64,000 nucleotides of DNA from Chryseobacterium sp. Lineage in GTDB: Bacteria > Bacteroidota > Bacteroidia > Flavobacteriales > Weeksellaceae. The notes under the pieces are model-generated. The model had not been told where the DNA came from. It was given only the letters and a program-made list of their open reading frames with translations, and did not search any database. Positions 1 to 64,000 of the stretch are shown here, piece by piece. Both the position numbers and the translations under genes were made by a program. The stretch covers positions 101,940 through 165,939 of the forward strand of contig JAITUA010000017.1 of NCBI GenBank assembly GCA_031286615.1. Direction: 5' to 3'. Position 1 is the first letter of the stretch. Every line of letters starts with the position of its first letter.

Positions 1-1852
1 TATTCACATCTATGTAACGGGATTTGAAACCATATCCTAACTCTACAGAGAAGATTCTTTCATTCTTTGCATCGTTGTAAATATTCTGGTTTGAAGGGAA
101 CAGTGCGTTGAATAATGGCTGTCTTGAAATAACTCCCGTATTGAAAAATACATTATGATGCTCATCAATATTATAGTTGGCACCTCCTTTTACAATATAA
201 CCCGTTTTGTGATACCATTTTGTTTCCTGGTTTCCAGGAGTATACAGCATATAATCTCTTCTTTTGTAGTATTGCTCAGAAACTGATCCCTGAACAGATG
301 CACTTAGTTTTTCAGAGCTGTATTCAACCATTCCATATAAACCTGCCCATTTTACCAGGCCTTCATTGTGGATAGAGACTTTTTGAGCATCTTTAAGTTT
401 GGTAAGAGGTTCCGGTTTTACCGTATTGTTGATATAGTATCCTTTTGGAGCATTTGCCGTACTTGAAACAAATAAGGCATCAGATCCCAGCATATCGGTT
501 ACAATATCGTAAAGTGCCCCTTTGTAAGTTTTAAGATCAATACCTCCGTTAAAGGTCCAGTTATTCTTTTTGTAATTAAGATCTGCGATTACGCCATACC
601 AGTCATGAGCATTAATACTTTGCTTTCTTACAATACCATTGGTTCCGTTCAGTGTAGCTACATATTGACCGTTATAATCACCAGGAGAACCTGCTGGTGC
701 AGTAAAGGTTGATTTCTGGAAAGTGTTTCCATTATAATCGGTCACCATGCCACCTCTGTTATAACGGTAAATCATATCCCAGTTGATAGTACCGTCTCCG
801 CCCGCACCATAATTCATGAAATTCATAGTTTGACCGCTGCCGTTTTTGATAGAACCGTTCAGTCCGGTACCACCACCGCCACGTCCCCAAGAACCATAAA
901 GAACGGTAGATAGCTTCAGGTTATCATTCATCGTCCAATCCCAGTTCAATGATGCAATTGGCTTATGATAAAAGTTAGGTGCTAAATTGAATTGAGAACC
1001 ATTCAACATTCCCGTTTGGGGATTGTATCTTCTTCCATACGTATCAAATTGCTGTAGAGTAGCCACATTCGCTCCGGTTGCAGAAGATCTTCTCGTATCA
1101 TGTACTTGAGGTGCTCCGGTTGCAATTAAATTGAACGCATGTTTTTCATTGGGCTTAAATCCTGTTGAGAAAAACCAGGAATAACCTTCTCCCTGTGTTC
1201 CGTTAATATAACCATCACCTTGCCAACGGGAAAGCAATACAGTTGTTCCCCATTTGTTTTTTAATCCGGAAGAATACATCGCAGATATTCTGGAGTAATT
1301 ATCATTACCTACTTCTCCTTTGATCATTGCTTTCTGCTCAGAATCGGTAGCTTTGGTCACAATATTGATCGTTCCCCCTACAGAAGGAACTACAAATTTG
1401 GAAGCTCCCAAACCTCTCTGAATCTGGATATTGCTTGCAATGTCTGCCAACCCGGTCCAGTTAGACCAGTATACAGTTCCTCCCTGCATGTCATTTACCG
1501 GCTGCCCGTTGATGATCACTGCAATGTTAGCTCCATCAAAACCTCTCATGTTGATTCTGCTGTCTCCAAAACCTCCGCCCACTTTGGTCACGTACACGGA
1601 TGGAGTAGACTTCATAATCTCAGGAAATTCTCTGTTTCCTAACTTTTCCTGAATTTCCGCAGCCTTGATGGTGGAAACTGCAACAGGAGTTTTTCTTTCT
1701 TTGGCTGTTTGGGAAAGGTTTCTACCTACCAACATCACCTCATCAATAGATTTTGATTTCTCTAAAGAATCCTTCGTACTCTGCCCGTAATAAAGGGCGG
1801 CCGTAGGTAATACAAGCGCTATAAATAGTCGCTTTTTAAAAATAATGCTCAT
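1..1852 (-). CDS. TonB-dependent outer-membrane receptor (3' end outside window)
   Basis: The N-terminal 617 residues are visible; the C-terminal barrel runs off the left edge. Translation starts at the ATG at 1852 with a Sec signal peptide (MSIIFKKRLFIALVLPTAAL, then YYGQS). A plug domain lies at about residues 35-150: an IDEVMLVG segment, then PSVYVTKVGG, INMRGFDG, INGQPVND and GGTINIVTK, all typical of TonB plugs. The rest has aromatic, glycine-rich strands expected of the 22-strand barrel. It should import a siderophore, vitamin or oligomer across the outer membrane with TonB-ExbBD energy. No N-terminal carboxypeptidase-like extension is present and no SusD partner lies upstream, so it is not an obvious SusC. 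The substrate cannot be read from the sequence. Confidence 0.93.
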   Translation of the reverse strand, partial: MSIIFKKRLFIALVLPTAALYYGQSTKDSLEKSKSIDEVMLVGRNLSQTAKERKTPVAVSTIKAAEIQEKLGNREFPEIMKSTPSVYVTKVGGGFGDSRINMRGFDGANIAVIINGQPVNDMQGGTVYWSNWTGLADIASNIQIQRGLGASKFVVPSVGGTINIVTKATDSEQKAMIKGEVGNDNYSRISAMYSSGLKNKWGTTVLLSRWQGDGYINGTQGEGYSWFFSTGFKPNEKHAFNLIATGAPQVHDTRRSSATGANVATLQQFDTYGRRYNPQTGMLNGSQFNLAPNFYHKPIASLNWDWTMNDNLKLSTVLYGSWGRGGGGTGLNGSIKNGSGQTMNFMNYGAGGDGTINWDMIYRYNRGGMVTDYNGNTFQKSTFTAPAGSPGDYNGQYVATLNGTNGIVRKQSINAHDWYGVIADLNYKKNNWTFNGGIDLKTYKGALYDIVTDMLGSDALFVSSTANAPKGYYINNTVKPEPLTKLKDAQKVSIHNEGLVKWAGLYGMVEYSSEKLSASVQGSVSEQYYKRRDYMLYTPGNQETKWYHKTGYIVKGGANYNIDEHHNVFFNTGVISRQPLFNALFPSNQNIYNDAKNERIFSVELGYGFKSRYIDVN

Positions 1853-2388
1853 GAAATAAACTAGCGTTTTTGAATTTAAGGCTGCAAAGATGGATATTTA
1901 TTTTTTAATAAAGCATTAAATCTTCATTACGTGATTTCATACAGCATACGAATGATCCATTATTACTGACTTTTTTGTATGTATTAATTAATTCAGTTCT
2001 TTAATTTACAATTTGTTATAAAAGTGAATTATCATAAACAGGAAATATGTTTAAATCAATAAAATAATTATGCGCTTCTTTATATTTTTCATCGTGACGA
2101 TTGTTGTTTCTTTAAAATATTCTAATTATTCATCGTTTTGATGATGTAACATTTGGTGATTGACTAGAGTCATAAACGTTATACCGTTGTTTGATAATTT
2201 GTACCGGACAGGAGCACCGATATGAATAATAGTAATTTGAAAGCTGATCAAACTTTTATCCGCGAGTATATAGGTCTTAAAAATAACTCTATTCTACAAT
2301 GATTTTATATACCACATCTCAGCATTTAAGGTAAAAATGGTCTTATAGTTGCAGATTTATCACCAATCAAACACTAAATTATTATATT
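1853..2388. other. intergenic region, no convincing gene
   Basis: AT-rich divergent spacer between the receptor and the DUF892 gene. A small imperfect palindrome (TGACT-AG-AGTCA) lies at 2161-2172. Two micro-ORFs (2070-2141, 2222-2302) have no further support. A weak Bacteroidota-type -7 match (TATAGTTG) lies near 2345, about 35 bases before the DUF892 start. Confidence 0.4.
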
Positions 2389-2961
2389 ATGGAAACGAAG
2401 ACAGCAACCAAAAAATCACCAGCTAAAAAAACGACATCAGCGAAAGCATCTGCAAAAACTCCGGCTAAAAAAAATGCAGCCAAAGGTTTGGAAGACCTTT
2501 TTGAAGAGTCACTGAAAGATATTTATTGGGCTGAAAAGGCACTCTTGAAAGCTCTGCCAAGAATGATGAAAAATGCGACAAGCGAAAAACTTAAAGCAGC
2601 AATCAACAAACACATTAAGGAAACGGAAGGCCATGTTGACAGGCTGGAAAAATGTTTTAAGGCACTGGGTAAGAAAGCTCAGGGAAAGAAATGCGATGCT
2701 ATGCAGGGATTATTGGATGAAGGAAAAAGTATTTTGGAGGAGACCGAGCCGAGAGCAGTAAGAGATGCAGGAATTATTGCAGCGGCACAAAAAGTTGAAC
2801 ATTACGAAATTGCCACATACGGTACACTTGCAGCCTTTGCAAAAGTATTGAAAGAGAAGGATTGTCTTAAAAACCTTTTAAGTACATTAGATGAAGAGAA
2901 AAAATGTGATGAGCTGTTAACAAAAGTTGCTGATACCAATCTTAACAGCAAAGCAATATAG
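2389..2961 (+). CDS. DUF892 / YciE-YciF ferritin-like protein
   Basis: 190 residues. The first 30 or so are a Lys/Ala/Thr-rich, histone-like tail (KKSPAKKTTS, TPAKKNAAKG). Residues about 33-185 form the DUF892 (YciF) four-helix ferritin-like domain, with GLEDLFEESLKDIYWAEKAL at its start and conserved acidic and His positions (KHIKETEGHVDRLE, VEHYEIATYG) that could bind a di-metal centre. Family members are induced by osmotic or general stress in enterobacteria; the exact reaction is unknown. The basic tail is unusual and could bind DNA, as in Dps-like proteins, but this is inference. A strong terminator follows at 2983, so it is probably monocistronic. Confidence 0.88.
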   Translation: METKTATKKSPAKKTTSAKASAKTPAKKNAAKGLEDLFEESLKDIYWAEKALLKALPRMMKNATSEKLKAAINKHIKETEGHVDRLEKCFKALGKKAQGKKCDAMQGLLDEGKSILEETEPRAVRDAGIIAAAQKVEHYEIATYGTLAAFAKVLKEKDCLKNLLSTLDEEKKCDELLTKVADTNLNSKAI

Positions 2962-2982
2962 AAACAATGCATTCACTATAAA

Positions 2983-3017
2983 GAAGGAGACCGAATTTAT
3001 TTCTGGTCTCTTTTTTA
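2983..3017 (+). terminator. rho-independent terminator of the DUF892 gene
   Basis: GAGACC (2987-2992) pairs with GGTCTC (3005-3010), with flanking A/T pairs, followed by a run of six T. Confidence 0.85.
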
Positions 3018-3063
3018 TTGTCGAAATCTCAGGAGATTCAAAAAATGCTGTTTTAGTTTTTGA

Positions 3064-3092
3064 TTGATTTTGTATCAATTTTAATATATTTG
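3064..3092 (+). promoter_or_regulatory. Bacteroidota-type promoter upstream of alkB-like gene
   Basis: Perfect -7 element TATATTTG (3085-3092) with TTG at 3064-3066, spacer 18 (a second TTG at 3060-3062 gives 22). The gene starts about 158 bases downstream, so the leader would be long. The 11-mer TTTGTATCAAT occurs twice here (about 3069 and 3101). Confidence 0.5.
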
Positions 3093-3249
3093 CAGATATT
3101 GTTTGTATCAATCTGATTTTCTCCTATAGCCTACAATTCTAATAGCGATAAAAACTTAGTTGGTAAAAAATCTCAGGAAAACCGAACATGAGTAACGGCG
3201 GTTTGCTTTAAAGAGAAATATAATTTCAGAATTTAAAAGTTAAAAAAAT

Positions 3250-3861
3250 ATGACCCAGCTCAGTTTGTTTGATTCAGAAGATCTGTATGAATTTCCAAAA
3301 GATCTTCTGGAATACAGAGAACATTTTCTGAATCAGGAAGAAGCTGACCGGCTTAAGGCTCATCTGCTTGAAACAGCTCCCTGGAAACAAAGAACCCAGA
3401 AAATGTATGATAAGATGGTGCTCACACCGCGCTTAACAGCATGGTATGGAGATAAAGAAAATGCTTATCCGTCCGGTAATGGCGAGCTGGAGACTAATCC
3501 ATGGACTCCAGAGCTGTTTTCTTTAAGACAAAGAATAGAAAAAACATTTGGCTATCAGTTCAATTCCGTATTGCTTAATCTTTACCGGGATCATAATGAC
3601 TCTGTAGCCTGGCATCGGGATAAGGAAAGCAGATATGGAAACCGTCCGGTGATTGCCTCAATAAGTTTAGGACAGACCAGAAACTTTGATTTCCGGAAAA
3701 AAGATCATCATCAGAGTAAATACAGCCTTCCTCTTCCTCATGGTTCATTGCTGATTATGAAAGGAGATTTGCAGGAGAACTGGGAACATCGGATTGCTAA
3801 ATCTGTAATCTCTATGAAAGAGCGTATCAATCTTACTTTCCGGCTGGTTCGTCAATTATAG
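3250..3861 (+). CDS. AlkB-like 2-oxoglutarate/Fe(II) dioxygenase
   Basis: 203 residues, the usual length for short bacterial AlkB-like proteins (2OG-FeII_Oxy_2 family). The iron-binding triad is visible: His122-x-Asp124 in AWHRDKESRYG and His180 in WEHRI. The two arginines that grip 2-oxoglutarate and the lesion lie in ERINLTFR (Arg192, Arg198). Expected role: oxidative demethylation of alkylated bases in DNA or RNA in the cytoplasm. There is no adjacent ada or alkA gene. It stands alone with its own candidate promoter. Confidence 0.9.
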   Translation: MTQLSLFDSEDLYEFPKDLLEYREHFLNQEEADRLKAHLLETAPWKQRTQKMYDKMVLTPRLTAWYGDKENAYPSGNGELETNPWTPELFSLRQRIEKTFGYQFNSVLLNLYRDHNDSVAWHRDKESRYGNRPVIASISLGQTRNFDFRKKDHHQSKYSLPLPHGSLLIMKGDLQENWEHRIAKSVISMKERINLTFRLVRQL

Positions 3862-3937
3862 AATATTCATTTATAATGTTTTATGATTGGTGGAGTGTGT
3901 TTGCAATATCTCTTTTGGCAGATAAATTGTTGCATTA

Positions 3938-3967
3938 ATAAATGAAGTCCTTGTTGGCTTCATTTAT
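3938..3967. other. perfect 10-bp inverted repeat
   Basis: ATAAATGAAG (3938-3947) and CTTCATTTAT (3958-3967), with a 10-base loop, lie 24 bases before the DUF4142 start. There is no T-run after it, so it could be an operator or mRNA hairpin rather than a simple terminator of the preceding gene. Confidence 0.55.
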
Positions 3968-3990
3968 ATCACCATTTAAAATTTAATATT

Positions 3991-4602
3991 ATGAAAAATC
4001 TTGTAGTAACACTTTTTGCGGTGGCTGCTTTAACGGCCTGCAAAAAAAATGAACCGACATCGTCCAGTCAATCCCCGGAAAGTACAACCATATCTCCTCC
4101 AGCTGAATCTGGAATGACAGTGAGTGATTCCACTAAAATGACAGAACCAAAAGACCAAATCACCTCTCTCAGTGATCAGGACAAAAAGTTTGCAGATGCA
4201 GCAGCAAAAGGAGGGCTGATGGAAGTGATGATGGGCGATCTGGCAGCAACCAATGCTGAAAATTCCACTGTGAAATCTTTAGGAGCGATGATGGTCACAG
4301 ATCATACCAAAGCGAATGACGAACTCAAGAAATGGGCGTCAGGAACAGGCTATACCTTACCTGCAGGTCTGGATGCTGAAAAGCAGAAAATGTATGATGA
4401 TCTGAAAGCTAAAAAAGGAAAAGACTTTGATAAAAAGTATACGGATCTTATGGTCAGTGATCATAAAAAAGACATAGAAGAATTTAAAAAAGAAGCTGCA
4501 GAAGGAAAAGAATCTTCTCTGAAATCCTTTGCAGGTAAGACTCTCCCTACATTGGAGCATCATCTGAAAGAATCGGAAAAAGCTAAAAATACTGTGAAAT
4601 AA
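3991..4602 (+). CDS. DUF4142 lipoprotein
   Basis: 203 residues. N-terminal lipoprotein signal ending in the lipobox LTAC with the lipidated Cys17, followed by a Ser/Thr/Pro-rich linker (about 20-60). Residues about 62-198 are a helical DUF4142 domain (DQDKKFADAAAKGGLMEVMM, MMVTDHTKANDELKKWA, MVSDHKKDIEEFKKEA), a ferritin-like bundle with recurrent His/Asp pairs. These proteins are predicted periplasmic or outer-membrane-anchored; the function is unknown, though many are stress-induced. Neighbours include DUF892 and DUF2383 proteins, both also ferritin-like bundles. Confidence 0.88.
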   Translation: MKNLVVTLFAVAALTACKKNEPTSSSQSPESTTISPPAESGMTVSDSTKMTEPKDQITSLSDQDKKFADAAAKGGLMEVMMGDLAATNAENSTVKSLGAMMVTDHTKANDELKKWASGTGYTLPAGLDAEKQKMYDDLKAKKGKDFDKKYTDLMVSDHKKDIEEFKKEAAEGKESSLKSFAGKTLPTLEHHLKESEKAKNTVK

Positions 4603-4608
4603 TATGAC

Positions 4609-4713
4609 CTGTGTCATAAAACGGACACAGTATATTTGATAATTTTGAAAATGATTAAATATATTATTTGTTCTTGATTAATAAGGCTCCTCTTTTGTAA
4701 GGGGAGTTTTTTA
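4609..4713 (+). terminator. terminator region between convergent genes
   Basis: A first hairpin (CTGTGTC 4609-4615 with GACACAG 4624-4630) has no T-run. The second, CTCCTC (4687-4692) with GGGGAG (4701-4706), is followed by six T and is the likely plus-strand terminator. Confidence 0.75.
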
Positions 4714-4717
4714 TTAA

Positions 4718-5179
4718 TTATTCTTTCTTTTTATATTCTTCAATTTTCTTAAACTGGCTGTAAGAGCTTTTTAGATTGCGAAGCTGTTCGGATACAATTT
4801 TATTACTCTTTTCACTCAGATTACCATAGCCCAGAGCATTCTCATAAGTTTCTATGGCTGCTTTTTCTCCAAACACTACATTTTCCAATGTAGATTCTAC
4901 CAGATTTCCCATGGTAAATGAATTTTTAATGTCAATCCATGTTCTGTGAATAGCTCCTGCGATAGAAGAAGAGTCCTCCGGAACGCCCTTTTTTTCTGTA
5001 ATGAGATTAATGAGTTCATTTTTCATAATTTTTGACTGGGAAATCATATGGTCATATTCATCCTTTACATCAGGATACATTTCCCATACTTTTCCTTCCA
5101 CTTTTTCAAAACCTTCAATTCTGTCATTGGTAATGTGAAGCAAGTCGTTCAGTACCGATATTTCTTGTCGATTGTCCAT
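4718..5179 (-). CDS. PA2169-family four-helix-bundle protein (DUF2383)
   Basis: 153 residues, the normal family length. The sequence is mostly amphipathic helix, with an N-terminal helix beginning ISVLNDLLHITNDRIEGFEK, then Glu/His positions spaced as in ferritin-like bundles (IAGAIHRTWIDIKNSF, VVFGEKAAIETYENAL). The molecular function is unknown; homologues are often stress-related and sit near general-stress genes. It has no signal peptide, so it is cytoplasmic. It is convergent with the DUF4142 lipoprotein gene and shares the terminator region. Confidence 0.87.
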   Translation of the reverse strand: MDNRQEISVLNDLLHITNDRIEGFEKVEGKVWEMYPDVKDEYDHMISQSKIMKNELINLITEKKGVPEDSSSIAGAIHRTWIDIKNSFTMGNLVESTLENVVFGEKAAIETYENALGYGNLSEKSNKIVSEQLRNLKSSYSQFKKIEEYKKKE

Positions 5180-5383
5180 AATATATACTTTTTAGATTAA
5201 ACATAATACTGCACTAAATTATCATTTAATCAGCAGTATTTTTATAATTCTGGTCATATAGTCAGACGGATGATTTGCTTATATAATCTTATTTATTTTT
5301 TAATAATGAAAAAATGAGTCAACAGGAATAAATAAAAGTCTGATATTCTTTCTTTTTAAGGAAAAAAACAGGACCTTTGCCGA

Positions 5384-5473
5384 ACAATGGGGTGCTGCTG
5401 GTAACAGTGGCTGAGATGATACCCAGGAATATACTTCCACACCTGATCTGGGTAATACCAGCGTAGGGATTGC
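5384..5473 (+). promoter_or_regulatory. TPP (THI-box) riboswitch
   Basis: The core shows the conserved strings GGGGTGCTGC, GGCTGAGATGATACCC, ACCTGATCTGGGTAATACC and AGCGTAGGGA. P1 is formed by CAAT (5385-5388) and ATTG (5469-5472). A near-match -7 element (GACCTTTG, 5372-5379) would start transcription almost at the P1 strand. Family knowledge: it binds thiamine pyrophosphate and lowers expression of thiamine genes. The 36 bases from P1 to the transporter start show no strong terminator, so translational control is likely. Confidence 0.95.
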
Positions 5474-5509
5474 TTACTTATCATCTCATCATTTGATTTT
5501 TAAATTAAT

Positions 5510-6106
5510 ATGATGCAGGAAATTTTAAAACAGATTACCTTACCTGAATGGTTCGGAGTCTTATTCTCAGTAATTCAGGTCTTACTGGCCCGTAAAAACA
5601 ATGTCAACAACTATCTTTTCGGAATTGCCGGTATTTTGCTTACATTGTATGTGATGCTTACTTCAAAACTGTATGCTGAATTTACCTTAAATCTTTATTA
5701 TCTGATCATGAGCATCTACGGATGGCTGTATTGGAAATTCGGGAAACAGAAATCTGAAATGGAGATCTCTGTCACCTCAGCTTCTGAAAAGTGGATTGCC
5801 GGAGGCATTGTCCTGGGAACTTTTAGTTTATTCTGGTTTTTTCTTACTCATTTTACAGACTCGGATGTTCCCGTTTGGGATTCTTTAGTAAGTGCTTTTG
5901 CCTGGGCAGGAATGTGGCTCATGGCAAGAAGAAAAATTGAAAACTGGATAATCCTCAATATCAGTAATATTATTTCCATCCCCTTGCTGCTGCATAAAGA
6001 ATTGTATCTCTATGCTGTATTAACATCATTCTTGTTTTTAGTAGCAATCTCCGGTTATATGGAATGGCAAAAAATCATTAAAACCAAAGCTAATGCTCAA
6101 TACTAA
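5510..6106 (+). CDS. pnuT: PnuC/PnuT-family thiamine transporter
   Basis: 198 residues with about seven hydrophobic segments, the size of PnuC-family facilitators. Family features: LPEWFGVLFSVIQVLLARKN at the N terminus, the NxxFGIAG motif (YLFGIAGILLT), and the aromatic IYGWLYWKFGKQ segment that lines the PnuC pore. PnuC proteins carry nicotinamide riboside, PnuT thiamine, PnuX riboflavin. The TPP riboswitch directly upstream makes thiamine the likely substrate. In the inner membrane it would work by facilitated diffusion with trapping by phosphorylation. It overlaps the next gene by 14 bases, so the two are co-transcribed and probably translationally coupled. The start may be 5510 or the ATG 3 bases later. 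Confidence 0.9.
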   Translation: MMQEILKQITLPEWFGVLFSVIQVLLARKNNVNNYLFGIAGILLTLYVMLTSKLYAEFTLNLYYLIMSIYGWLYWKFGKQKSEMEISVTSASEKWIAGGIVLGTFSLFWFFLTHFTDSDVPVWDSLVSAFAWAGMWLMARRKIENWIILNISNIISIPLLLHKELYLYAVLTSFLFLVAISGYMEWQKIIKTKANAQY

Positions 6107-7124
6107 AGACATCAGAAAAGAACTTCAGGGAGCTTCTGTAATTTCTGATAAGGTGATACAGCATATTCATGAAGAAGGACTGCTGAAGATCTGGGTACCG
6201 AAAAAATATGGAGGGTTAGGATATCGTTTTGAGGAAGGGCTTAAAGCATTATTTGGCTGGGCTGAAACCGATGGAAGCTTTGGCTGGATGCTGACCCTTT
6301 GTGCCGGAGCCAATTATTTCTCAAGAAATATAAAACCAGAAGTGGCTCAATTACTGTTTACCAATTCTAACACTTGTTTTGGAGGAAGCGGAATGGTTGG
6401 CGGAACTGCAGAAAAACAAAATGATAACACGTATATCATTAATGGATTATGGAATTTTGCCACAGGAGCTCCCCATCTGACCCATTTTACACTGAATGCC
6501 AGGATTACAGAAAAGGGCAAACCTGTATTAGATCATGAAGGCAGCGAGATAATTCATTCTTTTATTATTCCGAGAGAACAGGCTGAAATCATTCCCAATT
6601 GGAAATCTATGGGAATGAAAGCCAGCGGTACTTATTCATTTACGATTGAGAATGTTGTGGTGAGTGAAGATTATAGCTTTGTGTACGATCATTTCTTCAC
6701 GGATGATATTCTGGACAGCATTCCGTTTCGGGTTTTTGCTGATCTGACACTTTTGGTAAATTACCTGGGAATGTCTGCTCACTTTATTGAAGAGGCAAGG
6801 CTTATCCGTCCTCAGATCAATTTCAAAAACTTTGCAGAATCTGTTGAAAGGCATTTTGAAAAGGTACTAAGTATGGCCCGAAATATTGAAAATATTCTTG
6901 CTGATAACAAAGAGATTTCAGCAGATCAGCAAAATGAGATTCATACTTATGGAACAGCATTAACAAGTCAATTATCCCACCAGATCCTTACTGTTTATAC
7001 ACAGCTTGGAATACGGGCAACAGCTATTGATTCTGCCGTTTATCAGGTATTCTGTGATTATTTTACAGCAGCAATGCACTCCAATTTCAGACCTTCTGAT
7101 GATGATTTGGATTTTTCTTTTTGA
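6093..7124 (+). CDS. acyl-CoA-dehydrogenase-like flavoprotein in thiamine operon
   Basis: 343 residues, somewhat shorter than usual ACAD enzymes (about 380). The fold is recognisable: an N-terminal helical domain with LLKIWVPKKYGGLGYRFEEG, a beta domain with CFGGSGMVGGTAEK, YIINGLWNFATGA and NWKSMGMKASGTYSFTIENV, and a helical C-terminal domain. The layout resembles flavin-dependent monooxygenase or oxidase members (HsaA/DszC type) at least as much as true acyl-CoA dehydrogenases; the catalytic Glu of the latter is not evident. Its start lies inside pnuT, so it is controlled by the same TPP riboswitch. A role in thiamine or pyrimidine/thiazole precursor salvage is inference from this context only. 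No thiamine pyrophosphokinase gene follows. Confidence 0.8.
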   Translation: MLNTKDIRKELQGASVISDKVIQHIHEEGLLKIWVPKKYGGLGYRFEEGLKALFGWAETDGSFGWMLTLCAGANYFSRNIKPEVAQLLFTNSNTCFGGSGMVGGTAEKQNDNTYIINGLWNFATGAPHLTHFTLNARITEKGKPVLDHEGSEIIHSFIIPREQAEIIPNWKSMGMKASGTYSFTIENVVVSEDYSFVYDHFFTDDILDSIPFRVFADLTLLVNYLGMSAHFIEEARLIRPQINFKNFAESVERHFEKVLSMARNIENILADNKEISADQQNEIHTYGTALTSQLSHQILTVYTQLGIRATAIDSAVYQVFCDYFTAAMHSNFRPSDDDLDFSF

Positions 7125-7335
7125 GGTAGATTTAAGTCTGTCAAAAGTCAAACTGTATTATGGTCATAAATTTAAACTTAATATGGATTTAATATGATTG
7201 ATATCCATTTTAGATACTTTGCATCATTGAGTTATAGGCTCAAAAGACATTTAAAGGATGGATCATTTTAAAGAAATATATTCCGGTTTATAAGCATGTA
7301 AAAAGCTTTATTATTAAGCAATTTAATTTTATAAA

Positions 7336-7366
7336 CAAAAGGTGGACTATTACAGTCCACCTTTCT
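7336..7366. terminator. bidirectional terminator
   Basis: GGTGGACT (7341-7348) and AGTCCACC (7354-7361) form a perfect 8-bp stem with A-run before and T-rich tail after. It serves both the flavoprotein gene and the convergent hydrolase gene. Confidence 0.9.
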
Positions 7367-7383
7367 TTATAATAGGTATGATA

Positions 7384-8205
7384 TTAAGACTGGATAAATT
7401 CCAAAAGATCTTTATTGATCGTTTCATGCTCTGTAGTCGGCATTCCGTGAGGAAAACCTGGGTAAGTAATCAGTTTACCGTTCTTTAATAATTTCGCTGA
7501 TTTTATAGCAGAATTTTCAATTGGAACAATCTGGTCATCTTCTCCATGTAAAACCAAAACCGGAATTTCAACGGCTTTCAAATCTTCTGTGAAATCAGTT
7601 TCAGAAAATGCTTTAATACCATCGTAGTGAGCAACAATTCCACCCATCATTCCCTGTCTCCACCAGTTTCTCTGAATTCCGTCTTTGATATTGGCTCCTT
7701 CTCTGTTGTACCCATAAAAAGGAAACGTCAGATCAAAATAAAACTGGTTTCTGTTGTTTAGAGTCTGCTCTCTGATTCCATCAAAAACTTCCATTGGCAC
7801 ACCGTCAGGATTGTTTTCACTTTTTACCATAACTGGAGGAACAGCGCTGATTAATACAGCTTTTTTTGCTCTGCCATTGGCATATTTATGTACATATCGG
7901 ATTACTTCACCACCACCTGTAGAGTGCCCAATATGAACTACATCTTTTAAATCAAGAAATTCCACAAGTTCCGCAGCATCAGATGCATATTGTTCAATAG
8001 TGTGGTTGTAGATATTCTGGCTAGAGCGGCCGTGGCCTCTTCTGTCATGGGAAATTACTCTGTAACCTCTCTGTAAGAAAAAGATAACCTGTGCATCCCA
8101 ATCATCAGATGATAATGGCCATCCGTGGTGAAACATTAATACTGGTCCTTGTCCTTGGTCTTTGTAAAAAATCTCAGTTCCGTCTTTTAATGTAAATGTG
8201 CTCAT
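7384..8205 (-). CDS. alpha/beta hydrolase (non-haem chloroperoxidase type)
   Basis: 273 residues, full length for this family. Oxyanion motif HHGWP near residue 27, then DRRGHGRS, the nucleophile elbow GHSTGG with Ser95, the acid in HGEDDQIVP (about Asp224) and His253 in PGFPHGMP. No signal peptide is seen, so it is cytoplasmic. Homologues are annotated as arylesterases or cofactor-free chloroperoxidases; the haloperoxidase activity of such enzymes is usually a side reaction of a perhydrolase, so the natural substrate is open. It is monocistronic between a shared terminator and a 295-base spacer. Confidence 0.9.
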   Translation of the reverse strand: MSTFTLKDGTEIFYKDQGQGPVLMFHHGWPLSSDDWDAQVIFFLQRGYRVISHDRRGHGRSSQNIYNHTIEQYASDAAELVEFLDLKDVVHIGHSTGGGEVIRYVHKYANGRAKKAVLISAVPPVMVKSENNPDGVPMEVFDGIREQTLNNRNQFYFDLTFPFYGYNREGANIKDGIQRNWWRQGMMGGIVAHYDGIKAFSETDFTEDLKAVEIPVLVLHGEDDQIVPIENSAIKSAKLLKNGKLITYPGFPHGMPTTEHETINKDLLEFIQS

Positions 8206-8272
8206 GATTTTAAATTTTTAATATTAATTGTTGATTTATGTGATAATTTTTTTTATTGTCTTAATTCTTTAG

Positions 8273-8280
8273 CAAATGTA
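8273..8280 (-). promoter_or_regulatory. -7 promoter element of the hydrolase gene
   Basis: The minus strand reads TACATTTG, a perfect TAnnTTTG match, about 68 bases before the hydrolase start. No TTG is found at the expected upstream distance. The rest of the 8206-8500 spacer shows nothing else. Confidence 0.4.
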
Positions 8281-8500
8281 GTACAGTTTGAGTTCACTGA
8301 AATTAATCTAGTTTAATTTCGTTCATATTTAATAAAAAATTTTTATTGGATATCTGATCTGTTTTTTGCCTGCATTCTTTTGGAGAATCAAATTTTTGTA
8401 GAAAAGACACTAAACAAAGATAATGAATGTCCTTTTGCTGTCATCCAGTATATCCTTCTCCAGAACGAGTTGTTTGACCATTCAGGTTGATTGGATTATA

Positions 8501-9289
8501 TTATTCTAGCCACAGATGTCCCATAGAATACGTTTTGGCTTTACCTGCCACAATCACTCTTTCTTTTTTATTTTCACAATAGAGCTGTCCGCCTCTTTCA
8601 GATAGCTGACGGGCAAAAAGCGTATTTTTTCCTAGCCTTGAAGACCAGAACGGAATAAGCGAGCAGTGTGCAGACCCGGTTACAGGATCTTCGAGAATAG
8701 ATGACTGTGGAGTAAAGTATCTTGATACAAAATCACTGTCTGTACCGGCTGCCGTCACAACAAGACCGCCGGGATCCAGATTGATAAGGTCAAAAACAGA
8801 TCTTTCAATGTTGATATTTTTGATATCATCCTCAGAATCATATACCAGAATATAATCTCTTGATTTGAAAACTTCTTTAGGCTGAATATTGAGCGATCTG
8901 GACAAGTTTTCCGGAAGAACAGCAGCTTCAGGCATTCTTGAAGGAAAATCCATATAGTAAACACCATCTTTAACTTCAACTGTTAATTCACCGCTTTTCG
9001 TTTCAAAAACGATTTTGCTGCTTTGATAGTTTAAGATTGAGATCAGACAGTGTGCTGTAGCAAGGGTAGCATGTCCGCATAAATCCATCTCTATTTCAGG
9101 GGTAAACCATCTCAGATGAATCGTACTGCCGTTATCGATAAAGAAAGCTGTTTCGGCTACGGCATTTTCACGGGCAATTTTTAAAAGCAGCGCATTGGGT
9201 AACCAGGCTTTTAAAGGAACAATACAGGCAGGATTTCCATGGAAAATTTTTTCAGTAAATGCATCTATTTGATATAATTCTAACTTCAT
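8501..9289 (-). CDS. PhzF-family isomerase-like protein
   Basis: 262 residues, a standard length. Motifs of the PhzF/diaminopimelate-epimerase-like fold: YQIDAFTEKIFHGNPACIVP at the N terminus, the catalytic Glu46 in NAVAETAFF, MDLCGHATLATAH, and the second-half motif DPVTGSAHCSL. PhzF itself isomerises dihydro-hydroxyanthranilate in phenazine synthesis, but no other phz genes are present and most stand-alone family members have unknown substrates. Cytoplasmic. No operon partner. Confidence 0.9.
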   Translation of the reverse strand: MKLELYQIDAFTEKIFHGNPACIVPLKAWLPNALLLKIARENAVAETAFFIDNGSTIHLRWFTPEIEMDLCGHATLATAHCLISILNYQSSKIVFETKSGELTVEVKDGVYYMDFPSRMPEAAVLPENLSRSLNIQPKEVFKSRDYILVYDSEDDIKNINIERSVFDLINLDPGGLVVTAAGTDSDFVSRYFTPQSSILEDPVTGSAHCSLIPFWSSRLGKNTLFARQLSERGGQLYCENKKERVIVAGKAKTYSMGHLWLE

Positions 9290-9488
9290 GATTGATAAAA
9301 ATTTCTGTCTCTATCGAAGATACTTTATTTTTCAGACAATTGTTGACAGATTCATTATTCTGCAGTTTTTTCTTTTTAAAATGGTCGATAAAATAAAGGC
9401 TTGTCATTGTTCTTTAAAAAATATAACAATAATTGATTGAAACCCTAAACTAATATGGCCAATACCCAAATGTCTTAATATATGCTGG

Positions 9489-9511
9489 GAAACTCCCTTT
9501 TTCAGGGAGCC
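9489..9511 (-). terminator. weak terminator after Crp/Fnr gene
   Basis: CTCCC (9493-9497) and GGGAG (9505-9509) form a short stem, followed on the minus strand by a short T run. Confidence 0.5.
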
Positions 9512-9547
9512 TCTAAGGTTTTATCTGCTATTACTGAATTCCTGATT

Positions 9548-10141
9548 TTAATAAAATATCTTCCTGTTCTGAACTTTTATTAAATGCGCATTATGCATTT
9601 TTTTAATTGTTCTGATCACTGTTTCCACGCGCAGCCCTGTTAAATTAGCTAGCTGCTGTCTCGTGAGGGGAATCTGAAATGAATATTTGTTATTGTCATT
9701 ATTGCCCTTCAGATAGTCCATTACCGTTTTGAGCTTATTTAAAGGATCAGGTGAGGAAACATTAAATAGCATCACATACTTGTAATACAACCGCTCAGCC
9801 ATACATTTAAACATTTTGGAAGGAACTTCCGGATTTTGGTCCAGTAAGCTGAAGAAATCTGGTTTGGATAATTTGAGAACAGTACAGGGAGTTTTAGCTG
9901 TAGCATTGGTAGGGTAGACCTTTTCATCAAAAAGAAATGATTCTCCAAAACTCTCCCCGTCATACAAAATGTTTTGAATAAATTCTTTGCCGTCTTCATG
10001 ATAGTTGTTTAGTTCAACAATGCCATTAATAATCTGATAATAAAACTTTGGCAAACTTCCTTCATGAAAAATCGTTTGATTCGCTTCAAGGTTTTCATAA
10101 TTTGCACCATAGGCCAATAATAAATCTTCACCTATTATCAT
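9548..10141 (-). CDS. Crp/Fnr-family transcriptional regulator
   Basis: 197 residues. The N-terminal part (about 1-115) is a cyclic-nucleotide-binding beta roll (NQTIFHEGSLPKFYYQIING, GESFGESFLFDEKVYPTNA). The C terminus (about 145-197) has a Crp-type winged helix with recognition region LTRQQLANLTGLRVETVIRT. There is no Cys cluster for an Fe-S centre and no clear cAMP-binding Arg-Ser pair, so the ligand is unknown. It is closely related in design to the regulator at 13467-14084. An FNR-like palindrome lies in the spacer upstream (10336-10351). Confidence 0.92.
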   Translation of the reverse strand: MIIGEDLLLAYGANYENLEANQTIFHEGSLPKFYYQIINGIVELNNYHEDGKEFIQNILYDGESFGESFLFDEKVYPTNATAKTPCTVLKLSKPDFFSLLDQNPEVPSKMFKCMAERLYYKYVMLFNVSSPDPLNKLKTVMDYLKGNNDNNKYSFQIPLTRQQLANLTGLRVETVIRTIKKMHNAHLIKVQNRKIFY

Positions 10142-10459
10142 GTCTTTAAATTTTATAAGTTAATAATGAATTATGTTTTAAAATTTATAAACGCACAACA
10201 AAAAACAAACCATAATTGATAAAATTTTTGAAAAAAAATACCACATTTTTTATTTGTTTTTTTGATTCCTTCATCAATTCTCTGATATTAAAAATTCCCT
10301 GCCAGAAGGGATTTGTGATATTTTAACATACATTTTATGATTTTAATCATAATATCAGTAACAGTATTTCACTATATTTGGAATAATAAAACTAACCCAT
10401 GAAATAAGGATAACATAAAAACTTGTTAAACTAAAAATTATTAAAGATTATCAAAGATT
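10142..10459. promoter_or_regulatory. spacer with FNR-like palindrome and promoter element
   Basis: A perfect 16-base palindrome, TATGATTTTAATCATA (10336-10351), matches the FNR/Crp half-site layout TGAT-N4-ATCA. A perfect -7 element TATATTTG follows at 10373-10380 on the plus strand. The palindrome thus sits about 22 bases upstream of the -7 element, where a class II activator or a repressor could act. Confidence 0.4.
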
Positions 10460-10684
10460 ATGAAAGACTTGTTTTCATTAAAAGGAAAGAGGAAAGATCA
10501 TATTATGAGGTATTTTAAGAAAAAAATGTACCAATTGATCGAGAAGGGCGACTGGATTACCTTCACAATAAAAAAATGGTACAGGACCATGACTATATCT
10601 TGCTTTATATGTAATGATTTAGTTGCTTTAGTTATTGTAAAGACAAAGGTTACTCCATTTTATGAAAGATATACGGTGTTATAG
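10460..10684 (+). CDS. short hypothetical protein, doubtful
   Basis: 74 residues, Lys/Arg-rich N-terminal half (MKDLFSLKGKRKDHI) and a more hydrophobic middle (TMTISCFICNDLVALVIV). It resembles no family I know. Support comes only from the -7 element TATATTTG about 80 bases upstream and an A-rich start context. It may be a small basic peptide or a chance reading frame. Confidence 0.3.
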   Translation: MKDLFSLKGKRKDHIMRYFKKKMYQLIEKGDWITFTIKKWYRTMTISCFICNDLVALVIVKTKVTPFYERYTVL

Positions 10685-10884
10685 TGCTGAGATGCACGTT
10701 ATTCAACTATAGTAAGTAAGATGAAAATCTTCTTTTCCTGGTCATTTACTGAGAAACGTTTCGCTAGCCAGATTTGAGTATATGGTAAAACTTCTGGAAT
10801 TCATTTCATTCTTTTGTGCTGATTTTTTATAAGCTCCAGTTCTATCATTTCGTTTCCTGGATGTTTGTCCATAAACTAATAGAG

Positions 10885-11013
10885 CTACTTGAAAAAGATC
10901 TGATAAACCAAAACCATCCATCCTGTTACGCATAGCCAGGTGATCATTCCGATTATTTTTACAGACAAATCCGGACTTTGAAATAATAGACAATCTTTAA
11001 TAAATTCTTTCAT
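10885..11013 (-). CDS. candidate 42-residue membrane protein
   Basis: ATG at 11013; the peptide starts MKEFIKDCLLFQSPDL and has one hydrophobic segment of about 18 residues (IIGMITWLCVTGWMVLV) before YQIFFK and a stop. The charged N terminus plus single membrane helix looks like a genuine small membrane protein. A second tiny frame beginning MDKHPGNEMIELELIKNQHK follows about 10 bases downstream and might be translated with it. No homologue is recognised. Confidence 0.35.
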   Translation of the reverse strand: MKEFIKDCLLFQSPDLSVKIIGMITWLCVTGWMVLVYQIFFK

Positions 11014-11404
11014 ACTTCTAAAATACTTTTATAGTCTGTATTTTATTTACGGAAACCCGTAATGATTATCTTTTTATGTTAGATCTCTTAATAGGGAACA
11101 AATATTATATTTGATCCCTGAAGTGATTCTTTCTACACTTATTTTGTACTCATATATTATACTTACTAATTCGTCCTTGCTTTGGATTTTATTCATCTTT
11201 AATTTTATAGCCTAATCAAAAATTTTTATTCCTTCCATTTAATATGTTGAATGGTTAGATACTCTGATATTATAATGTGTAATAAAAATATGAAAGAGAA
11301 TATTTGCTTTTTACACTTATTATTTTGGTAGCCACAAATATTCTTTTCTCTAAATAATGTTTGTGATTTTACGCTATTGCGTTTTTAAGATTGATAAAAA
11401 ATTG
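11014..11404. other. intergenic region before the lysC leader
   Basis: AT-rich with no convincing reading frame or repeat; it ends in the promoter of the aspartokinase leader. Confidence 0.4.
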
Positions 11405-11412
11405 TATATTTG
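11405..11412 (+). promoter_or_regulatory. -7 promoter element of lysC leader
   Basis: Perfect TATATTTG; the nearest well-placed TTG is at 11377-11379 (spacer 25, rather long). It predicts transcription starting near 11418, about 12 bases before the leader ATG. Confidence 0.55.
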
Positions 11413-11429
11413 CCCAGCAAAAAAAGAAA

Positions 11430-11486
11430 ATGATATTATCTAACTTAAAAAAAGGAAAGAAACAGTACTTACGTCGAATGTCGTGA
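11430..11486 (+). CDS. lysC leader peptide (18 residues, Lys-rich)
   Basis: ATG at 11430, stop TGA at 11484-11486; peptide MILSNLKKGKKQYLRRMS. Four Lys codons in a span of five (11448-11462) precede an antiterminator strand that overlaps the stop codon. A Lys-rich leader in front of aspartokinase, the first enzyme of lysine synthesis, fits attenuation by charged tRNA-Lys. The reading frame is short and A-rich DNA favours AAA codons by chance, so the RNA architecture is the stronger evidence. Confidence 0.65.
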   Translation: MILSNLKKGKKQYLRRMS

Positions 11487-11554
11487 GTCATCTTCCTATT
11501 GGTTAGAAATCAAATACATCAGGAGCTTGTCATCACGACAGGCTCTTTTTTTTT
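11479..11554 (+). promoter_or_regulatory. transcription attenuator of lysC (terminator and antiterminator)
   Basis: Terminator: GAGCTTGTC (11523-11531) pairs with GACAGGCTC (11537-11545, one G-U), followed by nine T, 26 bases before the lysC start. Antiterminator: TGTCGTGA (11479-11486), which contains the leader stop codon, is a perfect 8-base complement of TCACGACA (11533-11540), i.e. the loop and 3' arm start of the terminator. A ribosome finishing the leader would cover 11479-11486 and allow termination; a ribosome stalled at the Lys codons would leave it free and allow read-through. Confidence 0.75.
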
Positions 11555-11580
11555 GAAAAATTTTGACAATTTAATATATT

Positions 11581-12900
11581 ATGAAAGTATTGAAATTTGG
11601 CGGGACTTCGGTAGGAAGTCCGGAGCGGATTGAGCAGTTATTACCAATTATCAAATCTCAGGCATCAGACAAGCATCTTGTTGTTTTATCAGCTGTCTCC
11701 GGTACCACAAACGATTTGGTGAAATTATCGGAGCTATATCAAAACAAGGATATTGAAGCGGCCTATAAACATATTGATGTGCTATATGAGAAATATAAAA
11801 AATTTGTAAATGAATTGTTTAAGACAGAAAAAGGGATTCTTGAAGCTTCAGCATTTATTGATAAAATTTTTGATCTCTTTTATCAGTTCAAACATAAAAA
11901 TTTCACTTCCAGTGCAGAGCGTATTATACTTGCACAAGGCGAGATTATTTCAACTACTCTGTTTCATTTGCATTTAAAGGAAAAAGAAGTCTCTTCTGTA
12001 CTGTTATCAGCATTAGATTTTATGATAATTGATGAAGATAAGGAACCCAATATTGATGAAATAAGAAAAAAAGCATGTATTGAAATAGAAAAATACCAGG
12101 AAGAAGTATTATTCATTACCCAGGGATATATATGTAGAAATGCTCAGGGTGAAATTGATAATCTGCAGAGGGGAGGTTCTGATTATACGGCTTCATTACT
12201 TGGAGCAGCATTGCAGGCAGAAGAAATCCAGATCTGGACAGATATTGATGGGTTCCACAATAACGATCCCAGATATGTCCAGAATACTAAGTCTATCGCC
12301 AGACTAAGTTTTGATGAAGCAGCAGAATTATCCTATTTTGGAGCCAAAATTCTTCATCCCCAAAGTGTATTCCCTGCAAGAAAATATAATGTTCCTGTAA
12401 GATTATTAGATACCATGAACCCATCTGCAGCAGGAACATTGATCTCGGGAGAGACAACAAATCAAAATCAGATTGTAGCCATTGCTGCTAAGGATGGGAT
12501 TACGGCAATCCGTATTCAGTCTTCCCGTATGCTGATGGCGTATGGCTTTTTGAGAAAGGTTTTTGAAGTTTTCGAACGGTACAAAACTCCTATAGATATG
12601 ATTACTACTTCTGAAGTGGCAGTTTCGCTTACCATTGACCAAACGGATAATCTTTCTGAAATTGTAAGAGAGCTTAACGCCTTTTCGGCAGTTGAAATTG
12701 ATAGTGAGCAGTCTATCATATGCATTGTCGGAGATTTTAGAAAAGATAATCATGGATATGCAACTATGGTCTCTGAAGCGGTAAAGCATATACCGATACG
12801 AATGATTTCCTACGGAGGAAGTGAAAATAATATTTCATTATTGGTTCCATCTGTTTTCAGGATAGAATCATTGAGATCTCTGCATAACAGATTATTTTAG
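11581..12900 (+). CDS. lysC: aspartate kinase, monofunctional
   Basis: 439 residues. It phosphorylates aspartate, the first step toward lysine, diaminopimelate, threonine and methionine. N-terminal nucleotide and substrate motif KFGGTSVGSPERI; the catalytic domain contains TQGYICRNAQGE, LQRGGSDYTASLLGAAL and EIQIWTDIDGFHNNDPR. Residues about 300-439 hold tandem ACT domains (GITAIRIQSSRMLMAYGFLRK, TTSEVAVSLTIDQ), which bind the feedback inhibitor, probably lysine. There is no homoserine dehydrogenase fusion. Expression is likely controlled by the leader attenuator directly upstream. dapD lies about 30 kb away, not in the same operon. Confidence 0.95.
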   Translation: MKVLKFGGTSVGSPERIEQLLPIIKSQASDKHLVVLSAVSGTTNDLVKLSELYQNKDIEAAYKHIDVLYEKYKKFVNELFKTEKGILEASAFIDKIFDLFYQFKHKNFTSSAERIILAQGEIISTTLFHLHLKEKEVSSVLLSALDFMIIDEDKEPNIDEIRKKACIEIEKYQEEVLFITQGYICRNAQGEIDNLQRGGSDYTASLLGAALQAEEIQIWTDIDGFHNNDPRYVQNTKSIARLSFDEAAELSYFGAKILHPQSVFPARKYNVPVRLLDTMNPSAAGTLISGETTNQNQIVAIAAKDGITAIRIQSSRMLMAYGFLRKVFEVFERYKTPIDMITTSEVAVSLTIDQTDNLSEIVRELNAFSAVEIDSEQSIICIVGDFRKDNHGYATMVSEAVKHIPIRMISYGGSENNISLLVPSVFRIESLRSLHNRLF

Positions 12901-13060
12901 TTTAAGGCTGTAAGGTATCAGGCAGGATAAAAAAGTCCTTTTGACCAATAGATGATTTGTTAAATCGTAATAATTTAATTTTAAGAAAATTTTAACATGA
13001 TCTTTATTTTTTAGGCATGAACATTGTTTATTTATGTACTAAATACTTAAATATTATATT

Positions 13061-13360
13061 ATGAATAATTCAGATTACAACAAAGCGGAAAATGCAGTAA
13101 ACCAAACTGAGAACTCTTTAAAAAATGCAGCTGATGATGCAAAATGGAAGATCAGTGAGTTAGCGGATAAGGCTAAGGATTATATCAATGAAAAAAGAGA
13201 TAATGATCAGGAGGCAACTCAGGAAGATTGGTTGGATAGAGTGAAATCAAATGTTTCAGATGCATGGGAAGATATTAAAGATAAAGCTGATGAAGCATGG
13301 GAAAAAACAAAAGATGCCGCTGAAGATGTGAAAGCAGAATGGAGAAAAAAGACAAATTAA
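13061..13360 (+). CDS. small hydrophilic LEA/CsbD-like helical protein
   Basis: 99 residues, highly charged, with 11-residue-like amphipathic helical repeats of Ala/Lys/Asp/Trp (ISELADKAKDYINEKRD, DAWEDIKDKADEAWEKTKDA). No signal peptide or hydrophobic core. This composition is typical of late-embryogenesis-abundant-like or CsbD/YjbJ-type stress proteins that are disordered and protect membranes or proteins; assignment is by composition only. A very strong terminator follows, so it is a one-gene unit. Confidence 0.75.
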   Translation: MNNSDYNKAENAVNQTENSLKNAADDAKWKISELADKAKDYINEKRDNDQEATQEDWLDRVKSNVSDAWEDIKDKADEAWEKTKDAAEDVKAEWRKKTN

Positions 13361-13370
13361 GGTTAGTTTA

Positions 13371-13406
13371 AAATATGGCCGGAATTTTTTAATTCCGGCC
13401 ATATTT
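13371..13406. terminator. strong bidirectional terminator
   Basis: A 16-bp perfect stem: AAATATGGCCGGAATT (13371-13386) and AATTCCGGCCATATTT (13391-13406) with a TTTT loop. It lies between convergent genes. Confidence 0.95.
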
Positions 13407-13466
13407 TTATTTTATAGTTCATTTGTAATCTATTTTTGATTTCTAAAAATGAAATCTTATTTCATT

Positions 13467-14084
13467 TTAATATAAAATCCTGCGGCCCTCAAGCTTTATC
13501 ATTTCATTTTTTACCATTTTTTTTACCGTTCTGATGACTGTCTCAACTCTCAGTCCTGTAAGATCAGCAATTTGCTGGCGGGTAAGCTCTATAGGAAAAC
13601 AGTGCTGACAGTCTCCGTCATGATAGCTTTTCAGATAATCCATTACGCCTTTCAGTCGTTGAATAGGATCTGCTAATGCCAGATTACGGACCATTAAGTT
13701 GTTATAATACAGTCTTTGTGATAAACACATATTCATTTCCAGAGAAAGTTCCGGATTACGTTTAAGCATTTCCATGAAATTATCTTTGGACATCTTTACA
13801 ATTTCTGTAGTTTGTAAACTTATAGCATTGGTAGGATAAAGCTTTTCAATAAAAAGAAGCGGATCTCCAAAACTTTGATTTTTACCCAATATGTTATGAA
13901 TAAATTCCCTTCCGTTTTCAGTAAAGATGTTCAGTTTTACTTTTCCACTGATAATCTGAAAATAATATTGTGAATGATCACCTTCTTTGAAAATAAACTC
14001 GTGAGCCTTATAGATGACATTTTCACCCCCGAATGAATGAAGGATTTTCTCATCGATATTCATGCAGCTTATTGTTTTTTTCAT
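13467..14084 (-). CDS. Crp/Fnr-family transcriptional regulator
   Basis: 205 residues. Cyclic-nucleotide-binding-like roll at about 20-130 (AHEFIFKEGDHSQYYFQIIS, NQSFGDPLLFIEKLYPTNA) and a C-terminal winged helix (about 160-205) with LTRQQIADLTGLRVETVIRT, almost identical in the recognition helix to the regulator at 9548-10141. The two may therefore bind similar operators. The effector is unknown. It is divergent from the two-component operon at 14272, with paired direct repeats in the shared spacer. Confidence 0.92.
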   Translation of the reverse strand: MKKTISCMNIDEKILHSFGGENVIYKAHEFIFKEGDHSQYYFQIISGKVKLNIFTENGREFIHNILGKNQSFGDPLLFIEKLYPTNAISLQTTEIVKMSKDNFMEMLKRNPELSLEMNMCLSQRLYYNNLMVRNLALADPIQRLKGVMDYLKSYHDGDCQHCFPIELTRQQIADLTGLRVETVIRTVKKMVKNEMIKLEGRRILY

Positions 14085-14129
14085 AATTATGATTTTTCTG
14101 TTTTTTTTTTAAAGACTTTAAATAATTTC

Positions 14130-14187
14130 AATCCTTATGCCATTGATGTTTTTCTTGAAAAATGTGGTACGAAATCCTTATGCATAA
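14130..14187. promoter_or_regulatory. paired direct repeats in divergent spacer
   Basis: AATCCTTATGC occurs at 14130-14140 and again at 14173-14183, 43 bases apart (about four helical turns). The second copy continues into the 10-base palindrome TTATGCATAA (14178-14187). It is a candidate operator for the divergent regulator/kinase pair. Confidence 0.35.
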
Positions 14188-14271
14188 ACCTGTAAAAATT
14201 ACTGTTTTTTCAAATATTGTGAGTATTTTTGATGCTAAAGTATCCGTAACTAATTATTGATTTTAACTTCT

Positions 14272-15747
14272 ATGATTTTAATTGTTGATGACAACCAAAG
14301 TAATCTTTATTCACTTCAAAAATTACTTGAATCTAAAGATTTTCAGGTTGAAACGGCCGGCTCCGGTGAAGAGGCTCTTGGTAAAGCATTGAAAAATGAC
14401 TATGCCTTAATTATTTTAGATGTTCAGATGCCTGATATGGATGGCTTTGAAGTTGCAGAAACGCTTGCAGACTACAGTAAAACGAAAGATGTTCCTATTA
14501 TATTCTTATCCGCTGTTAATACCGATAAAAAATTCATTACCCAAGGTTACGCTTCTGGTGGTAAAGACTATGTAACAAAGCCTGTAGATCCTGAAATCCT
14601 TCTGCTTAAGGTGAAAACTTTCTATAATCTCCAGGAGCAGAATATTGCAATGAAAAAAACACAGCAGAATCTGGAACTGGAAGTGAAAGGAAGAAGGGAA
14701 TCCCAGGTGACCATGAAATCCCAGATCGATCATTTTCATCTCATGCTGGAGTCTCTTCCTCAGATTGCATTTACCCTTAATGAAGATGGAATTGTTGATT
14801 TCGTTAACGGTAAATGGTATCAGTATTCTGAGAATGAGAAGGATTTCCCTGAAACACATCCTGATGATTATAATATAACCGAAGAACTGGAGAGATGCAG
14901 GAAAAAAGGAAAAGCTCTGGAATTAGAAATCAGAATTAAAAATGTTATTTCAGGTCATTACCGATATCATTTGCTTAGGGTAACTCCTGTATATGATGAA
15001 GACCGCATTAAAAACTGGGTGGGAACATTTACTGATATTGACGATCAGAAAAAAGTGGAAAAAGAAAAAGATGAATTCTTAAGTATTGCCAGCCATGAAT
15101 TAAAAACTCCCTTAACCAGTATTAAAGCCTATGTTCAGCTGTTGGAAAGAAAACTGAAATTAGACAAAGACAGTCCGGAAGCAGGGTTTCTTACAAAAGT
15201 TCAGACACAGATTGAAAAGCTCAATACATTGATCACCGATCTTCTGGATGTGTCGAAAATTGAAAATGGAAAACTGAAAATAAATAAAAAGCCGGTTAAT
15301 CTGGAAAATGTAATCAGTAACGCGATTGAAACCATATTACAGACTCATGATGAGCAACAGGTAAAAATAGAACGCCACGGAACAAAACCTGATATTTTAA
15401 TTCCTTTGGATGAGATCCGGATCGAACAGGTACTGATTAATTTTCTAACCAATGCTGTCAAATATTCCCCTCATAATAATCAGGTGATCGTTACTACTTT
15501 TGTGGATCATGAAGCTCAGGAAGTGAGAGTAAATGTTACTGATTTTGGAATTGGAATTCCTGATTTTAAGCAGGATGCGGTATTCAAAAAGTTTTATCGT
15601 GTAGAAGAATCTTCACTACAGTTCCAGGGGATGGGAATCGGGCTGTTTATATGCTCTGAAATTATCAAACAGCACCACGGAAATGTTGGTGTTTCCAGTA
15701 TCGTAGATGAAGGTTCTACGTTTTATTTTACCTTACCATTAAATTAA
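14272..15747 (+). CDS. REC-PAS histidine kinase (soluble)
   Basis: 491 residues from the ATG at 14272 (MILIVDDNQ); an in-frame TTG 15 bases upstream is less likely because receivers normally start right at this strand. Domains: receiver 1-120 with the DD pair near the N terminus, phospho-acceptor Asp50 (ILDVQMPDMDG) and Lys in YVTKPVD; PAS-like about 150-260; HisKA with His275 in SIASHELKTPLTS; HATPase about 375-490 with NFLTNAVKYS, DFGIGIP and GMGIGLFI. No membrane segment. It opens a six-gene signalling operon and probably receives phosphate from another kinase, then relays through its own histidine. The next gene starts 5 bases later. Confidence 0.93.
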   Translation: MILIVDDNQSNLYSLQKLLESKDFQVETAGSGEEALGKALKNDYALIILDVQMPDMDGFEVAETLADYSKTKDVPIIFLSAVNTDKKFITQGYASGGKDYVTKPVDPEILLLKVKTFYNLQEQNIAMKKTQQNLELEVKGRRESQVTMKSQIDHFHLMLESLPQIAFTLNEDGIVDFVNGKWYQYSENEKDFPETHPDDYNITEELERCRKKGKALELEIRIKNVISGHYRYHLLRVTPVYDEDRIKNWVGTFTDIDDQKKVEKEKDEFLSIASHELKTPLTSIKAYVQLLERKLKLDKDSPEAGFLTKVQTQIEKLNTLITDLLDVSKIENGKLKINKKPVNLENVISNAIETILQTHDEQQVKIERHGTKPDILIPLDEIRIEQVLINFLTNAVKYSPHNNQVIVTTFVDHEAQEVRVNVTDFGIGIPDFKQDAVFKKFYRVEESSLQFQGMGIGLFICSEIIKQHHGNVGVSSIVDEGSTFYFTLPLN

Positions 15748-15752
15748 TCTTC

Positions 15753-18700
15753 ATGCCAAAAAAAATTATACGAAATCTCCAGTTTGGAATTGGTCTTTCA
15801 CTTCTGATATTGATAGCCAGCTCAGTAGCTTCATACTGGAGTATTCAAAATCAAATGAATCACCGTGAGAGCCTTTCAAAAAGCAGGCGTTCTGTAACGG
15901 CTGTTAAGGATGTTCTGGTGGCTTTGCTCGATGCCGAGACAGGAAACAGAGGCTATCAGCTGACTGGAAGAGAAGATTTTCTCGAACCTTATAAACGAGG
16001 ATTAAGAGAATATTCCAAGGCTTTGGTACTTGTAGAATCATTAGGGGTGCAGGATAAAAACCAACAGGAAAGACTTGACGGATTAAAAGTAGCAGTCAGC
16101 CAGGTGATGGATAACCTTAAAAATCTGGTGGAAAACAGGCGGAAGGGTATTGTGATGACCCAACAGCAAATCGTTACCGGCAAAGCTTATATGGATGAGT
16201 GCCGTAAAATTGTAAGAGATTTTGTGCAGTATGAAGAAAGTCAGGTAGAAATTAAAAATAAGGATTTAACACGCTCGTCAGGAACAACAGTCCTTTTTAT
16301 TGTCTTTTCTGCATTGGCTGCTATAATAGTGACTACATTTTTCTATTTTAAAATGCGTGCCGACCTTATCAGAAGAGATGAACTGGAGAAAATGCTCAGA
16401 GATAAAGATCAGGAAATGACCCGCCGTGTCAGCGCCATCCAAAAAATAGCAAACAGAGTAGCCAATGGTGATTACAGTGAGAAAGCTGTGGATAACTCGG
16501 AGGATGATCTTGGAGATCTTGTAGAATCCCTGAACCACATGACCGAATCCCTTAAAACATCTTTTGATAAAATTAATAAAAGCGATTGGCGCCAGAAAGG
16601 ACTTGCTTTGCTGAATGAATCCCTTGTCGGAAATAAATCAGTAAAAGAAGTTTCCAATAAAGCTTTAAGTCAGCTGATTGAATACGGAAACTGTATCAAC
16701 GGTTCATTGTATCTTTTTGACGAAGGTATCCTGAAACTCAACAACGCATTCGGGCTGGAAGCGAATATGAAAAAAACGTTTGAGCAAGGGGAAGGAATGG
16801 TAGGACAGGCTTTTAAAAATGCTAAAACACAGGTGTACAATAATCTTCACGAAGATGATTTTGTAGTAACCTTTGCCAGCAGTACCATTAAGATCTATGG
16901 CATCATTCTGATACCGGTTTTTGCAGATGGGCATGCAATAGGAGTTCTTGAATTGGGATCTACTTCTAATTTTGATAAAGACAGAATCAGCTATTTTGAG
17001 GAATGCTGTGTGAATATAGGAATAGCCCTGAATGCGGCAAAAGGAAGAGAGAAAGAACAGCAGCTGCTGGAAGAGACTCAGGCACAGTCTGAAGAGCTGC
17101 AGGTGCAGCACTCAGAACTTGAAAATCTCAATACTGAACTGGAGGCACAAACACAGAAACTTCAGGCTTCAGAAGAAGAATTGAAAGTACAGCAGGAAGA
17201 GCTGATGCAGGCCAATGCAGAACTGGAAGAACGCTCTCGATTACTGGAAGAAAAAAATCATTTGATTGCTGAACGTAACAATGAGATTCAGAAGAAAGTA
17301 GAAGAGCTGGCACTCAGTACCAAATATAAATCAGAATTTCTTGCCAACATGTCTCATGAATTGCGTACACCTCTTAATTCAATCCTTCTATTATCCAGGT
17401 TAATGGCAGAAAATCCGGATGAGAACCTTAATGAAGATCAGGTAGAATCTGCAAGAGTTATTCAAAGCTCAGGAACAAGTTTATTAACATTAATAGATGA
17501 AATTCTTGACCTGGCAAAAATAGAATCAGGCAAAATGACCCTGGAATACCAGGAAGTTGTTATTGAAGATATCATAAAAGACCTGAAAAGCCTTTTCAGT
17601 CCCGTATTTCAGGAGAAAGCCCTTCCTTTCAACATTGAAATTGATTCAGACGTACAGAATATTATTGAAAGTGACCGTCTTCGGATTGATCAGGTACTAA
17701 GAAACCTGCTGTCCAATGCTTTGAAGTTTACCACAAAAGGAAGCATTGATTTACATGTTAAAAAACACTCTGAAAAACCTGATTTTATTATATTTTCAGT
17801 GAAAGATACCGGTATCGGAATAGCAGAAGACAAACAGAAAATTATCTTTGAAGCATTCCAGCAGGCTGATGGATCTACAAAAAGAAAATTTGGAGGTACT
17901 GGTCTGGGACTTTCAATAAGCCGTGAAATTGCGAGGCTTTTAGGAGGTGAGCTGGCTTTGGAAAGCGCAGTGAATAAAGGTAGTGAATTCAGTTTTATTA
18001 TTCCTGTACATCCTGTAACTGAAATTATTCAGCCTGAAACCGATCAGGATCTGGTAGAAATTATCCGTGAAGATGTTGAGGAAATTCAGAATATCCTGGA
18101 TGAAGGAGAAAGTAAACATACAAATACTTTAGAAATTCCCGAAGATGTACCTGATGACCGGGATAATATTCAGGAAGGTGATAAAATTATTTTGATTATT
18201 GAAGATGATACCAATTTTGCAAAAGCTTTATTGAAGTATGCCCATTTACAGAATTATAAAGGTATTGTTGTGGTAAGAGGAGATTATGCTCTGTCAGCTG
18301 CCAGACAATATCATCCACATGCTATCTTACTGGATGTTCAGCTTCCTGTAAAAGATGGGTGGGAGGTAATGGACGAACTGAAGTCTGATACCACTGTAAA
18401 AAATATTCCTGTACATATGATGTCTGCTCTACATGTGAAAAAAGAAAGTCTTATGAAAGGAGCGGTGGACTTCATCAACAAACCTGTTGCTCTGGATAAA
18501 ATGACTGATGTATTCAGGAAAATTGAAGAAGCATTACAAAAAGGACCTCAAAAAGTTTTAATTGTTGAAGAAAATGCCAAACATGCCAGTGCACTGTCTT
18601 ATTTCCTGAGTAATTTTAATATTTCATTATCAGTAGAACATAGTGTGGAGGATAGTGTAAAAGCACTCACTTCAGACTTTGTTGATTGTGTAATTCTGGA

Positions 18701-19355
18701 TATTGGAAGCACAAAAGGAAATGATTATCACGTCATAGAATCAATCAAAACCAACGAGGGGCTTGAAAATCTTCCGATTATCATTTTTACTGAACATCAT
18801 TTATCAAAAGAAGAAGAGCTCAAAATAAAGCAGTATGCGGATTCAATTGTGGTGAAAACAGCGCATTCCTATCAGAGAATTTTAGACGAGGTGGGCTTAT
18901 TCTTACATTTGGTGGAAGAAAAAAACAGTTCGGCGGAAAGTACCACTGGCAGAATGCTCGGTTCTTTAACAGAAGTCCTGAGTGGCAAAAAAGTACTCAT
19001 TACTGATGATGATGTCCGTAATATTTTTTCCTTAACCAAAGCGCTGGAAAAATATAAAGTTGAAGTCATTGTAGCAATGGATGGAAAACACGCTTTGGAA
19101 CAAATTAACCACAATCCTGACATAGACGTTATTTTAATGGATATGATGATGCCGGAAATGGATGGCTATGAAACAATAAAGCAGATAAGAAAAATGCCGG
19201 CCTATAAAAGATTGCCTATTATAGCCGTAACTGCCAAATCTATGATTGGAGAACGTGAAAAATGTATAACAGCTGGAGCTTCAGACTATATCTCAAAACC
19301 CGTAGATATTGATCAGCTATTGTCGCTCCTTCGTGTTTGGTTATATGAAAGTTAA
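15753..19355 (+). CDS. CHASE3-HAMP-GAF hybrid histidine kinase with three receivers
   Basis: 1200 residues. Membrane helix about 9-29; CHASE3 sensor about 30-170 (DAETGNRGYQLTGREDFLEP); second membrane helix about 175-195; HAMP about 197-270; GAF about 285-420; a long Glu/Gln-rich coiled coil about 425-520 (QSEELQVQHSELENLNTELE); HisKA with His535 (ANMSHELRTPLNSIL); HATPase about 635-755 (NLLSNALKFT, DTGIGIAEDK, GGTGLGLSIS); then receivers at about 800-915, 925-1045 and 1075-1195. Receivers 1 and 3 keep DD, Asp (LLDVQLP, LMDMMMPEMDG) and Lys. Receiver 2 is diverged: its acidic pair is EE and its phospho-loop reads ILDIGSTKG. The CHASE3 domain would sense an extracytoplasmic signal. The HAMP plus coiled coil makes it the only MCP-like partner for the CheR and CheB encoded downstream. 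Confidence 0.93.
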   Translation: MPKKIIRNLQFGIGLSLLILIASSVASYWSIQNQMNHRESLSKSRRSVTAVKDVLVALLDAETGNRGYQLTGREDFLEPYKRGLREYSKALVLVESLGVQDKNQQERLDGLKVAVSQVMDNLKNLVENRRKGIVMTQQQIVTGKAYMDECRKIVRDFVQYEESQVEIKNKDLTRSSGTTVLFIVFSALAAIIVTTFFYFKMRADLIRRDELEKMLRDKDQEMTRRVSAIQKIANRVANGDYSEKAVDNSEDDLGDLVESLNHMTESLKTSFDKINKSDWRQKGLALLNESLVGNKSVKEVSNKALSQLIEYGNCINGSLYLFDEGILKLNNAFGLEANMKKTFEQGEGMVGQAFKNAKTQVYNNLHEDDFVVTFASSTIKIYGIILIPVFADGHAIGVLELGSTSNFDKDRISYFEECCVNIGIALNAAKGREKEQQLLEETQAQSEELQVQHSELENLNTELEAQTQKLQASEEELKVQQEELMQANAELEERSRLLEEKNHLIAERNNEIQKKVEELALSTKYKSEFLANMSHELRTPLNSILLLSRLMAENPDENLNEDQVESARVIQSSGTSLLTLIDEILDLAKIESGKMTLEYQEVVIEDIIKDLKSLFSPVFQEKALPFNIEIDSDVQNIIESDRLRIDQVLRNLLSNALKFTTKGSIDLHVKKHSEKPDFIIFSVKDTGIGIAEDKQKIIFEAFQQADGSTKRKFGGTGLGLSISREIARLLGGELALESAVNKGSEFSFIIPVHPVTEIIQPETDQDLVEIIREDVEEIQNILDEGESKHTNTLEIPEDVPDDRDNIQEGDKIILIIEDDTNFAKALLKYAHLQNYKGIVVVRGDYALSAARQYHPHAILLDVQLPVKDGWEVMDELKSDTTVKNIPVHMMSALHVKKESLMKGAVDFINKPVALDKMTDVFRKIEEALQKGPQKVLIVEENAKHASALSYFLSNFNISLSVEHSVEDSVKALTSDFVDCVILDIGSTKGNDYHVIESIKTNEGLENLPIIIFTEHHLSKEEELKIKQYADSIVVKTAHSYQRILDEVGLFLHLVEEKNSSAESTTGRMLGSLTEVLSGKKVLITDDDVRNIFSLTKALEKYKVEVIVAMDGKHALEQINHNPDIDVILMDMMMPEMDGYETIKQIRKMPAYKRLPIIAVTAKSMIGEREKCITAGASDYISKPVDIDQLLSLLRVWLYES

Positions 19356-19370
19356 ACAGATAAAATTCTG

Positions 19371-19736
19371 ATGAATAAGAAAGTCTTAATCGTGGATGAT
19401 GACCCACGCAATATATTTGCATTGAAGCTAACGCTTAAAGCCCGTGGATATGCCGTTGAAGCCTGCACAATGGCTCAGGATGCTTTAGAAACTCTGAAGT
19501 CCCACCCTGAGTTTTCTATTGTTCTTATGGATATGATGATGCCTGGGATAGATGGGTATGAAGCCGTAAGAATGATAAGGAATACACAGGAAATCAAACA
19601 TGTGCCGGTTATTGCTGTCACTGCGCAGGCAATGGCTGAAGACCGCCAGAAATGTCTGGAAGCAGGAGCTGATGATTACATATCAAAACCAATTGATGTG
19701 GACCTGTTAATAACGGCAATAGAAAAACTTTCATAG
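19371..19736 (+). CDS. single-domain response regulator
   Basis: 121 residues, only a receiver: VLIVDDDPRN at the N terminus, phospho-acceptor Asp54 in LMDMMMPGIDGYE, the switch Thr in AVTAQAM and Lys in YISKPIDVDL. Without an output domain it would act as a phosphate shuttle or sink, like DivK or Spo0F. It is similar to the third receiver of the preceding kinase, suggesting duplication. The next gene starts immediately after its stop. Confidence 0.93.
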   Translation: MNKKVLIVDDDPRNIFALKLTLKARGYAVEACTMAQDALETLKSHPEFSIVLMDMMMPGIDGYEAVRMIRNTQEIKHVPVIAVTAQAMAEDRQKCLEAGADDYISKPIDVDLLITAIEKLS

Positions 19737-20567
19737 ATGCTGGAGCCAAGTATCATAAAAGATGAAGAAATAGAATATCTCATCAGAGATGTTTATGAGA
19801 GGTATGGCTATGACTTTTCCGGTTATAGCAGAGCTTCATTTAAAAGACGAGTGAACCGTATATGTCTTTTAGACAGGTTTACCAGTTTTGCAGAGCTCAG
19901 ATACACCGTTATGAATGATGCTGAGTACTTAAAACGTTTTGTAGAAGAAGTTACAGTAAACGTTACGGAAATGTTCAGAGATCCTTCTTTTTTCAAAACA
20001 CTGCGGGATCATATACTGCCTCAGTTAGGTACCTATCCGCTAATCCGGGTATGGATTGCAGGATGTTCAACAGGAGAAGAAGCGTATTCTATTGCCATTC
20101 TGCTGAAAGAAGCCGGTCTTTATAGTAAATCCCTGATTTATGGGACTGATTTGAATCCCGCCGTTCTTGAAACAGCCAGAGCTGGTATTTTCCCTTTGCA
20201 GCAGATGAAACTGTACTCGGAAAACTATATGCTTTCAGGCGGATTAAAAGACTTTTCGGATTATTATACCGCCAATTATGATAGTGTAAGATTTGATAAA
20301 AGTCTGCAGGAAAAATTGATTTTATCAACACATAACCTTGTGTCAGACAGTTCTTTTAATAGTTTTCAGCTCATCGTATGCAGGAATGTCTTAATTTATT
20401 TTGACAGAGAACTTCAGGAAAGGGTATTCAGGCTTTTTGATGACAGTCTGGAGAATTTAGGTTTTCTCGCATTGGGAGCGAAAGAAACTCTTCGTTTTTC
20501 TGCTATTGACAAAAACTATCATCAGGTTGAAGATCAGAAAATCTGGAAAAAAATTGATCATCATTAA
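19737..20567 (+). CDS. cheR: CheR-type protein-glutamate methyltransferase
   Basis: 276 residues. N-terminal helical CheR domain (about 10-75: YERYGYDFSGYSRASFKRRV), then the SAM-binding domain with WIAGCSTGEEAYSIAILL, the acidic loop in IYGTDLNPAVLE, and FQLIVCRNVLIYFD, the conserved CheR signature. It transfers methyl from SAM to glutamates, normally in the coiled coil of chemoreceptors. No receptor gene is nearby, and the only coiled-coil signal protein in the operon is the CHASE3 kinase. The receptor-docking beta-subdomain is not evident. Confidence 0.93.
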   Translation: MLEPSIIKDEEIEYLIRDVYERYGYDFSGYSRASFKRRVNRICLLDRFTSFAELRYTVMNDAEYLKRFVEEVTVNVTEMFRDPSFFKTLRDHILPQLGTYPLIRVWIAGCSTGEEAYSIAILLKEAGLYSKSLIYGTDLNPAVLETARAGIFPLQQMKLYSENYMLSGGLKDFSDYYTANYDSVRFDKSLQEKLILSTHNLVSDSSFNSFQLIVCRNVLIYFDRELQERVFRLFDDSLENLGFLALGAKETLRFSAIDKNYHQVEDQKIWKKIDHH

Positions 20568-20578
20568 TAATTACCGGA

Positions 20579-21148
20579 ATGAAATCACAAACCAATACAG
20601 AATTAATTGTTATCGGAGGATCAGCAGGAAGCTTACAGGTCATTATAGAAATGATCAAAAGCCTGGATTATTCAATCCCTGTTCCCATTGTACTTGTGAT
20701 CCATCGTAAAGCTCAATCCGGAGATATTTTGCGGACATTACTGCAGCAGTTTACAAAAATACCGGTCATAGAGGTTGAAGATAAAACTGCGGTTGAAGAT
20801 AACACAATATATATTGTTCCTGCAGATTATCATTTGCTGTTTGAGAATACTCAATGGATGTCATTAGACAGTTCGGAAAAAATGAACTATTCCCGTCCAT
20901 CTATAGATGTTACTTTTAAGTCTGCGGCTGAAATTTATGGACAAAATGTAATAGGTGTCCTTTTATCAGGGGCTAATGCAGATGGGGTAGAAGGGTTGAG
21001 CTATATTAAGAGGAATAATGGGCAGGCCTGGATTCAGGATCCCGAAACAGCAGAGGTGGAATTTATGCCTAAACATGCTATAGAAGCAATTGAATATGAT
21101 TTAATTATCAAACCCGCGGATTTAGCGGATTATATAAAGCAATTATAA
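20579..21148 (+). CDS. cheB: CheB-type methylesterase domain protein, no receiver
   Basis: 189 residues, only the catalytic domain of CheB. The triad is intact: Ser15 in VIGGSAGSL, His42 in VIHRKAQSG and Asp135 in LSGANADG. It hydrolyses methyl-glutamate esters or deamidates glutamine. The usual N-terminal receiver that controls CheB is missing; the separate receivers before and after it could replace it in trans (inference). It follows cheR by 11 bases and precedes a receiver gene. Confidence 0.92.
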   Translation: MKSQTNTELIVIGGSAGSLQVIIEMIKSLDYSIPVPIVLVIHRKAQSGDILRTLLQQFTKIPVIEVEDKTAVEDNTIYIVPADYHLLFENTQWMSLDSSEKMNYSRPSIDVTFKSAAEIYGQNVIGVLLSGANADGVEGLSYIKRNNGQAWIQDPETAEVEFMPKHAIEAIEYDLIIKPADLADYIKQL

Positions 21149-21176
21149 TATTTAAGAATAGAATAATCTACATAAT

Positions 21177-21548
21177 ATGAATAAAAAGAGAATTTTAATT
21201 TTTGATGATGAAGCGGCTATTTTAGAAGTCATCACCATCATATTTGAAGAAAACGGATATGATGTCAGAATTTCAGAGACTTCACACGACATCCTTGAGA
21301 AAGTGGCAGATTATCAGCCGGATGTTATTCTGATGGATAACTGGATTCCTAAAATAGGAGGGGTAGAAGCTACAAAACTTCTCAAAAGCACCGAAGAATT
21401 TAAACATATTCCGGTAATTTACGTTACGGCTAATAATGATATTGTTGCTTTAGCATCGGAAGCAAAAGCAGATGATTATGTTTCAAAACCTTTTAATCTC
21501 GATGATCTGGAGGCAATGGTTGCGAAACACTTAAAAGAACAGGTATAA
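21177..21548 (+). CDS. single-domain response regulator
   Basis: 123 residues. Receiver with ILIFDDEAA, phospho-acceptor Asp in ILMDNWIPKIGG, Thr in YVTAN and Lys in YVSKPFNLDD. The segment after the acceptor (NWIPKIGG rather than MMPEMDG) is different from the other receivers in the operon. It ends the signalling operon before a strong terminator. Confidence 0.92.
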   Translation: MNKKRILIFDDEAAILEVITIIFEENGYDVRISETSHDILEKVADYQPDVILMDNWIPKIGGVEATKLLKSTEEFKHIPVIYVTANNDIVALASEAKADDYVSKPFNLDDLEAMVAKHLKEQV

Positions 21549-21570
21549 AACCTGATTTACATCAAAAAAA

Positions 21571-21608
21571 TGAAGATCTCTCAAAACTTTTGAGGGATCT
21601 TTTTATTT
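21571..21608. terminator. bidirectional terminator
   Basis: AGATCTCTCAAAA (21574-21586) pairs with TTTTGAGGGATCT (21588-21600), one G-U, flanked by A-run and T-run. It ends the signalling operon and the convergent gene. Confidence 0.85.
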
Positions 21609-21887
21609 TTCCAATGCTCTAATGATTTGTCCTTTTGTTAAAAGACGGGTATTGACATCATGAATTAAAGAAGTCAATAAAAAATACAGCTCCGGATTTC
21701 CCATGACAACCTCAGAAAATGTTTTAACCAGAATAAATTTTCTTGAAACAATGTTTTGTGCAGCAATATATTCATTGCTCACATTGATTTCTATCTTCAA
21801 TTCTCTTTTTATGGCTAAACTGAAGTACTTATCAATATAATTTTTATCTCTTACCAAATCTATTGGTTCGGTTTCTATATGATCCAT
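21603..21887 (-). CDS. hypothetical protein
   Basis: 94 residues, no signal peptide and no recognised domain. It contains alternating charged and hydrophobic segments (IDKYFSLAIKRELKIEINVS, LYFLLTSLIHDVNTRLLTKG). A shared bidirectional terminator and its own upstream spacer support it as a real gene, but I do not recognise a family. Confidence 0.6.
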   Translation of the reverse strand: MDHIETEPIDLVRDKNYIDKYFSLAIKRELKIEINVSNEYIAAQNIVSRKFILVKTFSEVVMGNPELYFLLTSLIHDVNTRLLTKGQIIRALEK

Positions 21888-22063
21888 ATGGTTATTTTAC
21901 TTCTTCTTATTATTTTTCAACAATTATTGTACCGTATTAGATGTTTAATATACCATAATGGATGATCGGAAAACATAAGTTACCACAATAGAAGGATATT
22001 GTTTCTTTATTAGTCTTGATATATATAATGTGATTTAGTATATTTGTAAACTATTTAAAAGAA

Positions 22064-22738
22064 ATGAACTATACGCTTATTAAAGATTTTATAGATCTGC
22101 TGGAAGAATTCGAAACAGAAGTCAGCACTTATCCTGAGTTGTACCCGGTAACCGTTCAGGGTTTTAAAGCATGGATTTCTGATAAAGAGAATATTGAAGA
22201 AAATCAAACTGAAGAGCCGTACTGGGAAGGCAAGGAGAATGGAAGGACACCGGAGAGCGCCATCAGTACATTACTTGTTCACCTTAACCGGTATGCAAAA
22301 ACATACTCAAAGTCTGCTATCTCAGATTCTGAATTTTCTACTCAGGAAGACTTTATTTATCTGATTAATCTTAAAGCTTTTGGTGAGATGACAAAAATGG
22401 CTCTTATCAAAAAAAATATTCATGATAAGCCTGTAGGTATGCTGATTATTGCCAGACTTTTACGCCAGGGACTTGTTGAACAGACAGACTCTGATGTAGA
22501 CAAACGCAGTAAATTAATCCGTATTACCGGAAGAGGATTGCAGATCCTGGAAAAGCAAATGGAAAAAATCCGCCAGGCGACCAATATCGTAGCAGGAAAT
22601 CTCAATTATTACGAGAAAATGGAGCTTATACGTATTCTTAATAAGCTGGATCGTTTTCATTATCCTATTTTTTCACGAAATATCAATCCTGATGAGCTTA
22701 TCAATACAGTGTATGATGAATATGCGTTTAAATCATAG
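22064..22738 (+). CDS. MarR-family transcriptional regulator
   Basis: 224 residues, longer than the usual 140-160. Residues about 1-75 are an acidic N-terminal extension (EENQTEEPYWEGKENGRTP). The C-terminal part has the MarR winged helix: LKAFGEMTKMALIKKNIHDK, GMLIIARLLRQGLVEQ, and the wing with the family signature DVDKRSKLIRITGRG. Ligand and targets are unknown. It is a single-gene unit followed by a strong hairpin shared with the tRNA gene. Confidence 0.88.
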   Translation: MNYTLIKDFIDLLEEFETEVSTYPELYPVTVQGFKAWISDKENIEENQTEEPYWEGKENGRTPESAISTLLVHLNRYAKTYSKSAISDSEFSTQEDFIYLINLKAFGEMTKMALIKKNIHDKPVGMLIIARLLRQGLVEQTDSDVDKRSKLIRITGRGLQILEKQMEKIRQATNIVAGNLNYYEKMELIRILNKLDRFHYPIFSRNINPDELINTVYDEYAFKS

Positions 22739-22848
22739 GCTAAACGATCTGTACAGAGCTTAGATTGCAGAAAGGAAATATATCTTATTAGAATATATAA
22801 TCAATTTAAGTAAATCATCAAATATTCTTCGGTTCAGGATCGTAAAAT

Positions 22849-22884
22849 ATAAATCCTGCAAAATTGAATTTTTGCAGGATTTAT
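22849..22884. terminator. 14-bp inverted repeat, probable bidirectional terminator
   Basis: ATAAATCCTGCAAA (22849-22862) and TTTGCAGGATTTAT (22871-22884). It lies between the MarR gene (+) and the tRNA gene (-); the T-runs on both sides are weak. Confidence 0.7.
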
Positions 22885-22929
22885 CAAACTTTTAGTGCAT
22901 TTTTGAAAGATTTTATCTGATACACAAAG

Positions 22930-23003
22930 TGGAGAATACGGGATTCGAACCCGTGACCTTTTGACTGCCAGTCAAACGCGCTAGCCAACTGCGCCAATCC
23001 CCC
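22930..23003 (-). tRNA. tRNA-Ala (anticodon GGC)
   Basis: A 74-nt cloverleaf on the minus strand. Acceptor GGGGGAT pairs with ATTCTCC including G3-U70, the alanine identity pair. D-stem GCGC/GCGC, anticodon stem TTTGA/TCAAA with loop CTGGCAG giving anticodon GGC, and T-arm ACGGGTTCGAATCCCGT. The discriminator is A; CCA is not encoded. Confidence 0.96.
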
Positions 23004-23367
23004 ATATCTTCTTTTATTGCGAAGCGGGTACAAAAGTAAGTATTTAAATAATATATGCAACTATTTTGTAGTTTTTATTTGATAAAAATTTGAAACAGAA
23101 TACATTTAAATGTTGAGTAGGTGCAAAATTTAGATGCAGAATATTATTTATTGTATTCTGTAACCACCTTAGAACATTATTTTTATAAATTACAGGGCTA
23201 ACTTTTTTGTCCTAAGCTCAAATACAGCTTTAAAAATCAGTATTATTGTAAGGAAATAATATTCTACAATATTTACGGAGCATTGAATTTTTTTAATCAT
23301 TAAAAGAAACTACTATCGGGTTTTTGTAGCGTTTTATTACAATATTGTTAATCAGGTAAAATTAAAA
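23004..23367. other. intergenic region, no feature found
   Basis: AT-rich spacer between the tRNA and moaD. No reading frame, hairpin or clear promoter match stands out. Confidence 0.4.
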
Positions 23368-23610
23368 ATGATACTCAAAATATTAGCATTCGGAATCACG
23401 AAAGATATTTTCGGAACTTCGGAAAAAGAAATAGAAATAGACGAAGGTGCCGATGTTGAAGCACTGAAAACATTGCTGGAAAAAGATTTTCCGGAACTGA
23501 AAAAACTGAAATCCTATTTTATTGCCGTTGACGATGAATATGCAGAAGACAGTCAGATCGTAACAGTTTCTAACGAAATAGCAATAATTCCTCCGGTAAG
23601 CGGCGGATAA
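23368..23610 (+). CDS. moaD: molybdopterin synthase small subunit MoaD
   Basis: 80 residues, ubiquitin-like fold. It carries the sulfur used to convert cyclic pyranopterin monophosphate into molybdopterin. Seen: MILKILAFGITKDIFG at the N terminus and the obligatory C-terminal Gly-Gly (IPPVSGG) that is adenylated by MoeB and thiocarboxylated. moaE starts 5 bases downstream, giving the two synthase subunits together. Confidence 0.94.
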   Translation: MILKILAFGITKDIFGTSEKEIEIDEGADVEALKTLLEKDFPELKKLKSYFIAVDDEYAEDSQIVTVSNEIAIIPPVSGG

Positions 23611-23615
23611 CAGAT

Positions 23616-24032
23616 ATGATTGATATAAAAATAACAGAGAATCCACTGGATATCCAGGAATGTTTTACCCTTGCTTCAGATCCAGCATGCGGGGGAATTG
23701 CATCATTTGTAGGAACAGTACGAAATCATACCAAAGACAAAACTGTTACCAGGCTGGAGTATGAGTGCTATCAATCCATGGCCGTTAAGGAGATGCGAAA
23801 AATTGCAGATAAGGCTATCTCTTTATTTTCAGTAAAAAATATTGTAGTTCATCATCGTACCGGAACTTTATTTCCAGGTGATACAGCGGTAATAATCGTC
23901 GTAAGCGATGGGCATAGAAATGCTGTTTTCGATGCGTGCAGCTATATTATTGAGACAATCAAGCAAACGGTTCCTATCTGGAAAAAAGAAGTGCTGGAAA
24001 ACGGAGAAGAATGGGTTTCTGCACATCCCTGA
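23616..24032 (+). CDS. moaE: molybdopterin synthase large subunit MoaE
   Basis: 138 residues, family length. Motifs GGIASFVGTVRNH near residue 28, then RLEYECYQSMAVKEM, HHRTGTLFPGDTAVIIVVS and the C-terminal WKKEVLENGEEW holding the catalytic lysine region. It pairs with MoaD to insert two sulfurs into the pyranopterin. Cytoplasmic. Confidence 0.95.
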   Translation: MIDIKITENPLDIQECFTLASDPACGGIASFVGTVRNHTKDKTVTRLEYECYQSMAVKEMRKIADKAISLFSVKNIVVHHRTGTLFPGDTAVIIVVSDGHRNAVFDACSYIIETIKQTVPIWKKEVLENGEEWVSAHP

Positions 24033-24078
24033 TTTGAGAAATAAAATTTTGTACCTTTACTAGACCAGTTGTTAAATC

Positions 24079-24954
24079 ATGAAAGCCGATCTGTTATCCA
24101 ATAAATCAGTCAAGCAGATAGAAATTGTCAAAATCAATGGAAACGGCAGTTTTCCTTTTACAGATGACATTTCTATAGAAGAACCTTTGGAAATAAGGGT
24201 TTCATATCTTGCAGCAGATCAAAAAGAATCTAAAAATATATCCGTAACCATGCGGACTCCGGGAAACGATGCAGAGCTGGCAGCAGGCTTTTTATTTACA
24301 GAAGGAATCATTTCCAACCGGAATCAGATTAAAAATATACATTACCCGGAATCAGAATGCTCCAGAAACAATGAAAATGTTGTAATTGTTGAGCTTATCG
24401 ATAATTTTGTTCCTGAACTCAAGAAAGCCGACCGAAACTTTTACACGACTTCCAGTTGTGGCGTATGCGGAAAAGGCTCCATAGAATCTATACGGACCGT
24501 AAGCCCTTTTCTTCATCAGAAAAAAGAAAATACGGTTGTTTCCCTTGAAACCATCTATCAGTTATCCGAAAAACTATGCTCTTTCCAGAATAATTTCAGT
24601 GCTACAGGAGGTATACATGCTTCCGGTATCTTTGATTGGGAAGGCAATCTGCTTGCTTTACGGGAAGATGTAGGAAGACATAATGCATTGGATAAACTTA
24701 TAGGACATGCCATGTCTGCGAACCTTCTTCCTCTTACGGATAAAATTCTGGTTTTAAGCGGAAGAGCCAGTTTTGAACTTATTCAGAAAGCAGCAATGGC
24801 AGGAATTACTACTGTTGCAGCAATAGGAGCACCTTCCAGCCTGGCGGTAGATCTCGCAAAAGAATTTGATATGACTTTATTGGGCTTTCTCAGGGATAAC
24901 CGTTTTAATATTTACCATAACGGGAGCCATTTTAAAATTGAAAATTTACTATGA
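24079..24954 (+). CDS. fdhD: formate dehydrogenase accessory sulfurtransferase FdhD
   Basis: 291 residues. The conserved CxxC loop is in TTSSCGVCGKGSIE; RTPGNDAELAAGFLFTEGI and REDVGRHNALDKLIG, with LVLSGRASFELIQKAAMAGI, are FdhD signatures. It takes sulfur from a cysteine desulfurase and passes it to the molybdenum centre of formate-dehydrogenase-type enzymes, which fits the oxidoreductase two genes downstream. A near-consensus -7 element (TACCTTTA) lies in the 46-base gap before it. It overlaps the next gene by 4 bases (ATGA). Confidence 0.95.
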   Translation: MKADLLSNKSVKQIEIVKINGNGSFPFTDDISIEEPLEIRVSYLAADQKESKNISVTMRTPGNDAELAAGFLFTEGIISNRNQIKNIHYPESECSRNNENVVIVELIDNFVPELKKADRNFYTTSSCGVCGKGSIESIRTVSPFLHQKKENTVVSLETIYQLSEKLCSFQNNFSATGGIHASGIFDWEGNLLALREDVGRHNALDKLIGHAMSANLLPLTDKILVLSGRASFELIQKAAMAGITTVAAIGAPSSLAVDLAKEFDMTLLGFLRDNRFNIYHNGSHFKIENLL

Positions 24955-25301
24955 AAATAAGAATTAAAGACAATTCAGTAAGATTTCGTCTTACGCAGTC
25001 TGAAGTTGCAGAACTAGGGAAGAGCGGAGTCATTTCTAGCTTTACAGAATTTATAGACCGTCCGTTTATTTATACTATCGAAAAGACTGACGATTCAGAA
25101 CTTTCTGCCACTTTCATTGAAAATAAAATTGTTCTGAAAATGCCGGGAACAATGATCACAGAATGGATTTCCACAGACAGAGTAGGGTTTGACGGACAAT
25201 CCGGACTGGTGAAAATTTTAATAGAAAAGGATTTTGTATGCATTGATAATACATTGGAAGATCAAAGCGACAATTATCCTAACCCAAGCTTACAGTGCTA
25301 A
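24951..25301 (+). CDS. conserved-looking hypothetical protein in the fdhD operon
   Basis: 116 residues, no signal peptide, no membrane segment. It begins MKIRIKDNSVRFRLTQSEV and has a beta-rich pattern (FIYTIEKTDDSELSATFIEN, KIVLKMPG). The translational coupling to fdhD (ATGA overlap) and position 28 bases before the Mo oxidoreductase suggest a role in maturation or handling of that enzyme; this is inference. One cysteine is at the extreme C terminus (SLQC). I cannot assign a named family with confidence. Confidence 0.8.
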   Translation: MKIRIKDNSVRFRLTQSEVAELGKSGVISSFTEFIDRPFIYTIEKTDDSELSATFIENKIVLKMPGTMITEWISTDRVGFDGQSGLVKILIEKDFVCIDNTLEDQSDNYPNPSLQC

Positions 25302-25329
25302 TTTTTTCTTTTTCTTAAATTAAAAAATC

Positions 25330-27735
25330 ATGGAAAACAGAGATGAATTCAATACAATAAAAGAGGATAAGAGCCAGTTACCTTCAGCAGAGCCTCCTTA
25401 TAAATTGCTGGATTTGAAACTGAAACCACCAAAACTCTGGGCAGCAGGATTTCCGGCTGTTATCCATTCTCTGGACCAGCTGGTGCTCAATGCTTCTGTT
25501 CTCCGCGGAGGAAGGGCACTTTTCAGTATGAATCAGTTTGACGGTTTTGATTGCCCAAGTTGTGCCTGGCCGGATCCGGATGACGAACGTTCTAAATTAG
25601 GCGAATACTGTGAAAACGGGGCAAAAGCTCTGGCGGAAGAAGCAACCTCAAAAACAGTAGGAGCAGATTTTTTCAGAGAAAATTCAGTATATGATTTAGC
25701 GAAACTAACAGATTTTGAAATCAGTCAGTTGGGAAGAATCGCAGAACCCATGTATCTGCCGAAAGGCGGAACACATTATCAGCCTATAAGCTGGGATGAT
25801 GCCTTTGCAAAAATTGCCGGAAAACTGAACGCTTTGGATTCTCCTAACGAAGCCATATTCTATACCTCAGGAAGAACCAGCAATGAAGCTACCTGGGTGT
25901 ACCAGTTATTTGCCCGTGAATTTGGGACCAATAACTTTCCGGACTGTTCCAATATGTGCCACGAAACCTCTGGTTATGCGCTTTCCAGAAGTATTGGTAT
26001 TGGAAAAGGGACGGTAAAACTGGAAGATTTTTATGATACGGATCTCATCATGATCATAGGGCAAAACCCAGGAACGAATTCACCGAGAATGCTTTCTGCT
26101 CTGACCAAAGGAAAAAAGAACGGAGCAAAAATTATGGCCATCAATCCGCTTCCTGAAGCGGGTTTAAAAGGTTTCAAAAATCCTCAGGAAGTTCGAGCTT
26201 TGCTGAATAAGCCTTATGAATTGTCAGATTTATACCTTCCTGTGAGAATCAATGGAGATATGGCGCTTTTAAAAGCCCTTCAGATTTTGGTTTTAGAAGA
26301 AGAAGCTAAAAATCCCGGGAAGGTTTTAGATCAGGATTTTATAATTAATAAAACGGCAGGTTTCAACGAATTGGTTGAAGAGTTGAAACGCTATGATCTC
26401 AATTTCTTATCAGAAGAATGTGGCATTTCGATTGAAAATCTAAGAGAGGCCGCACAGATGATTGCTTCAAAAAAACGCATTATTATTTGTTGGGGAATGG
26501 GAATTACCCAGCAGCATAATGGTGTGGAAATGATTTATAATATTGTGAATCTCCTGTTGATGAAAGGAAGCCTAGGAATTCAGGGTGGAGGAGCCTGTCC
26601 AGTTCGTGGTCACAGCAATGTGCAGGGGAACAGAACATTATTGATTAATCATCATCCTACAACTGAACAATTAGACAGATTAGAAGAATATTATGGCTTC
26701 AAAGTTCCAAGAGAAGGCGGTTACGATGTTGTGAACGCATTGAAAGCAATGCATCAGGAAAAAGTGAAGTTTATGTTCTGTATGGGCGGGAATTTCATTT
26801 CGGCAGCACCGGATACAACCTTTACCGCAGAAGCTATGCGAAAACTGGAAATGTCTGTGATTGTCTCTGTAAAACTCAACAGAGGCCATCTGATCCATGG
26901 GAAAGAGGCCTTGATCTTACCGGTAATTTCCCGAAGTGAAAAAGATATAATTAATGGAGAACTTCAGCATGTAAGTACAGAAAATTCGATGGGTGTTGTA
27001 GAATGGTCAAGAGGTGTTCTCGATCCTATTTCAAAGCACCTCATCAACGAAACGCATATTGCCTGCAGAATGGCAAAAGCTGTTTTGGGTGAACGTTCCG
27101 TGATAGATTGGGATCAATTTATTAATAGCTATGATGCCGTTCGTAATGATATTGAGCAATGTATTCCGGGATTTGAAAACTATAACGAAAGAGTAGTGCA
27201 AAAAGGTGGTTTTTACCTTCCGAACGGACCGAGAGATGGTATTTTCAACAGTGAGTTTTATCCGGGAAAAGCAGCTTTTAATATAACCGCTGTACCAGAC
27301 AATTCGCTTGCTGATGACGAATACCTGATGGGAACCACCAGAACACACGATCAGTTCAATACAGTTGTTTATGGCTTGAATGACCGTTACCGCGGGATTT
27401 TCAATGAAAGAAGGATTGTCATGATGAACGAAAAAGATATTGAAAAAGCCGGCCTCAAAGAAGGAGATCACGTAGACCTTTTCAATTATGATGATGGAAT
27501 CGAAAGAATTGCCCCTCTTTTTATTGTTGTAAAATATCCTATTCCGCAGAAAAGTACCATGACCTATTTTCCGGAAACCAATGTTTTGGTATCCATCAAT
27601 AACGTAGTAAATGGAGCTAATATGCCTGCTTCCAAATATGTCCGTATCAAAATCCGAAAACACAGTTCTGACATTTTTAAAAAGATTGATGACCATGTGA
27701 TTGCAGCTACTGGAACAGGTCTGGAACCATCTTAA
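25330..27735 (+). CDS. FdhF/YdeP-family molybdopterin oxidoreductase
   Basis: 801 residues, typical for YdeP-type alpha subunits. N-terminal Cys cluster C75-x2-C78 and C94 (DCPSCAWPD, GEYCENG), probably with one more ligand for a [4Fe-4S] centre. The Mo-bis-MGD domains follow: AIFYTSGRTSNEATWVYQLF, NFPDCSNMCHETSG (Cys210 is placed where formate dehydrogenase H has its Mo-binding selenocysteine), IIGQNPGTNSPRMLSAL, GGGACPVRGHSNVQGNR. C-terminal aspartate-decarboxylase-like barrel about 650-790 with TTRTHDQFNT. Formate oxidation is possible, but YdeP proteins often lack proven formate activity and can be linked to acid or oxidative stress. No electron-transfer subunits are adjacent. No twin-arginine signal, so cytoplasmic. 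Confidence 0.9.
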   Translation: MENRDEFNTIKEDKSQLPSAEPPYKLLDLKLKPPKLWAAGFPAVIHSLDQLVLNASVLRGGRALFSMNQFDGFDCPSCAWPDPDDERSKLGEYCENGAKALAEEATSKTVGADFFRENSVYDLAKLTDFEISQLGRIAEPMYLPKGGTHYQPISWDDAFAKIAGKLNALDSPNEAIFYTSGRTSNEATWVYQLFAREFGTNNFPDCSNMCHETSGYALSRSIGIGKGTVKLEDFYDTDLIMIIGQNPGTNSPRMLSALTKGKKNGAKIMAINPLPEAGLKGFKNPQEVRALLNKPYELSDLYLPVRINGDMALLKALQILVLEEEAKNPGKVLDQDFIINKTAGFNELVEELKRYDLNFLSEECGISIENLREAAQMIASKKRIIICWGMGITQQHNGVEMIYNIVNLLLMKGSLGIQGGGACPVRGHSNVQGNRTLLINHHPTTEQLDRLEEYYGFKVPREGGYDVVNALKAMHQEKVKFMFCMGGNFISAAPDTTFTAEAMRKLEMSVIVSVKLNRGHLIHGKEALILPVISRSEKDIINGELQHVSTENSMGVVEWSRGVLDPISKHLINETHIACRMAKAVLGERSVIDWDQFINSYDAVRNDIEQCIPGFENYNERVVQKGGFYLPNGPRDGIFNSEFYPGKAAFNITAVPDNSLADDEYLMGTTRTHDQFNTVVYGLNDRYRGIFNERRIVMMNEKDIEKAGLKEGDHVDLFNYDDGIERIAPLFIVVKYPIPQKSTMTYFPETNVLVSINNVVNGANMPASKYVRIKIRKHSSDIFKKIDDHVIAATGTGLEPS

Positions 27736-27753
27736 ATGCAACAAATAATAATC

Positions 27754-28239
27754 ATGAAGAAACTATTTTTTGCGGTCATAATTTCTTTTTATGGCATAGT
27801 ATCAGCTCAAACCGGATTTAAATTAAAAATTTCCGGAGAAGTTATACAGCCTTTAGAATTAAGTCTGTCCGATCTTTCAAAAATGCCTCAAAAAGAAGCA
27901 ATATTGAAGGATAAAGAAGGGAAAACACACGCTTATACAGGAGTTTCTATTCAGGATATTCTTGCTTGGGCAAAAGTTCCTTCAGGGAAAGATTTGCATG
28001 GAGAAAACCTGTCGAAATATCTTCTTGTAAAATGTGCAGATGGATATCAGGTTTTATTTTCTTTGGCAGAGCTTGATTCATCAATTGCTGATAAAAAAGT
28101 GATTATTGCGGATATGATGGATGGAAAACCTTTATTGAAAGAAAAAGGCCCGTTACGTATCATTGCTGAAGGAGAAAAGAAGCCTGCACGCAGCAGCTAT
28201 CAGGTTACGGAATTACTCATCGGATCAATAAAAAAGTAA
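27754..28239 (+). CDS. small exported molybdopterin-domain protein
   Basis: 161 residues from the second ATG (MKKLFFAVIISFYGIVSAQ), chosen because it gives a clean Sec signal peptide; an ATG directly after the previous stop (27736) would add six residues. After the signal the protein matches the compact sulfite-oxidase-type Mo-binding fold (KLKISGEVIQPLELSLSDLS, HAYTGVSIQDILAWAKVP, YLLVKCADGYQVLFSLAEL). One Cys (VKCADGY) is in the region where oxidases have their Mo ligand, but spacing differs. It may be a periplasmic cofactor-binding or solute-binding partner. It belongs to the same transcription unit as the oxidoreductase. Confidence 0.82.
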   Translation: MKKLFFAVIISFYGIVSAQTGFKLKISGEVIQPLELSLSDLSKMPQKEAILKDKEGKTHAYTGVSIQDILAWAKVPSGKDLHGENLSKYLLVKCADGYQVLFSLAELDSSIADKKVIIADMMDGKPLLKEKGPLRIIAEGEKKPARSSYQVTELLIGSIKK

Positions 28240-28268
28240 CGGCGGAATAATATTTTAGAGTAGTAATA

Positions 28269-29186
28269 ATGATAATAAGAAAAAAGGAACACTGGTTCAG
28301 AATGCTTTTTGTATGGCACGGCTCTGTTTTGCCTGCATTGCTTCCCCGTTTGGGATTGCTTTTAATGCTTTCTTTAGTGGTGACCTATTTCCATGGAACC
28401 ATTCTTTCGTTTAAGGTTCCGTTAAACCCTGCGCCACTTACTCTGTTCGGTTTTGTATTGGCTTTATTTCTTGGATTCAGAAACAATGCCAGCTATGACC
28501 GGTTTTGGGAAGGGCGCAAGTTATGGGGAGCTTTGTTGAATACGGCCCGCGCATTGACCCGCCAGGCAATCACTTTGAAAAACCTAAACCATAATCAGGT
28601 TTCAGTTCATCATTTTGTTCAGTTGCTTAGTGCTTTTGTTTTTGCGCTGAAACATCAGTTGAGAGGAACAGATGCTTATGAAGATTTACAGGCAAGGCTT
28701 AATGAAGATCAACTGAAAATTGCAGCAGCATCAAAATATAAGCCGGCAGTTATTATGAGATTACTGGCGGAATGGGTACAGAAAGCAAAAGAGGAAGGCG
28801 GTCTGGATTCTATTCAGCAGGCACGTTTTGATGAAAATTTTGATAAACTTTCTGATATTCTGGGAGGATGCGAAAGAATTATTTCAACTCCAATTCCTTA
28901 TAGCTACAGGGTTTTGCTGCATCGGACGGTGTATATCTATTGTTTCTTGCTGCCGTTTGGACTGGTAGATTCATTAGGATGGTTTACACCGCTTATTGTG
29001 GTATTTGTGGCTTATACCTTTGTCGCGTTTGAAGCGATAGCGGATGAGATTGAGGAACCTTTTGGAACAGATGCCAACGATTTGGCTCTCAACAGTATGT
29101 GTGTGATGATTGATGAGACGATTCATGAGATGGCAGGGGAACAGATTGCTGTTTCTCAAAAAATGACTCAGAATATTATTGATTGA
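28269..29186 (+). CDS. bestrophin-family channel protein
   Basis: 305 residues, family length. Four hydrophobic helices are visible (about 25-45, 55-70, 215-235, 238-255). Signatures: GFVLALFLGFRNNASYDRFWEGRKLWG after the second helix and the C-terminal EIEEPFGTDANDLAL. Bacterial bestrophins form pentameric anion or cation channels in the inner membrane; ion selectivity is not deducible. The gene follows the Mo-protein gene by 29 bases and may be co-transcribed. Confidence 0.92.
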   Translation: MIIRKKEHWFRMLFVWHGSVLPALLPRLGLLLMLSLVVTYFHGTILSFKVPLNPAPLTLFGFVLALFLGFRNNASYDRFWEGRKLWGALLNTARALTRQAITLKNLNHNQVSVHHFVQLLSAFVFALKHQLRGTDAYEDLQARLNEDQLKIAAASKYKPAVIMRLLAEWVQKAKEEGGLDSIQQARFDENFDKLSDILGGCERIISTPIPYSYRVLLHRTVYIYCFLLPFGLVDSLGWFTPLIVVFVAYTFVAFEAIADEIEEPFGTDANDLALNSMCVMIDETIHEMAGEQIAVSQKMTQNIID

Positions 29187-29207
29187 TAAAGGTTTAAAGG
29201 TAATTGT

Positions 29208-29753
29208 ATGAAGGTTTCAGAAAAAAATGTGATTTATACAATTGGACATTCCGTTCATTCATTGGAGTATTTCATTGAAATGCTTAATTCATTTAATATT
29301 AAATTTTTAGCAGATATCCGGAGATTTCCGGGATCAAAAAAGTATCCGTGGTTCAATAAAGAAAATCTGGAAAAGATACTTCCTGAAAATGATATTGAAT
29401 ATATCCATCTTGAAGAATTGGGAGGCAGGAGAAAGGTACAGTCCGGCTCAGTAAACAGCCGATGGCGGAATGAATCTTTCCGGGGATATGCTGATTATAT
29501 GCAAACCTCAGAATTTGTAACTGCGGTTGAAAAGCTGGAAGACATTGCTAAGGAAAAAACAACAGCTTTTATGTGCTCTGAAGCGGTATGGTGGCGCTGT
29601 CACAGATCTATGGTCTCTGATTATCTTAAAGCAAGAGGCTGGAAAGTAGAGCATATTATGAATGTCGGAAAAATAGAAGAGCATCCTTACACCTCACCAG
29701 CAAGAGTATATGATGGAAAGGTTTTTTATTCAGATGCAAGTTTATTTGATTAA
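29208..29753 (+). CDS. DUF488 family protein
   Basis: 181 residues. DUF488 signatures: IYTIGHSVHSLEYFIEML at the start, LADIRRFPGSKKYPWFN, and MCSEAVWWRCHRSMVSDYL with conserved Cys and His. The biochemical function is unknown. Predicted cytoplasmic, 21 bases after the bestrophin gene. Confidence 0.9.
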   Translation: MKVSEKNVIYTIGHSVHSLEYFIEMLNSFNIKFLADIRRFPGSKKYPWFNKENLEKILPENDIEYIHLEELGGRRKVQSGSVNSRWRNESFRGYADYMQTSEFVTAVEKLEDIAKEKTTAFMCSEAVWWRCHRSMVSDYLKARGWKVEHIMNVGKIEEHPYTSPARVYDGKVFYSDASLFD

Positions 29754-29765
29754 AAGATAAATGAT

Positions 29766-29975
29766 ATGAAAACAAAATTTAAAATAGGAGATAAAGTAAG
29801 CTGGAATTCTGAAGCAGGAAGAGTTTCAGGAACAATCATTACGATTCATACAAAAGACTTCAATTATAAAGGTTATACTCACCATGCCAGTGAAGACAGC
29901 CCTCAATATGAAATCAAAAGTGACAAATCCGATCATATTGCAGCTCATAAAGAATCTGCACTCACAAAGATTTAG
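29766..29975 (+). CDS. DUF2945 / hypervirulence-associated TUDOR-like protein
   Basis: 69 residues, an SH3-like small beta barrel: FKIGDKVSWNSEAGRVSGTI followed by YEIKSDKSDHIAAHKESAL, the two hallmarks of DUF2945. Function unknown. It ends 9 bases before the convergent moeB stop, with only a 6-bp hairpin (AAGATT/AATCTT) between the two arms of the cluster. Confidence 0.88.
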   Translation: MKTKFKIGDKVSWNSEAGRVSGTIITIHTKDFNYKGYTHHASEDSPQYEIKSDKSDHIAAHKESALTKI

Positions 29976-29984
29976 TCTGTAATC

Positions 29985-31025
29985 TTAAGGCTGTATAGTC
30001 TGAATGCCGCCTTTTAATGAAAATACCTCTTTGTCAGGGAAAACCTTTTTTATCTTTCTTACAGCTTCTGCACTGCGCTTCCCGGATTGACAATACACTA
30101 AAATAGGTTTTGGCAAACCGGAAAAGGAATGTACATGGTGCTGTAGTTCTTCTACAGGAATATTGGTTCCTCCAATATTGAAATGTTGATGTTCTTCCAC
30201 AGAACGTACATCTATAATTTCAAAATGATCCTTCTCCTGAATCAGCTGTTCAAACGTAATAACCTGAACAGTCTGGGGCAAAGCTGTAATTTCTACAGAT
30301 GTTTTTCTTAATTTAATAACCTGGGTTTTGCCGTTCAGAACATTCATCAGCCATAATTTTCCTGCTAATACATTCTGTGGCTGAGTAAAATATTTTATAA
30401 CTTCATTGGCCTGCATACATCCAATCATGCCTGCCAGTGTAGGGAGCACACCGCCTTCTCTGCAATTGGGAACCTGAGATTCTTCCGCATCAGGAAAAAC
30501 ATCACGGTAATTGGGGGAGTAGGTGCCGTCTTTCTGTAAAACATTCCAGATGCTTACCTGGCCTTCATATTGGTAAATAGCACCATAGACCAAAGGTTTT
30601 CCAGCCAGAACGCAGGCGTCATTTAACAGACATTTCGTTTCAAAATTATCTGTTCCTTCCACAATCAGATCGAATTCAGAAATCAGATCCATAACATTTG
30701 AGGAAGTTACTTTCAAACGGTAAGGAATTATGGAAACGGCTGGGTTTTGCTGCTGTAGCTTTTTTGCTGCAGCATCTACTTTATAGGTTCCGATATCCTG
30801 TGGAGTATATAGAATCTGACGGTGCAGGTTGCTTTCCGAAACGAGATCATCATCCGCAAGAGCAATTTTTCCTATTCCTGAAGAAGCAAGATATTGTGCC
30901 GTGGGGCAACCCAAACCTCCCATGCCCACAATCAGAATTTTAGCATTATGAAGCAATTCCTGGGAAGAAATACCAAATCCAGGTAAAGAAATCTGGCAGT
31001 GATAGCGTTCAAAAGGATCGTTCAT
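29985..31025 (-). CDS. moeB: MoeB/ThiF-type adenylyltransferase with rhodanese domain
   Basis: 346 residues. N-terminal E1-like domain (about 1-235): ILIVGMGGLGCPTAQYLASS nucleotide-binding loop, DDLVSESNLHRQ, and EGTDNFETKCLLNDAC. C-terminal rhodanese (about 255-345): FEIIDVRSVEEHQHFNIGGT and active-site Cys loop VYCQSGKRS. It adenylates the MoaD C-terminal glycine, and the rhodanese can deliver sulfur to form the thiocarboxylate, as in eukaryotic MOCS3. A zinc CxxC pair is not obvious. Last gene of the minus-strand Moco arm. Confidence 0.92.
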   Translation of the reverse strand: MNDPFERYHCQISLPGFGISSQELLHNAKILIVGMGGLGCPTAQYLASSGIGKIALADDDLVSESNLHRQILYTPQDIGTYKVDAAAKKLQQQNPAVSIIPYRLKVTSSNVMDLISEFDLIVEGTDNFETKCLLNDACVLAGKPLVYGAIYQYEGQVSIWNVLQKDGTYSPNYRDVFPDAEESQVPNCREGGVLPTLAGMIGCMQANEVIKYFTQPQNVLAGKLWLMNVLNGKTQVIKLRKTSVEITALPQTVQVITFEQLIQEKDHFEIIDVRSVEEHQHFNIGGTNIPVEELQHHVHSFSGLPKPILVYCQSGKRSAEAVRKIKKVFPDKEVFSLKGGIQTIQP

Positions 31026-31035
31026 AGGTATGCTT

Positions 31036-31650
31036 TTATGATTTCTTTAGAATTTCCTTTGCTTTTGTCATTTCTTCCGGTGTATTTACATTCATCAAAG
31101 CATCAGGATTATTGGGTTTCAGGATCAAAGTATCACTATTCATCAGAACCTTTCTGGGACAGGTATTTCCTAAACCTAAAAAATTAAGAAGTAAGGGATA
31201 GCTTTTGGGTTCCCAGATGGTGATTAGGGGTTCCGGTAAACCGTCAAAAGGACTTTCGTAAGTTGTAGCAGCCTTTTCAGCATCTCTGGACCGGATCAGA
31301 AATTCTAATGAATTTTTATCCAGCAGAGGCAGGTCACAAGCTACCACCAGCCATGCTTTATCTCTTTGGGCACGCAAGGCAGAAAGTATTCCACCGAAGG
31401 GGCCCATATTTAAAAAAGTATCGGTAAGGGCGTTGTAATCCGTATCGAAATGTTCCAATTGATCCTGCCGGCAGGAAATAAAAACATTCTCACAAAACGG
31501 AGCTAAAAGATCAGCTGCATAATACCGCTGTTCTTTCCCATGCCAATTGATTTTATCTTTAGGATTTCCCATTCGCAGGCTTTTCCCCCCTGCAAGCACC
31601 AGCCCGTTCAATTGAGGGAAATCAGTCTCTTTTGAAGTCATTTTTTCCAC
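31036..31650 (-). CDS. mobA: molybdenum cofactor guanylyltransferase MobA
   Basis: 204 residues. GTP-binding signature LNGLVLAGGKSLRMGNPKDK at the N terminus and WLVVACDLPLLD with the metal-binding Asp. It attaches GMP to Mo-molybdopterin to give the MGD form needed by the FdhF/YdeP-type enzyme in the other arm. It overlaps moaC by 29 bases; an internal ATG 9 bases further in is also possible as start. Confidence 0.92.
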   Translation of the reverse strand: MEKMTSKETDFPQLNGLVLAGGKSLRMGNPKDKINWHGKEQRYYAADLLAPFCENVFISCRQDQLEHFDTDYNALTDTFLNMGPFGGILSALRAQRDKAWLVVACDLPLLDKNSLEFLIRSRDAEKAATTYESPFDGLPEPLITIWEPKSYPLLLNFLGLGNTCPRKVLMNSDTLILKPNNPDALMNVNTPEEMTKAKEILKKS

Positions 31651-32098
31651 CTGATTTTTCGATTAGTTTTATCTCTTTGATGACAATATCATGGCTCATT
31701 GCTTTGCACATATCATAAATGGTAAGGGCGGCAACAGATGCTCCCGTAAGAGCTTCCATTTCGATACCTGTTTTAGCTTCAATCTCAGCAGTGCAATAGA
31801 TTTCAATCTCGTTTTCAGCATTGATATCAATCTCTATTTCACAGTTATCCATACCAATCGGATGGCAGAGTGGGATTAATTCGCCTGTTTTTTTAGCGGC
31901 CATTATCCCTGCAATAATAGCAGTTTGAAATACTGAGCCTTTTTTTGTTTTGAAATCATCCTGTTGAAGTGCAGCCAAAATATTTTCAGGAAGTATTACC
32001 ACCGCTTTAGCCACTGCTTTTCGGTGCGTAATTTTTTTCTGCCCGACATTTACCATGCCTGGTTGTTCCTTTTTATTAAGATGTGAAAAATTTGTCAT
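31622..32098 (-). CDS. moaC: cyclic pyranopterin monophosphate synthase MoaC
   Basis: 158 residues. Family motifs: MVNVGQKKITHRKAVAKAVV at the start, GELIPLCHPI, the substrate loop TGIEMEALTGASVAALTIYDMCKA and a C-terminal Gly-Gly-Lys region. It rearranges the MoaA product to cPMP. Overlaps mobA; 8 bases after moeA. Confidence 0.95.
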   Translation of the reverse strand: MTNFSHLNKKEQPGMVNVGQKKITHRKAVAKAVVILPENILAALQQDDFKTKKGSVFQTAIIAGIMAAKKTGELIPLCHPIGMDNCEIEIDINAENEIEIYCTAEIEAKTGIEMEALTGASVAALTIYDMCKAMSHDIVIKEIKLIEKSGGKNDFKRD

Positions 32099-32106
32099 GT
32101 GTAAGA

Positions 32107-33306
32107 TTAAAAATTATATTTCCAGACTTTATAGACTTCACCCTTCCTGAATTCCGTTTTTTCCAGAGGAAGTTCTATGAATGCATCAGTTTCCGCAAGA
32201 TGGGAAAAATCTCCGGAACCATTGGTATTGACAGATTCTGCAATGACCTGCCCCGATGAGTTCACATGGAGTTTTACCTGAGCAAAATACTGCAATGGAA
32301 AAGGGAAATCAAGGTCATTGTGCAAAACCGCATATTGGGTAGTTTCCGGAATCTCTAAAGATCTTTCCAGCCAGGGAATAAAATATCGGTGAAGACACAT
32401 AAATACGGAAACAGGATTCCCTGGGAATGCAAAAACCAGTTTTTCATTCTGACTTTTGCCAAACCAAAAAGGTTTTCCGGGTCTTTGTTTTATTTTGTGA
32501 AAAAGTTTTTCTATTCCCGCTTCTTCACAGGCTTTAGGCAGATAATCGAATTTTCCCATAGACACTCCGCCGCTCATCAGCAAAATGTCATACGTTTCGA
32601 TATATCGCGAAAGCTCTGTTTTTATTAATTGAAAATCGTCATTCAAATGCAGCAGATCTGCACTGATTTTATATTTTTCCAAAACGGATTTTATAGTGAT
32701 TCCATTGGAACGTCTTAGCTGAAATGGAGTAGGCTGGTCTTCAGGGGAAATCATTTCGTCTCCGGTGGAAATAATAGCAACCTTAGGAAGTTTTTTTACG
32801 GTTAATAATGTTTTTCCTACCGATGCAGCAATTCCGAGAATGGAGGGGGTAATGACCTGATTGGCTTTTACCAATATTTCTCCTGCTTTTTTGTCCTTTC
32901 CTTTCAGGTGGATATTCTGTCCTTTTTTTATCGGAATTGTAAAGCTCGCCAGATTATTGTTAATCGAAATATCTTCATAACGAATCACGGTATCTATAGA
33001 AGAATGTAATGCGGCTCCGGTCATGATTTCAATGCATTCGTCTTCAGTATCAATAAAAACAGGAAGTTCTCCGGCGGCTTGTACAGCCTTTATTTTATAG
33101 GTATGAATTCCATTTTTATGTGAATTAAAATGTATTGCAATTCCATCCACCGTAGACCTGTCAAAGGGTGGCAAATCAGAATCTGCTGTAATATTTTCAG
33201 CTAAAATCCTTCCTAAAGCATTTTCATAGAAAACCTCTTCCGTTCCAAAGTTTTTGATTTGGGAAAGTATGATTTCTTCTGCCTGTTGTACACTGATCAT
33301 TTCCAT
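32107..33306 (-). CDS. moeA: molybdopterin molybdenumtransferase MoeA
   Basis: 399 residues. Conserved DLPPFDRSTVDGIAIHF, MTGAALHSSIDTVIRYED, the MoCF domain with VAIISTGDEM and ILLMSGGVSMGKFDYLP, and FAFPGNPVSVF. It ligates molybdate to adenylated molybdopterin. The adenylylating partner (MogA/MoaB) is not encoded in this window. Second gene of the minus arm, 2 bases after moaA. Confidence 0.95.
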   Translation of the reverse strand: MEMISVQQAEEIILSQIKNFGTEEVFYENALGRILAENITADSDLPPFDRSTVDGIAIHFNSHKNGIHTYKIKAVQAAGELPVFIDTEDECIEIMTGAALHSSIDTVIRYEDISINNNLASFTIPIKKGQNIHLKGKDKKAGEILVKANQVITPSILGIAASVGKTLLTVKKLPKVAIISTGDEMISPEDQPTPFQLRRSNGITIKSVLEKYKISADLLHLNDDFQLIKTELSRYIETYDILLMSGGVSMGKFDYLPKACEEAGIEKLFHKIKQRPGKPFWFGKSQNEKLVFAFPGNPVSVFMCLHRYFIPWLERSLEIPETTQYAVLHNDLDFPFPLQYFAQVKLHVNSSGQVIAESVNTNGSGDFSHLAETDAFIELPLEKTEFRKGEVYKVWKYNF

Positions 33307-33308
33307 AA

Positions 33309-34295
33309 TTATCCTCCGATTGTTGCCATAGACTGATGAATTTGTGATGCGGTAAGACTCTCTTTTTGAGCTTCCCAGCCGTCCTTTGGTTTGTTTTGTA
33401 TGCTGTTGATTATGATATCTTTCAGCTCTTCATCTGTTTTTCCCATCCGGATCTCATCTTTGAGATTTATACCGGTACCTTCATAAAGGCAGGTTCTGAG
33501 GATACCGGAAGGTGTGATTCTTATTCTGTTGCAATCTCCGCAAAATGAACGTGTATATGCTGCAATAATTCCTATATTTCCTGCAAAACCGGGAATCTTA
33601 TAATTATATGCCGTTGAATGTTTAGGATCTTGAATCTTTTGTATTTCAGGGAAATATTCTTTTATATAGTTGTAAATCTGTGAGAAATTCCATTTCAGAG
33701 AAATATCTGTATCACCACCGTTGAAAGGCATTTCTTCAATAAAACGTACATCAACAGGAAGATCTTTCGTAAGTTCTACCAAGGGAATAATATCCTCAAT
33801 ATTTTCATTTTCCATCACCACCGTATTGATTTTTACTTTGATATGATGCTGAAGGAGAGCTTCTAACGTTTTCATGACCTTATCAAAGCTGTTTCTTCTG
33901 GTAATTTTGAAAAACCGGTCTTTATCAAGGGTATCAAGGCTGAGATTAACAGATTTTATCCCAAATTTTTTAAGTTCCGGAATATAGGGCTCGGTAAGAA
34001 GACCATTGGTCGTTAAGCTGAGATCTGTCAGGCCGTCTAATTGTGATATTTTCCGGATAAGTTCAATGCTGGTTTTTCGTACAAACGGTTCTCCTCCGGT
34101 GATCCGGATTTTATCTACTCCCATTTTTGTAAATACGGAACAGATTCTGAGCATTTCCTCATCAGTCATTAATTCCTTTTGCTTGATCCAGGTAAGACCT
34201 TTTTCCGGCATGCAGTATGTACATCGGAGATTACATCGGTCTACAATTGCAAGCCTGAGATAATTAATATTCCTTCCAAATTTATCTGTCAACAT
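33309..34295 (-). CDS. moaA: GTP 3',8-cyclase MoaA
   Basis: 328 residues. Radical SAM cluster CNLRCTYC near residue 21, GGEPFVRKTS, and the second [4Fe-4S] cluster in FCGDCNRIRITPSGILRTC. The C-terminal Gly-Gly tail needed for activity is present (MATIGG). First step of Moco synthesis from GTP. It leads the minus-strand operon from its own promoter. Confidence 0.96.
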   Translation of the reverse strand: MLTDKFGRNINYLRLAIVDRCNLRCTYCMPEKGLTWIKQKELMTDEEMLRICSVFTKMGVDKIRITGGEPFVRKTSIELIRKISQLDGLTDLSLTTNGLLTEPYIPELKKFGIKSVNLSLDTLDKDRFFKITRRNSFDKVMKTLEALLQHHIKVKINTVVMENENIEDIIPLVELTKDLPVDVRFIEEMPFNGGDTDISLKWNFSQIYNYIKEYFPEIQKIQDPKHSTAYNYKIPGFAGNIGIIAAYTRSFCGDCNRIRITPSGILRTCLYEGTGINLKDEIRMGKTDEELKDIIINSIQNKPKDGWEAQKESLTASQIHQSMATIGG

Positions 34296-34318
34296 TTTAA
34301 ATATGATGAGTCCTATTA

Positions 34319-34353
34319 CAAATATACTGAATGTTTTTTGTGGTAATGATCAA
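34319..34353 (-). promoter_or_regulatory. promoter of the moaA operon
   Basis: On the minus strand, perfect -7 TATATTTG (34326-34319) with TTG at 34353-34351, spacer 24. It puts the RNA start about 15 bases before moaA. The rest of the 34296-34608 divergent spacer has only a doubtful frame. Confidence 0.55.
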
Positions 34354-34514
34354 TTTTATACTTATTGCTTAAATAATAATTTACTTTTTCAAGTTTGGAT
34401 ATGGGCTGTCACTAATGACTCTTATAATTGTTTTTGCCGAACAGAGAACGTAGAAAAAGGAAAATTCAAGGGTATTAAAAAGTTAATGCAAAATGAAATA
34501 TTAAGAAATATTCA

Positions 34515-34547
34515 TTGTAAGAAAAAATAATAAAATCGGTATCTTTG
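34515..34547 (+). promoter_or_regulatory. promoter of the HAD hydrolase gene
   Basis: TTG (34515-34517) and TATCTTTG (34540-34547), spacer 22, 62 bases before the start codon. Confidence 0.6.
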
Positions 34548-34608
34548 AAAAAGAATAAACCAATTGTAATTCTGATTCATTCAGAATGTAGCTTTTCCCA
34601 CTAAAATT

Positions 34609-35406
34609 ATGGAGCATATTAAATTAATTGTTACCGACATGGACGGGACTTTTCTTAATTCCAGCCATGAAATGAGCCCTGAGTTTTCGGATGTTTACAA
34701 GGAACTGAAAAAAAGAAATATTTTATTTGTGCCGGCGAGCGGAAGGCAGATGCCCGGGATTACCCATTATTTCGGAGATATAGAGAGTGAGATCGGTTTT
34801 ATTGCTGAAAACGGTGGTTACGTGGTCTATAAAGATCAGGAACTTTTTGCTGATACTCTGGAATATAAACATATTGTTGAGATCATCAAGACCGTTCGTG
34901 AAATGCCGGATGCCAAAGCTGTATTGTCCGCTAAGAAATATGCTTATTATGAAACCGACGATCAGCAGTTCGTAGAATTTTTCTCAAAGTATTATACCAA
35001 AAACATGAAGAAAGATGATCTGACGGAAAAAATTGATGATACCGCCTTTAAAATTGCAGTTTATCATCCGGATGGTTCTGAAAAACATCTTTATCCTGCC
35101 CTTAAAAGATTTGAAGATCAGGGACTTGAAGTTGTCATTTCCGGAGCGCATTGGCTGGATGTCATGAATAAAGATATCAATAAGGGAAACGCTTTGAAAA
35201 TACTTCAGAAGTCGCTGGGGATTTCTCCTGAAAATACAATGGCTTTCGGGGATTATATGAACGATATAGAAATGCTGAAGAATGCAAAATATTCTTATGC
35301 TATGGAAAATGCTCACCCGAATGTGAAACAGGCAGCCAATTTTGAAGCTTCTACTAATGACAGTTTTGGAGTATTGAAAACAATTAAAGATTATCTGCAG
35401 AACTGA
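34609..35406 (+). CDS. Cof-type HAD-IIB phosphatase
   Basis: 265 residues. HAD motif I VTDMDGTFLNSS (nucleophile Asp in DMDGT), motif II PASGRQ, motif III around NKGNALKIL, motif IV GDYMNDIEMLK. The large C2B cap lies at about 85-190. Such enzymes dephosphorylate sugar phosphates, pyridoxal phosphate or flavin precursors; the substrate is not deducible. Single-gene unit. Confidence 0.92.
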   Translation: MEHIKLIVTDMDGTFLNSSHEMSPEFSDVYKELKKRNILFVPASGRQMPGITHYFGDIESEIGFIAENGGYVVYKDQELFADTLEYKHIVEIIKTVREMPDAKAVLSAKKYAYYETDDQQFVEFFSKYYTKNMKKDDLTEKIDDTAFKIAVYHPDGSEKHLYPALKRFEDQGLEVVISGAHWLDVMNKDINKGNALKILQKSLGISPENTMAFGDYMNDIEMLKNAKYSYAMENAHPNVKQAANFEASTNDSFGVLKTIKDYLQN

Positions 35407-35540
35407 TATTTCTGAAATAATAAAAGAGTAATCTTTAAAGGTTGATCTTTATCTATGCTTAAGATCTGTTATAAGTTTTTTATGCAGAACCAGATCAACA
35501 AGCTCTTTATCTTGCCGTATTAAATAAGAAAAAATAAAGT

Positions 35541-36284
35541 ATGGAATTTTCACCATTTAATAATGTTATCAAGCTTTGCATTCAGGGGATGAATTTGGAA
35601 GATAAAGCTATGCCTGAAGAAGCAGGAAGACTGTTTTTACAAGCCTGGGAAGCAGCAGCGAACGATCATGAAAAATTTCTGGCTGCTCATTATGTATCTC
35701 GTCATCAAAAAACGCCTGCTGATCGATTGAAATGGCTTGAAACCTCTCTGGAATTTGCTTTAAAGATAAATGATGATACAGTTAAAAGTGCATTGCCTTC
35801 TCTTTATTTGAACATTTCTAAATCCTACGAGGAATTAAGAGATTTTGAAACATCAAAAAAGAACGCTGAACTGGCATTGTTATTACAAAATAATCCTTCT
35901 GATAAAGGGCCTTTTTACCATGGAACAAAAGCCGATTTACAGATTGGAGATCTACTGACGGCTGGCGGAATCTCAAATTATAAGTCAGAATTAAAAATGA
36001 ATCATATCTATTTCACTGCCTTGATGAGTGGAGCAGGGCTTGCTGCTGCTTTAGCAAAAGGTGATGGAGCAGAACATGTATATATTGTAGAACCAACAGG
36101 TACTTATGAGAATGATCCTAATGTAACAGATAAGAAATTTCCAGGAAATCCCACCCGTTCTTATCGTTCTGAAATGCCTTTGAAAATCATCGGTGAAGCT
36201 GAAGGATGGACAAAACCTAATCCTGAAGATCTTCAGAGATTTCGTGAAAAATTAGATGACAGCAAAGGGGAGATTATCAATTAA
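35541..36284 (+). CDS. arr: TPR-like domain fused to rifampin ADP-ribosyltransferase (Arr)
   Basis: 247 residues; normal Arr proteins are about 140. The C-terminal half (about 122-240) is a clear Arr domain: GPFYHGTKADLQIGDLLTAG with the catalytic His127, HIYFTALMSGAGLAAALA, VYIVEPTG and NVTDKKFPGNPTRSYRS with the conserved Asp. Arr transfers ADP-ribose from NAD to rifamycins, inactivating them. The N-terminal part (about 1-115) is a helical TPR-like module (FNNVIKLCIQGMNLEDKAMP, LYLNISKSYEELRDFETSKK). A similar module occurs alone in other bacteria, sometimes mislabelled as an rRNA methyltransferase. Whether the fusion confers rifampin resistance or has another target is open. Confidence 0.9.
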   Translation: MEFSPFNNVIKLCIQGMNLEDKAMPEEAGRLFLQAWEAAANDHEKFLAAHYVSRHQKTPADRLKWLETSLEFALKINDDTVKSALPSLYLNISKSYEELRDFETSKKNAELALLLQNNPSDKGPFYHGTKADLQIGDLLTAGGISNYKSELKMNHIYFTALMSGAGLAAALAKGDGAEHVYIVEPTGTYENDPNVTDKKFPGNPTRSYRSEMPLKIIGEAEGWTKPNPEDLQRFREKLDDSKGEIIN

Positions 36285-36411
36285 ACTTATTATTCGTCTT
36301 TTGCCTTCCTTTAATTAGCAGCAATGAAAATCTCTGATTATGATTGTACGCATAAATGGCAGAATGAATATTTCCTACATTTGGGATAAGTTTTTCATTC
36401 ATCCAATAGTT

Positions 36412-36440
36412 TTAGCCTCCCGATGGGGGCTTTTTATTTT
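36412..36440. terminator. terminator after arr
   Basis: AGCCTCC (36414-36420) pairs with GGGGGCT (36425-36431), followed by TTTTTATTTT. It can work in both directions. A perfect -7 element TACATTTG (36376-36383) sits just upstream, so a very short RNA could start and stop here. Confidence 0.85.
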
Positions 36441-36448
36441 GGTTATTG

Positions 36449-36709
36449 TTACTCATCAAGAGAGCTGAATAACAAATGAGCATAAAGGATATTTTCATTA
36501 TTTTCTCTGGTCCAGGTTCTGCCATTAACTAATCCAAAAGCCATTTTGTTGATTGAGTATAAATACTTTTCAATTTCCTGCCACTGTATTTCATCTACAT
36601 ATGATTCTATATTTACCCAGTCACCCACAACGGGTAATATATCAAACTCAACTGCTGGAATGGTAATATCAATTTCCTTTAAATCATCTGACACAAAAAC
36701 TACTTTCAT
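36449..36709 (-). CDS. hypothetical protein
   Basis: 86 residues, acidic, cytoplasmic by composition (MKVVFVSDDLKEIDITIPAV, then VGDWVNIESYVDEIQWQEIE). It has a plausible A-rich start and shares the terminator with arr. No family is recognised. Confidence 0.6.
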   Translation of the reverse strand: MKVVFVSDDLKEIDITIPAVEFDILPVVGDWVNIESYVDEIQWQEIEKYLYSINKMAFGLVNGRTWTRENNENILYAHLLFSSLDE

Positions 36710-36818
36710 ATTTTAATATTTAAATCAAATATAATTAATTCAAATAGATATAATTAACGGTTTAATTCATTCTGTAGAGAATATTGCTATATTAGTGGCG
36801 AATTAAAATATTTGAACC

Positions 36819-36992
36819 ATGAAAAATTTAAGGAAAATCTCAAGAGAGCAGTTAAAATCAGTAAAAGGTGGGGCGACTCCGGTTCCTCAATGTAAAATTG
36901 GATTTCATTATGAGTGTAGATCAGTAGGAATTTGTGATGATATGCAAGATCTGCATGATTGTTCATGTGAATGCGTTCCCAATAAAAAGTAA
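36819..36992 (+). CDS. double-glycine leader, six-cysteine bacteriocin-like peptide
   Basis: 57 residues. The N-terminal half, MKNLRKISREQLKSVKGG, is a textbook double-glycine leader cut by C39-type peptidase transporters. The 39-residue core contains six Cys (25, 33, 39, 48, 50, 52), with a C-terminal CSCEC cluster, enough for three disulfides. Similar short Cys-containing peptides with this leader are frequent in Chryseobacterium-type genomes and are usually labelled bacteriocin-like; their activity is unproven. No peptidase/ABC transporter or modification enzyme is nearby. Its own terminator follows, so it is an independent unit. Confidence 0.8.
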   Translation: MKNLRKISREQLKSVKGGATPVPQCKIGFHYECRSVGICDDMQDLHDCSCECVPNKK

Positions 36993-36996
36993 ATAG

Positions 36997-37025
36997 TAAG
37001 CCCTCCAAAAAGAGGGCTTTTTTAG
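36997..37025 (+). terminator. terminator of the double-glycine peptide gene
   Basis: AAGCCCTC (36998-37005) pairs with GAGGGCTT (37012-37019), then a T-run. Confidence 0.9.
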
Positions 37026-37083
37026 TATTATTACCGGGTAGATATTTGCAGAGAACGTTTCTTTGTATCTTAAATGTGAAAAG

Positions 37084-37677
37084 TTAGAATGCATCCCCTG
37101 TATGTTCCAATACATCGTATGCTACACCTCTTTGACAATATTTTGCATTGTTAAAAAGATATTTTACAACCAGAATCTTTTCAGAATTGGTTCTACTATC
37201 AAATTGAAAATCAACTAAACCTGGTTTGCCGTATTTGTCCTTCAGCCCAAAAGCAAGGTGTCCCGTAGTAGGTCCGCCGAACTTAATATCATAAATCTTT
37301 CTTTTTTCACTGTTTGTTTTGTTATTTATTACGGGAATAACATGCACTTCTCTCATTCCTTTTCTAAACGTAAAATCATAATCTCTGGTTCGTATGGAAT
37401 AGGTTCCGGCCAGATTTTGGAATAAGGCAGTGTACTTTGCTGTGGTATCATCCTTATCATAATCATCTTTAAACAATAGTTTCTCATTAAAAAGAAGATC
37501 AGATTCTATGTGGTAAAGAGTATTCTTAGCCTGAACCTCTTTATGAGTTGCATCAGCACTGAAAATAAAAATAAAGATTCCGAGGAATACGGCAAACACT
37601 GTGAGAGATCCGATAATAATTAAGAATGCAGGTAAGCAGCCACGTTTTTTTCCAGAACTATTGATTTTTGCTTCCAT
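37084..37677 (-). CDS. hypothetical membrane-anchored protein
   Basis: 197 residues. A short basic N terminus (GKKRG) followed by one membrane helix at about 14-40 (CLPAFLIIIGSLTVFAVFLG), then an extracytoplasmic soluble domain rich in charged residues. It could be a type II single-pass protein. No family recognised. Confidence 0.7.
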   Translation of the reverse strand: MEAKINSSGKKRGCLPAFLIIIGSLTVFAVFLGIFIFIFSADATHKEVQAKNTLYHIESDLLFNEKLLFKDDYDKDDTTAKYTALFQNLAGTYSIRTRDYDFTFRKGMREVHVIPVINNKTNSEKRKIYDIKFGGPTTGHLAFGLKDKYGKPGLVDFQFDSRTNSEKILVVKYLFNNAKYCQRGVAYDVLEHTGDAF

Positions 37678-37811
37678 GATTTATTTTTGTGCAAAGAAAA
37701 GGTCTTTTGCTGCATAGGCTTTACGGGAAACCATAAACAATAAAAGCTGTTAAAAATAAAAACAGCCACAATTGAATTGTGGCTGTCTCTTTTGAAATCA
37801 AATATCGACTA

Positions 37812-38495
37812 TTATAAAGATCTGGAACGGGCGATGTTGATAAGATACACAAGATGTGCAAACATGCTTCGTTTTACAGACTCTACTTTTATATCTCCGG
37901 TGGTCTGGTTGATCGTTGTTACAAGATCAGTATTACATTGACCATTGAAGTTACCACTTCCTAAATAGTTTACATTATTAGCCGTTGGATAGGAGATCCT
38001 CGGATAATCCGGTGCAACCTGGTTGGCAACAGCAGTTGTTCCGCTGAATCCTTTATTATCAACATATCGGGCTGTCCAGGTTCCTAAAAACTGTCCGTTA
38101 CCCGTATTGATACCTTGTCCCACAATAATTTGAGTGTCTACGGGATTGGTAAATCCGGAACATGAGGTGTAATGATTTAAAGAAACGGTGCAGGAAGAAG
38201 CGTTATCAGCAGGTTGAAAGCATTTTCCTTCATAGACGGTTAACCTTTGTTCTGTAGAAGAAGTTGAAGTGTTCAATAAAGCTTTCGGAGCGAAAATTTC
38301 TTCAGGAGATATCAGAGTTAAAACTCCTTGTGCATCCGCCGCAACAATTTTTTTTTCAGCATTTGAAAGTCCTCTTACTCTTACCAGACCATTGACATCT
38401 AATGTATGAGAAGGAATAGGTGTATTAATCCCTACCTGTGCTATTAGATTCCCACCAATAGCAATTGCTGCCAAAAAGAATGTTTTTGTTTTCAT
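37812..38495 (-). CDS. exported hypothetical protein
   Basis: 227 residues from the ATG at 38495 (MKTKTFFLAAIAIGGNLIAQ), chosen because it gives a Sec signal; a longer frame upstream lacks one. The mature part begins VGINTPIPSHTLDVNGLVRV, a motif common at the start of flavobacterial surface and tail-fibre-like proteins (the xVGIGTxxPxxxLdVxG pattern). It is followed by a Cys-containing beta-rich region (GKCFQPADNASSCTVSL). Probably periplasmic or surface-located; function unknown. Confidence 0.78.
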   Translation of the reverse strand: MKTKTFFLAAIAIGGNLIAQVGINTPIPSHTLDVNGLVRVRGLSNAEKKIVAADAQGVLTLISPEEIFAPKALLNTSTSSTEQRLTVYEGKCFQPADNASSCTVSLNHYTSCSGFTNPVDTQIIVGQGINTGNGQFLGTWTARYVDNKGFSGTTAVANQVAPDYPRISYPTANNVNYLGSGNFNGQCNTDLVTTINQTTGDIKVESVKRSMFAHLVYLINIARSRSL

Positions 38496-38695
38496 GATAT
38501 TTTTTGAAAAGGTTAAATTTTTCACTAATGTAGGAAATAACTTTAAAATGGATGTGGAAATCGCCTGAAATCTCATATAAACTAATTGTAAACGAATATT
38601 GAATAGAGTAATATCAAATTTCATGGATCATTTTTTAAATAACTCAAAATTTATACACCTTGTATTTGTTTGAAAAATATTTGTATTTTAGCCAA

Positions 38696-38772
38696 AATAT
38701 GTTGTTTTTTAATAAACATATTGGGTGCTAATTAAAATTCAGATAATTTGAATGAAAAAATTAGTAGATTTG
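38696..38772 (+). promoter_or_regulatory. inverted repeat and -7 promoter element before lipoprotein gene
   Basis: AATATGTT (38696-38703) and AACATATT (38715-38722) form an inverted repeat. A perfect -7 TAGATTTG lies at 38765-38772, about 110 bases before the start; no TTG fits the ideal spacing. Confidence 0.4.
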
Positions 38773-38881
38773 CACGGAACAAAAAAATAATAAATATTAA
38801 GCACTATTCTCTGTGACGGAATTTTTAGAAGGGAAGTACATCGAGAATAACAGGATTTTAGGTTATAAAACTACTGAAACT

Positions 38882-39250
38882 ATGAAGAAACTTTTTTTAC
38901 TTTTATTAACGGCGTTTTTATTTATCGGCTGCAGCTCTAATGATGATACCATCTATGATTATGTAGGAACATGGTCAGGTTCTTATGAAGGAAATGATAA
39001 AGGAGTTTGGAACTTCGTGGTAGATGAGAGTGGTAAAGTGGTAGGAACAATGCATTCCGATGTTAATAATGAAAACTATAGTATTTCCGGAAATTTAAGT
39101 GAATCGGGAGATCTTAACGCAAGAGTAGGGCTTCCTTCACAAGGAGATTTCAAGGGAACGTTAACAACGGAAAAAAAAGGAAACGGAAACTGGTCCAACT
39201 CACTTCCTACACCTGCACAGTCAGGAAGCTGGAAAGGAGAGAAGAAATAA
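38882..39250 (+). CDS. small lipoprotein
   Basis: 122 residues from the ATG at 38882; an upstream in-frame GTG would bury the signal and is rejected. Lipobox FIGC (Cys18) after a clean hydrophobic stretch, then an Asp/Ser tail and a beta-rich domain (YVGTWSGSYEGNDKGVWNFV). The repeating GxWxGxxxGxxxGxxxF design resembles small beta-barrel lipocalin-like lipoproteins of Bacteroidota. Function unknown. Confidence 0.8.
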   Translation: MKKLFLLLLTAFLFIGCSSNDDTIYDYVGTWSGSYEGNDKGVWNFVVDESGKVVGTMHSDVNNENYSISGNLSESGDLNARVGLPSQGDFKGTLTTEKKGNGNWSNSLPTPAQSGSWKGEKK

Positions 39251-39286
39251 AAAAAGAAAGTCTGCAAATTCTGCAGACTTTTTTAT
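39251..39286. terminator. bidirectional terminator
   Basis: AGTCTGCA (39259-39266) and TGCAGACT (39272-39279) with A-run before and T-run after, between convergent genes. Confidence 0.9.
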
Positions 39287-39922
39287 TTAAACAAATCCCA
39301 TATGGGTAATCTCATCATGACCATTCTTCAGAACTATAAAATAAACGAGAAGATCATTCTCTGAAAAATACTTTTTAAAAGGCCTTTGCTGCTGATTCCA
39401 GCTGATTATTTCTTCAGCATATTCTGTGCTGTAATTTTCAGAATCTAATTTTATAGTTACAACTACAGATTTATCAGCGATACAATCAACGTTTTTATAT
39501 AGGATATGATTCTCAATTCTGATACAATCTAAAACATTAGGAATTGTACCCAGCTGAAATTCTCTCAGAAGCCTTCTTCCTTCTTCAGTCTTTAAACCAT
39601 TTTCAACCGTTCGTTTTCCCCTTTCGGAAATCATATCCAGATCTTTGATCGTTGTCATAACCTTTGCGAACTTCTGGTAGAGGAGGGGATCACCTGCTTC
39701 TTTAATATAGAGGTTCAGAGTATTCCGGATAATTTTCCCAATTTTAGAGCAATGCCCGAATTCCGAGCTGTTCTGCCGCACTTTCTCATAAGACGGACTT
39801 TTTTTAAAGGCAGTTTTATTGAACCCGCTTTTCTTCCGAACCACATTCTTACCGTTCAGATTATAAAATACAAGGTCACCTACAGCCCCCGTGATCTTAA
39901 TGAGACTTTCATATGTTGCCAT
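39287..39922 (-). CDS. hypothetical protein (flavobacterial MATYxSLIKITG type)
   Basis: 211 residues from the ATG at 39922; the 19 residues upstream in frame look unrelated. The N terminus MATYESLIKITGAVGDLVFY followed by NGKNVVRKKSGFNKTAF resembles a recurrent group of uncharacterised flavobacterial proteins. There is no signal or membrane segment. Function unknown. Confidence 0.7.
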   Translation of the reverse strand: MATYESLIKITGAVGDLVFYNLNGKNVVRKKSGFNKTAFKKSPSYEKVRQNSSEFGHCSKIGKIIRNTLNLYIKEAGDPLLYQKFAKVMTTIKDLDMISERGKRTVENGLKTEEGRRLLREFQLGTIPNVLDCIRIENHILYKNVDCIADKSVVVTIKLDSENYSTEYAEEIISWNQQQRPFKKYFSENDLLVYFIVLKNGHDEITHMGFV

Positions 39923-40031
39923 ATCTTCAAAATAGAAATCAAATATACCAATAAATACTTGAAAACAAAATTTTAACATATATTTACCATATAGTTGTAG
40001 TATAGTTATATCATAATTAAAATATAAAATG

Positions 40032-40039
40032 TATATTTG
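40032..40039 (+). promoter_or_regulatory. -7 element upstream of NlpC gene
   Basis: Perfect TATATTTG, 65 bases before the preferred start codon. No TTG at ideal distance. Confidence 0.45.
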
Positions 40040-40103
40040 TTGAAGAATTACTTAAACAAGTAAAAATCAGACGAATATGGGATTGGGATTATTTGAACAA
40101 AAA

Positions 40104-40649
40104 ATGAGAATAAAGCAGTGGTCTGTTTTACTGATTGCATCTGCTTTTGTAGTCTCCTGTGGATCATCGAAAAGTGTTTCCGGCAGTAAGAAATCAAATA
40201 CGAAGACAGTTGCAAAATCTGAGAACCTCAGAAAACTGGATTCAAAATTTGACGGAAGTGTATCCAGATCAATTAATGATATTCTGAAGGACGCTGAAAA
40301 ATACATCGGAACACCCTATAAATTCGGAGGAAATACATCATCAGGATTTGACTGTTCCGGATTTACTGTAAAAGTATTTGAAGAAAATGACTTCAACCTC
40401 CCAAGAAGGTCTTCTGATCAGGCTGAAGCCGGAAAAAATATTGATATCAGAGACGTAAAACCCGGGGATCTTTTGTTTTTTGCAACAGCAGGAGGAAGCA
40501 GGGTATCTCATGTAGGAATTGTTCATGATATTGGCCCTGACGGAGAAGTGAAGTTTATCCATGCTTCTACCTCAAAAGGGGTGATCATTTCATCCCTGAA
40601 CGAAAAATACTGGAATAAGGCCTATCTTCATGCCCAAAGAGTTCTGTGA
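40104..40649 (+). CDS. NlpC/P60 lipoprotein peptidase
   Basis: 181 residues from the ATG at 40104, giving a lipoprotein signal MRIKQWSVLLIASAFVVSC with lipid Cys19; an ATG at 40077 would add nine residues. After a Ser/Lys linker the NlpC/P60 domain (about 60-180) has catalytic Cys84 in SGFDCSGFTVKVF, His136 in VSHVGIVHD and His153 in FIHAST. It should cleave gamma-D-Glu-diaminopimelate bonds of peptidoglycan at the inner face of the outer membrane. The LytTR gene starts 12 bases after it. Confidence 0.92.
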   Translation: MRIKQWSVLLIASAFVVSCGSSKSVSGSKKSNTKTVAKSENLRKLDSKFDGSVSRSINDILKDAEKYIGTPYKFGGNTSSGFDCSGFTVKVFEENDFNLPRRSSDQAEAGKNIDIRDVKPGDLLFFATAGGSRVSHVGIVHDIGPDGEVKFIHASTSKGVIISSLNEKYWNKAYLHAQRVL

Positions 40650-40661
40650 AAAATCTTTTAA

Positions 40662-40991
40662 ATGATAGAGAACCGAACCTTTGCCTTTATTAAAACAGAT
40701 AAAAAGTTGGTCAAACTTTTCTTCAAAGATATCAATATCATTAAAGGGCTTGGAAACTATGTAGAAGTTCATACCATAGATCATAAAAGATATATTTACT
40801 ACAAAACACTTAAAGATCTCATTGAAACCCTGCCGGACGAATTTATGCGGGTTCACAATTCATACATCGTCAATCTTACCAATATAGAATCTTTTGAAGA
40901 TAATCATCTCATATGCGGCGAATTGAAAATTACCGTGGCTAAAAGTTATAAAGAATGTCTCCATTCTGCTCTAGGTAAAATAATGCTTTAA
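40662..40991 (+). CDS. stand-alone LytTR DNA-binding protein
   Basis: 109 residues, only the LytTR output domain (DINIIKGLGNYVEVHTIDHK, LIETLPDEFMRVHNSYIVNL with the conserved RVHNSYIVN). The receiver that usually precedes it is missing, so it may be a constitutive or directly sensing regulator. Co-transcription with the cell-wall peptidase gene is likely. Confidence 0.9.
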   Translation: MIENRTFAFIKTDKKLVKLFFKDINIIKGLGNYVEVHTIDHKRYIYYKTLKDLIETLPDEFMRVHNSYIVNLTNIESFEDNHLICGELKITVAKSYKECLHSALGKIML

Positions 40992-41099
40992 AACTCAGCG
41001 ACATTAGAAAAAGAGCTATCTGCATTCTATTTCTTACCCTTTACATAAAAAAGTTTTTATTCCTGTTTTGTTAGTCTAGTTTTACCAAAAACTTACAGA

Positions 41100-41471
41100 A
41101 TGAATAAAGAAAACGCGTTACACTACATCAAAACCAATAACCTCATTGGAATAAAAGCAGGAAAACATAGATCTGAGTTTCTGGAAATCTGGATGATTGT
41201 TGTTCAGGACAGAGTATTTGCAAGATCATGGGGACTCGCTGAAAGAAGTTGGTTTACTGCCTTTTTAGAAAATTCAGCAGGAGAAATCCAATGTGGGGAA
41301 GTCACTTATCCTGTATATGCTGTGATTCCTGAAGACCTCAACGAACTTACCGAAGAAATTAATAAGGCGTATCTGACAAAGTACAATACCGGTCACAATA
41401 TTCCTTATTCACAAGGAATTATTCATGAAAAACATGTTGTCAGAACAATTGAGTTTATTATTTTGGATTAA
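41100..41471 (+). CDS. DUF2255 family protein
   Basis: 123 residues. DUF2255 pattern: HRSEFLEIWMIVVQDRVFARSWG followed by WFTAFLENSAGEIQ, a split-barrel FMN-binding-like fold. Function unknown, cytoplasmic. It stands alone, followed by a block of short palindromes. Confidence 0.82.
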   Translation: MNKENALHYIKTNNLIGIKAGKHRSEFLEIWMIVVQDRVFARSWGLAERSWFTAFLENSAGEIQCGEVTYPVYAVIPEDLNELTEEINKAYLTKYNTGHNIPYSQGIIHEKHVVRTIEFIILD

Positions 41472-41481
41472 AAATCAATAG

Positions 41482-41633
41482 GAACGGGCTTTAGCCCGTT
41501 CAATAAAAGATAAAACAATCAATTGGCTTTAGCCAAAACGTATGTGACAATATTCTTTGACCACCCCGTCAAAAATTCTTTGAATTTTCGCCACCCCTCC
41601 AAAGGAGGGGAATTTTAGGTTTCCAATTGGAAA
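41482..41633. repeat. cluster of short palindromic repeats
   Basis: Five perfect hairpins in 150 bases: GAACGGGCT/AGCCCGTTC (41482-41501), TTGGCT/AGCCAA (41523-41536), AAAATTC/GAATTTT (41572-41588), CCCCTCC/GGAGGGG (41594-41610) and TTTCCAATTGGAAA (41620-41633). The first two share the core GGCTTTAGCC, like a REP-type dispersed repeat. Confidence 0.75.
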
Positions 41634-41715
41634 TTTCTGCAATCCCAATAAAGTCCCTGTCATTGCAATAGCATTGCATCAAAAAACTCCGGTAATTTGT
41701 TTAAAACTATTATCT

Positions 41716-42327
41716 ATGACAGACTTTATCAGATTCTTTATTCCTTTATACTTCATTCTTTTCTTCCTCATTTCATTTGTTGGGATCAGTTACAAAGTAG
41801 CAAAGCAGATTGGCAAAAACCCGAATGTCCTTCCAAATGATGATTCTGCTTATGGGCTTGTAGGATTATATTTTAAGTTCGTATTGTTCGCACTTTTTAT
41901 GTATATACTGTTTCTTTCATTTTCTTCCGAAGACATTTCTTCTGTTTATAAGATCAGTTTTCTGGAGAATAATATCATTCAATATGTTGGACTTATTATA
42001 ATGATCCTTGCGTTGATTTGGGTGATTAAAGCTCAGATTCAGATGAAAAACTCCTGGCGTATTGGGATCGATAATAGAACAAAAACAGAATTGATAACCC
42101 ATGGATTATTCAGGTTTTCCAGAAATCCTATATTTCTGGGAATGACAGTAAGTCTTGTTGGTTTTTTTCTTGTTATTCCAACTGTAATTGCTCTGACTTT
42201 CCTTTTGATTGGAAGTGTTTTGATGCAGATCCAAATAAGGCTTGAAGAGGAGTATTTAATAAAAGAACACGGACAAATTTACCTTGCCTATAAAAATAGG
42301 GTTAAGCGTATGTTGGGCCTTTATTAA
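41716..42327 (+). CDS. isoprenylcysteine methyltransferase-like membrane protein
   Basis: 203 residues from the ATG at 41716 (MTDFIRFFIPLYFILF); a longer frame begins in the palindrome block and is rejected. About five hydrophobic helices. The C-terminal half has the ICMT/PEMT signature: RTKTELITHGLFRFSRNPIFLGM and EEEYLIKEHGQIYLAYKNRV, which bind SAM. Bacterial members methylate lipids or small molecules; the substrate is unknown. Confidence 0.85.
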   Translation: MTDFIRFFIPLYFILFFLISFVGISYKVAKQIGKNPNVLPNDDSAYGLVGLYFKFVLFALFMYILFLSFSSEDISSVYKISFLENNIIQYVGLIIMILALIWVIKAQIQMKNSWRIGIDNRTKTELITHGLFRFSRNPIFLGMTVSLVGFFLVIPTVIALTFLLIGSVLMQIQIRLEEEYLIKEHGQIYLAYKNRVKRMLGLY

Positions 42328-42365
42328 AAGCACAACGTTAAAAACGGTTTTGCTGAACTTTTTTG

Positions 42366-42373
42366 TATCTTTG
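42366..42373 (+). promoter_or_regulatory. -7 element upstream of dapD
   Basis: Perfect TATCTTTG, 33 bases before the ATG; a TTG at 42350-42352 gives a short spacer of 13. Confidence 0.45.
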
Positions 42374-42398
42374 GCCGGTATAATTTTAAATAAGAAAC

Positions 42399-43211
42399 AT
42401 GTCGTTACAACAAACTATTGAAAATATCTGGGACAACAGAGATTTATTGCAGAATGAAGACAGCCAAAAAGCAATCAGAGAGGTTATTTCTTTGGTTGAT
42501 AAAGGTGAACTTCGTACAGCAGAGCCTACTGAAAACGGATGGCAGGTAAATGAATGGGTAAAGAAAGCGGTAGTAATGTATTTCCCGATCCAGAAAATGG
42601 AAACTATTGAGGTAGGTCCGTTTGAATTTCATGACAAAATACCTTTAAAGAGAAATTATGCTGAAAAAGGAGTGAGAGTTGTACCACATGCAGTAGCAAG
42701 AGAGGGAGCTTACATCGCTCCGGGAGTCATTATGATGCCGTCTTACGTAAATATTGGTGCTTATGTAGATTCAGGAACAATGGTAGATACATGGGCAACT
42801 GTAGGAAGCTGTGCACAGATCGGTAAAAATGTTCACCTGAGTGGTGGTGTAGGTATCGGTGGAGTATTGGAGCCGTTACAGGCAGCTCCGGTAATCATTG
42901 AAGATGACTGCTTTATCGGTTCAAGATGTATCGTTGTAGAAGGAGTTCACGTAGAAAAAGAAGCCGTATTGGGTGCAAACGTAGTATTGACAGCTTCTAC
43001 AAAAATTATCGATGTAACTGGAGATACACCTGTCGAAATCAAAGGAAGAGTTCCTGCACGTTCAGTAGTAATCCCTGGAAGCTATACAAAACAATATCCG
43101 GCTGGAGAATACCAGGTTCCATGTGCATTGATCATTGGTCAGAGAAAAGAATCTACAGACAAGAAAACATCTCTGAATGATGCATTGAGAGATAATAATG
43201 TAGCGGTTTAA
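42399..43211 (+). CDS. dapD: tetrahydrodipicolinate N-succinyltransferase DapD
   Basis: 270 residues, normal length. Left-handed beta-helix hexapeptide repeats with GAYVDSGTMVDTWATVGSCA, LSGGVGIGGVLEPLQAAPVI and the conserved DDCFIGSRCIVVEGV. It succinylates tetrahydrodipicolinate in the lysine/meso-diaminopimelate pathway. The aspartokinase gene at 11581 feeds the same pathway. Confidence 0.96.
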   Translation: MSLQQTIENIWDNRDLLQNEDSQKAIREVISLVDKGELRTAEPTENGWQVNEWVKKAVVMYFPIQKMETIEVGPFEFHDKIPLKRNYAEKGVRVVPHAVAREGAYIAPGVIMMPSYVNIGAYVDSGTMVDTWATVGSCAQIGKNVHLSGGVGIGGVLEPLQAAPVIIEDDCFIGSRCIVVEGVHVEKEAVLGANVVLTASTKIIDVTGDTPVEIKGRVPARSVVIPGSYTKQYPAGEYQVPCALIIGQRKESTDKKTSLNDALRDNNVAV

Positions 43212-43240
43212 AATTAATATTGTAAGCTAATACCACAATC

Positions 43241-44410
43241 TTGAAAGAAAAATTTCTTAAAATATTATTAAACCCTAAATATATATTTGGGGTTTATCTT
43301 ATTATATCCGTTGTTACAGCAATTTCCAAATACCTGAGAGGAGATTATGCGATCAATAACTACCTGATTTTTAAAAATGTATTCTTTAATACCATCCATC
43401 AGAAAAACTTATTTATCCATTACCCTGATCTTTATTTTGATTTAAACCATTATGGCGTATTTTTCAGTGCATTGATTGCTCCGTTTGCCATGATGCCGGA
43501 TTGGCTGGGAATTTCACTATGGAATATTGCCAATACTTTTATCTTCATTTATGGTATTTATAAACTGCCGTTTTCAGACAGTAAAAAAGCAATTTTCGGG
43601 CTGCTTTGTCTTCAGGAATACATTACAGCAGCTTTAAGTTTGCAGTTCAATGTAGCATTGACAGGCCTTTTATTGTTATCTGCAGTATACATTTACGAAA
43701 GAAAAGAGGTGAAATCTGTAACCGCAATTTTAATAGGAATATTTGTGAAAATCTACGGAATTGTAGGATTGACACAGTTTTTCTTCATTAAAAATAAAAC
43801 AAAATTTATTCTTTCAGGAATTGCTATAGCAGTACTGTTTTTTGTACTTCCAATGGCGTATTCAAGCCCGCAATTTGTGATCCAGTGTTACTCAGACTGG
43901 TTTCAGTCTATTGTAGAAAAGAACAACGAAAATCAGGTGTTGGGAAATATGCAGGACATCTCGCTGATGGGCTTTGTTAGAAGAGTTTTAGGAGATGCAT
44001 CTATTTCCAATCTTGTATTTTTAGCCGGCGGATTGCCGCTTTTTGCTTTACCTTATATCAGAATTAAGCAATACAAACACTATGCGTTCCAATTGATGAT
44101 TCTGGCTTCAACTTTACTGTTTTTGGTATTGTTCAGTTCCAGTTCAGAATCTCCAACCTATATTATTGCGGTTGTAGGAGTGCTGATATGGTTTTTCCTG
44201 CAGAAAGAAAGATCACCTCTTATTATAGGATTGCTTGTTTTCGTCATTATTTTCACATGTTTTTCAACTTCGGATCTATTCCCGAAATTTGTAAAAGAAA
44301 ACTATATCATCAAATATTCATTAAAAGCTGTACCTTGTATTGTAATCTGGTTGAGAGTGACTTATGAGCTTCTGACTAAAGATTTTGAGAAAAATTACAG
44401 CCTGAATTAA
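43241..44410 (+). CDS. DUF2029/GT87-type membrane glycosyltransferase
   Basis: 389 residues starting at a TTG codon; no ATG or GTG lies near the clear N terminus (KEKFLKILLNPKYIFGVYLI). About ten hydrophobic helices with HYPDLYFDLNHYGVFFSALI, the acidic loop typical of polyprenyl-phosphate-sugar-dependent GT-C enzymes of the DUF2029 group. It probably transfers a sugar from a lipid carrier on the periplasmic side. First gene of a glycan cluster, 29 bases after dapD. Confidence 0.82.
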   Translation: MKEKFLKILLNPKYIFGVYLIISVVTAISKYLRGDYAINNYLIFKNVFFNTIHQKNLFIHYPDLYFDLNHYGVFFSALIAPFAMMPDWLGISLWNIANTFIFIYGIYKLPFSDSKKAIFGLLCLQEYITAALSLQFNVALTGLLLLSAVYIYERKEVKSVTAILIGIFVKIYGIVGLTQFFFIKNKTKFILSGIAIAVLFFVLPMAYSSPQFVIQCYSDWFQSIVEKNNENQVLGNMQDISLMGFVRRVLGDASISNLVFLAGGLPLFALPYIRIKQYKHYAFQLMILASTLLFLVLFSSSSESPTYIIAVVGVLIWFFLQKERSPLIIGLLVFVIIFTCFSTSDLFPKFVKENYIIKYSLKAVPCIVIWLRVTYELLTKDFEKNYSLN

Positions 44411-44415
44411 TAAAT

Positions 44416-45345
44416 ATGAAGAAAATTTCAATTGTAATTCCTGCCTATAACGAAGAAGGAAATGTCGCTATGATCCATCAGAAAATTAAAGAAGTTTTTG
44501 ATGGCTTACCTAATTACGACTTTGAAATCATATTTGTAAATGATGGCAGCAGAGACAATACACAACAAAAATTAGAAGAACTTTCCAATCAATACGATGA
44601 AGTGAAATTCATTGAGTTTTCTAGGAATTTTGGCCATCAACCTGCAGTAAAAGCAGGAATGGACAATGCCTTGGGAAATGCAGTTATTTCGATGGACGGA
44701 GACCTTCAGCATCCGCCGGAGATTATCCCTGAAATGATTCAGAAATGGGAGGAAGGCTATGATGTGGTTTTTACTTTCAGGACTTATCCAAAGGAGATAT
44801 CCTTCTTTAAAAGAAAAACATCAGACTTATTTTATAAGCTTTTATCAAGCCTGTCAGACGTTAATTTAACGAAAGGAGGCGGCTCAGATTTCAGATTACT
44901 GGATGCGAGGGCAGTTGATGTAATGAGAAACTTTAACGAAGATGACTTATTTCTCAGAGGACTGACGAGCTGGATGGGTTTTAAACAGATTGGAATTGAT
45001 TTTACCGCTGCAGAAAGACTTTCAGGAAAAAGCAGCTACAATCTTAAAAAAATGTTCACCTTTGCCTTTACGGGAATCACAGCTTTCAGTGTGAAACCAT
45101 TGTATCTGGCAGCTTATCTGGGCTTTTTATTCTCAGCACTTTCGGTAATAGGATATGGTGCTTATGTGGTTCATTCCTTCATTGCAAAAACAGAGATCTC
45201 CGGTTGGGCATCATTGATTATGACGATAGTTTTCTTCGGTGGACTTCAGCTAATCATCCTCGGAATCATGGGGATTTACTTAGGTAAAATATTTAAACAG
45301 GTGAAAGACAGACCTAATTATATTATTAAAAACAAAAATTTTTAG
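44416..45345 (+). CDS. family 2 glycosyltransferase (DPM/GtrB type)
   Basis: 309 residues. GT2 catalytic domain about 1-225: SIVIPAYNEEGNVAMI, FVNDGSRDNTQ, ISMDGDLQHPPE (DxD-type motif) and DFRLLDARAVDVMR. Two C-terminal membrane helices (about 235-300). Such enzymes load a hexose onto polyprenyl phosphate on the cytoplasmic face, providing the donor for GT-C enzymes like the one encoded 6 bases upstream. Confidence 0.93.
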   Translation: MKKISIVIPAYNEEGNVAMIHQKIKEVFDGLPNYDFEIIFVNDGSRDNTQQKLEELSNQYDEVKFIEFSRNFGHQPAVKAGMDNALGNAVISMDGDLQHPPEIIPEMIQKWEEGYDVVFTFRTYPKEISFFKRKTSDLFYKLLSSLSDVNLTKGGGSDFRLLDARAVDVMRNFNEDDLFLRGLTSWMGFKQIGIDFTAAERLSGKSSYNLKKMFTFAFTGITAFSVKPLYLAAYLGFLFSALSVIGYGAYVVHSFIAKTEISGWASLIMTIVFFGGLQLIILGIMGIYLGKIFKQVKDRPNYIIKNKNF

Positions 45346-45346
45346 A

Positions 45347-46123
45347 ATGGTTTTATTGAGTTTTGATATTGAAGAATTTGATATGCCATTAGAATATAAG
45401 GGTGAGATTCCCTTTGAAAAGCAGATTTCAATTTCACAAACAGGATTAGAAAGAATACTCAATATCCTTAAAAAACATAATGCAAAAGCTACTTTCTTTT
45501 CTACCGTAGTTTTTGCAGAAAATAGCAAACATCTTATTGAAAGACTATTGAGTGAAGGTCATGAACTGGCTTCTCACACGTGGTTTCATTCAGAATTTGA
45601 AGACAAGCACCTCAAAGAATCAAGAGAAAAACTGGAAGAATTATTTTCTACCAGAGTAACCGGGTTAAGAATGCCGAGAATGATGCCTGTAGACGAAAAA
45701 GAAGTTGAAAGGGCAGGATATTCATACAATTCATCCATCAATCCTACGTTTTTACCGGGAAGATATAATAATTTAAAAGTTTCCAGAACCTATTTCAAAG
45801 AAGGGAATGTAACTCAGGTTCCGGCCTCGGTTTCTCCTAACTTCAGAATTCCTTTGTTTTGGTTAAGTTTTCATAATTTCCCGTTGTTTTTGTACAAAAA
45901 ACTGGCTTCAGATACCTTGAAAAAGGACAATTATCTTAATATTTATTTCCATCCATGGGAATTTGCAGAGATTAAAGATGAAGCTTTTAAACTTCCTGGA
46001 TTTACGGTAAAAAACTCAGGAAAAGAGATGGTGGAAAGATTTGATTCATTTGTAGGCTGGCTGAAAGCGAAAGGACATACATTCGGTACATTTCAGGAAT
46101 TTCAAAAACAGATACAGCGATGA
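45347..46123 (+). CDS. polysaccharide deacetylase family protein
   Basis: 258 residues. NodB-type fold: LLSFDIEEFD (catalytic/metal Asp), AKATFFSTVVFAENS, HELASHTWFHSEF with the metal-binding His pair, LRMPRMM and a late FHPWEFA. No signal peptide, so a cytoplasmic or inner-face sugar deacetylase, possibly acting on a lipid-linked precursor. It starts 1 base after the GT2 gene and overlaps the next by 4. Confidence 0.9.
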   Translation: MVLLSFDIEEFDMPLEYKGEIPFEKQISISQTGLERILNILKKHNAKATFFSTVVFAENSKHLIERLLSEGHELASHTWFHSEFEDKHLKESREKLEELFSTRVTGLRMPRMMPVDEKEVERAGYSYNSSINPTFLPGRYNNLKVSRTYFKEGNVTQVPASVSPNFRIPLFWLSFHNFPLFLYKKLASDTLKKDNYLNIYFHPWEFAEIKDEAFKLPGFTVKNSGKEMVERFDSFVGWLKAKGHTFGTFQEFQKQIQR

Positions 46124-47217
46124 AGATTGCCTTTGATGCAAAACGGTTTTTCCACAATACATCCGGTCTGGGAAACTATTCAAGAGATCTGGTAAGAATG
46201 CTTTCTGAGCACGAACCGGATAACGAGTATCTGTTGCTTAATAAAAACAAATCCGAGCGTGGAAAAGAGATCCTTGAGCGCCCGAATGTTCATTATATTG
46301 AAACCTCAAAAGGAAACTTTTCACGCCAGCTGAAAATGGGTAAAGATGCCCAAAAGCAAGGAGCTGACATTTTCCATGGTTTATCCGGCGAACTTCCTTT
46401 AAAATGGGATTCAAAACCTATTAAAAAGGTGGTTACCATTCATGATCTGATTTTTGTAAGATATCCGCAGTATTACTCTTTTTTTGACAGGAGAATACAC
46501 TTCTGGAAATTTAAAAAAGCAGCTGATATGGCTGATAAAATCATTGCTATTTCAGAACAGACCAAAAGAGATATTATTCAGTATTTAAAGGTTCCTGAGA
46601 CTAAGATTGAAGTCATTTATCAAGGATGTCATCATGCCTTTAAAGAACAGCAGTCTCCTGAACTGATGCAGGCTGTAAAGGATAAATATAGCCTTCCTGA
46701 AAAATTTATACTCAACGTAGGAACCATCGAAGCCCGTAAAAATCTTTTGAATGTCGTAAAAGCGATCAAGGGTACAGAAATTCCTCTTGTAGTAGTGGGA
46801 AGGAAGACCAAATATTATCAGAAAATAGAGAATTTCCTTAAAAAAAACAAGATGGAAAAGCAGGTGCTGTTTCTGGAGGGAGTTTCTATAGATGAATTGG
46901 CTGCGATCTATAAACTGGCAGATATTTTTGTCTACCCGAGTTTCTTTGAAGGCTTCGGAATCCCTGTGATTGAAGCACTTTTCTCCAAAACTGTTGTGGT
47001 TACAAGCAATACAAGCTGTCTGCCCGAAGCAGGAGGAAAAGACTCTGTTTATATCAATCCTGATAATGATCTTGATATTCGTGCCAAACTAAAATTTCTC
47101 TGGGAAAATGAATCCGAAAGAAAACGCCGTGAGGAAAAGGGTTTTGAGTTTGTTCAGAAATTTAATGACGAACTCATAGCGAAGGAACTGATGAGTTTTT
47201 ATCAAAAAATTATCTGA
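46120..47217 (+). CDS. family 4 glycosyltransferase
   Basis: 365 residues. GT4 layout: N-terminal acceptor domain with DAKRFFHNTSGLGNYSRDLV, C-terminal donor domain with NVGTIEARKNLLNVVKAI and the EX7E region FVYPSFFEGFGIPVIEALF. It uses a nucleotide sugar in the cytoplasm. Last gene of the glycan cluster; the his-operon promoter starts immediately after it. Confidence 0.94.
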   Translation: MKIAFDAKRFFHNTSGLGNYSRDLVRMLSEHEPDNEYLLLNKNKSERGKEILERPNVHYIETSKGNFSRQLKMGKDAQKQGADIFHGLSGELPLKWDSKPIKKVVTIHDLIFVRYPQYYSFFDRRIHFWKFKKAADMADKIIAISEQTKRDIIQYLKVPETKIEVIYQGCHHAFKEQQSPELMQAVKDKYSLPEKFILNVGTIEARKNLLNVVKAIKGTEIPLVVVGRKTKYYQKIENFLKKNKMEKQVLFLEGVSIDELAAIYKLADIFVYPSFFEGFGIPVIEALFSKTVVVTSNTSCLPEAGGKDSVYINPDNDLDIRAKLKFLWENESERKRREEKGFEFVQKFNDELIAKELMSFYQKII

Positions 47218-47224
47218 AAAAACT

Positions 47225-47253
47225 TTGCATTTTAAAAATAAATCCTACATTTG
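47225..47253 (+). promoter_or_regulatory. promoter of the his operon
   Basis: TTG (47225-47227) and TACATTTG (47246-47253), spacer 18; both elements match the Bacteroidota consensus. Start of transcription is predicted near 47259, just before the leader peptide. Confidence 0.8.
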
Positions 47254-47270
47254 CATCATAATTCAATACA

Positions 47271-47321
47271 ATGAAACCAACTTTTTTAGCATTACATCAT
47301 TATTATCATCATCTCTGTTAG
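47271..47321 (+). CDS. hisL: his operon leader peptide HisL-like
   Basis: 16 residues, MKPTFLALHHYYHHLC, with four His codons (47295-47300, 47307-47312) flanking two Tyr codons, ending at TAG 47319-47321. His-rich leader peptides of this size control his operons in other bacteria by ribosome stalling. Confidence 0.9.
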   Translation: MKPTFLALHHYYHHLC

Positions 47322-47397
47322 GCGGAATTGATTGATATAAGTATGTGCTAAAATCAAAAATAATTAAAACCGTCTGAGTAAATAGGCGGTTTTTTTG
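47320..47397 (+). promoter_or_regulatory. his operon transcription attenuator
   Basis: Terminator: AACCGTCT (47368-47375) with AGGCGGTT (47384-47391), one G-U, then a T-run. The 6-mer AGGCGG at 47320-47325, overlapping the leader stop codon, is an exact copy of the terminator 3' arm and can pair instead with CCGTCT (47370-47375) as antiterminator. Ribosome at stop: terminator; ribosome stalled on His codons: antiterminator. Confidence 0.85.
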
Positions 47398-47464
47398 TTT
47401 CCTGAATTCTTCTCAGAAATCTCAATAGACCAGTTTTTATTTGCTCGGACCCAAAAAAGGCAAA

Positions 47465-48322
47465 ATGAGTAAATTAAAAATTGCAATCCAAAAAAGCGGC
47501 CGGCTTTATGAAGAATCTCTACAGCTTCTCAAAGACTGCGGAATCTTCGTCAACAACGGGAAAGACCAGCTCAAAGTTTCAGTAGATAACTTTCCGATGG
47601 AAATCATGTACCTTCGGAATTCAGACATCCCGCAATATCTGGAAGATGGAGTGGTGGATGTTGCTATTCTTGGCGAAAACCTTCTGATTGAAAAAGGTAA
47701 AAATATAAAAACAATCCAAAAGCTTGGATTTTCAAAATGCCGTGTGTCATTGGCCGTTTCCAAAGAAGTGGAAACCGATGAACTCTCTTATTTTCAAGGT
47801 AAAAAAATTGCCACTTCCTATCCAAATACTCTTAAAAACTTTTTAGAAAAAAAAGGAATCACTTCCGACATTCACGTCATTTCAGGTTCCGTAGAAATAG
47901 CTCCTAATATAGGTCTGGCAGACGGGATATGTGATATTGTCAGTTCCGGAAGCACATTGTTCAAAAACGGATTGCGCGAAACGGTTACTTTACTCAAATC
48001 AGAAGCTGTTTTGGCTCAAACACCTCAATTGTCAACTGAAAAAGAAGCGATTCTGGAAAAATTTGTATTCAGGATCAAAGCTGTTTTAAAAGCAAAAAAC
48101 TCAAAATATATTCTGATGAATGTTCCCAATGAAAAAATTCAGAAAGTATCAGAAGTTCTTCCTGTCTTGAAAAGTCCTACAGTTATTCCGCTGGCAGAAG
48201 AAGGCTGGAGCAGTATTCATTCTGTTATTGATGAAGAACGATTCTGGGAAGTGATTGATGAATTGAAAGATAACGGAGCACAGGATATTTTAATCATTCC
48301 AATTGATAAAATGGTTATTTAA
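47465..48322 (+). CDS. hisG: ATP phosphoribosyltransferase, long form
   Basis: 285 residues from the ATG at 47465 (MSKLKIAIQKSGRLYEESL); an in-frame TTG 24 bases upstream is less likely. First step of histidine synthesis. Catalytic domains about 1-210 (VDVAILGENLL, ATSYPNTLKNFL, SGSVEIAPNIGLADGICDIV with the PRPP loop SSGSTL). The C-terminal 75 residues are the ACT-like regulatory domain of the hexameric long form, which binds histidine, so no HisZ is needed. It leads the operon behind the attenuator. Confidence 0.95.
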   Translation: MSKLKIAIQKSGRLYEESLQLLKDCGIFVNNGKDQLKVSVDNFPMEIMYLRNSDIPQYLEDGVVDVAILGENLLIEKGKNIKTIQKLGFSKCRVSLAVSKEVETDELSYFQGKKIATSYPNTLKNFLEKKGITSDIHVISGSVEIAPNIGLADGICDIVSSGSTLFKNGLRETVTLLKSEAVLAQTPQLSTEKEAILEKFVFRIKAVLKAKNSKYILMNVPNEKIQKVSEVLPVLKSPTVIPLAEEGWSSIHSVIDEERFWEVIDELKDNGAQDILIIPIDKMVI

Positions 48323-48330
48323 AATGTTGG

Positions 48331-48478
48331 TTAACGCAAAGACGCAAAAGAACAAAAATTAAGACTGTTTTAAGGCGCAAAGATTAAAATAGAATACTCT
48401 AACACTTGCTGAAAATCTTTGATTTTCTTGCGCCTTAAAAGTGATATAGAAATTAAAAACTTTGCGCCTTTGCGTAAA
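48331..48478. repeat. nested palindromic GCG-rich repeat between hisG and hisD
   Basis: Outer arms ACGCAAAG-A-CGCAAAAG (from 48334) and CTTTGCG-C-CTTTGCGT (to about 48475), inner arms TTTTAAGGCGCAAAG and CTTGCGCCTTAAAA, plus a central AAAATCTTTGATTTT. It looks like a small non-coding dispersed element; a right-half copy sits between hisD and hisC. Confidence 0.8.
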
Positions 48479-48530
48479 AAACAATTAAAAATCAACAACC
48501 TAATAGCTTGTTAAAATTAAAAATAGTACA

Positions 48531-49805
48531 ATGAATATATACAGATTTCCCACAAAAGACAACTGGAAAGACATGGTAAAACGCCCTGTTCTTGAGCAGA
48601 AAGAAATTTCAGGGCTCATCACAGAAATATTTGCAGAAGTTGAAAAAAACGGAGACAAAGCTTTAATAGAGTTCAATAAAAAATTCGATAAAGCAAATAC
48701 TCAAAGCATTTCTGTTTCTAAAGAAGAGATCGGGAATGCTGGAAAACAGATAAAAGATGAACTGAAGCTGGCAATTCAACAGGCAAAAGAGAATATTTCA
48801 AAATTTCACGCTTCACAAAAACAGGAGATTCAAAAAATCGAAACTACGCAAGGAGTTGTTTGCTGGCGCGAGAATCGTGCCGTTAAAAAAGTGGGGATTT
48901 ATATTCCCGGAGGAACTGCTCCTTTATTTTCTACAGTGCTGATGCTTGCTGTTCCTGCGAACCTTGCAGGTTGTAAAGAAATCGTTCTGTGTACACCGCC
49001 GGATAAAAATGGAAATATCAATCCAGCGATCCTATATGCGGCAGAACTTTGCGGAGTTTCAAAAATCTTTAAAACAGGGGGTGCCCAAGCTGTAGCTGCT
49101 ATGACTTTAGGAACAGAAAGTATTTCTCAGGTCAATAAAATTTTCGGACCTGGAAATCAGTTTGTTGTAGCCGCTAAAGAGTATGCCCAGCGTTTTGGAG
49201 TTGCCATTGATATGCCTGCCGGTCCGAGTGAAGTTCTCGTGATTGCAGATGAACAGGCTGTTCCTGAATTTTGTGCCGCAGACCTTCTTTCACAGGCAGA
49301 ACATGGTAGTGACAGTCAGGTTGTTTTTATTACGACTGATCTTAAAGTTTTTAATGAAACAATCAGTGCTGTTGAACAGCAAATCAAAGAATTACCAAGG
49401 AATGAATTTGCAGCCCAGGCCTTGGAAAACAGTTCTTTTATTTTGGTGAATACTTTGGAAGAAGCTGTTGAGTTCAGCAATCTTTACGCTCCTGAGCACC
49501 TTATTCTGGCTATTGCCGATTTTGAAAAATATATCCCGGCCATTCAGAATGCAGGCTCAGTTTTCCTTGGAAATTATTCCTGTGAAAGTGCCGGAGACTA
49601 CGCTAGTGGAACGAACCATACACTTCCCACTAATGCTTATGCAAAAAATTACAGTGGAGTTTCACTGGATAGTTTTGTGAAGAAAATAACCTTCCAGCAT
49701 CTTTCAAAAGAAGGTCTTCGGAATTTAGGAAAAACAATAGAACTTATGGCGGAAGCAGAAGGCCTGTTTGCTCACAAAAATGCAGTATCCATAAGATTAA
49801 AATAA
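48531..49805 (+). CDS. hisD: histidinol dehydrogenase
   Basis: 424 residues. Conserved VGIYIPGGTAPLFSTVLMLA, KIFGPGNQFVVAAKEYAQ, DMPAGPSEVLVIAD, LSQAEHGSDSQ (with metal-binding residues), YAPEHLIL and CESAGDYASGTNHTLPT. Zinc enzyme catalysing the last two oxidations of the pathway. Confidence 0.96.
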   Translation: MNIYRFPTKDNWKDMVKRPVLEQKEISGLITEIFAEVEKNGDKALIEFNKKFDKANTQSISVSKEEIGNAGKQIKDELKLAIQQAKENISKFHASQKQEIQKIETTQGVVCWRENRAVKKVGIYIPGGTAPLFSTVLMLAVPANLAGCKEIVLCTPPDKNGNINPAILYAAELCGVSKIFKTGGAQAVAAMTLGTESISQVNKIFGPGNQFVVAAKEYAQRFGVAIDMPAGPSEVLVIADEQAVPEFCAADLLSQAEHGSDSQVVFITTDLKVFNETISAVEQQIKELPRNEFAAQALENSSFILVNTLEEAVEFSNLYAPEHLILAIADFEKYIPAIQNAGSVFLGNYSCESAGDYASGTNHTLPTNAYAKNYSGVSLDSFVKKITFQHLSKEGLRNLGKTIELMAEAEGLFAHKNAVSIRLK

Positions 49806-49844
49806 TAATTGTTGGAAAACCGTAAAAAAATAATATGCATGCAT

Positions 49845-49920
49845 TTGCTGAAAATCTTAGATTTTCTCGCGCCTTAAAAAAGTTTTTAGAATTAAAAAAC
49901 TTTGCGCCTTTGCGTTTAAC
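49845..49920. repeat. right-half copy of the GCG-rich palindromic repeat
   Basis: Matches 48406-48478 in order: GCTGAAAATCTT-GATTTTCT, CGCGCCTTAAAA, then ACTTTGCGCCTTTGCGT. The left half is absent. The 49806-50026 spacer holds no gene. Confidence 0.8.
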
Positions 49921-50026
49921 AAAAAAGAATTGAACCATTAAGGAAATAAAGGTTTTAAGTAAAGTTAAGATTCCAATAGATTGGAATTCAGCTCACAGCT
50001 CTTAATGGTTTGAAAATAATTTCAAA

Positions 50027-51067
50027 ATGAAAAGTAATACAATGAAAAATACAAGTATCAAGAATTTAGTACGAAAAAATATATTACAATTACAACCCTA
50101 TATCAGTTTCAGGGATCACAATGAATTTAATGTACCGGTTATGCTGGATGCCAATGAAAGTCCTTTCGGGGAATGCAACCGCTACCCGGATTCCACTCAG
50201 AAAAAGCTTAAAAACAGACTTGCAGGGCTTAAAAACCTTTCGCCCTCACAGATTGCTATAGGGAACGGAAGTGACGAGCTGATAGACCTTATCATTAAAA
50301 TTTTCTGTGAGCCTAAAAAAAATGCCATTCTGATGATGAATCCGTCCTTTGCAATGTATGCTTTCTATGCAACTATTAATGAAAATAAGGTTTTGAAATT
50401 GGACCTGGATGAAAACTTTGAGATCATCAAAAATGATTTCTTAAAAATTTCAGCAGATTCATCTCTTAAAATTTTCTTTTTATGTTCACCTAACAATCCT
50501 ACCGGAAATAGTGTTGATGATATTGAATTTTACCTTCAGAATTTCAACGGAATTGTGGTGGTAGATGAAGCTTATATCGAATTCTCTGGAAAAAAATCAA
50601 GCCTTGAACTTTTGGATCAATATTCTAACTTGATCGTATTGCAAACCTTTTCCAAAGCATGGGGAATCGCTGGTGCAAGGGTAGGAATGGCTTATGCATC
50701 TGAAGAAATTATCAACCTGATCAATACGGTAAAAGCGCCTTATAACGTAAATGTATTAAGTCAGGAGCTGATTTTAAAAACACTGGATGATGATAACAGA
50801 CTTCAGGATAATGTAAACAATATTTTGATAGAAAGAGCATGGCTTCAAGAGCAGTTTAAGGAAATAGAATGTATTTCAAAAGTATTTTCCACGGATGCAA
50901 ATTTCTTTCTGATTAGAATGGAAAACATAGACAACATATATGGAAAAATGCTTGAAGAAGAGATTTTAACCAGCAGAAGAGACCCTGCAATTCCCGGATG
51001 TATCAGAATCAATGTGGGAAACCGTGAAGAAAATGAAAAACTAATTAATCTTTTAAAAGGTATATAA
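50027..51067 (+). CDS. hisC: histidinol-phosphate aminotransferase
   Basis: 346 residues (or 341 from the ATG at 50042). PLP fold type I: MLDANESPFGECNRYPDS, IGNGSDELIDLIIKIF, SPNNPTGN, VVVDEAYIEFSG and the PLP lysine in TFSKAWGIAGARVG; CIRINVGNREENEKL at the C terminus. Converts imidazole-acetol phosphate to histidinol phosphate. Confidence 0.96.
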   Translation: MKSNTMKNTSIKNLVRKNILQLQPYISFRDHNEFNVPVMLDANESPFGECNRYPDSTQKKLKNRLAGLKNLSPSQIAIGNGSDELIDLIIKIFCEPKKNAILMMNPSFAMYAFYATINENKVLKLDLDENFEIIKNDFLKISADSSLKIFFLCSPNNPTGNSVDDIEFYLQNFNGIVVVDEAYIEFSGKKSSLELLDQYSNLIVLQTFSKAWGIAGARVGMAYASEEIINLINTVKAPYNVNVLSQELILKTLDDDNRLQDNVNNILIERAWLQEQFKEIECISKVFSTDANFFLIRMENIDNIYGKMLEEEILTSRRDPAIPGCIRINVGNREENEKLINLLKGI

Positions 51068-51223
51068 AATAGCTTGTTAAAATATAAAACATTAAGGGAA
51101 AAGAAGATGATAAGAAAAGTTAAGCTTTATCAAGATAAATATATACATATAGCTTCAGCTATATCCTTAATAATTCCTAATCACTTAAAAATCTTAATGG
51201 TTAAAAATAATTTATAAAAATAT
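51068..51223. other. spacer between hisC and hisB
   Basis: 156 bases, AT-rich, no copy of the GCG repeat and no reading frame. Confidence 0.4.
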
Positions 51224-52318
51224 ATGAAAAAAGTACTCTTTATAGACCGCGACGGAACGTTAATTATTGAACCGCCCACAGATTTTCAGGTAGACTCTCT
51301 GGAAAAGCTTGAGTTTTATCCGGGAGTCTTCCAATACCTTTCAAAAATTGCCAACGAACTGGATTACGAACTGGTAATGGTAACCAATCAGGATGGGTTG
51401 GGAACTGAAAGTTTTCCTGAAGAAGATTTTATAAAACCACAGGAAAAAATGATAAGAGCATTTGAAAATGAAGGGATCATTTTTAGCGATGTTTTAATTG
51501 ATAAAAGTTTTGAACATGAAAATCTCCCGACAAGAAAACCAGGCATTGGAATGCTGGGGAAATACATTTATGGCAATTATGATCTTGAAAATTCATATGT
51601 AATTGGTGATCGAAGTACTGATGTTCAACTTGCTAATAATCTGGGCATTAAATCTATTTATCTTAATAAAAACTTTAATGAGGAAGCAGATCTGTCTACA
51701 ACGAGATGGGCAGAGATCTATCAGTTCTTAAAATCAGGAATGAGGAAAGCTAAGGTGTCCCGAAAAACGAATGAGACCGATATAGAAATTGAAGTCAATC
51801 TTGATGGAAACGGAAAATCAGATATTTCAACCGGACTTCACTTTTTTGATCACATGCTTGACCAAATTGCAAGACACGGAAATATGGATCTTACGATCAA
51901 GGTAAATGGAGATCTTGCTGTAGATGAGCACCACACGATAGAAGATACCGGAATTGTGCTGGGTGAAGCTATTCTAAAAGCTTTAGGGAAGAAAAAAGGG
52001 ATTGAGAGATACGGTTTCCTGCTTCCGATGGACGATTGCCTTTCTCAAGTAGCTATTGATTTTGGGGGAAGACCCTGGTTGGTTTGGGATGCTGAATTTA
52101 AAAGAGAAAAAATAGGGGATGTGCCAACAGAAATGTTTTTTCACTTCTTCAAATCATTTACAGATTCCTCGAAATCCAATTTGAATATCAAAGCAGAAGG
52201 AGATAACGAACACCACAAGATTGAATCCATTTTTAAAGCATTCGCAAAAGCAATTAAAATGGCAGTAAACCAGTCAGATACTAATTACAGTTTACCTTCT
52301 ACAAAAGGAAGTTTATAA
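51224..52318 (+). CDS. hisB: bifunctional histidinol-phosphatase / imidazoleglycerol-phosphate dehydratase
   Basis: 364 residues. N-terminal HAD phosphatase (about 1-165) with [12 protein letters not shown] and [14 protein letters not shown]-terminal IGPD domain (about 170-360) with [29 protein letters not shown] and [17 protein letters not shown], the manganese-binding His motifs. Catalyses steps 7 and 9 of the pathway. Confidence 0.96.
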
Positions 52319-52320
52319 AT

Positions 52321-52899
52321 ATGATTGCCATAATAAAATACAACGGAGGAAATGTCAATTCTGTTCAGAATGCACTCAACAGGCTGAATATTGATTCTGT
52401 GATTACCGATGATCCTGAACAGATCTTAAAAGCGGATAAAGTTATCTTTCCCGGTGTTGGAGAAGCTTCGTCAACCATGAAACTGTTAAAGGAAAAAGAA
52501 CTTGATCTTTTGATTCCCAGCCTTACACAGCCGGTTTTAGGAATATGCTTAGGAATGCAGCTGATGTGTAAAGAAAATGAAGAAGGAAATACTGAAGGGA
52601 TGGGGATTTTTGATATCAATGTCAGAAAATTTCCATCAAGGGATATTGTTCCACACATGGGCTGGAATACCTTGTCAGAACAGACTTCGCCATTATTTTC
52701 AGGAATGAATGAGGATAATGATGTTTATTTCGTTCACAGCTATTATTGTGAGCTTTCAGACTTTACAACGTCTGTTTGTGATTACATCCTGCCATTCAGT
52801 GCTTCTCTGCAGAAAGATAATTTCTATGCCGTGCAGTTTCACCCTGAAAAATCAGGAATAGTGGGAAATCAGATTGTCAGAAACTTTATAAATTTATAA
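52321..52899 (+). CDS. hisH: imidazole glycerol phosphate synthase glutaminase subunit
   Basis: 192 residues. Class I glutamine amidotransferase: nucleophile Cys in [11 protein letters not shown], catalytic His and Glu in FHPEKSG, plus [10 protein letters not shown]. It supplies ammonia to HisF. Begins 2 bases after hisB and its stop overlaps hisA (TAATG). Confidence 0.96.
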
Positions 52900-53624
52900 T
52901 GATGAAAATAATTCCGGCTATAGATATTATCGACGGGAAATGTGTCCGTCTGTCAAAAGGAGATTACAGTACAAAAAAAATATACAACGAAGATCCTGTA
53001 GAAGTGGCGAAAGAATTTGAAAGTTTTGGGATTCAATATCTTCATTTAGTGGATCTTGACGGGGCGAAATCGAAACATATTGTCAATCAAAAAGTTTTGG
53101 AAAACATTGCTGCCTCGACTTCATTGCATATTGATTTTGGAGGAGGGTTAAAAACTCAGGAAGATATAGAAATGGCTTTCAATTCAGGGGCAAAACAGAT
53201 CACTTTAGGAAGTATTGCGGTGCAAAATCCTGAATTCTGCTATGAGATGATACAAAAATATGGAGCTGAGAAGATAATTCTGGGTGCAGATTGTGAAAAC
53301 AGGAAAATTAAAACTTCCGGTTGGTTGGAAGAGAGTAATCATGACATTGTTGATTTTATTCTTCAGTATCAGGAAAAAGGAATGCAGACAGCAATATGTA
53401 CTGATATTTCAAAAGATGGGATGCTGGAAGGTCCGTCTACAGGGCTTTATATTGAGATTTTATATAAAACATCAGTTCAGCTCGTAGCAAGCGGAGGTAT
53501 TTCAGGCATCGCTGACGTCTATAAAATGAAAGATATCGGTTGTGCCGGGACAATTATCGGAAAAGCAATTTATGAGGGCAAAATAAGCCTGCAACAACTT
53601 CAAAACTTTATTGAAAATGCTTAA
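52899..53624 (+). CDS. hisA: phosphoribosylformimino-AICAR-phosphate isomerase
   Basis: 241 residues. TIM barrel with [19 protein letters not shown] (catalytic Asp), [29 protein letters not shown] and [15 protein letters not shown] phosphate-binding motifs. Amadori rearrangement in histidine synthesis. Overlaps hisH by 1 and hisF by 8 bases. Confidence 0.96.
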
Positions 53625-54369
53625 GAAAAGAATCATTCCATGTCTGGATATAAAAGATGGATGTACAGTAAAAGGTGTCAATTTTGAAGACCTTAAAAAC
53701 GCAGGAGATCCGATTGAGTTGGCCAAAAAGTATGAACAGGAAGGTGCTGATGAGCTTGTTTTCCTGGATATTACGGCAACTATTGAAGATAGAAAAACAT
53801 TTGTAGAACTGGTAAAAGATATTGCAAAAGAACTTAGTATTCCTTTTACAGTAGGAGGTGGTATTTCATCTGTAGAAGATGTTAGGAAGCTTTTGGAAGC
53901 GGGCGCAGACAAGATCAGCATCAACTCTTCGGCTGTAAAAAATCCGGCACTTATTTCTGATCTGGCTAAAGAATTCGGAAGCCAATGTGTTGTGGTAGCT
54001 ATTGATACAAAACAGATTGGTGATCTTGATCTTGTGCATATCAAAGGAGGAAGAGAAGCTACTGAGCTTACGACTATAGAATGGGCACAGGAAGCGGCGC
54101 GTTTGGGAGCAGGAGAAATTCTAATGACTTCGATGGATGGTGATGGCACTAAAAATGGGTTTGATCTCAGAATCACAAAGCTGGTTTCTGAAGCGGTCAG
54201 TATTCCGGTGATTGCCTCAGGAGGGGCTGGTGCTGTAAATGATTTTGTTAAAGTATTTGATGAAACAAAAGCTACAGGAGCGTTGGCTGCCAGTATTTTC
54301 CATTTTAATGAAATAGGGATTCAGGATTTAAAACAACAATTAAAAATGCAAAAAATTGAAGTACGATGA
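53617..54369 (+). CDS. hisF: imidazole glycerol phosphate synthase cyclase subunit
   Basis: 250 residues from the ATG at 53617 ([15 protein letters not shown]), which lies inside the end of hisA; an in-frame TTG 6 bases upstream is unlikely. TIM barrel with Asp in [48 protein letters not shown] and [12 protein letters not shown]. Forms the synthase with HisH. Confidence 0.96.
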
Positions 54370-54953
54370 AAATAGATTTTAATAAAGATAACGGCCTTGT
54401 TCCGGTAGTCATTCAGGACAGCAGAACATTGCAGGTACTGATGCTGGGCTACATGAATGAAGAAGCTTTTGAAAAAACAAAAAAGGAAGGAATTGTTACC
54501 TTTTTCAGCCGTTTCAAAAACAGATTATGGACAAAAGGGGAAGAGTCAGGTAATTTTTTAACAGTAAAAAGTATTGATATAGACTGCGATCAGGATACAA
54601 TATTAATTAAAGCTGTTCCTAAAAATGTAGTTTGTCATACAGGAAGTTTCAGTTGTTTCGGGGAAAAAAGTGCTAAAGGTTTTCTGTATGAACTGGAAGA
54701 GAAAATATCTCAGAGAATAGATACCAAAGCTGAAGACTCTTATACCTATTCACTCTATCAGAGAGGAATCAATAAAATGGCTCAAAAAGTAGGTGAAGAA
54801 GCCGTAGAACTAGTTATAGAAGCAAAAGACAATAATGATGACCTTTTTAAAAATGAAGCCGCAGATTTGCTCTATCACCTCTTGATTTTATTAAAAGCGA
54901 AAGGCTTTTCAATGGAAGAGATAGAGAAGATTCTTCAAAACAGAAATAAATAA
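54366..54953 (+). CDS. hisIE: bifunctional phosphoribosyl-AMP cyclohydrolase / phosphoribosyl-ATP diphosphatase
   Basis: 195 residues. HisI domain about 1-110 ([57 protein letters not shown]). HisE domain about 115-195 ([33 protein letters not shown]). Catalyses steps 2 and 3. Last gene of the operon, overlapping hisF by 4 bases (ATGA). Confidence 0.96.
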
Positions 54954-54981
54954 AACCTTTGAATATTTCAAAGGTTTTTTT
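54952..54981 (+). terminator. his operon terminator
   Basis: CCTTTGAA (54956-54963) and TTCAAAGG (54967-54974) extended by A/T pairs, followed by T-run. Confidence 0.92.
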
Positions 54982-55115
54982 CTATAAAAAAGCTTTTATG
55001 ATTGAAAAAGTCTGGTGAAATAAATTGATTTGTTATGAATATTTAGCAAAATAAGGTTTGATATTGCCTGATGTATCGTAAAGATATTACTTTGCGGAAG
55101 AATAAAACACAATTT

Positions 55116-56783
55116 ATGAAAAAACTCTCTATGAGTGCCCTTACTCTGTGCACTATTCTGAGCGTTTCTGCTCAGCAGGTTCTTTGGCAAAGAGACATCA
55201 AATCCTCCACTCAGGATTTTTTAAGCCTGGTTACTACAACAATTGATCAACAATATCTCATCACGGGAAGCTCTATTCAAAGCGATAAGCAGCAAGCTTC
55301 AGGCAGTAAGCAAAACAATGGGTATGATTTCCATCTTGTAAAACTTAATCAACAAGGAAATGAAGTCTGGGAGAAATACTTTTCAGGATCAAATCATGAT
55401 TACTTATCAGCTACCGTTACAACACAGGATGGCGGATTTCTATTAGCCGGAACCTCTTATTCAGGGAAAGGATTAGATAAAAAAGATGATTCGAAAGGAG
55501 GCTCAGATATCTGGCTGATCAGAATCAATGAATTTGGTGATGAATTATGGCAGAAAACGTTGGGAAGTTCTTCCGATGAAGAAGCAAGAGCAGTTATTCA
55601 AACCACAGATTTAGGGTTCTTTGTTGCTGGTAACGTACAGAATTCTTCAAAAGGATATGGTTCAAAAGATGTTTCGATCACAAGACTTGATAAAGACGGA
55701 AAAGAACTCTCCCAATTAATTTTAGGCGGAAAAGGTTTAGATGAAGTAGAAAAGATGATTCCAACGAAAGATGGCGGAGCCTTACTGGGAATTTATTCCA
55801 GAAGTTCCGAGGTTCGTGTTTCGGGGTCCGAAAAGGGGTCCGGGATGCGAGATGCGGGTTCTGTGTCAAACGTTCAAAACTCGAACTCCGTATCCCGTAT
55901 CTCAAAATCCACGGATAATTTCGGTGAAGGCGACTACTGGATTGTCAAGTTAGACAAAAACGGAAAAGTAGAATGGGAAAAGAACTTTGGCGGGAAAGGA
56001 GACGATCATATCAGAACACTGGCTTTAACTTCAAATGGATTCATTATTGGTGGAGAATCCAGATCAGAAAGATCAGGAAACAAAACGGTTGGAATTGAAG
56101 AAGGAACAGACCTTTGGCTGATTTCTTTAAATGAAAGAGGAGAGGAACAGTGGCAAAAATCCTACAATTTCAAAAACAGAGATATTTTGATGGGAATGAG
56201 TGTGATTCAGAGCCAGGATTCAAGAGCCAAGAATCAAGACTTTACAAAAGGAATTTTATTAGGAGGTTATACCCAGGCGGAAGGAAGAGTAGAAACCGAC
56301 GATGAAACTTTTTGGATGCTCTACTTGGATCAGAATGGGAATGAACAATGGAGAAAGCATGTAAAAGGAGAATCCAGAAAGAAGGAAGAGAGACTTTCTG
56401 ACTTAAAGCTGAACAGAGACGGTTCTATTGTATTGGCCGGAACCAGTGCAGAAGAACTAGGTAAAGAAAACTGGAAGATTGTGAAGCTGGGTGACAAGCA
56501 GGTTGATCAGTTGATTGAAAAATATGACATTAAGATCTATCCGAATCCAGTATCTGATTATGCTTATGTAGAAATCGGCTTTGATCCTTCGACAGGCTCA
56601 GGACAGGGCTTTAAAGAAGCAGATATCCTGTTGTATGATATGAGTGGAAGACAGCTTCAGAGTATTAAAACCAAGAACAATGTGACTAAGATTAATACTC
56701 AGGCTTTGGTGCAGGGAGCTTATCTGGTGACGATAAAAACGGATAACAATAAAACGGCGAATGCTAAATTAATTAAAAAATAA
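55116..56783 (+). CDS. T9SS-exported beta-propeller-like protein
   Basis: 555 residues from the ATG at 55116, which begins a Sec signal (MKKLSMSALTLCTILSVSAQ). The middle is a series of repeats of the type DxWLxxLxxxGxExWxKxxGGxxxDE (for example GSDIWLIRINEFGDELWQKT), likely a beta propeller. The last 75 residues (IKIYPNPVSDYAYVEIGF onward, ending AKLIKK) are a type A sorting domain for the type IX secretion system, so the protein is released or surface-attached. Four in-frame segments do not fit the repeat pattern and match dispersed-repeat sequences. It overlaps the next gene (TAATG). Confidence 0.9.
   Translation: MKKLSMSALTLCTILSVSAQQVLWQRDIKSSTQDFLSLVTTTIDQQYLITGSSIQSDKQQASGSKQNNGYDFHLVKLNQQGNEVWEKYFSGSNHDYLSATVTTQDGGFLLAGTSYSGKGLDKKDDSKGGSDIWLIRINEFGDELWQKTLGSSSDEEARAVIQTTDLGFFVAGNVQNSSKGYGSKDVSITRLDKDGKELSQLILGGKGLDEVEKMIPTKDGGALLGIYSRSSEVRVSGSEKGSGMRDAGSVSNVQNSNSVSRISKSTDNFGEGDYWIVKLDKNGKVEWEKNFGGKGDDHIRTLALTSNGFIIGGESRSERSGNKTVGIEEGTDLWLISLNERGEEQWQKSYNFKNRDILMGMSVIQSQDSRAKNQDFTKGILLGGYTQAEGRVETDDETFWMLYLDQNGNEQWRKHVKGESRKKEERLSDLKLNRDGSIVLAGTSAEELGKENWKIVKLGDKQVDQLIEKYDIKIYPNPVSDYAYVEIGFDPSTGSGQGFKEADILLYDMSGRQLQSIKTKNNVTKINTQALVQGAYLVTIKTDNNKTANAKLIKK
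55281..55313. repeat. in-frame dispersed repeat segment 1
   Basis: AAGCAGCAAGCTTCAGGC and surrounding bases encode SDKQQASGSKQ, a low-complexity insertion between propeller-like repeats. Confidence 0.45.
55809..55912. repeat. in-frame dispersed repeat segment 2
   Basis: About 104 bases rich in CGGGATGCGAGATGCGGG and GGGGTCCG; the composition (GC-rich, internally repetitive) differs sharply from the flanking code. It encodes about 35 Ser/Arg/Gly-rich residues. Confidence 0.6.
56211..56241. repeat. in-frame dispersed repeat segment 3
   Basis: Two tandem 14-mers, GAGCCAGGATTCAA and GAGCCAAGAATCAA, then GAC. Encodes QSQDSRAKNQD. Confidence 0.55.
56586..56607. repeat. in-frame dispersed repeat segment 4
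   Basis: The motif CCTTCGACAGGCTCAGGA followed by CAGG, a type seen scattered in many bacterial genomes, lies inside the sorting domain and encodes PSTGSGQG. Confidence 0.6.
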
Positions 56784-59700
56784 TGAAAAAAAATAAATTT
56801 AAATTAATTGTACTTTTCTCTTTTTTTATTTGTACAGAACACAAATCACAACAAAAGTTATTAGAAAAACAATTATATAATGTTGCATCACCAGAAGTCG
56901 CAAATTTGATGAAATATAGTGACTTTTCTGAACTTGATTATATTGGGAAAACAAATATTTCTATTCCTATTTATGATATTAATTTTGGAAGTATAAGAGT
57001 TCCAGTTAATATTTCTTATAACACAAAAGGTAATAAAGTTGCAGATATTGCCACGTCAGTAGGACTAGGATGGAATTTAAACGCAGGTGGAAACTTAACT
57101 GTAAAAGTAAATGATCAGAATGATTTTACAGAAACATATTCATACTATACAACCTCTACTTTTGAACCAGAGCAGTCTTTATCATGGCACAGACAATCAA
57201 AAGGGTACTTATCAACAGCTTTTCCTGACCAGCTATTTTATTCTAATATTCCTGGACAACAATTATGTATAAATAGTAGGATTGAATGGAGTGATGATAC
57301 TATGATAGATGCAGCTCCAGATTTCTACTATATTAATGCTCCTGGCTTTAATGATAAATTCTATTTGACAAGAATTAATGATACTCAATTTAAGGCCACC
57401 TTTTTTAACTCTACTAATGCAAAATTGAACAGTAATCTTATTTTAACTATTAGGCCGACCTGTAGTGGATATGAAAGTACATTTTGGGGTAATCAAGGAA
57501 AAGCAAGTGCTTTTTATCAAGTTGATAAATTTGAAATAACAGGTGAAAATGGATATATATATACATTTAATGATTATGAAATTTCAAAGCTAACCGAATA
57601 TCCACAGGATTTTTTTAGTCATGATGCTATTCAGGTAAACAATTGGTATCTCACTAAGATAAAAGATCCTATTTCAGGTAAAGAAATCAATTTTGAATAT
57701 GAAAGCTATACCAATAACTATGAACACCCATCGCTCACAACGTTACAATATGTAGGTTTTGGAAACTATAATGTAGCTTACAACTATGCATCAGGAAGTA
57801 ATTCAACAATTTATGAACCTTCTCCAGTATTATGGAACAGGGTTGCCACATCAAAATTATCGGCTAAAAGATTGAAAAAAATTTCAACAGATCAAGAAAC
57901 TGTTGAATTTACTTATGGTTTTAATAGAATTGATTACCCTGGTAATGGTCTTACTAATATTCAGGTAAAAAATACAAATGGAAATATTATAAAGCATACC
58001 GATTTCACATACACATATTTTGATTCTGGAAATTGTTCTTTAGGAAATTATGAATGCAAACGTTTAAAATTGAACAGTATATATGATTCTACTTCTGGAA
58101 TGTATAGTTTTTATTATGATAATAATAATTTTCCTCCGAGAAGTTCTTCAAAAGTTGATTTTTTGGGATATTATAATAACAATAGCTCCAATATTACCTT
58201 TTCAAAAACAGACTTTCATCCTTATGAAAATAATTATTTTCCTGTTGCAAAAACTTATTTCTATCCTGATCTGGTAAACGATAATATTTTACCATTTAAA
58301 CTAATAAATAAAACGCCTTATTTTGAGTCAACTAATGGTATAGATAAAACGCCCTCAATTGTTTCTAAGCTAGGTTTATTACAAAAAATAGTATATCCGA
58401 CTGGAGGATTTTTAGAATTAAATTATGAAAATGACGATTTTATGTATGAAGGAGCCAAATATATTTTGGGAAGTACAAGAATCAGTAATATGAAATTATA
58501 TGATTCTCAAAATACAATTAGTAAAGAAATTAAATATAAATATATTAATGATGACAACTCTTCTTCAGGACAAATTAATTTTATAACAACTCCAGCTAGC
58601 ATAACAAGGACAAATGTTTCACCTGGCATTGGATTTAATACCAATGCAATTGTTGGATATTCCAGAATAATAGAACAAATAACAGGAAAAGGATATATAG
58701 AGAAAAAATATAGCAATTTCAGTGATTACCCGGATAAGTTTATGGTATCTGATACTAATTTTACTGATCAAGGAGCTAAAAATCTTTTAAAATTTCTAAA
58801 ATTCCCTCAATCTTATGTACAATCATTTGATGAGAGAAGAGGAAAATTGATTTCTGCTAACTATTATAAAGAAGGGGTAACTACACCTATAAAAAAAGAA
58901 ACTTATATGTATGATTATCATGTAAAAGATTCTCTTAAAGTTCAAAAAGCATTTTCATCTTATTATCTAACTGGCGGGCAAGAGCTATCTGGAAGTTATA
59001 CTGCTTCAAATTATTTACTAAGATATTTTAATAATATACACTCTGATAGCAGAGAAGAATTCTTTTCGGGTAATATTATAAAAGAAGAGAATTTTTATAA
59101 TTATGATGATGCTAGATTGATTTATAAAAAATCAATTTCTAATGATAATATTATAGAAGAGTATTATAGAAATGCCAAAGATAAATCCATACAGAAATTG
59201 ATTGATGTAAACATTTTGAATAAACCTATAGAGGTTGAGAAAAAGAAAAATGGAAAAACAGTCAATAAGCAAGAAGTTAAATATGAAAATTCAACTAATG
59301 TATTTCCAACTTCAGAATTATCCTATGATTTAAAGACAAACCTAATGGGAGTTGAGATTATTTATGATAAGTATGACAATAACGGTAACTTACAACAATA
59401 CACTTCTAAAAACGGTATATCAACAGTAATCATCTGGGGTTACAACCAAACCCAGCCGATTGCTAAAATAGAAGGAGCAAAATTAACAGATATTCAGCAG
59501 TCGTTAATTGATTCGATTGTGAATGCCTCCAATACAGATGCTTCAGCGGCTTCAAACAATGATGAGACTGCATTATTATCTGCATTGAATACCTTCAGAG
59601 CTAATACTTCCTTATCCGGTTATCAGATTACCACGTATACCTATGATCCTTTAGTTGGGGTAAGAAGCATCACACCATCATCAGGTATCAGAGAAAATTA

Positions 59701-59788
59701 TATTTATGATTCGGCTGGCCGACTTGAAAAAGTGGTTAATATGGATGGCAAAGTACTGAAGGAGATGAAGTATAATTATAAAAACTAA
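56783..59788 (+). CDS. large exported RHS-related protein
   Basis: 1001 residues. Sec signal about 1-21 (FKLIVLFSFFICTEHKSQQ region). The N-terminal half has beta-rich segments of the type found in RHS/YD accessory proteins (VPVNISYNTKGNKVADIATS, VGLGWNLNAGGNLTV). The C terminus has YD-like units (YDKYDNNGNLQQYTSKNGIS, TTYTYDPLVGVRSITPSSGI, YIYDSAGRLEKVV). No RHS core motif or toxin tip is seen. It directly precedes the full RHS protein (5-base gap) and overlaps the T9SS gene, so the three are co-transcribed. It may be a shell or delivery partner; this is inference. The code here is notably AT-richer than that of the RHS gene. Confidence 0.82.
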   Translation: MKKNKFKLIVLFSFFICTEHKSQQKLLEKQLYNVASPEVANLMKYSDFSELDYIGKTNISIPIYDINFGSIRVPVNISYNTKGNKVADIATSVGLGWNLNAGGNLTVKVNDQNDFTETYSYYTTSTFEPEQSLSWHRQSKGYLSTAFPDQLFYSNIPGQQLCINSRIEWSDDTMIDAAPDFYYINAPGFNDKFYLTRINDTQFKATFFNSTNAKLNSNLILTIRPTCSGYESTFWGNQGKASAFYQVDKFEITGENGYIYTFNDYEISKLTEYPQDFFSHDAIQVNNWYLTKIKDPISGKEINFEYESYTNNYEHPSLTTLQYVGFGNYNVAYNYASGSNSTIYEPSPVLWNRVATSKLSAKRLKKISTDQETVEFTYGFNRIDYPGNGLTNIQVKNTNGNIIKHTDFTYTYFDSGNCSLGNYECKRLKLNSIYDSTSGMYSFYYDNNNFPPRSSSKVDFLGYYNNNSSNITFSKTDFHPYENNYFPVAKTYFYPDLVNDNILPFKLINKTPYFESTNGIDKTPSIVSKLGLLQKIVYPTGGFLELNYENDDFMYEGAKYILGSTRISNMKLYDSQNTISKEIKYKYINDDNSSSGQINFITTPASITRTNVSPGIGFNTNAIVGYSRIIEQITGKGYIEKKYSNFSDYPDKFMVSDTNFTDQGAKNLLKFLKFPQSYVQSFDERRGKLISANYYKEGVTTPIKKETYMYDYHVKDSLKVQKAFSSYYLTGGQELSGSYTASNYLLRYFNNIHSDSREEFFSGNIIKEENFYNYDDARLIYKKSISNDNIIEEYYRNAKDKSIQKLIDVNILNKPIEVEKKKNGKTVNKQEVKYENSTNVFPTSELSYDLKTNLMGVEIIYDKYDNNGNLQQYTSKNGISTVIIWGYNQTQPIAKIEGAKLTDIQQSLIDSIVNASNTDASAASNNDETALLSALNTFRANTSLSGYQITTYTYDPLVGVRSITPSSGIRENYIYDSAGRLEKVVNMDGKVLKEMKYNYKN

Positions 59789-59793
59789 ACACG

Positions 59794-62700
59794 ATGAAAA
59801 AAATAATAATACCGATAGGAGTATTACTTCTATCCAACTTAACATATGCCCAGCTCACTACACTTCCAAATACTGAAAATTATATCCAGTCCAAAACTTA
59901 TCTGGATTATAATGGTACTTCGGCTACAAAATCCTCAGAAACTGTACAGTATTTTGATGGCTTGGGAAGACCAAAACAAATCGTCAATGTAAAAGCTTCC
60001 CCAACAGAAAAAGATATAGTTACTCATATTGAATACGACAGTTTCGGAAGGCAGGTAAAAGACTACCTCCCTATTCCACAACAGGGAACGCAGAACGGAG
60101 TAATTTATACTTCGCCACTCATCAATGCCACTCAGTCATCTCTTTATGGCTCAGAGAAAATTTATTCAGAGAAGATTCTGGAAAACTCACCCTTGGACCG
60201 TATTTTAAGCCAGAAACAAGTTGGTGCTGCATGGGACAACAAGCCTGTACAATTTGGATATGATGCCAATGCAGATGGCGAGGCTAAAAAATATACCGCT
60301 ACTTTTGACTATACCAATTTTGAATCAAAACTAATATTATCCGGTTCCTATGGAACGGGGCAATTATATAAAAATACAGTTACCGACGAAGACGGAAACC
60401 AAACCATAGAGTTTAAAAATGGCAAGGGACAGTTACTGTTAGTTAGAAAAGTAATCAATGCTACAGAGAATGCAGATACTTACTACGTTTATAATGATTA
60501 TGATCAGTTAGCCTTTGTGATCCCTCCCAAAGCTTCCGTAGCAACAGATCCCAATACTGTACTTAATGATTTGTGTTATCAGTATAAGTATGACGGAAGG
60601 AATCGTCTGGTAGAAAAGAAAATTCCTGGCAAAGGTTGGGAGTTTATGATCTATGATAAACAGGACAGACTTGTAGGAACTCAGGATGCTGTATTAAGAG
60701 CAAAAGGACAATGGCTGTATACCAAGTATGATCAGTTTGGAAGAGTTGCTGTGACAGGGCTCGCTACTGGAGGAGAAAGAAATGCAGAACAGCAATTGGC
60801 TAATGATTCAGGGAATATGCTAAGAACTACTTCATCTGTATTCAATAGACAGGGAATGGATGTTTTCTATGATCCAGCCATTTCTTATCCTCACGCTTCT
60901 AAATGGGTAGCTTTATTATCTGTAAATTATTACGACTCTTATCCTGCATACAGTTTCAATCCTGCATTCCCTTCAGCTATTCAGGGAGAGCCTGTATTGA
61001 CAGATTCCCCTACAGCCGATGGAAGAAGCACCAAAGGACTTCCTGTGATGAGTTTTGTAAAGAATATTGAAGATGATAACTGGACAAAGAACTATACGTA
61101 TTATGATACCAAAGCAAGAGCTATTGGAAGTCATTCCATCAATCATTTGGGAGGATATACCCATGCAGAATCCAAGCTGGATTTTGCAGGTATTACAAAA
61201 CAGACAGTGACAAAGCACAAGCGACTAGATTCTGATACCGAAAAAGTAATTACTGAAACATTTGAATATGACAACGGGAACAGATTATTGGTACATAAAC
61301 ATCAGATAGACAGTAATCCAATAGAGATTTTAACCCAAAATACATATAATGAAATTTCCCAGATTACCAATAAGAAAGTGGGAGGAACAGATCTTACCAA
61401 TCCATTGCAATCTATAGATTATAAATATAATATCCGGGGCTGGCTTACCAAGATCAATGATCCGGCAACTTTGAATGGAAAACTATTTGGGTATGAAATA
61501 AAATATAACAATCCTACTTATAGCACATTAGCTTCTGGAAAATACAATGGAAATATTTCAGAAGTAGATTGGAGAAACGCTTCGGAGGGTGCTTTGAAAA
61601 GATATTCTTATACCTATGATCCCCTTAACAGATTGAAGGATGCCATCTATACAGAACCTGAAGCGACCAATCCATACAATAATAACTTCAATGAAAATCT
61701 GACTTATGATTTGAATGGAAATATTATGACCCTGAAAAGAAATGCTTATCCGGTATCCGGAACTACAGCAACTTTAGTAGATGATCTTGAATATAAGTAT
61801 ACAGGAAACCGTCTGAATCAGGTCATTGAACATTCCACTAACCCATCAGGATATGAAGGAGGAGACAATATTATTGGTTATGATCTTAACGGAAGTATGA
61901 CCGATATGAAGGATAAAGGGATTCAATCCATTACTTACAATTATCTGAATTTGCCTAAGTCAGTTTCAATTCAGAGTTTTGATTATATGAACAGGCCCAT
62001 CAATATGGGGATATCACACCTGTACCGTGCTGATGGGGTGAAGCTTCGTAAAACATTTTCACAGCAGTTTTATATGGGACTTCCTACAAACCGTATGACA
62101 GACTATCTGGATGGCTTCCAATACTCATTTGAAGATAACGGCGGTACATGCCTGACCTGTAAAACAGAGACAGCATTTGAAGTACAGGCTTATTCCAAAA
62201 AGCCACCTCTGTTTCCTCCTGCTTCCCAGTGGAAATTAGAATTTGTACCTACCGCAGAAGGATTTTACAGTTTCGCAGAAAACCGTTATATTTATCAGTA
62301 CAAAGATCATTTAGGAAATGTGAGAATAGCTTTTGCGAAGGATAATGCCGGTGTAGTTCAATCAATGGATACCAATAACTATTATCCTTTTGGATTAAAC
62401 CATATTGGAGGATCGTCTTATTCAAACTTTGGTAGCTATTATAATTACAAGTATAATGGTAAAGAGCTACAGGAAACAGGAATGTATGACTATGGAGCGA
62501 GGATGTATATGGCTGACCTTGGTAGATGGGGAGTAGTAGACCCATTGGCTGAAGTGAATAGGGCTTGGTCTCCTTACAGATACGGATATAATAATCCTTT
62601 ACGTTTTATAGATCCTGATGGTAGATTAGAAGATTGGGTAGGAACAACTGATGAAAACGGAAGTACAACATGGCATTGGGACGATAAGATAAAAAGTGCA

Positions 62701-63405
62701 TCACAAGCAAAAGCAGCTCATTATGATAGCTATTCTGATGGAAAAACAAATAACACTTACACTTCTAGGTCTGGTTCTGAAGTGACTTTAGGAGAAAATG
62801 GAAGTTGGTCTGAAGATTTTACGAATGTAAATAGAGAAAGATTGGGTGAAGCAATTAATAATTGTGCTGCTTGCAAGCAGTTGGAAGGTGTTGAAAAGGC
62901 TCTATTTATTGGGGTTCCTGTTGCTATTGCTACTGGTGGATTAGGTGGTTTTGCTTTATCGGGAGAAATGGGGGCCGCAGCAGCAGGAAGATTTTTAACA
63001 GATGCCTCCGTGCAAGCAGCCGCCAACTATACAACCAATGGAGGAGATATAGGAAAAGCCTTAACTAACGTTAACTTAACTCAATCAGCATTAGCAGGTG
63101 CTGGAATGAGCTATGCTGGAAATGCTATTGTTTCAACTGCCGTAAATATAAATGCTGCTGATAGTAAATCAGTCTTCACAGGAGGTGTGTCCGCAAGAAC
63201 ATATGTAACCCAGGCAGGGTTAAGCATTGCTGGAGGAGCAACAGTAAATAAGATTACAAGTACATCATCATTTAAAAGTACAGTGATAGGTTCTTACATG
63301 CGTACCACTTCAAGCTTTGGGCAGACAGTAGGAACGGCTGTTGCCAATGTATTAATGAATACGCCAGATTATACAAGGGCGACCCTTCAAAACAAAGTAC
63401 CATAA
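59794..63405 (+). CDS. RHS repeat protein with unrecognised C-terminal tip (candidate toxin)
   Basis: 1203 residues. Sec signal MKKIIIPIGVLLLSNLTYAQ. An N-terminal DUF6443-type region (about 25-200: QYFDGLGRPKQIVNV, HIEYDSFGRQVKDYLPIP), many YD repeats (YDKQDRLVGTQD, YDPLNRLKDAIY, YDLNGNIMTLKR), then the RHS-associated core about 830-950: YQYKDHLGNVRIAF, YNYKYNGKELQETG, YDYGARMYMADLGRWGVVDP, YRYGYNNPLRFIDPDG. The core ends at about 950 and the variable tip follows (about 250 residues). The tip has a hydrophilic start, a CAAC pair, and a Gly/Ala-rich hydrophobic stretch (VPVAIATGGLGGFALSG) ending in RATLQNKVP. No nuclease or deaminase motif is recognised. The next gene overlaps its stop codon. 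Confidence 0.93.
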   Translation: MKKIIIPIGVLLLSNLTYAQLTTLPNTENYIQSKTYLDYNGTSATKSSETVQYFDGLGRPKQIVNVKASPTEKDIVTHIEYDSFGRQVKDYLPIPQQGTQNGVIYTSPLINATQSSLYGSEKIYSEKILENSPLDRILSQKQVGAAWDNKPVQFGYDANADGEAKKYTATFDYTNFESKLILSGSYGTGQLYKNTVTDEDGNQTIEFKNGKGQLLLVRKVINATENADTYYVYNDYDQLAFVIPPKASVATDPNTVLNDLCYQYKYDGRNRLVEKKIPGKGWEFMIYDKQDRLVGTQDAVLRAKGQWLYTKYDQFGRVAVTGLATGGERNAEQQLANDSGNMLRTTSSVFNRQGMDVFYDPAISYPHASKWVALLSVNYYDSYPAYSFNPAFPSAIQGEPVLTDSPTADGRSTKGLPVMSFVKNIEDDNWTKNYTYYDTKARAIGSHSINHLGGYTHAESKLDFAGITKQTVTKHKRLDSDTEKVITETFEYDNGNRLLVHKHQIDSNPIEILTQNTYNEISQITNKKVGGTDLTNPLQSIDYKYNIRGWLTKINDPATLNGKLFGYEIKYNNPTYSTLASGKYNGNISEVDWRNASEGALKRYSYTYDPLNRLKDAIYTEPEATNPYNNNFNENLTYDLNGNIMTLKRNAYPVSGTTATLVDDLEYKYTGNRLNQVIEHSTNPSGYEGGDNIIGYDLNGSMTDMKDKGIQSITYNYLNLPKSVSIQSFDYMNRPINMGISHLYRADGVKLRKTFSQQFYMGLPTNRMTDYLDGFQYSFEDNGGTCLTCKTETAFEVQAYSKKPPLFPPASQWKLEFVPTAEGFYSFAENRYIYQYKDHLGNVRIAFAKDNAGVVQSMDTNNYYPFGLNHIGGSSYSNFGSYYNYKYNGKELQETGMYDYGARMYMADLGRWGVVDPLAEVNRAWSPYRYGYNNPLRFIDPDGRLEDWVGTTDENGSTTWHWDDKIKSASQAKAAHYDSYSDGKTNNTYTSRSGSEVTLGENGSWSEDFTNVNRERLGEAINNCAACKQLEGVEKALFIGVPVAIATGGLGGFALSGEMGAAAAGRFLTDASVQAAANYTTNGGDIGKALTNVNLTQSALAGAGMSYAGNAIVSTAVNINAADSKSVFTGGVSARTYVTQAGLSIAGGATVNKITSTSSFKSTVIGSYMRTTSSFGQTVGTAVANVLMNTPDYTRATLQNKVP

Positions 63406-63815
63406 TGGAAGAACAAAAAAAGACTTTATTATATTATTTAACAGATAGACGATCCAAATGGAGTTATTTACTTTATTTAGTATTGATATCACCACTATTT
63501 TGGTATGTATATTATAAGCAGTCTCCAATAGAAAAAGGAAACTATACAATTGCTTATGCTAGAAAAATGTATTGGCCCATAATATCCTATAAAAGAATTG
63601 AATATGATTATACCGTAAAAGGTAAAAATTATGAAGCTACCAATATCTATGCATTAGATCCTGAGATTAAAATTCCTGCAAGGTATTTAGTGCAATTTTC
63701 ATTGGAAGATACTTCTTTTTCAACAATTTACCCCAATATTCCAGTGCCAGATAGCATAAAAGAAGCACCGCCTGAAGGCTGGAAGGAATTACCGAAATGG
63801 GCTAAGATTAAGTGA
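63405..63815 (+). CDS. candidate immunity protein, membrane-anchored
   Basis: 136 residues, start overlapping the RHS stop (TAATG). One membrane helix about 19-38 (WSYLLYLVLISPLFWYVYY) preceded by a basic cytoplasmic segment, then a beta-rich domain outside (YDYTVKGKNYEATNIYALDP). Position immediately after the RHS tip is where the cognate immunity gene is normally found; a membrane-anchored immunity protein would fit a toxin acting at the envelope. No family recognised. Confidence 0.75.
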   Translation: MEEQKKTLLYYLTDRRSKWSYLLYLVLISPLFWYVYYKQSPIEKGNYTIAYARKMYWPIISYKRIEYDYTVKGKNYEATNIYALDPEIKIPARYLVQFSLEDTSFSTIYPNIPVPDSIKEAPPEGWKELPKWAKIK

Positions 63816-63957
63816 AAACCTTCGAATCTAGTGGATTTATAATCTTTAAGCAATAAGAAGTAAACCCATCCCCCTGCTGGCGCAAGCGTCTTCGCTCGTG
63901 TCCACAGATAGAACAAAATAAATGCGCTAGCAGCGGTTTTGCTTTATTTTATAAACA
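63816..63957. other. cassette linker after immunity gene
   Basis: No gene. AAAATAAA (63915-63922) and TTTATTTT (63943-63950) flank a GCGCTAGCAGCGG segment. The GC-rich string GGCGCAAGCGTCTTCGCTCG also forms a small hairpin. This linker separates the immunity gene from a duplicated RHS core fragment. Confidence 0.55.
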
Positions 63958-64000
63958 GTTATATTTATCAGTACAAAGATCATTTAGGAAATGTGAGAAT
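63958..64000 (+). pseudogene. duplicated RHS core fragment (continues beyond window)
   Basis: 43 bases identical to 62285-62327 of the RHS gene, encoding the RYIYQYKDHLGNVR region of the core. There is no start codon or signal ahead of it, so it is probably an orphan core/tip cassette of the type that can replace the current toxin end by recombination. Confidence 0.75.

Follow-up and report, generated by a model that had tools for sequence, protein, structure and literature searches.

The L-box riboswitch (RF00168) is the usual RNA-level control ascribed to lysine synthesis; it regulates lysC and lysine genes and senses lysine directly. The classical attenuators of Proteobacteria (trp, his, leu, thr and phe) have a leader peptide with codons for the cognate amino acid and a leader RNA of four segments, and stalling of the ribosome leads to antitermination. 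We know of no lysine member among them. In the trp attenuator, the antiterminator strand pairs with the 5′ arm of the terminator. The SEP5 small ORF of Sinorhizobium, located before an aspartate dehydrogenase gene, has been suggested to encode a leader peptide with six Thr and three Lys codons, and the accessible text of that paper describes no attenuator (PMC10117765).

For Flavobacterium psychrophilum, the accessible part of PMC9723704 gives clues for leader-peptide attenuation before amino-acid operons and reports structured 5′ elements before pheA and hisG; the words "lysine" and "lysC" are absent from its main text. The accessible parts of PMC4833913 and PMC11955535 contain no lysine leader, and no lysine leader-peptide attenuator was found among the listings, abstracts and passages covered by searches of the PMC library. 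The closest described system is Bacteroid-trp (RF01692), which appears in the accessible parts of two papers, being tabulated by Weinberg et al. 2010 (PMC2864571) and placed 5′ of the trp operon in F. psychrophilum (PMC6414381).

The leader that precedes lysC in a Chryseobacterium sp. is very likely a ribosome-mediated transcription attenuator that senses charged tRNA-Lys and is built on the Bacteroid-trp scaffold. It is a sister of the Bacteroid-trp attenuator with specificity for lysine, present in one clade of lysC, and the mechanism itself is not new. The original prediction had considered the switch possibly undescribed; this appears to hold for the lysine-specific version before lysC, but not for the scaffold, which is already RF01692. 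The leader would resemble the L-box in acting on lysC at the RNA level; unlike the L-box, which senses lysine directly, it would sense charged tRNA, and it gives no match to the L-box model. With the classical attenuators it shares the cognate-codon leader peptide, the four segments and the predicted path from stalling to antitermination, whereas its antiterminator strand pairs with the loop and 3′ arm of the terminator. The SEP5 ORF differs in phylum, in gene and in its mixed Thr and Lys codons.

Structure of the lysC leader

The analysed window is the whole stretch of 64,000 nucleotides, in which the lysC leader can be divided into a putative promoter, a leader ORF with two nested stems, and a terminator (Table 1). 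The octamer TATATTTG probably serves as the promoter, judging from its match to TAnnTTTG, which the accessible part of PMC6414381 quotes as the Bacteroidetes promoter motif. An A-rich stretch separates the octamer from the leader ORF, and a spacer separates the ORF from the terminator. The original prediction described a leader frame with the Lys codons KKGKK, eight bases around its stop codon complementary to the loop and 3′ arm of a T-tailed terminator, and a distance of 26 bases between this terminator and lysC. All of these are present: the complement is exact, the T tract ends 26 bases before the lysC start codon, and the Lys-codon leader is kept in 25 of 25 orthologues.

Table 1. Features of the lysC leader, in window coordinates
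Feature	Position	Strand	Evidence
Putative promoter motif TATATTTG (Bacteroidetes TAnnTTTG)	11405–11412	+	Sequence; 25/25 Chryseobacterium orthologues (alignment)
Leader ORF, ATG at 11430, 18 codons and TGA (11484–11486), encodes MILSNLKKGKKQYLRRMS	11430–11486	+	Sequence, alignment
P1, outer leader stem, TCTAACT (11439–11445) with GGTTAGA (11501–11507)	11439–11507	+	Fold, arm-swap test
Lys7–Lys8 codons, −12/−11 from stop; stalls here predicted to come too early for switching	11448–11453	+	Leaders compared, stall folding
Lys10–Lys11, putative sensor codons, −9/−8 from stop	11457–11462	+	Leaders compared, stall folding
P2 hairpin, 11467–11473 with 11482–11488, hides the antiterminator strand	11467–11488	+	Fold, pair conservation
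Antiterminator strand TGTCGTGA, overlaps codons 17–18 and stop	11479–11486	+	Exact reverse complement of 11533–11540
Intrinsic terminator, 11 bp, stem 11521–11547 and T tract to 11554	11521–11554	+	Fold; terminator prediction
Antiterminator partner TCACGACA, terminator loop and 3′ arm	11533–11540	+	Invariant in Chryseobacterium orthologue alignment
lysC (ATG at 11581), aspartokinase III-like, 439 aa	11581–12900	+	TIGR00657, 305.6 bits (cut-off 208.7)

The switch had been proposed as complete with two states, in which the ribosome either stalls or finishes. This part is supported by the folding of stalled leaders described below, but it is incomplete, as P2 adds a third state without a ribosome. 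In RNA free of ribosomes P2 conceals the antiterminator strand, which gives the leader the classical four-segment design.

The segment 11415–11552 has a folding z of −4.17, and none of 200 shuffles is equally stable. Shuffling the leader 5000 times yields an eight-base complement in 49 cases, an event of about 1%. Of the 672 short frames that begin with ATG in the window, three contain KKxKK, a count that includes the leader itself. At these rates the complement and the Lys codons of a single sequence are suggestive, and it is conservation that decides.

No riboswitch family reaches the Rfam cut-off in the 64-kb window, where the sole match at the cut-off is a tRNA gene (22930–23003, minus strand). 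A lax threshold applied to positions 11380–11600 gave only sub-threshold matches, none of them to a riboswitch, which argues against the L-box, the T-box and any other Rfam class and bears out the earlier remark that the locus has no lysine riboswitch.

Conservation and distribution of lysine leaders

An orthologue of lysC with at least 82% identity is present in 25 of 148 Chryseobacterium genomes, so that only a minority of Chryseobacterium has it. Leader, complement and terminator accompany every one of the 25 orthologues, and the leader ORF is intact, ungapped and ended by TGA in each of them. Within Chryseobacterium there is almost no variation: of 36 predicted pairs, a single one, located in the promoter region, has a two-sided change.

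Lysine leaders also occur in Myroides, Avrilella and two Bacteroidetes metagenome-assembled genomes (MAGs). Across these genera the Lys codons, the antiterminator and the terminator are conserved; the terminator stem covaries, and the antiterminator helix hardly varies. Related lysC genes were found at E up to 1e-80 in 36 of 395 genomes of the order. Among the loci inspected, L033 (LysC of 66% identity; the same stretch as Myroides guanonis L164) has the leader MYQIKTNKVKKQYLRPTS, with another complementary pair as its outer stem, and L032 from the same genus has a leader as well. The other 20 of the 22 inspected loci (L034–L053, 49–56% identity; L053 partly N) lack such a leader over the 260 bases examined, as judged by eye and from a list of short frames holding Lys; six weaker lysC matches were left out.

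A core pattern was scanned over about 85,000 genomes (species). The pattern requires TTACGY and TCGTGA and forbids G as the middle base of codon −8, and hence Trp; it is blind to other cores and to Arg, Gly, Cys and some Ser versions. It returned 26 stretches, 16 from Chryseobacterium, seven from Myroides, one from Avrilella and two from Bacteroidetes MAGs. In 25 of these lysC follows directly, and the 26th (L150) ends at the edge of the locus; its contig is as long as that of L010, in which lysC does follow. Wherever the next gene is readable, in 27 of 27 and 25 of 26 loci, the element is located directly 5′ of lysC.

The leader parser required K.KK or WWW, and all 101 loci passed it, with none lost. 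In the 36 distinct lysine leaders, Lys is always found at positions −11, −9 and −8 from the stop codon, with both AAA and AAG used at each, and in 34 of the 36 also at −12. Codon −10 is Gly, Ala, Ser, Val, Asp or Gln, and the codons around the Lys positions vary while Lys at −11, −9 and −8 persists. Every one of the 36 ends in TCG TGA, which the pattern demanded for those leaders that it supplied, and pairs TCGTGA with TCACGA in the terminator. The terminator loop is ATCAC in 35 and AATCAC in one. At the expected leader start, L145 has no ATG and L152 has GTG.

In a LysC tree of 18 proteins with the leader and 20 without, the leader-bearing proteins form one group (support 100/97), a single clade that depends on sampling, as the proteins were chosen for that property. 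Chryseobacterium is a single branch (100/100) within the Myroides sequences. This position, together with the scattered presence of the leader, suggests that lysC was transferred.

Relationship to Bacteroid-trp

The covariance model R1, built from 16 lysine leaders alone, has a single strong copy in the Chryseobacterium genome itself. The remaining matches there are weak, from 30.6 bits down, and the two best of them resemble plain terminators on reading. Over the order, R1 matches 96 of 395 genomes at E up to 0.01, and it finds the leaders of trpE, of the type MKTITNNTWWWNNLRQTS, at E down to 6.6e-13. Their core TTTACGTCAAACGTCGTGA and terminator GGCTTGTCATCACGACAAGCC are identical to those of the lysine leaders. 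The 70 places read from this search comprise 10 lysine leaders, 48 Trp leaders and 12 ordinary terminators, with no third amino-acid specificity among them; the 12 terminators were excluded from the later leader set. In a search of the phylum, 41 of 395 genomes gave matches, and eight weak loci that were read are three Trp leaders and five ordinary terminators.

The 48 distinct Trp leaders (WWW) come from genus g13 and other genera of family f3. All have a trpE start motif downstream within 700 bases, 46 of them within 202; the best NCBIfam model for the downstream gene of L076 is TrpE, under its cut-off. The Trp codons are located at −10, −9 and −8 in 43, 41 and 42 leaders, respectively, so that the sensor codons of the two types overlap at −9 and −8. 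The types are further alike in the length of the leader ORF, in P1 and P2, in the TTACGTC..TCGTGA core and in the CTTGTCATCACGACAAG terminator. They differ in that Bacteroid-trp has Trp codons and trp genes, whereas the leaders described here have Lys codons and lysC, or lysC and lysA.

RF01692 matches each of the eight Trp-type loci (of the 48) that were put to Rfam, with 53.0–75.5 bits against a cut-off of 49. It gives no match at E up to 0.1 in the lysine loci L002, L145, L151 and L155. On short stretches over the full model length, it scores 21.5 bits in the window (E 3.3), 33.5 bits in Myroides odoratimimus L155 (E 0.019) and 34.2 bits in MAG L152 (E 0.013), all under the gathering score of 49 bits. 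By bits it ranks second in the window and first in L155 and L152, and for two of the three, the window and L155, a lower E is reached by other sub-threshold families. The three loci thus lie outside RF01692 by score, and also by content, as Lys codons and lysC stand in place of Trp codons and a downstream trp gene. As the Rfam scores are sub-threshold, the homology is based on the R1 search and the shared letters: the lysine leader is homologous to Bacteroid-trp, with a shared scaffold in which Lys codons replace the Trp codons.

Of the 48 Trp leaders, 40 have TCGTGA as the last letters of the ORF, and 46 have it close to the stop codon; in L116, L117, L128 and L135 the stop codon precedes it. 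Six of the seven Myroides genomes with a lysine leader (L179, L180, L182, L184, L186 and L189) also contain a WWW leader, located before a 393-residue frame, which was identified as trpB by family search in L180 only. These six leaders read the TTACGTC..TCGTGA core in another frame, and five have a different terminator loop. The stop codons before TCGTGA and the reading in another frame indicate that the core is an RNA element and that the sensor codons are the coding element. LRxTS as a functional end of the peptide is ruled out by the same Myroides trpB leaders.

It is probable that the Trp attenuator scaffold was copied before lysC and its sensor codons were swapped once, with the core and spacing kept, and that lysC and the attenuator were then passed on together, also into Chryseobacterium.

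Some Trp leaders deviate from the scaffold. In the Chryseobacterium genome itself, trpE (contig C19, upstream of 101451–102842, minus strand; best model TIGR00564, under cut-off) has the WWW leader MFTMSNNIWWWLSNSSSGLKVLSCC (L199). Its antiterminator and terminator are quite different, CTTCGTCGG with CCGTTGAAG forming eight of nine pairs, and RF01692 gives no match there at E up to 1. In the Trp leaders L267, L268 and L269 of genus g32, the terminator is altered to TTATC/GATAA, and the antiterminator region has GTGAG with CTCA. In L108 and L117, a 98-residue frame that resembles GIY-YIG by eye is located between the Trp leader and trpE.

Covariation of the helices

Exchange of helix arms was tested on 24 divergent members (seven lysine and 17 Trp leaders) with 5000 permutations. 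The own arms of P1 give −10.1 kcal/mol on average versus −7.2 kcal/mol for exchanged arms, none of the 5000 permutations is as good, and the own arms beat the mean of their own row in 21 of 24 members. The own arms of the terminator are likewise unmatched in 5000 permutations. The antiterminator gives −10.3 for own arms versus −10.1 for exchanged arms, and 38 of 5000 permutations are as good, a weaker result than for P1 because this helix hardly varies. Among 12 divergent lysine leaders, three pairs of the terminator stem have two-sided compensatory changes; the six core pairs of P2 are present in all 12, invariant and without covariation in this set, and P1 is absent from the consensus structure.

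Folding of leaders with stalled ribosomes

Equilibrium folding was computed for RNA that becomes free 12 bases 3′ of the A-site codon's first base, the assumed edge of the ribosome; edges of 10 and 14 were tried only for the near-complete terminator. In the window, for transcripts with 3′ ends at 11543–11545, the antiterminator has a probability of 0.96–1.00 when the ribosome stalls at Lys10–Lys11, 0.03–0.18 when it stalls at Lys7–Lys8, and 0.00 when it is absent or at the stop codon. For ends at 11540–11542, a stall at Lys7–Lys8 also gives the antiterminator (0.83–1.00). With the full terminator, the probabilities of the antiterminator and terminator are 0.63 and 0.37 for Lys11, and 0.21 and 0.79 for Lys10.

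For transcripts that extend three bases beyond the partner strand, the antiterminator is ahead of the terminator in 8% of the 36 lysine leaders at −11/−12, 89% at −9, 100% at −8 to −6, 81% at −5 and none from −4 to the stop codon. These models put the switch in the range of codons −9 to −5, where a stall would favour the antiterminator, and finishing the leader or lacking a ribosome would favour the terminator. The same transcript end places the antiterminator ahead in 69%, 81% and 88% of the 48 Trp leaders at −10, −9 and −8, respectively. This end was chosen after the near-complete terminator had proved too blunt for the Trp type. With the end one base earlier, 47–58% of the lysine leaders favour the antiterminator at −15 to −11, and the contrast is weaker. 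Once transcription has come within two bases of completing the terminator stem, the probability of the terminator is less than one half in 22% (−9) and 64% (−8) of the lysine leaders and in at most 15% of the Trp leaders. As the equilibrium near the complete terminator favours termination in many leaders, the switch must act kinetically, and timing matters. The folding predicts switching for stalls at Gln12, Tyr13 and Leu14 too, so position alone is not what makes the switch lysine-specific.

Proposed mechanism and alternatives

From the anatomy, the conservation, the covariation of P1 and the terminator, the codon placement, the gene context and the shared scaffold, all of which were computed, we infer the transcription start, translation, stalling, read-through and the response to lysine. 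RNA polymerase would start just past the promoter motif, and a ribosome would enter the 18-codon leader. When lysine is short, the ribosome would stall at Lys10–Lys11 and cover the 5′ arm of P2; the freed TGTCGTGA could then capture the emerging terminator loop and 3′ arm (TCACGACA), and the polymerase would continue into lysC. When lysine is ample, the ribosome would reach the stop codon and cover TGTCGTGA, so that the terminator forms. Without a ribosome, P1 and P2 would hide TGTCGTGA, and the terminator would form too. As in known attenuators, the leader codons are those for the end product of the pathway, with lysC downstream, and lysA in five loci. The terminator and antiterminator are computed to be exclusive and set by the position of the ribosome, a result that is dependent on the chosen transcript end.

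A ligand-binding riboswitch or a protein-bound RNA could control the terminator, with the small ORF incidental. Such control would account for the near invariance of TTACG and TCGTGA and for the conserved nested structure of P1 and P2, but the fixed letters are explained by antiterminator pairing, since TCGTGA lies past the stop codon in four of the Trp leaders. The ORF, moreover, behaves as a coding sequence: it is ungapped in every Chryseobacterium orthologue, Lys is kept through both of its codons while nearby codons change, and the sensor codons are Trp in all 48 leaders where the gene is trpE. Together with the Rfam results at both thresholds, this makes a riboswitch or protein-bound RNA improbable.

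Slighter still is the probability that the terminated transcript is a trans-acting small RNA or encodes an active peptide, and that attenuation of lysC is secondary. The product of about 135 bases would be compact, with its own promoter motif and terminator, and there is a precedent in rnTrpL/peTrpL of Sinorhizobium, as described in the accessible parts of PMC7298713 and PMC10117765; however, the element stands directly before lysC at every readable locus, and the genome contains one strong copy. An ordinary terminator next to a chance Lys-rich frame in AT-rich DNA would agree with the frequencies of KKxKK and of the eight-base complement given above, but is hardly credible given the conservation across genera and the scaffold common to the trpE leaders.

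If the attenuator was indeed retargeted by codon exchange, it would be the first lysine leader-peptide attenuator known to us and a natural case of such retargeting. The lysine leader would be a second RNA-level solution for lysine synthesis, in Bacteroidota, acting via tRNA charging. Six Myroides genomes contain a natural pair of predicted switches, with one RNA scaffold and different sensor codons, and this sharing makes the amino-acid specificity of an attenuator testable by codon exchange alone. For annotation, a broader RF01692 or a separate sister family for lysine could cover the lysine members tested, which RF01692 did not detect.

lysC and its neighbourhood

The best model for LysC is NF006570 (lysine-sensitive aspartokinase 3), with 387.7 bits, under the cut-off of 455, and its Pfam domains are AA_kinase and ACT_9. 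The genome has three aspartokinase-type matches, one of which is an 816-residue frame. The frame that comes after lysC in the window has 99 aa and no Pfam match, and in Chryseobacterium L156 the frame after lysC is not lysA and has a weak nucleotidyltransferase match. In relatives, lysA comes after lysC in five loci of Myroides, Avrilella and one MAG: it follows immediately in Myroides L146 and L161 and in MAG L145 (389–397 bits versus the curated cut-off of 297.9), and partial matches are located at the locus ends in L151 and L164. The frame after lysC in L163 resembles lysA by eye, and the locus of L152 stops shortly past lysC. Judging from this gene order, the putative regulated unit in relatives is lysC–lysA. 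In the window, the lysC region is flanked by two genes for Crp-family regulators (cNMP_binding and HTH_Crp_2), both on the minus strand, at 9548–10141 and 13467–14084.
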